33,899 nt of DNA, from assembly GCA_905612245.1 (NCBI GenBank), contig CAJQRL010000030.1:1-33899 (forward strand), given 5' to 3'. The position numbers and the translations under genes are program-made. The notes below the pieces were generated by a model that saw only the letters and a program-made list of their open reading frames with translations, ran no database searches and was not told the DNA's origin. The DNA comes from an uncultured Nitrosomonadaceae bacterium. GTDB lineage: Bacteria; Pseudomonadota; Gammaproteobacteria; Burkholderiales; Nitrosomonadaceae. This document shows positions 1-33,899 of the stretch, piece by piece. Within the stretch, counting starts at the first letter, position 1; each line of letters begins with the position of its first letter.

Positions 1-63
1 ATTAATGTAAAGTAAGCTTGTGCACTCTATCGAGAGCCATACTAAAAATATTGGAATTAATAA

Positions 64-1311
64 GTGAAAAAGATTTCTCTTAATTCTCAAATTCTTATCG
101 GTTCGCTATCCGGAATTCTTCTAGGGGCAGCACTTTCGATGCTGGATAAAGAATCTGCGACATCACAAGTCAGCCTATATATTGCCGAATTACTCGGAAT
201 GTTATTCGTCGATTTATTGAAGATGGTTATGATTCCATTAGTATTCACTTCTATTGCAGTGGGAGTAGCTAACTTACGCACACATCAGAAAATACACCGT
301 GTTTGGAAGACAACATTAGCGTACTTTTTCTTGACTGCTATCGTAGCAATTACCTTAGGACTAACAGCCGCCAATCTATTTAAACCTGGGAAAGGGCTAC
401 AGTTACCCATGTTCCAGGACGCCATGGAAAATTTTCAGGCACATGAAATGACCCTACCTGAATTCTTTACTCAATTCCTGCACTCACTGTTCCAAAATCC
501 TGTCACAGCTATGGCTGAGGCCAACATAATCGCAGTAGTTATTTTTGCACTACTAATGGGAATTGCTTTAGTGATAGGAGGCGAAAAATTTCAGAATATC
601 CGTGTATTCCTACAGGAATTATTAGAATTAGTTCTGATGTTAGTAGGCTGGATTATGAAACTGGCGCCAATCTGCATCATGGCGCTATTGATAAAGCTGG
701 TAGTAACGCAAGACTTCTCTTTATTAATGATTCTAATAAAATTTATCAGTCTGGTAATAGGTACGATCTTACTACATGCTCTAGTAGTGCTACCTATGAT
801 TCTTTACCTAGTCACTGGTATGACACCAATTAAATTCTGGCGTGGCGCACGCGAGGCCCTTATAACAGCCTTTGCTACTAGTTCTAGCTCAGCAACCTTA
901 CCAGTTACCCTACAGTGTGCCGAACAAAACCTTCATGTGAAACGTAATATTGCCGGTTTTGTTCTACCTCTTGGAGCTACAGTGAACATGGATGGCACAG
1001 CGTTATATGAAGCTGCCGCCGCATTATTCATTGCAAATTTGGTGGGAGTTGATCTTAATCTCATGCAACAAATGATCGTGTTCTTCACGGCCATGCTTGC
1101 AGCTATGGGCGCACCTGGAATTCCAAGCGCAGGAATGGTAACTATGCTTCTAGTCCTACAGTCTGTAGGCCTGCCAGTTGAAGCTATTGCTATTCTTCTT
1201 CCCATCGACCGATTACTTGATGCTTTTCGCACCTCAGTCAATGTTGAAGGAGATATGATAGGCAGTCTGGTGGTGCAAAAGGTAGTAGAGAGTGATACCA
1301 ACCAAAATTAG
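64..1311 (+). CDS. Dicarboxylate/amino acid:cation symporter (DAACS family)
   Basis: Inner-membrane secondary transporter predicted to take up C4-dicarboxylates or acidic amino acids with Na+ or H+. The 415-residue product is hydrophobic throughout and carries the family signatures in order: the serine-rich hairpin SSSSATLP (about residues 273-280), NMDGT (308-312), the second hairpin GAPGIPSAG (349-357), and the substrate-binding helix with D382, D386, R389 and N392. In the archaeal homologue GltPh the last two correspond to the arginine and asparagine that bind the substrate carboxylates, which favours an acidic substrate. Length is slightly below the E. coli GltP/DctA range. The start is GTG with a GGA eight bases upstream; the first internal ATG codons would remove the first helix. 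It stands alone and converges on the small gene to its right. Whether glutamate/aspartate or succinate/malate is transported cannot be told from sequence alone. Confidence 0.93.
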   Translation: MKKISLNSQILIGSLSGILLGAALSMLDKESATSQVSLYIAELLGMLFVDLLKMVMIPLVFTSIAVGVANLRTHQKIHRVWKTTLAYFFLTAIVAITLGLTAANLFKPGKGLQLPMFQDAMENFQAHEMTLPEFFTQFLHSLFQNPVTAMAEANIIAVVIFALLMGIALVIGGEKFQNIRVFLQELLELVLMLVGWIMKLAPICIMALLIKLVVTQDFSLLMILIKFISLVIGTILLHALVVLPMILYLVTGMTPIKFWRGAREALITAFATSSSSATLPVTLQCAEQNLHVKRNIAGFVLPLGATVNMDGTALYEAAAALFIANLVGVDLNLMQQMIVFFTAMLAAMGAPGIPSAGMVTMLLVLQSVGLPVEAIAILLPIDRLLDAFRTSVNVEGDMIGSLVVQKVVESDTNQN

Positions 1312-1356
1312 CGGTTAGAAAGAATCACTCTTACTACTATCGCACCACACTACCCA

Positions 1357-1379
1357 CTTATTTTTCGATTTAAAATAAG
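1357..1379. terminator. Weak AT-rich hairpin between convergent genes
   Basis: CTTATTTT and AAAATAAG form an 8-bp stem around a 7-nt loop, between the stops of the symporter (plus) and the small secreted protein (minus). It has only two G-C pairs, but T-rich and A-rich arms make it usable from both sides. It may be a weak bidirectional terminator, or chance in AT-rich DNA. Confidence 0.3.
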
Positions 1380-1384
1380 AAGTA

Positions 1385-1627
1385 CTAAATACCTAGCATT
1401 TTTTTAGCTCCGGCAAAAGACTTCATTGAGTCTCCATGCTTGCCATCCATATGTTCCTGCGCACCTTTATTCCTCAAAGCTTTAACTTTGATTATTTCTT
1501 CAGGAGCTAATTTAACCGCAGACAATTTTGCATCAATCGTTTTTAGTTCATTTGGACAATTACTGGCTAATGCGGCACCGGTAAATGCCACGAAGGATAT
1601 TGCAACAATAGAAGATAGTAATTTCAT
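1385..1627 (-). CDS. Small secreted protein of unknown function
   Basis: An 80-residue product with a clear Sec signal peptide: MKLLSS, a hydrophobic stretch, then ALA before Ser-Asn-Cys, giving predicted cleavage after residue 21. The single cysteine (residue 24) does not sit in a proper lipobox (Ala-Ser-Asn-Cys), so a soluble periplasmic protein is expected. The mature part of about 59 residues is Lys/Ala-rich, probably two helices, and ends in GAKKMLGI. A perfect AAGGAG lies 8 nt before this ATG and only 5 nt before an adjoining GTG at 1630, so the ATG was chosen. I do not recognise a named family, although small periplasmic proteins ending in a similar Ala-Lys-Lys-Leu-Leu-Gly-Ile tail are familiar from proteobacteria. 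The strong ribosome site and signal peptide make it a real gene. It reads leftward, away from the efflux genes. Confidence 0.8.
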   Translation of the reverse strand: MKLLSSIVAISFVAFTGAALASNCPNELKTIDAKLSAVKLAPEEIIKVKALRNKGAQEHMDGKHGDSMKSFAGAKKMLGI

Positions 1628-1994
1628 CACGTTTACTCCTTAGTAATAATAATTAATTTTTATACTTTTTTGTACTATTCTAGCTGACCAGGATTTATAG
1701 TATTTTATGTCTTTATTTTTACTTAAAGGCAACAAAAGGCTAATAAAGGTAGCTTTCAAGGTGCGACAATTTGTCGCACCTCATAAATATAGCACAATAT
1801 AACAAGCTGTATAGCCGACAATTAAGATAAAAAATGATCGCAACAAGGTATATGATATTTTTATACAATTAATATATTAATAAGACGAGATTAGAAGCAA
1901 ATAATTCAATGCCTTATAAAGGCTGTATTAGTTTCTATAAATAATATATTCATCTAAAATAGAGTAACCCAAGCAGAGAAAAGACCTAGCACCT
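1628..1994. other. Gene-free divergent region upstream of efflux genes
   Basis: This 367-bp gap separates the small secreted protein (leftward) from the RND adaptor (rightward), so it should hold both promoters. I see no ORF or RNA gene. It holds the AAGGAG site of the small gene, one strong palindrome (1759-1781), and a weak hairpin GCCTT-ATA-AAGGC at 1911-1923. No sigma-54 -24/-12 element and no convincing sigma-70 hexamer pair were found. Confidence 0.5.
1759..1781. promoter_or_regulatory. Perfect 10-bp-arm palindrome, candidate operator
   Basis: AGGTGCGACA, a 3-nt ATT, then TGTCGCACCT: a perfect inverted repeat with six G-C pairs per arm in otherwise AT-rich DNA. It lies about 130 bp upstream of the small secreted gene and 214 bp upstream of the efflux adaptor. 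No T-run follows on either strand, so a terminator is unlikely. A dimeric repressor or activator site is the simplest reading. No regulator gene is adjacent. Confidence 0.45.
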
Positions 1995-3257
1995 ATGGAC
2001 AATACTCCCCAGACGAAAATAACTACACATGCAAAGCGGAACATATGGATCATATTTCTCTGCTTTATAGTTATTATAGTAATTATCGCCACCTCATTTT
2101 GGTACAACCAAGAAACAGCAGTCGGTATAAAGCCTACTGGAGAGCAAAAGATTCGAATTATAAGTGCAGTAGTTATAAAAAATGATATCCCGATAAAACT
2201 TAAAGCTAACGGCACGGTTGTTCCTCAGCAAACAGTGGAAGTACGTCCACAAATTAGTGCCATAGTTAGGACAGTACATATAAAAGAAGGACAGTTCGTT
2301 CGTAAGGGTGACAAACTATTTACACTTGACGCACGTACAGAGAGTGCAAATCTAAATAAAGCAGAAGCACAGCTTTCTAGGTCTAATGCAGATTTTTCAA
2401 ATGCAGTACGCAGCCTTAACCGTCAGAAAAAATTATTTGAACAAAAATTTATTTCGCGAGCTGCTCTTGATATAGCCCAGAATCAGGTAGACAGCCTGAA
2501 GGGCCAGCTTGATTTTGACAAGGCTTCCGTAAAAGCAAATCAGGTGACACATGGCTTTACTATAATCACTGCACCTATTTCAGGGCGCACCGGATTGATT
2601 CCAGTGCATACCGGTAGCCTAGTACAACCTAATATAGCTGTTCCCGGAAGCGTGACACAACCTCGGAGTGCTGTTTTAGTAGGTATCACTCAAATTAATC
2701 CTATTAATGTCAAATTTACATTACCAGAAAATAAATTAGTAATACTTCAACAAGCGCTTGCTAAAGGAGACATAACTGTCAGTGCAAGACTGGATACTGC
2801 CGGAGAGCCATTAATAGAAGGACGATTAGTATTTATTGATAATACGGTAGATGTGCAGAGCGGAAGTATTCTGGTTAAAGCAGAGTTTCCTAATCAGGAT
2901 AAAAAACTCTGGCCTGGCATGTTTGTTACAGTAATTCTGACACCTGAAACACTTATTGATGCATTCACAGTACCTGTACAAGCAGTCCAAACCGGACCAG
3001 AAAACAAATTCCTTTATGTAGTCGATGAAGATAATAAGGTGGAGTCACAAGCCATCACTGTACGTTTAGTCCAGGACGGACTCGCTATAGTAGAAGGTGC
3101 CATATTGGGAACACGGGTTGTTGTGGAAGGTGCCCAGAATTTAAGACCAGGGAGCACCGTGATAGAGACAAAATCATCAGAAAATAAGACCGATTCTGCT
3201 AATAAGATAATAAATAGTTCTAAAGATAACTACTCCACTGATAAAACGGCAGGGTAG
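1995..3257 (+). CDS. RND efflux periplasmic adaptor (membrane fusion protein, MdtA/AcrA type)
   Basis: Periplasmic adaptor linking an inner-membrane RND pump to an outer-membrane channel. The 420-residue protein has an uncleaved-looking N-terminal membrane anchor (about residues 16-37) and no lipobox. A first half-lipoyl segment follows (about 75-112, with VRPQISAIVRTVHIKEG), then an alpha-helical hairpin (about 117-180, KAEAQLSRSNADFSNAVRSL onward), the returning lipoyl half (TITAPISGRTG-like, about 190-200), a beta-barrel and a membrane-proximal domain. The last 30 residues are Ser/Asn/Lys-rich and probably disordered. The ribosome site is poor. The pump gene begins 8 bp after the stop, so the two form an operon. 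No outer membrane factor gene follows. Confidence 0.92.
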   Translation: MDNTPQTKITTHAKRNIWIIFLCFIVIIVIIATSFWYNQETAVGIKPTGEQKIRIISAVVIKNDIPIKLKANGTVVPQQTVEVRPQISAIVRTVHIKEGQFVRKGDKLFTLDARTESANLNKAEAQLSRSNADFSNAVRSLNRQKKLFEQKFISRAALDIAQNQVDSLKGQLDFDKASVKANQVTHGFTIITAPISGRTGLIPVHTGSLVQPNIAVPGSVTQPRSAVLVGITQINPINVKFTLPENKLVILQQALAKGDITVSARLDTAGEPLIEGRLVFIDNTVDVQSGSILVKAEFPNQDKKLWPGMFVTVILTPETLIDAFTVPVQAVQTGPENKFLYVVDEDNKVESQAITVRLVQDGLAIVEGAILGTRVVVEGAQNLRPGSTVIETKSSENKTDSANKIINSSKDNYSTDKTAG

Positions 3258-3265
3258 TAGAAAAA

Positions 3266-6200
3266 ATGAACCTCTCAGAGCTATGTATTCGTCGACCGGT
3301 TATGACAGTGCTGTTATCAGCCTCAGCCATTATTGCCGGAATTATTGCTTATAGTAATTTACCTATTGCTGCATTACCGAGTTACGACTCCCCTACTATT
3401 TCTGTTAGAGCATCCCTTCCAGGTGCCAGTCCTGAGATCATGGCCTCATCGGTGGCTACAAAGCTGGAACGAGAATTTTCTATCATCTCTGGACTTAAGG
3501 TAATTAGCTCAGCCAGCACATTAAGCAACACCTCAATTACGTTGGAATTTGAGCAAAATAGGGATATTGACAGCGCTTCTATTGATGTGCAGGCCGCTCT
3601 ATTACGAGCGCAGAAAACGCTACCCATTGAAATGACCTCTCCACCCTCCTATCGCAAGATAAATCCGGCCGAGTCATCTATTCTCTATCTTGCCTTATCT
3701 TCGCCCTCAATGTCACTTTCAAAATTGAATGACTTTGCCGAGGATTTTATTTCTCCTGCCATTTCAAATCTTCCTGGTGTCGCACAAATTGGAATTTATG
3801 GATCAAAAAAATATGCTGTTCGCGTTCAAGTTAACCCAAATGCATTAACTGCACGTAATTTAAGTATCGATGATATTGCTACAGCGCTAAGTAATGCAAA
3901 CCCTAACACGCCAATCGGAACGCTGGATGGACCGCGTCAGTCACTCACTATTAAGGCAAACCGACAGCTTAGTAATGCTGATGATTTTGCAAATATAGTT
4001 GTGTCTATATCTCCGACTGGTGCGCCGGTAAGACTTTCTGATGTGGCGAAGGTTGTAGATAGTGTGGAATCTGTCAGGACAGCTAGCTGGACCGATGATG
4101 AACGATCTATCACACTAGCTGTGAAGCGCCTACCAGGAGGCAACACTGTTGAAACTGTCAATGCCGTTAGGTCAGTACTGCCAGGGCTTATTGCACAAAT
4201 GCCACAATCAGTTGACCTAAAAATAACTGGTGATTACTCAACCTCAATTAGGGATGCCATTCACGATGCCCAACTCACACTGATAATTACTATTGCTTTA
4301 GTTGTATTGATAATTTTCTTGTTCCTGCGCAAAGCTACAGCCACCATTATTCCAGTACTTTCATTACCGATTTCATTATTAAGTGCAGTTGCCTTAATGC
4401 ATGTTTTTGGTTACAGCCTAGATAATATTTCATTACTCGCAATTACTCTTGCAGTTGGTCTAGTAGTAGATGATTCCATTGTAGTGCTTGAGAATATCGT
4501 TCGCCACATTGAGAAAGGTGAATCTCCATTACAAGCAGCACTAAAAGGATCTAAGGAAGTAAGTTTTACTATCATTTCAATTTCACTTTCTCTGGTAGCT
4601 GTATTTATTCCTATTTTCTTTATGCCTGGTGTAATTGGGTTGCTCTTTCATGAATTTGCTGCAGTGGTAGGAATTGCGGTACTGATGTCAGCTATAGTGT
4701 CGCTTACACTGATCCCGATGTTGGCTAGCCGCTATCTGGATCGGCAAGATTCAGAAAAACAAAGCATGAAGTTAACCGGATGGTTCGCAAAAGGATTTAA
4801 TAAGCTATTGTCCTTGTATGAGTATGCACTCGATTGGTCTTTGCTCCATAAAAGGATAACTCTTGGTGTAGCAATTGGTACATTTATTGCTACAGGCGCA
4901 TTATTTACCGTTCTACCAAAAGGTTTTTTTCCTGAAGAAGATATTGGAAGAATTAGGGTATCTGTCGAAACAGTTGAGGATATATCCTTTCCTGCCATGA
5001 CTAAGTTATTGCAAGAAACCATACATGTAGTACGCTCCCATCCATCAGTAGAAACTCTTGTTGCATACGCTGATGATACCAATAATGCGACCCTGTATAT
5101 GCAGCTTAAACCAACAGGGGAGCGTCTTCCCATGAAGAAAGTACTGGAGGATCTGCGTAATGAAGTTCAAATCATACCAGGCATTAAAGCCTACTTTATT
5201 CCTCTCCAGAACCTTAGATTAGGAGGTCGTTCCAGTAAAAGTAGATACCAATATGTTATGCGTAGCGTACACACTGATAATTTAAATGTGGCCGCCACAG
5301 GAATCATGTCACTCATGATGAAGAAGAAAGATGTATTCCGTGATGTAACTAGTGATGCCAAGTTGAAAGGTTTGCAGGCCCGCATGAATATCAACCGTGA
5401 CAAAGCTAACCTACTAGGCGTAGAAATTGCTGATATCCGTTCGGCACTATATAGTGCTTTCGGTGAGCGTCAGGTATCAACAATTTACACATCAAGTAAT
5501 AGTTATCAAGTTATCATGCAGGTCGCAGATGATTATCGTATAGATGAAAGCAATCTTGATAAGATATATGTTCGCAGTAAAAATGATACATTGGTTCCAT
5601 TATCAACCGTTGCAACTGTAGAGCGTGCAGCAGGACCGATCTCAATCAACCATGCCGGACAACTTGAGGCACAAACGATCTCATTTAACCTTGTACCCGG
5701 CGCCTCACTAGGTGATGCTACCAGTCAGATAGAACTATTTAAAAATGAACTTAGTATACCGGCGGGTATACTAACAAACTATGCTGGAGATGCAGCAGCA
5801 TTCCAGTCTTCGCAAACCAGCCAGATATTTTTAATTGTAGCCGCACTTTTAGTAATCTACGTATTACTCGGCGTGTTATATGAAAGTTATATCCACCCAA
5901 TAACAATTCTTTCCGGCCTTCCTTCAGCAGCAGTGGGCGCATTAGGAATGCTGTGGTTATTTAATATGGAGCTTTCAATAATTGCTATGATTGGTATTTT
6001 AATGCTCATAGGTATAGTTAAGAAAAATGCCATCATGATGATTGATTTTGCTCTTGATGCGCAGCGTAACAGTAACATGCAACCATACGAAGCTATTCGG
6101 ACAGCCTGTTTATTGCGATTCAGGCCAATCATGATGACAACATTAGTAGCCCTAATGGGTGCAATTCCTATAGCACTCGGTCTAGGTGCAGGCGCTGAAC

Positions 6201-6325
6201 TCAGGCAACCGTTGGGGCTTGCTGTGGTTGGGGGGCTACTTTTTTCACAATTAATTACACTCTTTATTACACCAGTAATTTATCTTTATCTGGATCGATT
6301 TTCCAGTAGCGGGCCTGTTAAATAA
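3266..6325 (+). CDS. RND multidrug efflux pump, HAE1 family (MdtC/AcrB type)
   Basis: Inner-membrane proton-driven drug exporter. The 1019-residue product shows the two-fold RND layout: TM1 at the N-terminus, a large periplasmic loop (about 40-335), TM2-TM6, a second loop (about 555-850) and the C-terminal helices. The proton relay residues are visible: Asp402-Asp403 in GLVVDDSIVVLEN (TM4) and Lys920 in GIVKKNAIMMIDF (TM10), matching AcrB D407/D408 and K940. This separates it from heavy-metal RND pumps. Loop sequences and the length just over 1000 residues are closer to MdtB/MdtC than to AcrB, by recollection of the families. An AGGG lies upstream of the ATG. It is co-transcribed with the preceding adaptor, and an outer-membrane TolC-type partner must be encoded elsewhere. 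Substrates cannot be inferred. Confidence 0.94.
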   Translation: MNLSELCIRRPVMTVLLSASAIIAGIIAYSNLPIAALPSYDSPTISVRASLPGASPEIMASSVATKLEREFSIISGLKVISSASTLSNTSITLEFEQNRDIDSASIDVQAALLRAQKTLPIEMTSPPSYRKINPAESSILYLALSSPSMSLSKLNDFAEDFISPAISNLPGVAQIGIYGSKKYAVRVQVNPNALTARNLSIDDIATALSNANPNTPIGTLDGPRQSLTIKANRQLSNADDFANIVVSISPTGAPVRLSDVAKVVDSVESVRTASWTDDERSITLAVKRLPGGNTVETVNAVRSVLPGLIAQMPQSVDLKITGDYSTSIRDAIHDAQLTLIITIALVVLIIFLFLRKATATIIPVLSLPISLLSAVALMHVFGYSLDNISLLAITLAVGLVVDDSIVVLENIVRHIEKGESPLQAALKGSKEVSFTIISISLSLVAVFIPIFFMPGVIGLLFHEFAAVVGIAVLMSAIVSLTLIPMLASRYLDRQDSEKQSMKLTGWFAKGFNKLLSLYEYALDWSLLHKRITLGVAIGTFIATGALFTVLPKGFFPEEDIGRIRVSVETVEDISFPAMTKLLQETIHVVRSHPSVETLVAYADDTNNATLYMQLKPTGERLPMKKVLEDLRNEVQIIPGIKAYFIPLQNLRLGGRSSKSRYQYVMRSVHTDNLNVAATGIMSLMMKKKDVFRDVTSDAKLKGLQARMNINRDKANLLGVEIADIRSALYSAFGERQVSTIYTSSNSYQVIMQVADDYRIDESNLDKIYVRSKNDTLVPLSTVATVERAAGPISINHAGQLEAQTISFNLVPGASLGDATSQIELFKNELSIPAGILTNYAGDAAAFQSSQTSQIFLIVAALLVIYVLLGVLYESYIHPITILSGLPSAAVGALGMLWLFNMELSIIAMIGILMLIGIVKKNAIMMIDFALDAQRNSNMQPYEAIRTACLLRFRPIMMTTLVALMGAIPIALGLGAGAELRQPLGLAVVGGLLFSQLITLFITPVIYLYLDRFSSSGPVK

Positions 6326-6339
6326 TTTTTTTCTATTAT

Positions 6340-7170
6340 CTACTGAAGAATATTAATAACCCCATCCAAGCCAACGTGGTTAATTGAATATGTAGCATTT
6401 TCCTGAACAATTGGCTTAGCGTGATAGGCTATGCTCACTCCTGCTTCTGCAAACATAGGCAGGTCATTAGCACCATCACCAATAGCTATTAAATTTTCCT
6501 TCTTAAAACCGAGCTCATTACAAATTTTATTAAGCACCTGACCTTTCCCCTTCGCTCCAAAGACCTCACCTACAAGCCTGCCGGTGAGCTTGCCGTTTAC
6601 AATCTCAAGCGTATTAGCAAAAGTATAGTCTAGTCCTAACCTATCTTTTAATTTGTCAGTGAAGAAAGTAAATCCTCCTGAAATAAGCATTGTTTTAATG
6701 CCAGCAATTTTCATCTGCTTTAGCATCTTTTCTGCGCCTGGATTGAACATTAGCCTTTCATCGTAAACTCTCTGGAGAACACTATGATCCAACCCTTTAA
6801 ATAGTGCTACACGCTGAATAAGGCCTTCAGAAAAATCAACCTCTCCATACATTGTTTTTTCTGTAATCTCAGCCACTTGTTTCCTGATACCATGAATATC
6901 AGCAATCTCATCTATAGTCTCAATACCAACAAGAGTGGAGTCCATATCCATGGCCATCAAACGAAAATGATTAAGATTTTCATGTTCATCTAAAAATGCG
7001 AAATCAAGCTCTGCTTCCAGGCAAAGTTCTGATATACAGTCCTGTCGACTAGCATCAATAAGACGAAATGCATTCCTATTTATACGTTCAATTTGACTGG
7101 CACCAGACAGCTTTGCAAGCTCCCTTAAATCACTTGTTTCAATCTCAATTCCCTGAATAATTAAATCCAT
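6340..7170 (-). CDS. serB: Phosphoserine phosphatase
   Basis: Hydrolyses O-phospho-L-serine to serine, the last step of the phosphorylated serine pathway, in the cytoplasm. The HAD-superfamily motifs are complete: DMDST (nucleophile Asp75, general acid Asp77), Glu84 in the substrate-specific segment, SGG (164-166), and GDGANDLPM with Asp232 and Asp236 binding Mg2+. About 70 residues precede the catalytic core, a weakly conserved N-terminal domain as in other proteobacterial SerB proteins. Length (276) is usual. AAAGGA sits about 8 nt before the ATG. It lies 66 bp downstream of mfd on the same strand and is probably transcribed with it. Its 3' end faces the efflux pump gene 14 bp away. Confidence 0.97.
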   Translation of the reverse strand: MDLIIQGIEIETSDLRELAKLSGASQIERINRNAFRLIDASRQDCISELCLEAELDFAFLDEHENLNHFRLMAMDMDSTLVGIETIDEIADIHGIRKQVAEITEKTMYGEVDFSEGLIQRVALFKGLDHSVLQRVYDERLMFNPGAEKMLKQMKIAGIKTMLISGGFTFFTDKLKDRLGLDYTFANTLEIVNGKLTGRLVGEVFGAKGKGQVLNKICNELGFKKENLIAIGDGANDLPMFAEAGVSIAYHAKPIVQENATYSINHVGLDGVINILQ

Positions 7171-7236
7171 ACTTTATATCCTTTCAGGATTAATATGCTA
7201 TTTATGATTTTACTGAATAGCCATAAAAAATGAATT

Positions 7237-10200
7237 TTAATGAATTCTCGATCCGCTTAATTCTTTAATCAAACTGTTTATTTTTACTACGCGTTCGGGA
7301 ACACTCTCAATTTGTACTTTAATTTTCAGGGAGTCAGGACCAGCAAAGCTGTATTCAGCATTATCATGAACAAGGCTAATAATTTTTCCTGCATCAACCT
7401 TAGGATTAGCAATAAATTGCACCAATATACTTTCAGCAGTAGCATCTATGCGTGATACTCCTAAAGGTCTTGCTGCAATACGCAATCGATGGCATTCCAG
7501 TAATGTTCTGACTGGATCAGGAAAAATTCCAAAACGATCAACAAGCTCCTTATACATATCATCTAACTGATCACTGCTTTCACAATTCGCCATCCGTTTA
7601 TATAATACTAGGCGTTCATGTATGTCATGACAGTAATTATCTGGAAGCAATGAAGGCGCGTGCAGATTTATTTCAGTAGTAACACCTAATGGGTTCTGCA
7701 TATCTGGTTCACGACCTTCCTTTAAAGATTTTATAGCAGTATCTAACAGGGTGCTGTATAGATTAAAGCCAATTTCAGACATCTCTCCGCTCTGAGACTC
7801 CCCGAGAACTTCACCTGCGCCACGAATCTCTAGATCATGCATGGCCAGATAATACCCCACACCTAACCCTTCCATTGTCTGGATCGCATCAATACGTTTC
7901 TTAGCTTTTGCACTTAAAGATTCCTCTTCTGGTACAAGTAAATATGCATAGGCCTGATGATGTGAACGACCAACACGTCCACGGAGCTGGTGTAACTGTG
8001 CAAGACCAAATTTATCTGCGCGATCAATGATAATTGTATTGGCACTTGGAATATCAATCCCCGTCTCAATAATTGTAGTGCAAAGAAGCATATTGAATTG
8101 CTGCCTGTAAAAATTCCTCATCACATGCTCAAGATCGCGTTCACGCATTTGTCCATGAGCAATTTCAATACTTACTTCCGGCAACAACCGTTTGAGACTA
8201 TTGTATGTAGACTGGATGGTATCAACAGAATTATGTAAATAATAAATCTGCCCACCCCGCTTTATTTCCCGCAAACATGCTTCCCGAATAATACCTTTAG
8301 AGTAACGATTAACAAAAGTTTTGATGGCAAGCCGTCGCTGCGGTGCTGTATTAATCACAGAAAAATCACGAAGTCCCTCTAATGACATAGAAAGTGTACG
8401 AGGTATAGGTGTGGCAGTTAGCGTTAATATATCCACCTCAGATTTAAGATTCATAAGCTGATCCTTCTGGCGGACACCAAACCGATGTTCCTCATCAATA
8501 ATAACCAGTCCTAGGTTCTTGAATTTGACATTTTTTTGAATTAATTTGTGAGTCCCAATAACGATATCTACTTTGCCTTCAGCTAGCCCTTCTATCACCT
8601 TGGCCTGCTCTTTAGCTGAACGAAAACGGGACATCTCTGCGATTACCACTGGCCATTGGTCAGCAATTAAGCCGAAACGATCAGAAAAATTCTGGAAATG
8701 CTGTTCTGCAAGTAAAGTCGTAGGCACTAGCACCGCCACCTGTTTCCCATTTGAAGCGGCGACAAAAGCAGCTCTTAATGCTACTTCTGTTTTACCAAAA
8801 CCGACATCTCCGCAGATCAATCGGTCCATTGGTTTATCTGAATTCAGATCTTGAATCACAGCATTAATGGCAGAAGCCTGATCAGGTGTTTCTTCAAAAC
8901 CAAAACCCTCAGAAAAAGCCTCGTAATCATGCTGAATAACTTCGAATTTATAACCTACTCGGTTTGCACGTTGCGCATATAAATTTAGTAGCTCAGCGGC
9001 AGTATCACGAATCTGTTTAATTGCTTTACTTTTAGCCTTGTCCCATTGACCGCTACCAAGTTTATGTAAAGGAGCAGATTCTGGCGCTGCTCCACTATAC
9101 CGACTGATAAGGTGTAGCTGTGAGACTGGAACATAAAGTTTATCTCCCCTTGCGTACTCAAGTAAGAGAAACTCGCTCAGCTGTATATCGTTACCATCTC
9201 CCAGGTCCATATTCACTAAACCTGAATAGTGGCCTATTCCATGTTGCTCATGTACTACAGGATCTCCAATTTTTACTTCGGACAAATCACGAAATATTGT
9301 ATCTGTTACTGACGCTAAATTTCTCGAGTCACGCTCACGCCTCTTATAAAGGTGTATAGCATAAAGCTCACTTTCAGTAATAAAAGCGAAAGCTTCTTCA
9401 TTAAGAACAAATCCATTATGTAATGGGGACACACAGAGCATAAAGGGTTCTGTGCTTTCCAAATATTGGACATAGTTATCACAAATTTTAGGAAACAGAT
9501 CATATTGCTTTAAATGATCAACAATCAGCTCACGTCTTCCTAAACTTTCTACTAGAAGTAATACTCGCTTACCGGATGAAGTAAATTCATCTACAAATAT
9601 CGCCAGTTTTTCTACAGGGTTGGTGGCACGTCGGTCAATCTGCACGGGCGGCAGGAGGCTAGTAAGACCTTGGACTCCTGACTTCGATTCTTTCAATTCC
9701 GGTTGAATTTTGATTCTTGAATATGGCTTAAGATTTCTGAAAAAATCTTCAGAAGTGAGAAATAAATCCTCTGGTGGAATAAGAGGCCGACTAGAATCAC
9801 CTCGTAATAATTTATAACGAGATAAAGTATCACACCAGAAATTTTCTATCTCTGATTGAATATCGTGATGCAGACATAGCAACACAGACTCTGGAAGGTA
9901 ATCAAATAACGTTGCAGTCTGCTCAAAAAATAACGGGAGATAGTATTCGATCCCTGCAGGCGAAATTCCTTTACCAACATCTTTATAAATACGGCACTTT
10001 GTAGGATCACCTTCAAATCTCTCACGAAAATTCCCCCGGAAACATGCACGACCATCCTCATTAAATGGAAACTCACGTGCCGGTAATAACCGAACCTCAT
10101 CTACAGGATAAATACTTCTTTGCGTGTCCACATCAAACGTTTTGATAGTCTCTATTTCTTTATCCATTCTATCAATACGATAAGGCAAAGAACTGCCCAT

Positions 10201-10710
10201 TGGAAATAGATCAATTAGCCCACCACGCACACTATATTCTCCTGGCGAAATTACCTGAGATACATGGGTATAACCTGCTAATGTCATCTGACTAAGAAAT
10301 AATTCCAACTCGAATACTTCTCCGCGCTTAATAAAAAATGTATACGCAGCAAGATACTCACGTGGTGACATGCGATAGAGCGCTGTGGTTACAGGAACAA
10401 TCAATACATCGCAGAAACTGTTCATAACTTGATAAAGAGTAGCAAGTCGTTCTGAGATCAGATCGTGATGAGGCGAGAGATTATCGTAGGGGAGTGTTTC
10501 CCAATCCGGCAACAGGTGCACCTTCAAACTAGGTGAGAAAAAAGGAATTTCTTCTAACAATCTTTGAGCTTCTAACGCGCTGGAAGCAATGATGACAATA
10601 GGCCTTTCCTGTTGTGCTATCTTTGCAAGAACATAGGCGTCTCCAGATCCATCAAAATTAGAATAATTGGTAATTGAACCTAACTTAGGAGGCTTAAACT
10701 TAAATTTCAT
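7237..10710 (-). CDS. mfd: Transcription-repair coupling factor
   Basis: ATP-dependent DNA translocase that removes RNA polymerase stalled at DNA damage and recruits UvrA. The 1157-residue protein has the full domain order: a UvrB-like N-terminal module (about 1-350), a linker domain, the CarD-like RNA polymerase interaction domain (about 480-540, VVHEQHGIGHYSGLV), then the superfamily 2 helicase core with Walker A GDVGFGKT (634-641), DEEH box (739-742), TATPIPRTL (765-773) and QLRGRVGRS (908-916). A C-terminal TRCF domain completes it. Length matches E. coli Mfd (1148). The ATG was chosen because MKFKFKPPKLG gives a normal N-terminus; an ATG 10 bases upstream is out of frame. No strong ribosome site is visible. 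Confidence 0.97.
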   Translation of the reverse strand: MKFKFKPPKLGSITNYSNFDGSGDAYVLAKIAQQERPIVIIASSALEAQRLLEEIPFFSPSLKVHLLPDWETLPYDNLSPHHDLISERLATLYQVMNSFCDVLIVPVTTALYRMSPREYLAAYTFFIKRGEVFELELFLSQMTLAGYTHVSQVISPGEYSVRGGLIDLFPMGSSLPYRIDRMDKEIETIKTFDVDTQRSIYPVDEVRLLPAREFPFNEDGRACFRGNFRERFEGDPTKCRIYKDVGKGISPAGIEYYLPLFFEQTATLFDYLPESVLLCLHHDIQSEIENFWCDTLSRYKLLRGDSSRPLIPPEDLFLTSEDFFRNLKPYSRIKIQPELKESKSGVQGLTSLLPPVQIDRRATNPVEKLAIFVDEFTSSGKRVLLLVESLGRRELIVDHLKQYDLFPKICDNYVQYLESTEPFMLCVSPLHNGFVLNEEAFAFITESELYAIHLYKRRERDSRNLASVTDTIFRDLSEVKIGDPVVHEQHGIGHYSGLVNMDLGDGNDIQLSEFLLLEYARGDKLYVPVSQLHLISRYSGAAPESAPLHKLGSGQWDKAKSKAIKQIRDTAAELLNLYAQRANRVGYKFEVIQHDYEAFSEGFGFEETPDQASAINAVIQDLNSDKPMDRLICGDVGFGKTEVALRAAFVAASNGKQVAVLVPTTLLAEQHFQNFSDRFGLIADQWPVVIAEMSRFRSAKEQAKVIEGLAEGKVDIVIGTHKLIQKNVKFKNLGLVIIDEEHRFGVRQKDQLMNLKSEVDILTLTATPIPRTLSMSLEGLRDFSVINTAPQRRLAIKTFVNRYSKGIIREACLREIKRGGQIYYLHNSVDTIQSTYNSLKRLLPEVSIEIAHGQMRERDLEHVMRNFYRQQFNMLLCTTIIETGIDIPSANTIIIDRADKFGLAQLHQLRGRVGRSHHQAYAYLLVPEEESLSAKAKKRIDAIQTMEGLGVGYYLAMHDLEIRGAGEVLGESQSGEMSEIGFNLYSTLLDTAIKSLKEGREPDMQNPLGVTTEINLHAPSLLPDNYCHDIHERLVLYKRMANCESSDQLDDMYKELVDRFGIFPDPVRTLLECHRLRIAARPLGVSRIDATAESILVQFIANPKVDAGKIISLVHDNAEYSFAGPDSLKIKVQIESVPERVVKINSLIKELSGSRIH

Positions 10711-10875
10711 CTGAACTCATACTAGAAGTATTGTTAAAACAAAAAAAACTAATATCTTCATTAAATATAATCATATTATGTAAATTTTCTAACTAGGTTA
10801 GTTGCCAGTTTATGTCTGAATTTTTGAGCAAGATATAAAAAAATACTCTTAATCTATATAGGTTCTAGATAGTTC

Positions 10876-12630
10876 TTATACTGAGACCCAATGTTCCAAT
10901 ATAAGTTGCAAACTGTCATTACCGCCGTATTTGTTTATATTAAGGCGATAAACAGCATCAATTTTTTCAGGAAGAGGATCCTCATGAAAAAACAACATCG
11001 ATTCATAAAGATGACCTAACTTGTGTTCGTCATCATCTAAATAAAATTTTCTCAATTTCAATTTTAGGTGCTTCTCCCCTACCACATACTGATTTTCCAC
11101 TCTGAAGAGAGCATTAAATGTAGGGTATGGAAAACCCTGCCCCCACACTTTCTCAGCGAAATTATGAGCCAAATCCAGATTCATCTCTGATTCTCGTAAA
11201 TCACCATCTGTCTCAATAATGCGCAAGAGATCTCCGGAGGAAAGCAAATTCTGTGCTGTTTCCTCGAAAGCATTCTGAAATTTATCAAAATCATTGAGAT
11301 GTATAGTCAACCCTGCTGCGGCCGCATGACCACCGAATTTTAATAATAATCCGGGATTACGTTTTGAGACTATATCTAATGCATCTCGAAGATGAAATCC
11401 GGGAATAGACCTTCCTGAACCTTTTATTTCATCACCATTTCCAGGAGCAAATATAATTACGGGCCTGTGTAATTTATCTTTAATACGAGATGCAAGAATT
11501 CCGATTACCCCCTGGTGCCAACAAGAGTCAAATAGAACTATACTGTTTGGGATCTGATCTTTCTGACTCAAATTCGGGGCAATAAGAATCTTCTCTATCA
11601 GAATTTCCGCGCTACTTTGCATATCAGTTTCTATTTCTCGACGCTGAAGATTAAGTGCATCAAGCTGCTGAGAAAGTTTCATGGCATGTGACTCATTATC
11701 AGTAATAAGACACTCAATACCAAGAGACATATCATTAAGTCTCCCTGCTGCATTTAATCTTGGCCCCAACATGAATCCTAGCTCATCAGTTGATACCTGC
11801 CTAAAGTCTCTTCGCACTATACGAAGCAAAGTATTTATGCCTGCACAACCACGACCACTCCGAATACGATACAGTCCCTGTTGCACTAAGATACGGTTAT
11901 TCATATCTAGTTTTACAACATCAGCAACAGTGCCTAGCGCTACCAGGTCAAGTAAGCTAGCAAGGTTAGGTTCCTTCTCTGAGGCAAACGCTCCACGCGA
12001 ACGGAACTCTGCACGTAACGCAAGCATTAGATAAAACATTACACCTACGCCAGCTATATTCTTACTAGGAAAATTACAACCTGGTTGATTGGGATTCACT
12101 ATGGAAGCTGCATCTGGCAAACTATCCCCAGGCAAATGGTGGTCTGTAATAAGAACTTGTATACCAAGGCGATTAGCTTCTTCTACACCTTCTACACTAG
12201 CGATCCCATTATCTACTGTAATGAGAATATCGGGCCTACTTCCATCAGTTGGATTAGCAGCTAATTGCACAATCTCTGGAGTCAAACCATAACCATGCTC
12301 AAAACGATTTGGCACCAGATAATTCACAATTGCACCAAATTTTCTCAACGCACGTATTCCTACTGCACATGCCGTTGCCCCATCAGAATCGTAATCCGCT
12401 ACTATCAGTAAACGCTTTTTCTCAGTTATTGCATCCGCAAGAATTGCGGCCATTATCAAGATATTCTTAAGTTGCCAAAATGGAATAAGCTGAGACAGAT
12501 CTTCTGTGATTTGCTTAGGCTCAATAATTCCTCGAGCAGCATAAACACGAGCTAAAGCTGGATGAATGCCATTTCTGACTAGTAATTCCAAAGCGCCAGA
12601 AGTATAGTTTCGGGTAACAATATTTGTCAT
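10876..12630 (-). CDS. recJ: Single-stranded-DNA-specific 5'-3' exonuclease RecJ
   Basis: DHH-family exonuclease acting in RecF-pathway recombination, mismatch repair and base excision repair. Motifs in the 584-residue product: DYDSDG (79-84), VDNG (139-142), TDHH (162-165), NPNQPGC (179-185), and the DHHA1 signature GGHAAAAG (433-440) preceded by GSGRSIPGFHL. A C-terminal OB-like domain follows. Length is close to E. coli RecJ (577). The ATG is preceded by no good Shine-Dalgarno sequence. Mfd begins 165 bp downstream. The gap before recJ holds a 6-bp hairpin TCTCTC-TTT-GAGAGA at 12706-12720 without a T-run. The RpfE-type gene upstream is a neighbour I have seen beside recJ in other beta- and gammaproteobacteria. 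Confidence 0.96.
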   Translation of the reverse strand: MTNIVTRNYTSGALELLVRNGIHPALARVYAARGIIEPKQITEDLSQLIPFWQLKNILIMAAILADAITEKKRLLIVADYDSDGATACAVGIRALRKFGAIVNYLVPNRFEHGYGLTPEIVQLAANPTDGSRPDILITVDNGIASVEGVEEANRLGIQVLITDHHLPGDSLPDAASIVNPNQPGCNFPSKNIAGVGVMFYLMLALRAEFRSRGAFASEKEPNLASLLDLVALGTVADVVKLDMNNRILVQQGLYRIRSGRGCAGINTLLRIVRRDFRQVSTDELGFMLGPRLNAAGRLNDMSLGIECLITDNESHAMKLSQQLDALNLQRREIETDMQSSAEILIEKILIAPNLSQKDQIPNSIVLFDSCWHQGVIGILASRIKDKLHRPVIIFAPGNGDEIKGSGRSIPGFHLRDALDIVSKRNPGLLLKFGGHAAAAGLTIHLNDFDKFQNAFEETAQNLLSSGDLLRIIETDGDLRESEMNLDLAHNFAEKVWGQGFPYPTFNALFRVENQYVVGEKHLKLKLRKFYLDDDEHKLGHLYESMLFFHEDPLPEKIDAVYRLNINKYGGNDSLQLILEHWVSV

Positions 12631-12783
12631 TCGGAAAACGAATTTAATTTCTGCTCTTTAAAAAATAGTACCAAAAAACAGAAGTATTGGAATATTTCTA
12701 CAATGTCTCTCTTTGAGAGAAAGTCCTATATCTCTATTATATAAGATATTGCGAATCGTCAGAATATATTAAATTGGCAACTA

Positions 12784-13857
12784 TCAGTTAACATATGTTG
12801 AAAATGGTTTTCCCATGCGCCAGAATTTATAAAGATTATTCTTTGTTATGGAAAAATTTATAGCTACGCCTTTATTTATGGTAGTTATGGTTACCTGATT
12901 AATGGCATTCTTTTTTAGCATGTTAAGTACAGGTTCGAACCATTCTTTTTCTAACTCCTTAAGGCTCTCACGCCAACCATAGGCATCTCCATATTCAAAT
13001 TTTCCAGACAAGGAATCCAAAAAAACAAGGTGTCTGCCAGATTTATTCTGTTGCTGCCATGAATCAAAATTTACTGGAAGTTCCGTATGATTAGCACCGC
13101 AAGCCCTCGCTAAAGAACGAGGGAAAACATCATTACTCCATACATGCGCATAAATTGAATTTGCGAGTTTAGGTATAACCCCACCTCCCCAAAACCAGAT
13201 TCCATTTATTGCCAAATCTCCACGTTCTTCACGAGCCTGGTTGAGAGGATGCTCATACAATAACATTTGAATTTCGTTGAGTATTCCTTTCCAGAACATC
13301 TCTTCAGTGCCATATGGAAAATGATCATTAATATTTTTTGCGGCAGTTTCACTTAGCAAATGAGTCTGAATAAGAGGAGTCTTCTGCATATATAAATACC
13401 AACGATCAGCACATAATGGCACTAATGATATTAACTTCCGCCTGTTATCCACTCCACACGACGGAGAAAGATCATCCTCAGCAAAATGCTTGTTTATGAC
13501 CTCAGCAAATTGACAAGCCTCTTCTAATGAAATGGAGAAAGTACGACTATCAGCCAATAACACTTGCTCATGCTCAACCCGTAAGTGTACTGGATCGGCT
13601 CTTAACCAATAACCATCACCTGTTTCTGTGTCTCCTGCTTTATCTGCTAATAATGTAAGGGGTGCTACCGGTATATCCTGCTGCTTTTCTACACTAAAGG
13701 CTTTACATAGCCAATCTTCTACTCCTTTCGATTCATCCTTAGTTCGTAAACTCTTTGCAAAAAGAGTCTCGATAGCAGGTAATGATAAGTCCTGGTAGAT
13801 CTCATGAAACGTAGAGTCTGGCCAAAACAAATTTGGAATAAAAAGATGTAAATTCAT
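12784..13857 (-). CDS. RpfE-type / phosphoglycerate-mutase-like protein of unknown function
   Basis: The 357-residue product matches the conserved but uncharacterised family often annotated as regulatory protein RpfE type or as a cofactor-independent phosphoglycerate mutase-like protein. Recognisable family segments are YWLRADPVHL (83-92), the NEIQMLL block (194-200) and GIWFWGGG (219-226), plus RWYL near residue 152. No signal peptide or membrane helix is seen, so it is probably cytoplasmic. I see no Asp-Ser metal-phosphatase motif, so mutase activity is doubtful. In Xanthomonas, rpfE lies beside recJ in the rpf cluster, and the same adjacency is kept here, 153 bp upstream of recJ. No diffusible-signal genes (rpfF, rpfC, rpfG) are present, so a quorum-sensing role should not be assumed. 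Confidence 0.75.
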   Translation of the reverse strand: MNLHLFIPNLFWPDSTFHEIYQDLSLPAIETLFAKSLRTKDESKGVEDWLCKAFSVEKQQDIPVAPLTLLADKAGDTETGDGYWLRADPVHLRVEHEQVLLADSRTFSISLEEACQFAEVINKHFAEDDLSPSCGVDNRRKLISLVPLCADRWYLYMQKTPLIQTHLLSETAAKNINDHFPYGTEEMFWKGILNEIQMLLYEHPLNQAREERGDLAINGIWFWGGGVIPKLANSIYAHVWSNDVFPRSLARACGANHTELPVNFDSWQQQNKSGRHLVFLDSLSGKFEYGDAYGWRESLKELEKEWFEPVLNMLKKNAINQVTITTINKGVAINFSITKNNLYKFWRMGKPFSTYVN

Positions 13858-13895
13858 TTAGAGATACCACTAACAAAATTTTAATTTGAACAGAT

Positions 13896-13928
13896 AAAAA
13901 ATATCTATGAAGTATTTTTAATTCATAG
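13896..13928 (-). terminator. Candidate Rho-independent terminator after pmbA
   Basis: On the minus strand CTATGAA and TTCATAG pair (7 bp, 10-nt loop), followed three bases later by a run of six T. It sits between the pmbA stop and the start of the RpfE-type gene, so it would separate the two transcripts. The stem is weak (two G-C pairs). Confidence 0.4.
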
Positions 13929-13963
13929 CAATTAAATAAATCCAATACTTTTCAGCGTGCTGC

Positions 13964-15307
13964 TTAACCCCCCGCAACGGTCATTTTTTTGACTAGCAAT
14001 GAACCACTCTGTTTAGAACCATGCACCGCTACGTCGCTCCCAATTTCCGAGATATCTCCTAGCATGTCTTTAAGGTTTCCCGCTATAGTAATCTCTTCTA
14101 CCGGATAGCATATTTCACCACCCTCTACCCAATAACCTGCCGCACCACGAGAGTAGTCACCTGTGACGGGGTTAACTCCTTGGCCAAGAAGCTCAGTCAC
14201 TAATAACCCCTTGCCCATTTTTTTTAGTATGTCAGAAAATTCTAAAGGACTGCTGTTATTTATAGTTATGTTATGGTTCCCGCCAGCATTTCCAGAGGTA
14301 CATAACCCAAGTTTACGTGATGAGTAGCTGCCAAGAAAATAACCTTGTACTATTCCATTTTCGATAATTTTACGCTCTTGTGTTGAAACTCCTTCGTTAT
14401 CAAATACACTACTAGCCAGTCCTTTTTTTATATGGGGTAACTCATGTATCTGTATATCTGGAGAAAATACTTTTTTACCAATGCTGTCCAATAAGAAAGA
14501 TGACTTCCGATAAAGGCTAGCACCACTTATAGCACCAATAAAATGACCTATTAATCCAGCCGCGACAGGAGCCTCAAATAAAACAGGGACCTCACAAGTA
14601 GCTAATTTCTTTGCTCCCAAACGTGCCGCACTCCTCATTCCTGCTCTTTTACCAACATACTCAGCCGATTCCAAATCATTCGCATCTCTTGCTACACTAT
14701 ACCAATAGTCACGCTGCATAGCGTCATTCTGACCGGCAATTACTGCACAGCTAATACTATGACGGGAAGTTGGGTATCCACCTATGAATCCAGAACTATT
14801 TGCATAAATAAATTGTGATTCACTTAGCGAAATACAAGCCCCTTCAGAGTTATTAATACGTTTATCAATTCCAAAAGCATTATCCTCACAGGTCTGGGCA
14901 AGCTGTATCGCCTCATCTATCGATAGGTTCCACGGATGATATAAATCAAGGTCAGGAAATTTCTGTGCTAATAGATTAGTATCTGCCAGTCCAGCACAAT
15001 CGTCTTCAGCTGTATGCTTAGCTATTGAAAGTGCAGCAGCTACAGCATCATTTACAGCCTGTTTAGAAAAATCAGAGGTACTAGCATGCCCTCGCTTTTG
15101 ACCTATGTAGACTGTCACTGATAACCCTTTGTCACGGTTATATTCAATGGTCTCCACCTCACTTTTTCGTACTGTAACATTCTGGCCAAAACCTTCTGAA
15201 ACATCAGTTTCACAGCTACTTGCTCCACCTTTTTTTGCACAACACAAAATATCATCTGCTATCTGCTTGAGAGTATCGGCCTGATAAGAAAAAATTGGAG
15301 AGGACAT
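13964..15307 (-). CDS. pmbA: Metalloprotease subunit PmbA (TldE)
   Basis: TldE/PmbA partner of the TldD peptidase. In E. coli the TldD-TldE heterodimer trims unfolded peptides, including microcin B17 precursor and the CcdA antitoxin. The 447-residue protein has the family pattern: an N-terminal helical domain with KSEVETIEYNRDKGLSV near residue 53, the central LFEAPVAAGLIGHFIGAISG segment where TldD carries its HExxxH, and the C-terminal block GNLKDMLGDISEIGSDV. As expected for this subunit it lacks the HExxxH zinc motif. Length equals E. coli PmbA (450). An AGG lies about 11 nt before the ATG. It is divergent from darP, an arrangement also known in E. coli. The active partner tldD is about 5 kb away in this window. 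Confidence 0.95.
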   Translation of the reverse strand: MSSPIFSYQADTLKQIADDILCCAKKGGASSCETDVSEGFGQNVTVRKSEVETIEYNRDKGLSVTVYIGQKRGHASTSDFSKQAVNDAVAAALSIAKHTAEDDCAGLADTNLLAQKFPDLDLYHPWNLSIDEAIQLAQTCEDNAFGIDKRINNSEGACISLSESQFIYANSSGFIGGYPTSRHSISCAVIAGQNDAMQRDYWYSVARDANDLESAEYVGKRAGMRSAARLGAKKLATCEVPVLFEAPVAAGLIGHFIGAISGASLYRKSSFLLDSIGKKVFSPDIQIHELPHIKKGLASSVFDNEGVSTQERKIIENGIVQGYFLGSYSSRKLGLCTSGNAGGNHNITINNSSPLEFSDILKKMGKGLLVTELLGQGVNPVTGDYSRGAAGYWVEGGEICYPVEEITIAGNLKDMLGDISEIGSDVAVHGSKQSGSLLVKKMTVAGG

Positions 15308-15403
15308 AATAATATCGCCTATGAATATATTTAAAAGGAAGGAAATTCCGTCAAAAAAATAGATAATAATGCCATTTTTATATCCTGAGATTTATTTCCA
15401 GGT

Positions 15404-15529
15404 AAGTCTAAATGGGATTTAAATCTAAAGAACGCTATGATAGCAGCTTCTGAATCTCATAATGACAAGTCCAAATGGGATTTAAATTAAAAAAACGATA
15501 TGATAGCAGCTTCTTAATCCCATAATGAA
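15404..15529. repeat. 63-bp tandem duplication upstream of darP
   Basis: Copy 1 spans 15404-15466 and copy 2 spans 15467-15529. They align without gaps, with 8 mismatches by my count (55 of 63 identical). Each copy holds ATGGGATT near its start and AATCYCAT near its end, able to form an 8-bp stem with a 33-nt loop (15412-15419 with 15453-15460; 15475-15482 with 15516-15523). Copy 1 has a G-U pair where copy 2 has G-C, so pairing survives the sequence change. Both copies keep TATGAT (15436-15441 and 15499-15504), a possible -10, but no -35 match 17 bp upstream. The repeat ends 12 bp before the darP start. Confidence 0.85.
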
Positions 15530-15541
15530 CAGGTAGTAATC

Positions 15542-16081
15542 ATGCAAAGTACTCAGACTAGTGACCTGGAAGAAGATACTACGATCAGCAAAACACGCGT
15601 TAAACAAGAAATGCATGCTTTACAGAAGATTGGTGAGCGCTTAATTGAGCTCAATTCCAATCAATTGAAAGAATGTCTTTTACCAGATACATTATTTGAA
15701 GCAATAATTGAAGCTAAACAAATACGAAAAAATGGAGCGCGCCGGCGCCAGATACAATATATCGGCAAGTTGATGCGTGAGGTAGATATAAGCCAGATTA
15801 AGGAAAAAATATCTACCTGGGACGGGCTATCTAAAGAACATGCTGCATGGATACATCAAATAGAGCGCTGGAGAAAAAGCCTGCTTGAGGACAAAGATTC
15901 TTTCTCTGAATTTGCTGGACTACACCCGGGCGCTAATTTGCAACGTATAAGGACACTTATGAGAAATACTCATAAAGAAACGCTATCCAGCAAACCACCT
16001 AAAAGTTTTCGTGCCCTATTTCAAGAATTACAACTAAGCATTCCAAAAATTAAAGAACAAAAAGACATCGCTATAGAATAA
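15542..16081 (+). CDS. darP: Ribosome biogenesis factor DarP (YjgA, DUF615)
   Basis: DUF615 protein that associates with late 50S subunit intermediates in E. coli and promotes their maturation. The 179-residue product is highly charged and helical, without membrane segments. It carries the conserved beginning SKTRVKQEMHALQKIGERL, the central run KQIRKNGARRRQIQYIGKLM, and the late segment FAGLHPGANLQRIRTLMRN with its basic helix. Length is normal (E. coli 183). The ATG is preceded by AGG at 8 nt. Divergent pairing with pmbA is shared with enterobacteria. The unusual feature is the tandem duplication that ends just before its ribosome site. Confidence 0.94.
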   Translation: MQSTQTSDLEEDTTISKTRVKQEMHALQKIGERLIELNSNQLKECLLPDTLFEAIIEAKQIRKNGARRRQIQYIGKLMREVDISQIKEKISTWDGLSKEHAAWIHQIERWRKSLLEDKDSFSEFAGLHPGANLQRIRTLMRNTHKETLSSKPPKSFRALFQELQLSIPKIKEQKDIAIE

Positions 16082-16166
16082 ATAATCAAAACTAATTAGT
16101 ATTTCAAAATAGATGTAGCCTTAATCTGTTCGTCACAAACTTACCACCTATTTTTTTATTATATAT

Positions 16167-16847
16167 ATGAACAATATACCCGCCGATCTATTACCCAGTA
16201 TAGTAATTAAAACTGGTGATCAACCAACTCACTCTATTATATGGCTGCACGGTCTTGGTTCAGATGGAAATGACTTTGTTCCCATTGTAGAAAAACTTAA
16301 TCTGCAATCTGATTTACACACCCGCTTCGTATTTCCTCACGCCCCGATGCAGCCGGTTAGTATTAATAACGGAGCAGTGATGCGTGCATGGTATGACATA
16401 TCTGGTCAAAATTTAAGTAGTGACGAAGATGCCTCTGGAATAAGAATTTCACAGTCTGCAGTAGAAAAACTGATCAAAAGAGAAGAACAAAATGGTATCA
16501 AGCCAGAAAATATTGTACTGGCAGGATTCTCCCAAGGAGGAGCAATAGCACTTCATACTGGTCTACGCTACTCTGATAAACTTGCTGGCATCCTGGTACT
16601 GTCAAGTTATCTGCCGCTGGCAGATATGCTTGTAACTGGTGCCCATCAATCTAATTCATCCACCCAAATCTTTATGGCACATGGTCATAAAGACACCGTT
16701 ATATCTCCAGATCTGGCCATATCATCAAAGCAAAAATTACTTGAATTAGGTTATGGCGTTAATTGGAATATGTATCAGATGGAGCATTCCGTTTGTAAGG
16801 ATGAGATTGCTGATATAAGTGAATGGCTAAAAAAGATACTAGTGTAA
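16167..16847 (+). CDS. Carboxylesterase / acyl-protein thioesterase-like alpha/beta hydrolase
   Basis: Serine hydrolase of the phospholipase/carboxylesterase family (PF02230; EstB, YpfH and acyl-protein thioesterase relatives), expected to cleave short-chain esters or thioesters in the cytoplasm. The 226-residue product has the oxyanion segment WLHGLGSDGNDF (27-38) and a complete triad: Ser122 in GFSQGG, Asp176 in HGHKDTVI, His207 in MEHSV. Length is typical. No signal peptide is seen. No Shine-Dalgarno sequence is present; TATATAT directly precedes the ATG, so initiation may be weak. The gap after darP is 85 bp. Its stop codon is inside an inverted repeat that probably terminates the opposing exbD operon. 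Confidence 0.93.
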   Translation: MNNIPADLLPSIVIKTGDQPTHSIIWLHGLGSDGNDFVPIVEKLNLQSDLHTRFVFPHAPMQPVSINNGAVMRAWYDISGQNLSSDEDASGIRISQSAVEKLIKREEQNGIKPENIVLAGFSQGGAIALHTGLRYSDKLAGILVLSSYLPLADMLVTGAHQSNSSTQIFMAHGHKDTVISPDLAISSKQKLLELGYGVNWNMYQMEHSVCKDEIADISEWLKKILV

Positions 16848-16854
16848 CTAGTAT
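16829..16854 (-). terminator. Rho-independent terminator of the tonB-exbB-exbD operon
   Basis: ATACTAGT-GTA-ACTAGTAT (16836-16854) is a perfect 8-bp hairpin. Read on the minus strand it is followed by C and then six T, 36 bp past the exbD stop. The hairpin overlaps the stop codon of the convergent carboxylesterase gene (TAA at 16845-16847). On the plus strand no T-run follows. Confidence 0.55.
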
Positions 16855-16889
16855 TTAGACAGTTCAATTTAAATGGTCTCAGAGGTGCC

Positions 16890-17306
16890 TCACTTAGATG
16901 GATCTGTGACAAATCCAATACGCATCATCCCAGCTTTAGAAGCAATTGACATAACTTGTGCAACATGTTCATAAGGGACCTGGCCATCAGCACGTATATG
17001 TAACTCTGTAGCTGGATCCTGTTTTATGATCCCAGAGAAACGTGTTGCTAGCTGCACTAGCGCTATCGGCTCTCCGTTCCAGAAAAGACTCTTATCACCT
17101 TTAATTCCAAGCTCGACATGCTCTGGTTTTGTAATATTTGGACTACTGGAAGCTTTAGGCAAATCAACCTTAACTGAATGTGTAAGTAATGGTGCAGTAA
17201 TTATGAAAATTACCAATAAAACCAACATTACATCTACCAATGGCACGACATTAATCTCAGCCATTGGCGCCTGACTCCCATTTCTATCCATGCTACCAAA
17301 TGACAT
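16890..17306 (-). CDS. exbD: Biopolymer transport protein ExbD/TolR
   Basis: Stator subunit of the proton-driven TonB energising complex. The 138-residue product has one N-terminal membrane helix (about 20-42) beginning AEINVVPLVDVMLVLLVIF, with the proton-carrying aspartate at residue 25, the same position as in E. coli ExbD. The periplasmic domain ends in the usual pattern IRADGQVPYEHVAQVM...GFVTDP. Its ATG overlaps the exbB stop by one base (TAATG), so translation is coupled. TolR is the alternative, but the tonB gene upstream and the lack of tolA, tolB or pal favour ExbD. Confidence 0.93.
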   Translation of the reverse strand: MSFGSMDRNGSQAPMAEINVVPLVDVMLVLLVIFIITAPLLTHSVKVDLPKASSSPNITKPEHVELGIKGDKSLFWNGEPIALVQLATRFSGIIKQDPATELHIRADGQVPYEHVAQVMSIASKAGMMRIGFVTDPSK

Positions 17307-18046
17307 TACTTGTCCCCTTCCGCTTTAGATACAACGCGTAACGGACGTACCTCACCTGCTGAGCTATTGGTTTTAGCTCCAACTGAGATTAATGCGAAAA
17401 GATCATGCGCAAATGAATCTAATCGTGCCAACCATATACGGTTACGGCGTATAAATGCGTTATATGCCAAGACTGCCGGGATCGCTACGGCTAACCCCAA
17501 CGCCGTCATAATAAGTGCCTCTCCTACTGGCCCAGCCACTTTATCTAACGTACCCTGACCAGAGAGGCCAATCTGCACCAGCGCATGATAGATACCCCAC
17601 ACTGTGCCAAATAAGCCTATATATGGTGCTGCAGAACCAGCTGAGGCAATAATTGTCAGTCCGTTCTCTACTCGAGTAGTTTCTTGGTCAATACCGTTTC
17701 GCAATACACGAGTTATAAATTCACTTGCACCACCTGCTGCCTCAAGCTTTTGCAGACCATGTTTTTCTGAATCTTCTGCAGCATGCAGTGCTAACTGAGC
17801 GAGTTTCGCAAAAGCGTTATTAGATGAGTCACTGCTTAAAGTGGTGCTAACCTCCTCTAGTGAATCAGCATTCCAAAATTGTTTCAGAAAAATCTCTGTG
17901 CGTCTTCCTTCTAAAAAATTAGCAACACTCTTGGTAAGAATAAGATACCAACTCGCCACAGAAAGTGAAAGCAACAATACAAGTACGCTGATTCCAACAC
18001 CATCAATTTGGTTAAGAAAATTAGAATAACCTAGTCCATGTTCCAT
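17306..18046 (-). CDS. exbB: Biopolymer transport protein ExbB/TolQ
   Basis: Channel-forming subunit of the TonB-ExbB-ExbD motor. With this start the product has 246 residues and three membrane helices (about 15-36, 130-155, 172-196), with the family segments ASAGSAAPYIGLFGTVWGI and GPVGEALIMTALGLAVAIP. The reading frame is open up to an ATG at 18091, but that would add 15 residues and overlap the end of tonB. The ATG at 18046 has AAGGG about 10 nt upstream, and it falls 4 nt after the tonB stop at 18051, so it was chosen. The exbD start overlaps its stop. The three genes form one operon. Confidence 0.93.
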   Translation of the reverse strand: MEHGLGYSNFLNQIDGVGISVLVLLLSLSVASWYLILTKSVANFLEGRRTEIFLKQFWNADSLEEVSTTLSSDSSNNAFAKLAQLALHAAEDSEKHGLQKLEAAGGASEFITRVLRNGIDQETTRVENGLTIIASAGSAAPYIGLFGTVWGIYHALVQIGLSGQGTLDKVAGPVGEALIMTALGLAVAIPAVLAYNAFIRRNRIWLARLDSFAHDLFALISVGAKTNSSAGEVRPLRVVSKAEGDK

Positions 18047-18050
18047 GATA

Positions 18051-18788
18051 TTATTGCCCTTGTAATACAAAGTTAAAAGGTTGTAATGCAACAGCCCTTA
18101 CAGGCTGTCCGTTACGCATAGCTGGGTTGCAACGCCAAGTTCTAACTACAGCCAATGCTGCATCATCAAGGCGTTTGTAACTACTACTTTCAATTACACT
18201 TGCGCTACTCACGTGACCATTTTTATTCAATTCCACCCGTAATACTAGTTTTCCTTCCTCACCAAGCCTCCTTGAAAGAGACGGATAAGATGGCGGAGAT
18301 AACACCGGACATGTAACTGACAGCTCAGTTAACAGAGCGACAGGAGCAGTTGGCGCCGATACTCGTGCGGGCTCGGATACCGATGTTTCTACCATTTCAA
18401 CAGGAGGAGGTTGTGGTTTAATAACCTCTTCTTCAGATAAAACAGGATCCTCCGGTATAAGCTGCTGCGGTTGCGGCTTCTCTACTAATTCAATCTTCGG
18501 CTTCGGCTTCGGCTTCGGTTTAGGCTTAGGCTTAGGCTTAGGTAGCGGCTTAGGCTCAAGCTTGGGCTTAGGCTTGGGTTTAATTTTAGGCTTTGAAGGA
18601 AGTAGTGGCGAGTCGACTTTATTTACCTCTTCTACTTTCGGCATTGTTATAAAATTAACGAGAATCTTAGAAAGTTTTACAGGAGGAGGAATAAGCCGTT
18701 GATTCCATAGCACATAAAATAGTGCTCCGTGAAATGCCAATACAAACAGCATGCCTGGTATAAAAGCGGGATTGTACTTAACTACCAT
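18051..18788 (-). CDS. tonB: TonB energy transducer
   Basis: Transmits proton-motive force from ExbB-ExbD to outer-membrane TonB-dependent receptors. The 245-residue product has an N-terminal membrane anchor (about 8-27, including a histidine as in other TonB helices), a periplasm-spanning Pro-Lys stretch (66-98, alternating Lys-Pro) followed by Pro/Glu-rich linker, and a C-terminal domain with PSYPSLSRRLGEEGKLVLRV and SSYKRLDDAALAVVRTWR. Cys160 and Cys220 in the C-terminal domain could form a disulfide. The ribosome site is weak, and a 34-codon ORF stops only 2 nt before this ATG, suggesting coupling. No receptor gene is nearby, and I could not find a convincing Fur box. Confidence 0.94.
   Translation of the reverse strand: MVVKYNPAFIPGMLFVLAFHGALFYVLWNQRLIPPPVKLSKILVNFITMPKVEEVNKVDSPLLPSKPKIKPKPKPKLEPKPLPKPKPKPKPKPKPKPKIELVEKPQPQQLIPEDPVLSEEEVIKPQPPPVEMVETSVSEPARVSAPTAPVALLTELSVTCPVLSPPSYPSLSRRLGEEGKLVLRVELNKNGHVSSASVIESSSYKRLDDAALAVVRTWRCNPAMRNGQPVRAVALQPFNFVLQGQ
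18495..18582. repeat. Hexanucleotide repeat encoding the TonB Lys-Pro spacer
   Basis: Imperfect tandem array of GGCTTM hexamers (plus strand), coding Lys-Pro pairs on the minus strand. Runs of identical GGCTTC and GGCTTA units stand next to each other, which suggests expansion by slippage. Unit loss or gain would change spacer length in steps of two residues without breaking frame. Confidence 0.8.
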
Positions 18789-18790
18789 TC

Positions 18791-18895
18791 TTAATACCGC
18801 TTTAATTCTAACTCGTTATTGCGATCCAAAGAGCTTTCAACTGAACTGGAAGCAGTTGAAAAAGTTAGCAATAATAAAAGGAATAGATGCCTCAT
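18791..18895 (-). CDS. 34-codon ORF with signal peptide, directly upstream of tonB
   Basis: Reads MRHLFLLLLLTFSTA and then SSSVESSLDRNNELELKRY before a TAA. The first 15 residues look like a compact Sec signal peptide (Arg-His, seven-residue Leu/Phe core, Ser-Thr-Ala before the likely cleavage), leaving a charged 19-residue tail. Its stop is 2 nt from the tonB ATG, the spacing of translationally coupled genes, and tonB has no good ribosome site of its own. The ORF itself has only GGGA about 11 nt upstream. It could be a leader peptide, a tiny secreted or membrane peptide, or the truncated front of a lost periplasmic gene. I recognise no family. Confidence 0.42.
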   Translation of the reverse strand: MRHLFLLLLLTFSTASSSVESSLDRNNELELKRY

Positions 18896-18926
18896 TACAA
18901 ATTTGTTCCCAGATCTAATATATTTA

Positions 18927-18958
18927 TGTTATCAACGGAAGCTGCAAATTTGATAACA
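18927..18958. promoter_or_regulatory. 9-bp inverted repeat in the tonB upstream region
   Basis: TGTTATCAA and TTGATAACA are perfect inverted arms separated by 14 bp, 32-61 bp before the start of the 34-codon ORF. On the minus strand they flank a poor promoter-like stretch, so they could be an operator. GATAAC resembles a Fur hexamer, but the arm spacing does not fit a Fur box. Confidence 0.35.
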
Positions 18959-19003
18959 ATCTATGGTTAATAGTTAAATATAACAGTTAGTTAGGATATG
19001 TAG

Positions 19004-19030
19004 GAAATGACGAATGCCGCATGTCATTTC
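19004..19030. repeat. Inverted repeat GAAATGAC / GTCATTTC
   Basis: Perfect 8-bp arms around an 11-nt loop. No T-run follows on either strand, so it is not an intrinsic terminator. Role unknown. Confidence 0.4.
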
Positions 19031-19037
19031 ACTCATT

Positions 19038-19118
19038 CATACTGCATACTGCATACTTAATCTAATCAATGCTGATTATTAAATTCACGCTTATTTATTA
19101 TTAAATTAGCGGTTATTT
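19038..19118. repeat. Short tandem repeats (7 bp x3 and 22 bp x2)
   Basis: CATACTG, CATACTG, CATACTT run head to tail at 19038-19058. At 19075-19096 and 19097-19118 two 22-bp units beginning ATTATTAAATT are adjacent and match at 19 of 22 bases by my count. Both look like slippage products. TAATCA-ATGC-TGATTA lies between them (19063-19078). Confidence 0.6.
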
Positions 19119-19220
19119 CTAACGATTGCGAATCTAACTAAGAATCAGTCGCATCCAACTTTAGAAGTTTACCACTTTATTTGAATTTACACATAAAGAA
19201 TAAAAAATAGATAAACTGAC

Positions 19221-19242
19221 TATATTTGGTTAGCCAAATATA
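19221..19242. repeat. Hairpin TATATTTGG-TTAG-CCAAATATA
   Basis: Perfect 9-bp arms around a 4-nt loop, about 160 bp upstream of the DUF3106 gene. No following T-run. It could be an operator or part of a structured transcript. Confidence 0.45.
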
Positions 19243-19403
19243 TCAATAATATGCCACGCTACTAATAATCTTAGAACCTACTGCTTATTGGCAATTGCGA
19301 ATCTTTTCAGTATTCAGTATAGTGATAAAATCCATACTATTTATATAGTACTGTCAGCTAATGACCTTCCGATTAATTCCTATTTAGATAATGAGTTCGA
19401 TCC

Positions 19404-19790
19404 ATGGCTAGACTCCTAACAATTTCATTCTGTCTATTTCTTTCACAACCAATTTACGCGCAATCTGGATATGCTCATTCTTGGGAAAGACTAAGTTCCC
19501 AGGAAAGACAGATCCTAGAACCGCTTGTTAAATATTGGGACAGGATGGATCCCGTCAAAAAACAGAAATGGATTGGGGTCGCTAATCGCTATCCGAGCAT
19601 GACACCACTGGAGCAAAAACGCATACAAAAAGATATTCTAAATTTGGACTCACTTACTCCAAATCAAAAAAAAGAAGCACGGAAAATATATCAACAAATA
19701 AAAAATATGCCTGCAGAAAAATCCCTTGCAATTAAGAAAAAATGGAAGAAATTCAAGAGATCTAGACTCAAAAAAAATAATTTGAAGTAA
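19404..19790 (+). CDS. Secreted DUF3106 protein
   Basis: The 128-residue product has a Sec signal peptide (about 1-19, ending Ile-Tyr-Ala before Gln) and a mature part matching DUF3106. Visible features are the opening WERLSSQERQILEPLVKYWD, the repeated helix pattern with RYPSMTPLEQKRIQKDI, the segment LDSLTPNQKKEARKIYQQIK, and a strongly basic C-terminus (KKKWKKFKRSRLKKNN). A periplasmic helical protein of unknown function is expected. In betaproteobacteria DUF3106 genes are commonly followed by an RDD-family gene, as here (104 bp). The ATG has only a GAG upstream, and no in-frame alternative keeps the signal peptide. Confidence 0.83.
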   Translation: MARLLTISFCLFLSQPIYAQSGYAHSWERLSSQERQILEPLVKYWDRMDPVKKQKWIGVANRYPSMTPLEQKRIQKDILNLDSLTPNQKKEARKIYQQIKNMPAEKSLAIKKKWKKFKRSRLKKNNLK

Positions 19791-19894
19791 TGTTATTTAA
19801 ATACAATTATCTATCTCAAACTCATGGTAACTCACGTTTATCTATTATCTAAAATAACAGATATTAGTCTTTAGCCCCTTAAAAATTATCCCAA

Positions 19895-20326
19895 ATGAGC
19901 TCCTCTAAATTAATAGAAACCTCTACACCTGGATTCTGGCGTCGCATACTCTGTATGATTTACGAGTTTCTACTCTTAATTGCGGTCTTATTTATTGCAG
20001 GGGTTATATTTCACCTTATTTACCATGAAACGGATGCCCCCTACTTTAGGCTGATTTTTCAGTTTTATTTATTAAGTGTTGGTGGTATTTATTTAATTTG
20101 GTTCTGGACTCATGGTGGCCAAACCCTGGCAATGCAAACCTGGAAAATACGAGTAATTAGTACTAACGGGGGGAAAATGAATATATGGCAGGGAATCGCA
20201 CGCTATTTTTTTACAGTAACTAGTATATCTTTCTTCGGATGTGGAATAATCTGGGCGCTCTTCGATCGTGAAGGTCAGTTTCTATATGACAGATTAGCCG
20301 GCACTAAAATTATAAATGTAGTCTGA
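19895..20326 (+). CDS. RDD family membrane protein
   Basis: A 143-residue inner-membrane protein with the RDD signature. It has an Arg in the first helix approach (GFWRRILCMIYEFLLLIAVLF), the central GGQTLAMQTWKIRVI after the second helix, and the C-terminal motif LYDRLAGTKI with an Asp-Arg pair. About three membrane helices are predicted (14-40, 54-72, 106-125). Some RDD proteins in other bacteria have been linked to ion exchange, but function is not assignable here. It follows the DUF3106 gene on the same strand and converges on tldD 59 bp away. Confidence 0.9.
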   Translation: MSSSKLIETSTPGFWRRILCMIYEFLLLIAVLFIAGVIFHLIYHETDAPYFRLIFQFYLLSVGGIYLIWFWTHGGQTLAMQTWKIRVISTNGGKMNIWQGIARYFFTVTSISFFGCGIIWALFDREGQFLYDRLAGTKIINVV

Positions 20327-20385
20327 ATCAACAAAAAGCAATACAAGAGTTAATTAAAGATAAAAAGCTGCTAATACGCCTAACA

Positions 20386-21861
20386 TCACGCAGTCCCTCC
20401 TACTGTCAATCCATCTATTTTTAACGTTGGCTGGCCTACTCCTACCGGTACACTCTGACCTTCTTTGCCACAAGTTCCAACACCTGGATCAAGGGACATA
20501 TCATTACCGATCATAGAAACTCGTTTAAGCACATCAGGGCCATTTCCAATAAGGGTGGCTCCTTTTACTGGATATGAAATCTTTCCATTTTCTATCATAT
20601 AGGCTTCTGCTGCAGAAAATACGAACTTTCCACTGGTAATATCTACCTGTCCTCCTCCAAAATTAACTGCATATAAGCCATGCTTTACTGATGAAATAAT
20701 ATCTTCAGGACTATTCTTACCATTGAGCATATAAGTATTAGTCATACGCGGCATAGGAATATGGGCAAATGACTCTCTTCTACCGTTACCAGTTACAGAG
20801 GAATTCATTAAACGTGCATTTAAACTATCTTGTAAATATCCTTTGAGCACACCATTTTCAATTAACGTAGTGCATTGCGTTGCGTTACCTTCGTCATCGA
20901 TATTCAATGATCCTCGTCGCCGATCGATCGTGCCATCATCAACTACGGTTACGCCATCCGCCGCAACACGCTCACCAATACGCCCGGAAAATGCGGAACT
21001 ACCCTTACGATTGAAGTCAGCCTCCAGCCCATGGCCTATAGCCTCGTGCAATAGTATCCCTGGCCAGCCAGAACCTAGCACTACTGTCATAGTACCGGCC
21101 GGGGCAGGTTCTGCATTCAGATTTACAAGTGCCTGGTGTACCGCTTTCTCAGCATAATCGCGTAATATGTCATCGGTAAAATACTCATAATTAAACCGGC
21201 CACCACCACCTGCCACACCTTGTTCACGATGACCTTTTTCTTCAACGATTACCTGTAATGAGACTCGTACTAAAGGCCTCACATCTGCAGCCATTACTCC
21301 ATCACTACGTGCTACCAGTATTACCTCATACTCCCCAGAAAGAGAGGCCATTACTTGGATAACGCGATTATCAATCGATCTGGCATAACCTTCCAATTTT
21401 TCTAGTAGTTTTACCTTGTCGGTATCCTTTAGAGAAGAGATAGGATCATAAGGCGTATATAGCTCCCTTCCGATACTACGCTTCACAGCCTGCACTGAAC
21501 GTGACACTCCCTGACTTGCTATAGCACGTGTAGCCTGTGCTGCTGAAGTAAGTGCAGGCATGCTAATATCATCAGAGTAGGCAAAAGCAGTTTTGTCTCC
21601 GCTTATTGCTCTTACACCAACCCCCTGATCGATGTTGAAGGTTCCTGATTTAACAATACCCTCTTCTAAAACCCATCCCTCTGTTCGGCTGTACTGGAAA
21701 TAAAGATCAGCATAATCTATCTTATGGGTAAGTATTTGACCGAATATCTGTTGCAATCTATCTACATCAATTTCGTAAGGCGTTAGTAAACAACGATCCG
21801 CCATACTAAAAAGATCAGCTGGCTCAGAGACGGAATCTTTAACTGTGGTATCTGGATTCAT
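20386..21861 (-). CDS. tldD: Metalloprotease subunit TldD
   Basis: Catalytic subunit of the TldD-TldE (PmbA) peptidase. The 491-residue product has the zinc-binding motif HEAIGH at 272-277 (HExxxH), followed by [19 protein letters not shown], and the C-terminal segment [17 protein letters not shown], which holds the conserved cysteine that supplies the third zinc ligand in the family. Length is near E. coli TldD (481). AAAGAG precedes the ATG. It is the last gene of a yhdP-nitrilase-tldD run with gaps of 50 and 46 bp. Its partner pmbA lies in this window but in a different transcript. Confidence 0.96.
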
Positions 21862-21907
21862 TTTTTCTCTTTAATTAAAAAAGCAGTATTAACGACGGGC
21901 GTTAAGT

Positions 21908-22768
21908 CTAGCAGAAATGTAGGGTACGATGTTTTAGTGCAGGCAAGCTATTTCGTAAATTTTTCTGGTAGCTTTTGTTTATATTTGCAAGAACCACTCC
22001 TGCTCCTTTTGGCAAATGATCGAGTATTACTCCCCACGGATCGACAATCATACTGTCGCCATAAGTTTCATGCCCATTAATATGGCGGCCAATTTGTGCA
22101 GGTGCAATCATATACGCCATATTTTCTATAGCGCGGGCACGAACCAAAACCTCCCAATGAGCCTTTCCAGTAAATGATGTAAAAGCTGATGGAGCAAGAA
22201 TAATATCTACTTCCTCCATTGATCGATAAAGCTCCGGAAAACGTAGGTCGTAACATATGGAAAGACCAATACGACCAAATGGAGAATCCAATGTAACTAC
22301 TTTAGTTCCTGCCTCAATAGTTTCTTCTTCAGCATAATGCTCTTTACCAGACTTAAGATTAAATAGGTGTATCTTGTCGTAACGAGCAACTTGTTTACCC
22401 GAATCATCATATACGAGACAACTATTTTTTACCTTATCAGGTCGGGAAGATACTAACGGCACGGAACCACCAACAAGCCATATACCATGAGATTTGGCAG
22501 CCTTACTCAGAAATTCCTGTATGGGACCACTACCTTCCTCTTCACGCAGCACTACCTTATCAGCATCTTTCATACCCATAATACAAAAGTACTCTGGAAG
22601 AACTACCAGTTTTGCTCCTTTCATTACAGCTATATCAATCAGCCTTGCAGCTTCTTTTAAATTCACAGAAACTTCTGGGCCGACCCTCATTTGGACGGCG
22701 GCTATACAAATCTCAGTTTCAGGCATTCTCCCGAAAGTAGATTTAGCAAATGTTAAATCTTTAGACAT
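21908..22768 (-). CDS. Carbon-nitrogen hydrolase (Nit1 / deaminated glutathione amidase-like)
   Basis: Nitrilase-superfamily amidase. The 286-residue product has the Glu-Lys-Cys triad: Glu59 in VVLPEYF, Lys132 in YDKIHLFNL, Cys172 in GLSICYDLRFPELYR. The DLRFPELYR context and the length are those of the Nit1/YbeM branch, which repairs deaminated glutathione; substrate identity here is inference. A second possible start lies 14 codons in (22726), but there the GGGAG is too close to the ATG, so the first ATG was kept. Position between yhdP and tldD is a common betaproteobacterial arrangement. Confidence 0.92.
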   Translation of the reverse strand: MSKDLTFAKSTFGRMPETEICIAAVQMRVGPEVSVNLKEAARLIDIAVMKGAKLVVLPEYFCIMGMKDADKVVLREEEGSGPIQEFLSKAAKSHGIWLVGGSVPLVSSRPDKVKNSCLVYDDSGKQVARYDKIHLFNLKSGKEHYAEEETIEAGTKVVTLDSPFGRIGLSICYDLRFPELYRSMEEVDIILAPSAFTSFTGKAHWEVLVRARAIENMAYMIAPAQIGRHINGHETYGDSMIVDPWGVILDHLPKGAGVVLANINKSYQKNLRNSLPALKHRTLHFC

Positions 22769-22818
22769 TATTCTCAGTAATGAAATTTCAATTTACTTAC
22801 TTTATGCCACCAGAATTT

Positions 22819-25800
22819 TTAATGTAATTTAGTTAAAACAGGGTCTTCCCAGGAACCTGTTATATTATATTCATTCTGCTCAATTGTTCCTTCTTGTGCC
22901 TTGTTAACAATTATGGTTGCTATATCAACTACAGGTGCCGCTAACCCCAATGAAGGGGTGACTATAAAATGAAGATTAAAATTCTCTGAGAGCAAGTCTA
23001 CTTCTCCATCCATTTCCACATCCGCAGCAGACCCTCTAATCCTGAGGTTATCAGTACTTATTATTCCTTCTAGGATACTAGCATTCCCAGAAATCTTGTC
23101 AAAGCCAAACCCGTCAGATAAGACATCCCTAAAATCTAAAAAAACTCTCCGAGGCAGAGCCCTCAGATCAAAAATACCAAATAATTTCCCAATACCTAGA
23201 TCAAATTCAGGAAATTGCCCATTCTTGGCCTTTATTTTTACTTTACCAGATAATGTTTTATAACTAATTTCTTGGGGCCCTCCTAACCACGACAAATTCC
23301 CATCAAGACGCCCTCTTCCACGCTTAATACGATCCGGATAACCAAAACGTGTTAAAGACTTATTAAGATTACTAGACTCTAGCTTGATATTCATATCAAT
23401 ACGCGGAGAAACAGAATGATTTCTCCATATTCCATCTGCAATAAATGAACTGTCTTTATTTGTTATATTTAATTCCTCGATACTCCATCCCTGCTCCTTT
23501 TGATTTGCAATTAATTTAAGTTTGCCTAAATTTTTACTGTCGAAAACAAACTTATCAACTACTATATCAAGCGACGGAAAGGTCTTTTCAAATTGCTCTT
23601 TTTTAACTACTGGTAGCTCAGCTGGATAAACAGAAGGCATGGTTAATTTTTTAAACCGTCCGACTATCTTTCCCTTATTTTGTGAGTACAAACTAACCTT
23701 ACCAAAGATGTCTTTACTTAAAATATTGGAATCCCATCTCCCATTTATAAAATTAGCATTTAATGTCAAATCATTAAAACGCCTACCAAGAAAATCAAGA
23801 ACCCCAATATTTAAATCAATCTCAGATAGGTCCAAATCGATCTTATTCCCATCATCAGTTTCCCTGAAAGAATTGAATTGATCGAGCAAACTAAGCCACT
23901 TATCCAACTGTAGCCTTGGCAACCCGCCAGCTAACAGCATGCCTGATTCGGGTGCTTTGGAAGACCCCGAACCCACCTGTATTAAACCTTTTTTTATTTG
24001 ATAATCACCTGAGTCGTCATGAAAAAATAAGATTTCTGCGGCTATTTTTCCCCCATAATTTATTTTCATTAAATTCTGCTTTAAATCAGCAACATTACTT
24101 ACTAATCGCAGTGGGACTATGTCGGTTCCAATCTTAGAAAAAGGCTCTGGAAAGCCTAAAGTAATTCCCTGTAACGATGATTCAATTAAAATACTAGCCT
24201 GTTTCTTATCAGCCTTATCTTCAATCTTGACAGCAGCATTCCAATCAGTACTTCCACGGATATATTTTGTCCAAAAACGTGCGACATCAGTAGATTTATT
24301 TTGATTAAATCGAAGCAGGTTATCAATATTTATTTCGCCAATTGCCGCCAAATTTATACTGCCATCTTGTAAGGTAGTAGCGTTGATTGCCACCTCTCCA
24401 CCAAAAATCTGTGCTCTTAATTCTTCTGTTTCAATAGAAGACTCAGTAAATTTTAAGGACCCATTTATCTTTTCTAGGTTAGGCATATGCAGCCCGAGAT
24501 CGACTTTATTATCATCAAAAAGATAACTACCAGCCACTCTGATGTCCTCAGAATATGGCAAAGGAATGGACAGATCTAGCTGTAATTCACCATCCCCAGA
24601 AATATTGAAACTATTAATTTCATCAGAAGTAAAAGTATCGACTAAATGTTCAGCAGAGAATTTTAAAAATTTCTTGGTAGCTCCTGAAACTAAACCACTA
24701 ATTTGTAGCCTAGCATCAGATGCCATCATGTCAGAAATCTGTACTTTAATTCTTCTTAAATTGGTGCCTGACATTGAAGCTTGTGAGGCATTAATCTCCA
24801 TAGAACTACCTTTTAATAACAGATCGGCGGATATGTCTGTTATCTTTGGCCAGCCTGGAATGTAATCTAATACCCCATTCGTAGCTTTCATATTTACTTG
24901 GAAAATACCGTGCTCATTATTCCTGAAAGGAAATGAATCCAAATTCCCTTTAAGTACTATTTTTACATCACTTAATTCTCCGAAAACTATCGAGCTACTA
25001 AGCCATTCATGAGAAAATTTATCTGAAATTGGAAGATAGTGCCCTATAGAACTTGCGTCTCCACGCGTCAAATAACCTAGCAAATCAATTTCACCAAGGC
25101 CATCATGCTCCGTGTGATAAGTTCCATGGACGCCCCCAGAAAAATGGTCATTCCCAAATGAAATATTATTAAATTTAATTTTAATAGGGTCATTGTTATT
25201 CAATGATTCCCAACTAATATTTCCGGTAAAATTATCAAATAACATAGGCTCTTGGAATAGATCAGGCAGATCAAAACCAAATTGTTGCGAGCTAATTTCT
25301 AACGTGCCACTCTTTTTACCAGCATTTATACTGCCGCTGACACCACTGAATGCCGGTAGTGACTTAAAACTATTCATACCTATATTATTAAACTTTCCAA
25401 TCACGCTTAAGTTCACAGGATCTGACCAAATACCGTCCCAATTCGCCTCCATACTATAAATCTCACCATGTGGTAATAGCTTATTAAACTGGTTACGTAC
25501 AGATTCATCAATTGGGAGATATTCCAGCAGCCCTCCCCAAGTTTTCAGGTCTAATCTCTTCACACTTAGTTTTGCGCTTCTGTGCTTCTCATCATGAGAC
25601 CTGATATCTTGCACTAAAAAATCAGCTGGTTTTAATACACCTGCCCCACGAATTGATGCCTCTAACTGGCGGGCAAACAATTCAGCACCTTTGCCAGCTT
25701 TATTATTTATTTTTTTCCATCCCACTCTACCTCGCAAAGATAGAAAATCCAGCTCTGGCAGCTCATGTGTTAAACGTGTTTTAACATTTTTTAAACGTAC

Positions 25801-26658
25801 ATCTGCTACCAGTGTTTTTATATCCCCTCTATCAACATCGATCCATATTCTAATTGCCCCAGTACCACGATTAACTCCAAATTTTCTTAACACTGGAAAC
25901 CATGATTGCCATTCAGCAATATCCGCATAATTTAATTTAATAAGTAATTTTCCATTCCATTCTTCTATTTTATTCAGTTGCCCCCCAGTAAAATCTCCGC
26001 GAATATCAAGAGGCGAAGCAATTTCAGCCGGAGGAGCCGCACGTAGACTAAAACGATGGTGATTATCATCATCCTTTTCTAAATGCAGACTAACTTCTTT
26101 TAATTCTAATAATGGCGCTCCATTTTTCTCATCCTTCCAAAATATATGCGCATTTACAACATCAACTTCTCTCTGGTTTAGTAACCAATCAAGAAAACCA
26201 CTTTGACTTGCGGCCTGATCTCTGCCCATAGCAATGCCTGCCACATGTAAAGCCCCACTGGAATCAAGGGTTACAGTAAGATTGGGCTGATCGATCTTTA
26301 TTTTACGAAAGCGTAATTCGCCAGATAGAAATGAGCGCCACGCTGGAGTACTTTCCAATCTGTTTAGTACCAGTGCGGCCCTACCTTCCTTATTATGTAT
26401 CTGAACCTTACGTAGTATCAGGAGAGGATGCATACCATCCCAGTTCGCACTAATTGAACCTATAGTTACATGCTGACCGGAAGCCTGAGTAATAGCAGAA
26501 GAGATCTCATTCCGATAATTATCAATATCAGGTAATAGCCAATATCGAAACATCAAATGCAATAATCCGATGCCAACGACTAAGGCGAGCAGACACCACC
26601 CTAGAAATCGGAACAAAAACCCGCTACGCTGTACAAGAGGTAAAATTGGCAATTTCAA
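22819..26658 (-). CDS. yhdP: YhdP family AsmA-like envelope protein
   Basis: Very large inner-membrane-anchored periplasmic protein of the AsmA-like group. E. coli YhdP acts with TamB and YdbH in moving phospholipids to the outer membrane. The 1279-residue product (E. coli 1266) has one N-terminal helix (about 12-36), the opening YRNEISSAITQASGQHVTIGSI, long beta-rich repeats, and a C-terminal AsmA-type end with FDLGIGKLFGIFDLRALPRR and LGLAAPVVDIATIIVNKAQEG. The start is TTG with a GGA 8 nt upstream. No ATG or GTG is available between the upstream in-frame stop and the membrane helix; the first in-frame ATG lies after it. First gene of the yhdP-nitrilase-tldD run and divergent from glnE. Confidence 0.94.
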   Translation of the reverse strand: MKLPILPLVQRSGFLFRFLGWCLLALVVGIGLLHLMFRYWLLPDIDNYRNEISSAITQASGQHVTIGSISANWDGMHPLLILRKVQIHNKEGRAALVLNRLESTPAWRSFLSGELRFRKIKIDQPNLTVTLDSSGALHVAGIAMGRDQAASQSGFLDWLLNQREVDVVNAHIFWKDEKNGAPLLELKEVSLHLEKDDDNHHRFSLRAAPPAEIASPLDIRGDFTGGQLNKIEEWNGKLLIKLNYADIAEWQSWFPVLRKFGVNRGTGAIRIWIDVDRGDIKTLVADVRLKNVKTRLTHELPELDFLSLRGRVGWKKINNKAGKGAELFARQLEASIRGAGVLKPADFLVQDIRSHDEKHRSAKLSVKRLDLKTWGGLLEYLPIDESVRNQFNKLLPHGEIYSMEANWDGIWSDPVNLSVIGKFNNIGMNSFKSLPAFSGVSGSINAGKKSGTLEISSQQFGFDLPDLFQEPMLFDNFTGNISWESLNNNDPIKIKFNNISFGNDHFSGGVHGTYHTEHDGLGEIDLLGYLTRGDASSIGHYLPISDKFSHEWLSSSIVFGELSDVKIVLKGNLDSFPFRNNEHGIFQVNMKATNGVLDYIPGWPKITDISADLLLKGSSMEINASQASMSGTNLRRIKVQISDMMASDARLQISGLVSGATKKFLKFSAEHLVDTFTSDEINSFNISGDGELQLDLSIPLPYSEDIRVAGSYLFDDNKVDLGLHMPNLEKINGSLKFTESSIETEELRAQIFGGEVAINATTLQDGSINLAAIGEINIDNLLRFNQNKSTDVARFWTKYIRGSTDWNAAVKIEDKADKKQASILIESSLQGITLGFPEPFSKIGTDIVPLRLVSNVADLKQNLMKINYGGKIAAEILFFHDDSGDYQIKKGLIQVGSGSSKAPESGMLLAGGLPRLQLDKWLSLLDQFNSFRETDDGNKIDLDLSEIDLNIGVLDFLGRRFNDLTLNANFINGRWDSNILSKDIFGKVSLYSQNKGKIVGRFKKLTMPSVYPAELPVVKKEQFEKTFPSLDIVVDKFVFDSKNLGKLKLIANQKEQGWSIEELNITNKDSSFIADGIWRNHSVSPRIDMNIKLESSNLNKSLTRFGYPDRIKRGRGRLDGNLSWLGGPQEISYKTLSGKVKIKAKNGQFPEFDLGIGKLFGIFDLRALPRRVFLDFRDVLSDGFGFDKISGNASILEGIISTDNLRIRGSAADVEMDGEVDLLSENFNLHFIVTPSLGLAAPVVDIATIIVNKAQEGTIEQNEYNITGSWEDPVLTKLH

Positions 26659-26848
26659 TAAATTGTTCCAGTTTTTCTGCCAAGAAGGTACGCTTCACTC
26701 TGCCTCAACAGAAGACGCCAAAATATGCTCAGGACCTAACTGACTAGTAAAATATGGTACCTATAGCCAAATACGATAATACGTTTCTTTAAGAAGGCTT
26801 AAAATAAACTAATTTAGAAAAATTTATTGTAACTCTGAATCCCTCACA

Positions 26849-29632
26849 ATGCATCCGACCAATAATCTTATTGAAGAGAAAATCCGATCTAGCCTAACTT
26901 TTAGTCGCTATGCGCAACGCATACTAGAAAGCGAACCCAATTTATGGGAAGAGCTTATGGATAATATACAGCAGCCTTTTCAAAGGGAGAGAATGCAAAC
27001 ATATTTGGATACCTTTCCAAATGCTGCTAGCGATAAAAATTCCCTCTATAGTGCTCTACGAAATTTACGGAAACGTGTAATGCTCCATTTAGCAGCACGG
27101 GACCTTAGTGGACTAGCAGATCTTTCTGAAGTTATGGAATGCATGACTAATTTAGCTGAAGTTACCATCTGTTTTTCACTGAAATGCCACCAAAGTTGGC
27201 TTGTTAAGCCCGAAGGATACGGTATGCCTAAGGGAAGCATATCCGGAACAGATCAGGAAATGCTGATAATCGCGATGGGCAAACTAGGCGGGGGGGAGCT
27301 CAATGTGTCCTCAGATGTTGATCTTATATTTTGCTATCCAGAAGATGGAGAAACCAATGGAGAGCATTCTCTTTCCAATAATGATTTTTTTGCTCGCCTT
27401 GGGCGTAAACTAATTTCAAGTCTCAATGACATTACTGCTGATGGGTATGTATTTCGTGTAGATATGCGTCTGCGCCCATATGGCGGGAAGGGTCCTTTAG
27501 TAATGAGTTTTGCCATGCTAGAAGAATATCTTATTACTCAGGGGCGCGAATGGGAGCGCTATGCCTGGATCAAAAGCCGAATATTAGCAGGCTCAAATAA
27601 AATAAAATTGACTCCCTTAAAACAAATAATACAACCATTCATATTCCGAAAATATCTGGATTTCAGTGCTTATGAGTCTATGCGTGAGATGCATTTACAA
27701 ATCCGACAAGAAGTCAGCCGCCGAGAAATACATGATGATATTAAACTTGGACCGGGCGGTATCCGTGAGATTGAATTTATAGCCCAAGTTTTTCAATTGA
27801 TACGTGGCGGTCTTGATAAAGAGCTTCGTATCCGTCCAACACTTTCTGTTTTAAGGTATCTACGTGAGAAAAAGAAGCTTACAGAAAAAATGACTATAGA
27901 ACTCACGGATGCCTATATTTTTTTACGTGATCTTGAGCATCGCCTACAATATTTGGATGATCAACAAACTCATAGATTACCGAACAATTCAGCAGATCAG
28001 CTCTTAATTACATCAGCAATGGGTTTCTCAAATTACGATCATTTTCTACAAAAGCTTGATACTCATCGAACCAATGTAACCCGATATTTTGAACAAGTCT
28101 TTACTAAACCAAATAAATCAGAGCCAGATAATGCGCTTACATGGCTATGGAATGAACAAAATGAGAATGAAGAAAAGACGGTGGCTACTATTGAACAATT
28201 AGGAAATATCGGATTTTCTAATCCCGACAAAACTCTTGTTTATTTACAAAAGTTTCGTAACAGTACTCGCTACAGACAATTGCCAGTCTCAAGCAGAAAT
28301 AGAATCAACGAATTGATCCCCATCCTGATTGAAACCTCTGTAAAGTTTCCGCCTGCAGACGCCACTCTAAAGCGTATTTTACAATTAATTGAGAGTATTA
28401 GTGGGCGAGCATCTTACCTCTCACTATTACTGGAAAACCCCTACACTCTGGAACGAATAGCCAAACTTGTTAGTGTTAGTCAATGGGCCTGTGAATATTT
28501 AACACAGCATCCGATTCTTCTGGATGAACTACTTAATGAGACCGACCTGCAAAGTAAAATTGACTGGCCTATATCTAGAATAGAGTTATTAAGACTGCTA
28601 AAGAACACCAATACCAATGATGAAGATCATACAAAATATCAAATGGATGTTCTGTATCATTTTCATTACTCAAAAGTATTTAAGTTACTTGCTAGGGACC
28701 TAGAGAAATTATTACCTCTGGAAGAATTAAGTGATCACCTAACTAGCCTTGCTGATCTAATACTTGATGTAATTTTACATTTATCCTGGTCAGGATTGAT
28801 AAATAAAAATCAGGAAAATCCTGTCTTTGCAATTATTGGTTATGGCAAATTAGGGGGGAAAGAACTTGGTTATGCATCTGATCTTGATATCATTTTTCTT
28901 TATGACGATTCTCACCCTGACGCCTCAAATATTTATGCAAAATTAGGCAAACGCATCAATTCCTGGCTTACCAGCTATACGTCAGCAGGACTATTGTATA
29001 AAACGGATCTGCGCCTACGTCCCAATGGAGTGAGTGGCCTACTAGTAAGCTCTATTGAAGCTTTTAGAGAATATCAAAAACAGCAAGCTTGGGTATGGGA
29101 ACATCAAGCATTAACTCGCGCACGTTTTGTAGCAGGAGACCCCCGAGTAGGAGAAGACTTTGAGAAGATCCGTAAGGAAGTCTTATGTCAGAAACGAAAT
29201 TTGACAGACCTAAAAAATGAAATCTTAATCATGCGAAAAAAAATGCTGGATAGCCACCCGAACACGACTCAATTATTCGATATCAAGCATGACCGGGGAG
29301 GAATTATTGATGTTGAATTTATAGTGCAGTATTTGGTTCTTGGCTATTCATACAAACACTCTACACTTACAAATAATATTGGCAACATTGGATTACTTAA
29401 ACTCTCAGGGGAACTTGGGCTTATTTCTAAATCAAGTGCTGAGGAAGTATTAGAAGCTTACAGAGAATTTCGGCGCGTACAGCATCGACTAAGATTAAAT
29501 ACTGATTCAACTCAATCAGATAATCCAACAATACAGAATAGACAACAAAAGTTTGCCAGAATTGAGATGAGCTATCTGGAAAAGGCTCGTTCATCAGTAC
29601 TTCAATTATGGGGGGAAATACTTGGTGAGTAG
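26849..29632 (+). CDS. glnE: Bifunctional glutamine synthetase adenylyltransferase/deadenylylase
   Basis: Regulates glutamine synthetase by adding or removing AMP according to nitrogen status, under control of PII. The 927-residue protein (E. coli 946) contains both nucleotidyltransferase domains: the N-terminal deadenylylase with GKLGGGELNVSSDVD (144-158) and the C-terminal adenylyltransferase with GKLGGKELGYASDLD (666-680), each keeping its Asp-x-Asp metal ligands, with helical regulatory segments between (about 330-640). The ATG has no clear Shine-Dalgarno sequence. It is divergent from yhdP (190-bp gap) and followed by ilvE. No glnA or glnB is in the window. Confidence 0.97.
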   Translation: MHPTNNLIEEKIRSSLTFSRYAQRILESEPNLWEELMDNIQQPFQRERMQTYLDTFPNAASDKNSLYSALRNLRKRVMLHLAARDLSGLADLSEVMECMTNLAEVTICFSLKCHQSWLVKPEGYGMPKGSISGTDQEMLIIAMGKLGGGELNVSSDVDLIFCYPEDGETNGEHSLSNNDFFARLGRKLISSLNDITADGYVFRVDMRLRPYGGKGPLVMSFAMLEEYLITQGREWERYAWIKSRILAGSNKIKLTPLKQIIQPFIFRKYLDFSAYESMREMHLQIRQEVSRREIHDDIKLGPGGIREIEFIAQVFQLIRGGLDKELRIRPTLSVLRYLREKKKLTEKMTIELTDAYIFLRDLEHRLQYLDDQQTHRLPNNSADQLLITSAMGFSNYDHFLQKLDTHRTNVTRYFEQVFTKPNKSEPDNALTWLWNEQNENEEKTVATIEQLGNIGFSNPDKTLVYLQKFRNSTRYRQLPVSSRNRINELIPILIETSVKFPPADATLKRILQLIESISGRASYLSLLLENPYTLERIAKLVSVSQWACEYLTQHPILLDELLNETDLQSKIDWPISRIELLRLLKNTNTNDEDHTKYQMDVLYHFHYSKVFKLLARDLEKLLPLEELSDHLTSLADLILDVILHLSWSGLINKNQENPVFAIIGYGKLGGKELGYASDLDIIFLYDDSHPDASNIYAKLGKRINSWLTSYTSAGLLYKTDLRLRPNGVSGLLVSSIEAFREYQKQQAWVWEHQALTRARFVAGDPRVGEDFEKIRKEVLCQKRNLTDLKNEILIMRKKMLDSHPNTTQLFDIKHDRGGIIDVEFIVQYLVLGYSYKHSTLTNNIGNIGLLKLSGELGLISKSSAEEVLEAYREFRRVQHRLRLNTDSTQSDNPTIQNRQQKFARIEMSYLEKARSSVLQLWGEILGE

Positions 29633-29755
29633 CCCTCTATTACTAACATAGCGCTTATTTCTCTACATTAATCTCTTAAAGCAAATACATTCTTATTTCT
29701 TTATAAAAAAAGTGAGTTAAAATGTATCTTTCAAATAATTCTCGGAGATTTCTTA

Positions 29756-30676
29756 ATGTCAATGGCTGACAGAGACGGCCTAATTTGGAGCGATGGCAAG
29801 ATGGTTCCTTGGCGCGATGCCACAACACATGTACTCACCCACACCCTACATTATGGTATGGGAGTATTTGAAGGTTTACGTGCTTATCAAACTAACCAGG
29901 GCACTGCCATCTTTCGGCTTTTGGAACATACTGACAGATTATTCAATTCAGCCCATATTTTTATGATGAAGATACCATACGATAAAGCCACCTTAATGGA
30001 GGCCCAACTTGAAGTGGTAAAACAAAATAAGCTGGAGTCATGCTACATTCGTCCTATTGTTTTCTATGGTTCTGAAGACATGGGGATTTCCGCAAAAAAA
30101 CTCTCGGTACATGTAGCTATCGCAGCTTGGCCGTGGGGCACATACCTTGGTAAAGATAGTCTTGAGAAAGGTATTCGGGTCAAGACCTCTTCATTCTCAC
30201 GCCACCATGTCAATGTCAACATGTGTCGTGCTAAATCAGTTACCACCTATGCTAATTCTATGCTGGCTCATCAAGAAGTCATAATTGACGGCTATGATGA
30301 AGCACTATTATTAGATGTGAGCGGCTATGTTGCAGAGGGATCAGGTGAAAATATTTTTATTATTAAGAATAACAAACTATATACTCCAGACATGACTTCT
30401 TGTTTAGAAGGTATTACTCGTGCCTCTATTATTGAATTTGCTGGAGAAATAGGTATCCCAGTCATAGAAAAACGTATCACCAGGGATGAGGTTTATTGTG
30501 CAGATGAAGCTTTCTTTACTGGAACTGCTGCAGAGGTCACACCTATTCGTGAGCTTGATAACCGAATTATTGGTATTGGCAGCCGCGGCCCAATTACTAC
30601 AAAGCTACAAACTATGTTTTTTGATTCTGTAAAAGGAAAGTCTAATAATCATGAAAATTGGCTAACATACGTTTGA
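29756..30676 (+). CDS. ilvE: Branched-chain amino acid aminotransferase
   Basis: PLP enzyme (fold type IV) making leucine, isoleucine and valine from their keto acids. The 306-residue product has the N-terminal LHYGMGVFEGLRAY, the Schiff-base Lys160 in NMCRAKSVTTYANSMLA, and the cofactor-binding segment EGSGENIFII with the glutamate of the family. Near the C-terminus TGTAAEVTPI is typical of branched-chain rather than D-amino acid enzymes. Length equals E. coli IlvE (309). GGAG lies 8 nt before this ATG, which selects it over the ATG two codons later. The zinc-finger gene follows after 9 bp. Confidence 0.96.
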   Translation: MSMADRDGLIWSDGKMVPWRDATTHVLTHTLHYGMGVFEGLRAYQTNQGTAIFRLLEHTDRLFNSAHIFMMKIPYDKATLMEAQLEVVKQNKLESCYIRPIVFYGSEDMGISAKKLSVHVAIAAWPWGTYLGKDSLEKGIRVKTSSFSRHHVNVNMCRAKSVTTYANSMLAHQEVIIDGYDEALLLDVSGYVAEGSGENIFIIKNNKLYTPDMTSCLEGITRASIIEFAGEIGIPVIEKRITRDEVYCADEAFFTGTAAEVTPIRELDNRIIGIGSRGPITTKLQTMFFDSVKGKSNNHENWLTYV

Positions 30677-30685
30677 TTAAGCCTA

Positions 30686-30904
30686 ATGGATAAAACTATG
30701 CAAAATCATACTACCGATAATAAGCAGCGAAGAGTAGAAATCGCTATAGAGGACTTACCACTACACTGTCCGACACCGTCAATGCCGATATGGAGTTCGC
30801 ATCCCAGAGTATTCCTACCTATAAAAGATACTGGTGAAGCTTTATGCCCATATTGCGGGACACTTTATGCTCTCAAAGACAAAATATCAGCAGAGCATCC
30901 TTAG
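30686..30904 (+). CDS. CHCC zinc-finger protein (NDUFS6-like)
   Basis: A 72-residue protein with the zf-CHCC pattern: Cys28, His39 in WSSHPRVFL, and Cys54-x2-Cys57 in LCPYCGTLY. The domain is the one found in the mitochondrial complex I subunit NDUFS6 and in small bacterial proteins. Bacterial function is unclear. It starts 9 bp after ilvE and is almost certainly in the same transcript, a pairing I know from betaproteobacteria. A second ATG at 30698 has GGAT better placed upstream and would give 68 residues, so the exact start is uncertain. Confidence 0.88.
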   Translation: MDKTMQNHTTDNKQRRVEIAIEDLPLHCPTPSMPIWSSHPRVFLPIKDTGEALCPYCGTLYALKDKISAEHP

Positions 30905-31008
30905 TCTTCTTATCTATATCCAAGTAAAACAAAAATTTATTTCTGGTACTAATATAAGAAATTATAAATATTTGTAGCACTGTATTAGATATATTACATA
31001 TATCCATT

Positions 31009-32385
31009 ATGAATAAACCTCCCCATGAAATCTTCAAGGCCTACGATATACGAGGCATTGTCGGAAAAACTTTAAATACTGACATTATTAAAACTATTGG
31101 TCATTCCATTGGCTCTGAGGCAAAAGCTCGTGGCCTTACATCAATAGCAATAGGACGTGACGGTAGACTATCTGGTTCAGAGCTTTCACATTCTCTTGCT
31201 GAAGGAATACAAAAAAGCGGAATTAATGTACTAGATGTAGGAATGGTTGCCACGCCAATGCTTTATTTTGCCGCTCACGAACTATGTAACTACTCCGGTG
31301 TAATGGTTACTGGTAGTCATAACCCGCCAGACTATAACGGCCTGAAAATTGTATTAGGTGGCGAATCATTAGCAGCTGAATCAATACAAAATTTACGTGT
31401 TCGTATTGAAAATAATAATTTTATTAATGGGAAAGGTAAATACAGCAAACAAGATATAACTGAAATGTATTTAAACTGTATTACCAGTGATATCAAACTG
31501 GCACGTCCAATTAAAATTATCATCGACTGTGGAAATGGCGTGGCTGGAGCTTATGCGCCGACTCTCTTCCGAAGACTTGGGTGTGAGGTTACTGAGTTAT
31601 TTTGTGAGGTAGATGGAACCTTTCCAAATCACCACCCTGACCCATCAGTTCCCGAAAATTTATATGATTTAATCCTTGCGCTTAATACAACTAATGCAGA
31701 AATAGGACTTGCCTTTGATGGTGATGGGGATCGTTTAGGTATTGTTACAAAAGATGGAAACATTATTTATCCGGATAGACAACTAATGTTATTCGCTGCC
31801 GATGTGCTATCAAGAAACCCTAGCGGAAAAATTATTTTTGATGTGAAATGTACACGTAAATTAGCTCCATGGATAGAATCTCACGGTGGCAAGCCAATAA
31901 TGTGGAAAACTGGACACTCATTTATAAAAGGCAAACTAAAAGAAACAGGTGCTTTATTAGCAGGTGAAATGAGTGGCCATATTTTCTTCAAAGAAAGATG
32001 GTATGGATTTGATGATGGGCTTTATGCAGGTGCACGCTTACTAGAATTACTTAGTCACAAAGAAGACTGCAGCGAAACTCTAAACTCTATTCCAGATTCT
32101 ATTAATACGCCAGAACTTCAAATTAAGCTTGAAGAGGGTGAGAATTATGCGCTAATTTCTCAATTACAGAAAACCGCAAAATTTGATAATCCAGAACAAG
32201 TCATAACAGTTGATGGGCTGCGGGTAGAATACAAAGATGGATTTGGCCTAATACGCTCCTCCAATACCACACCAGTTGTTGTACTACGATTTGAGGCTGA
32301 TAACGAAATTTCATTAAAACGGATCCAGGATGATTTTCGTAGAGTTATTCTACAAGCTAAGCCAGACGCAAATTTACCATTCTAA
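31009..32385 (+). CDS. Phosphomannomutase/phosphoglucomutase
   Basis: Alpha-D-phosphohexomutase interconverting hexose 6- and 1-phosphates for sugar nucleotides used in polysaccharide and LPS synthesis. The 458-residue product contains the four active-site loops: catalytic phosphoserine Ser103 in TGSHNPPDYNG, the Mg2+ loop DGDGDR (237-242), the sugar-specificity loop GEMSGHIFF (319-327), and the phosphate-binding loop RSSNTTPVVVLRFE near the C-terminus. GEMSGH is the form seen in the bifunctional AlgC-type enzymes. Length equals Pseudomonas AlgC (463). No clear ribosome site. It stands alone, 104 bp after the zinc-finger gene. Confidence 0.95.
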   Translation: MNKPPHEIFKAYDIRGIVGKTLNTDIIKTIGHSIGSEAKARGLTSIAIGRDGRLSGSELSHSLAEGIQKSGINVLDVGMVATPMLYFAAHELCNYSGVMVTGSHNPPDYNGLKIVLGGESLAAESIQNLRVRIENNNFINGKGKYSKQDITEMYLNCITSDIKLARPIKIIIDCGNGVAGAYAPTLFRRLGCEVTELFCEVDGTFPNHHPDPSVPENLYDLILALNTTNAEIGLAFDGDGDRLGIVTKDGNIIYPDRQLMLFAADVLSRNPSGKIIFDVKCTRKLAPWIESHGGKPIMWKTGHSFIKGKLKETGALLAGEMSGHIFFKERWYGFDDGLYAGARLLELLSHKEDCSETLNSIPDSINTPELQIKLEEGENYALISQLQKTAKFDNPEQVITVDGLRVEYKDGFGLIRSSNTTPVVVLRFEADNEISLKRIQDDFRRVILQAKPDANLPF

Positions 32386-32469
32386 GGTTCTGATGAAACA
32401 TCTAGGCTGCAAGGATAACTCTACTTAAGATAAAAAAATATACGCAAATATAAGAGATATGAAACATAT

Positions 32470-32525
32470 TAGAATCTAATAATTTGGTATTTATATAATT
32501 GTAATGAGCATTTAACAATTGTTAA
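32470..32525 (+). promoter_or_regulatory. Candidate promoter and operator-like palindrome for the phosphatase gene
   Basis: TATAAT (32494-32499) is a perfect -10; the best -35 at usable spacing is TAGAAT (32470-32475), only a 3/6 match. Just downstream, TTAACAATTGTTAA (32512-32525) is a perfect 14-bp palindrome placed where the transcript would begin. AAAGGA then precedes the ATG at 32542 by 9 nt. Confidence 0.35.
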
Positions 32526-32541
32526 CAAAGGATGTAATTAG

Positions 32542-33030
32542 ATGGTAAAGGTATTATTTGTCTGCATGGGAAATATCTGTCGCTCGCCTACAGCTGAAGC
32601 TGTGTTTAGGCATCAAGCTAAAGCCCCCATATCTAAAAATAAAATTCTCGTGGATTCCGCCGGTACACATGATTATCATATTGGTGAACCGCCAGATGGG
32701 CGCGCACAAAAGATAGCGAGAGAACATGGCTATGATATGGAAGGGTTACGTGCCCGCCAGTTCAATACTAGAGACTTTGATATTTTCCACTATATACTAG
32801 CAATGGATAAACATAATTTCTCTATTCTTAACGACCTATGTCCACCGCAGTATAACTATAAGCTAGGCATGCTAATGCAATATAGTAAAAATTATACTGA
32901 AAATGAAGAGGTGCCTGATCCATATTTTGGCGGGGACCAAGGGTTTGAAAAAGTACTAAAAATGATTGAAGATGCTGGAGAGGGATTGCTTTACAAAATT
33001 AATAAAGAAAATAAGAATATTTCAATCTGA
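32542..33030 (+). CDS. Low-molecular-weight protein-tyrosine phosphatase
   Basis: Cytoplasmic phosphatase of the arsenate reductase-like LMW-PTP fold. The 162-residue product opens with the P-loop VCMGNICRSP (nucleophile Cys8, Arg14, Ser15) and keeps the general acid Asp126 in VPDPYFGG. Length is typical. In other proteobacteria such enzymes act on tyrosine-kinase systems for exopolysaccharide, but no kinase or polysaccharide cluster is adjacent here, so the substrate is open. It has a good AAAGGA ribosome site and its own candidate promoter. It converges on rne across a strong hairpin. Confidence 0.94.
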   Translation: MVKVLFVCMGNICRSPTAEAVFRHQAKAPISKNKILVDSAGTHDYHIGEPPDGRAQKIAREHGYDMEGLRARQFNTRDFDIFHYILAMDKHNFSILNDLCPPQYNYKLGMLMQYSKNYTENEEVPDPYFGGDQGFEKVLKMIEDAGEGLLYKINKENKNISI

Positions 33031-33048
33031 AGGCTATTAATCACATCA

Positions 33049-33084
33049 AAATATAAAGCAGGAATAAATCCCTACTTTATATTT
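33049..33084. terminator. Bidirectional terminator between the phosphatase gene and rne
   Basis: AAATATAAAG and CTTTATATTT (10 bp) enclose an inner AGG/CCT stem after one mismatch, with an 8-nt loop. A T-rich tail follows on the plus strand and an A-rich arm gives T-rich sequence on the other strand. It lies between the stops of the two convergent genes (33030 and 33105). Confidence 0.65.
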
Positions 33085-33104
33085 ATTTAACTCAACACTT
33101 TACT

Positions 33105-33899
33105 TTATTTCTGTGTCTCAACCTGTACTAGCGGCTCACTCACCTTTGCAGTTGATTTTGCAGGCCTTATCCTCTTCTTCTTTGAAGTTGTAGCATCGGC
33201 AAAGGTTGTTATTTTTTCTTGTTTTGTCTCGATCATAACTAGTTTACTTGTAGCCAATTTCTTTGATTTGCCATCACTTAACGGTACAGTCTGACTAACT
33301 TTTTTAGGCTTAGAAGAGGGAACCTTTGGCTTCTCTACCTTTAATGCTGGAGCAGATTTGGCAGGAGAAATTATCGGCTCTTTAACAGTTTCTTCTGAAA
33401 CTGATGACTTCTCTGAATCTGACGACGCGTGAGATACCTTTGATTCTTTCTCTGAAATAAGCTCATCTTTATTAATAGCCGCCTTAATTGGAGGAGTACG
33501 CCTAACTCCTTCAGATTTCTTAGCTACCTCCTGTCGTACTGGAGAATCTATAGATATTTCATCAGAGGTTTGTTTTGGTAAAGTATCTAAGCCATTCTTC
33601 TTTTCTTCCTCTCCAGAACCCATATCTTTCTTTATTTGCGCATCTCGTTCGAGAACACGTTCATTCCTCTCACGCTGCTGCTTTCCACCGCGGCGGCGGC
33701 GTGGGCGCCCACCATCTTCTCCCTGTGCCGCCTTATTTTCAATTGGTAATTTTTCTCCCTCAGCCAAAGACTTAGGTTCAACTCTATCATCACGTGATGA
33801 ACGTGGCTGCCTTCTATTAGGAGATCTCTCAGTTTGACTTTTTTGATCAGTTTGTGAAGGGTGTTGTCCTGCCACCGCACGCCCCTGATTTATATTGGC
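33105..33899 (-). CDS. rne: Probable ribonuclease E, C-terminal region (partial)
   Basis: The frame is open to the right edge (codons upstream of the first start-like GTG at 33875 read ANINQGRA), so this is the 3' part of a longer gene. The visible 265 codons are disordered in character: a Ser/Gln/Arg-rich part, then an arginine cluster GRPRRRRGGKQQRERNERV, then a long Lys/Ser/Pro/Glu-rich tail ending in VQVETQK. This matches the RNA-binding and scaffold half of RNase E, which processes rRNA and decays mRNA in the degradosome. No catalytic-domain motif is inside the window, so the name rests on composition, the arginine-rich segment and the neighbouring phosphatase gene, a known betaproteobacterial neighbour. 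Another Arg/Lys-rich protein is possible. Confidence 0.6.
   Translation of the reverse strand, partial: ANINQGRAVAGQHPSQTDQKSQTERSPNRRQPRSSRDDRVEPKSLAEGEKLPIENKAAQGEDGGRPRRRRGGKQQRERNERVLERDAQIKKDMGSGEEEKKNGLDTLPKQTSDEISIDSPVRQEVAKKSEGVRRTPPIKAAINKDELISEKESKVSHASSDSEKSSVSEETVKEPIISPAKSAPALKVEKPKVPSSKPKKVSQTVPLSDGKSKKLATSKLVMIETKQEKITTFADATTSKKKRIRPAKSTAKVSEPLVQVETQK

Follow-up and report, generated by a model that had tools for sequence, protein, structure and literature searches.

A 34-codon open reading frame before tonB in an uncultured Nitrosomonadaceae bacterium is very probably the remnant of a secreted thioredoxin-like gene

The short open reading frame (ORF) located immediately upstream of tonB in an uncultured Nitrosomonadaceae bacterium is very probably what is left of trx, a gene that encodes a secreted thioredoxin-like protein and stands directly before tonB in this genus and in related genera. 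This origin is indicated at the sequence level by the presence of intact relatives at the same place, a single in-frame gap of 390 nt, a direct repeat at the join, and the loss of the core carrying the CxxC motif. The ORF lies in the window analyzed here, the whole stretch of 33,899 nucleotides, which is contig 30 of a metagenome-assembled genome (MAG; 1.0 Mb, 69 contigs, 72% complete).

The ORF, 34 codons long, is read from the minus strand (18895..18791) and encodes MRHLFLLLLLTFSTASSSVESSLDRNNELELKRY, followed by a TAA codon that ends 2 nt before the tonB ATG at 18788. The earlier note had described this length and spacing but named no strand. The plus-strand frame read from 18791 contains many stops; two ORFs on that strand, 55 and 44 codons long, also span this region. 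When sequences were simulated with the dinucleotide make-up of the upstream 500 nt, an ORF of at least 30 codons ending no more than 10 nt from tonB appeared in 2.9% of cases, and chance is ruled out as an explanation of the window ORF by its homology to intact genes in relatives. The features are listed in Table 1.

Table 1. Features of the tonB region in the window and additional ORFs at the corresponding place in other genomes of the genus.
Feature	Position	Strand	Basis or remark
Probable remnant ORF, 34 codons, of a secreted thioredoxin-like (CxxC) gene	18791..18895	-	DNA alignment with intact 164-codon genes
Codons 1-20: kept start and signal peptide, equivalent to intact residues 1-20	18836..18895	-	Codon-by-codon comparison
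Codons 21-34 and stop: kept C-terminal tail of the intact protein	18791..18835	-	Codon comparison
Deletion junction inside GTTGAAA	18835..18841	-	Alignment with G007 and G005
tonB, starting 2 nt past the remnant stop	18051..18788	-	PF03544 TonB_C, E 5e-23
exbB-like	17306..18046	-	ORF after tonB
exbD-like	16890..17306	-	ORF after exbB
Two extra ORFs before tonB in G002, G003 and G006	L077:2891-3714, L078:3239-4068, L079:3332-4152		L077 and L078 in reverse-complement coordinates

The genus was sampled by eight genomes, including that of the window, and the place upstream of tonB was compared with the seven others. A 164-codon ORF precedes tonB in four of them, with a spacing of 2 nt in G007, G005, and G001 and of 4 nt in G004; in G001 it begins with TTG. 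Its product consists of a signal peptide and a thioredoxin-like domain with CQYCPTE; the protein contains WNLDCQYCPTEL, or WSLDCQYCPTEL in G004. All four intact homologues score above the cut-off of the Pfam family AhpC-TSA (PF00578), at 26.8-33.6 bits versus 26, while none of the NCBIfam models reaches its cut-off for these proteins. They thus match the AhpC-TSA / TlpA-ResA-DsbE-like thioredoxin-fold proteins and carry the CxxC-containing domain, whereas the 34-residue remnant has no such domain, no cysteine, and no match to any family in Pfam or NCBIfam. The predicted structure of an intact relative, obtained from a two-row alignment, was too poor for a fold search (mean pLDDT 49.6), so the thioredoxin fold is assigned from the Pfam match and the motif. 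A profile comparison with solved structures yielded three weak matches, the best being YkuV (E 0.00098).

The trx gene before tonB is absent from G002, G003, and G006, which are 95, 87, and 79% complete, respectively, and these genomes contain no match to the trx profile. In neither G002 nor G006 does an ORF of at least 15 codons end between 20 nt before and 40 nt after the tonB start. In G003 (L078, G003:C95) a 42-codon ORF occupies the stretch between 133 and 4 nt before tonB; it has no blastp match at E ≤10 to 30 intact proteins and the remnant, and an ORF of this type, with at least 30 codons, would be expected by chance at a rate of about 3% when modeled on the upstream region of the window. 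The comparison of the region before tonB proposed in the earlier note thus shows the full gene in four of the seven genomes, no ORF of at least 15 codons ending near the tonB start in two, and an unrelated one in G003. The trx-tonB region occurs twice in G007 (G007:C4 and G007:C6), the second copy being close to a contig end and perhaps an assembly duplicate.

Alignment of the window with G007, G005, and G001 reveals one 390-column gap, in frame and corresponding to 130 codons, outside which 90, 92, and 70 of 105 positions, respectively, are identical. Of the window ORF, the first 20 codons correspond to the beginning of the intact gene and codons 21-34 to its end. The intact homologue before tonB in CALSMH010000004.1 (L042:3504-3998, within the trx-tonB example at L042:3504-4726) agrees with the window ORF in strand and position, in start and signal peptide, and in C-terminal tail and spacing to tonB, but 130 codons, CQYCPTE among them, are missing from the window copy. 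The suggestion that a lost periplasmic gene left this ORF behind is thus borne out: it equals the intact gene of a relative minus 390 nt. The missing part includes the CxxC motif, found in all 30 intact loci that were read and presumed from the family to form the active site.

Intact genes carry a direct repeat at both ends of the deleted segment, with the two copies 390 nt apart: GTTGA (5 bp) in G007 and GTTGAA (6 bp) in G005. Among possible deletions of at least 100 nt within the trx gene, only 0.6% would have junction microhomology of at least 5 bp and 0.2% of at least 6 bp. The rarity of such a repeat favors a slipped-strand deletion, and the segment would have been lost when the two GTTGA(A) copies recombined or underwent slipped-strand pairing. 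The product of the remnant, if made, would be a signal peptide with a tail of about 16-19 residues and no redox function. Two substitutions in the tail count against function of the remnant: codon 22 encodes S where intact proteins carry a conserved W, and the last residue is Y in place of the H found in all four intact genes of the genus.

No intact trx copy was found in the 72% complete genome of the window, which has no profile match at E ≤0.001; the remnant is the sole match at E ≤0.1. Since the genome is incomplete, an intact copy elsewhere is possible. It is very unlikely that the organism has the whole gene at this place and that the contig skips 390 nt through an assembly error or a minority variant. 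Such an artifact might be expected of a MAG in 69 contigs that is 72% complete, but the remnant has its own substitutions on both sides of the join, and repeats as short as 5-7 bp do not collapse an assembly.

The pairing of trx with tonB extends beyond the genus. Among the 125 genomes of the family, 71 have trx profile matches and 123 have a tonB match. The position relative to tonB was checked for 43 of the 75 listed trx matches, and 34 of these lie on the contig and strand of tonB and precede its match by 5-199 nt (4 in genus g1, 8 in g4, and 22 in g3). The remaining nine, all from g2, are not so placed. In g3 and g4, two genomes, G108 and G120, are without a trx match, and neither gave a tonB match. 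The sequence was read in 30 of the 34 paired loci (L047-L076), all of which have CxxCP.E and the tail W. In 29 of them the first start belonging to an ORF of at least 150 codons is located between -53 and +16 nt from the trx stop; in the 30th, that of G005, tonB starts at +2 and is split. This tonB (L006 / G005:C117:13737-14449) consists of two overlapping frames, with matches at 13737-14138 and 14132-14449, and is therefore frameshifted or misassembled.

Because trx adjoins tonB in 34 of the 43 checked matches across g1, g3, and g4, the full-length gene before tonB is likely the ancestral state. In a tree of 11 rows, the window is placed beside G007 and G005, both with the intact gene (support 84/89), within a fully supported group that also contains G001. 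The positions of the three genomes without the trx gene (G002, G003, and G006) are not resolved. From this tree we infer that the gene was lost at least twice within one genus.

The order tonB, exbB-like, exbD-like is found in all eight genomes of the genus; the last two names are our assignments from sequence and gene order. A scan of the named collection for near relatives of TonB returned five loci, the three nearest of which, at 93% identity, come from two uncultured Nitrosomonadaceae MAGs, CALSMH01 (twice) and JAAZZR01. The other two, with 43 and 40% identity, presumably belong to other Betaproteobacteria. Upstream of the remnant, a block around AGTGGTAAA (window 19102-19246, minus strand) recurs upstream of tonB in G002, G003, and G006, and may be a shared promoter region. 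These three genomes have two ORFs, absent from the window, between the gene for a secreted protein (128 aa in the window) and tonB (Table 1); one of them we take to be ECF sigma factor-like.

The rate of evolution of the remaining codons is of limited help. Comparison of the remnant with G007 gives dN 0.116 and dS 0.361 (ratio 0.32), and with G005 a dN/dS of 0.39, both over 34 codons, versus 0.07 for tonB compared with G007. For seven intact pairs, the corresponding end positions have ratios of 0.16-0.33, with dS saturated in some pairs, indicating that the ends of trx evolve faster anyway and that the test has little power on the remnant. As its values are not clearly above those of intact pairs, the rates do not establish relaxed selection or decay. 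The frame that is still open also counts against reading the ORF as a remnant.

This open frame, with its signal peptide and a dN/dS below 1, could be expected of a secreted micropeptide that functions together with the TonB complex, as the earlier note had considered. Such a role is highly improbable, since homology to a larger protein accounts for both halves of the ORF, the conserved tail W is lost, and a homologous short ORF before tonB occurs in none of the seven other genomes of the genus. The same absence leaves the idea of a leader peptide controlling tonB without support, and both were rejected as main readings. The window ORF resembles leader peptides and upstream coupling ORFs in being short and having a stop that adjoins the downstream start; it differs from them in its origin as a gene scar and in having no homologous short ORF in relatives. 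The coupling-like geometry is real and makes coupling plausible, but it did not arise as a leader, having been inherited from the full-length trx-tonB pair.

The remnant could nevertheless have been kept because it serves tonB as a leader or translational coupler: the enzyme would have been lost through the in-frame deletion while ribosomes were still delivered to tonB. This is possible but unlikely. The length of the deletion is a multiple of 3, and the start, the stop codon and the 2-nt spacing to tonB are all kept, although a deletion is in frame by chance in one case of three. The calculated anti-SD duplex is stronger at the start of the small ORF (-4.2 kcal/mol) than at that of tonB (-3.2 kcal/mol). 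The weakness of the tonB ribosome site, also pointed out in the earlier note, is real, but it is not special in the window, where such weak sites are frequent and 12 of the 22 other scored starts are weaker. A close or overlapping stop-start geometry is seen in the intact homologues as well, and G003, lacking trx, has its unrelated 42-codon ORF ending 4 nt before tonB; G002 and G006, however, have tonB with no such ORF close to its start, so not every member of the genus requires coupling. Coupling of the remnant to tonB in the window is possible, as judged from this arrangement. A stronger version, decidedly unlikely, would have the deletion produce a minimal coupler, a leader made of the two ends of the gene, in which selection preserved the start that loads ribosomes and the stop-start junction, since tonB depends on them.

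For the remnant of a deleted trx gene, the kept start and stop-start spacing could still allow ribosomes translating it to re-initiate at tonB, so that tonB-exbB-exbD need not be silenced by the deletion.

Overall, the window ORF is an ordinary gene scar, and its interest lies in its clean in-frame form and in the trx-tonB pair that it belongs to. A search of the literature library used here found nothing on tonB with thioredoxin or on coupling before tonB. This case shows that a convincing signal peptide and close spacing to a known gene do not prevent a small ORF from being a deletion scar, which comparison with near relatives exposes at once. The pair itself consists of tonB and a thioredoxin-like protein to which no precise family name could be given here, placed together in three genera of one family.
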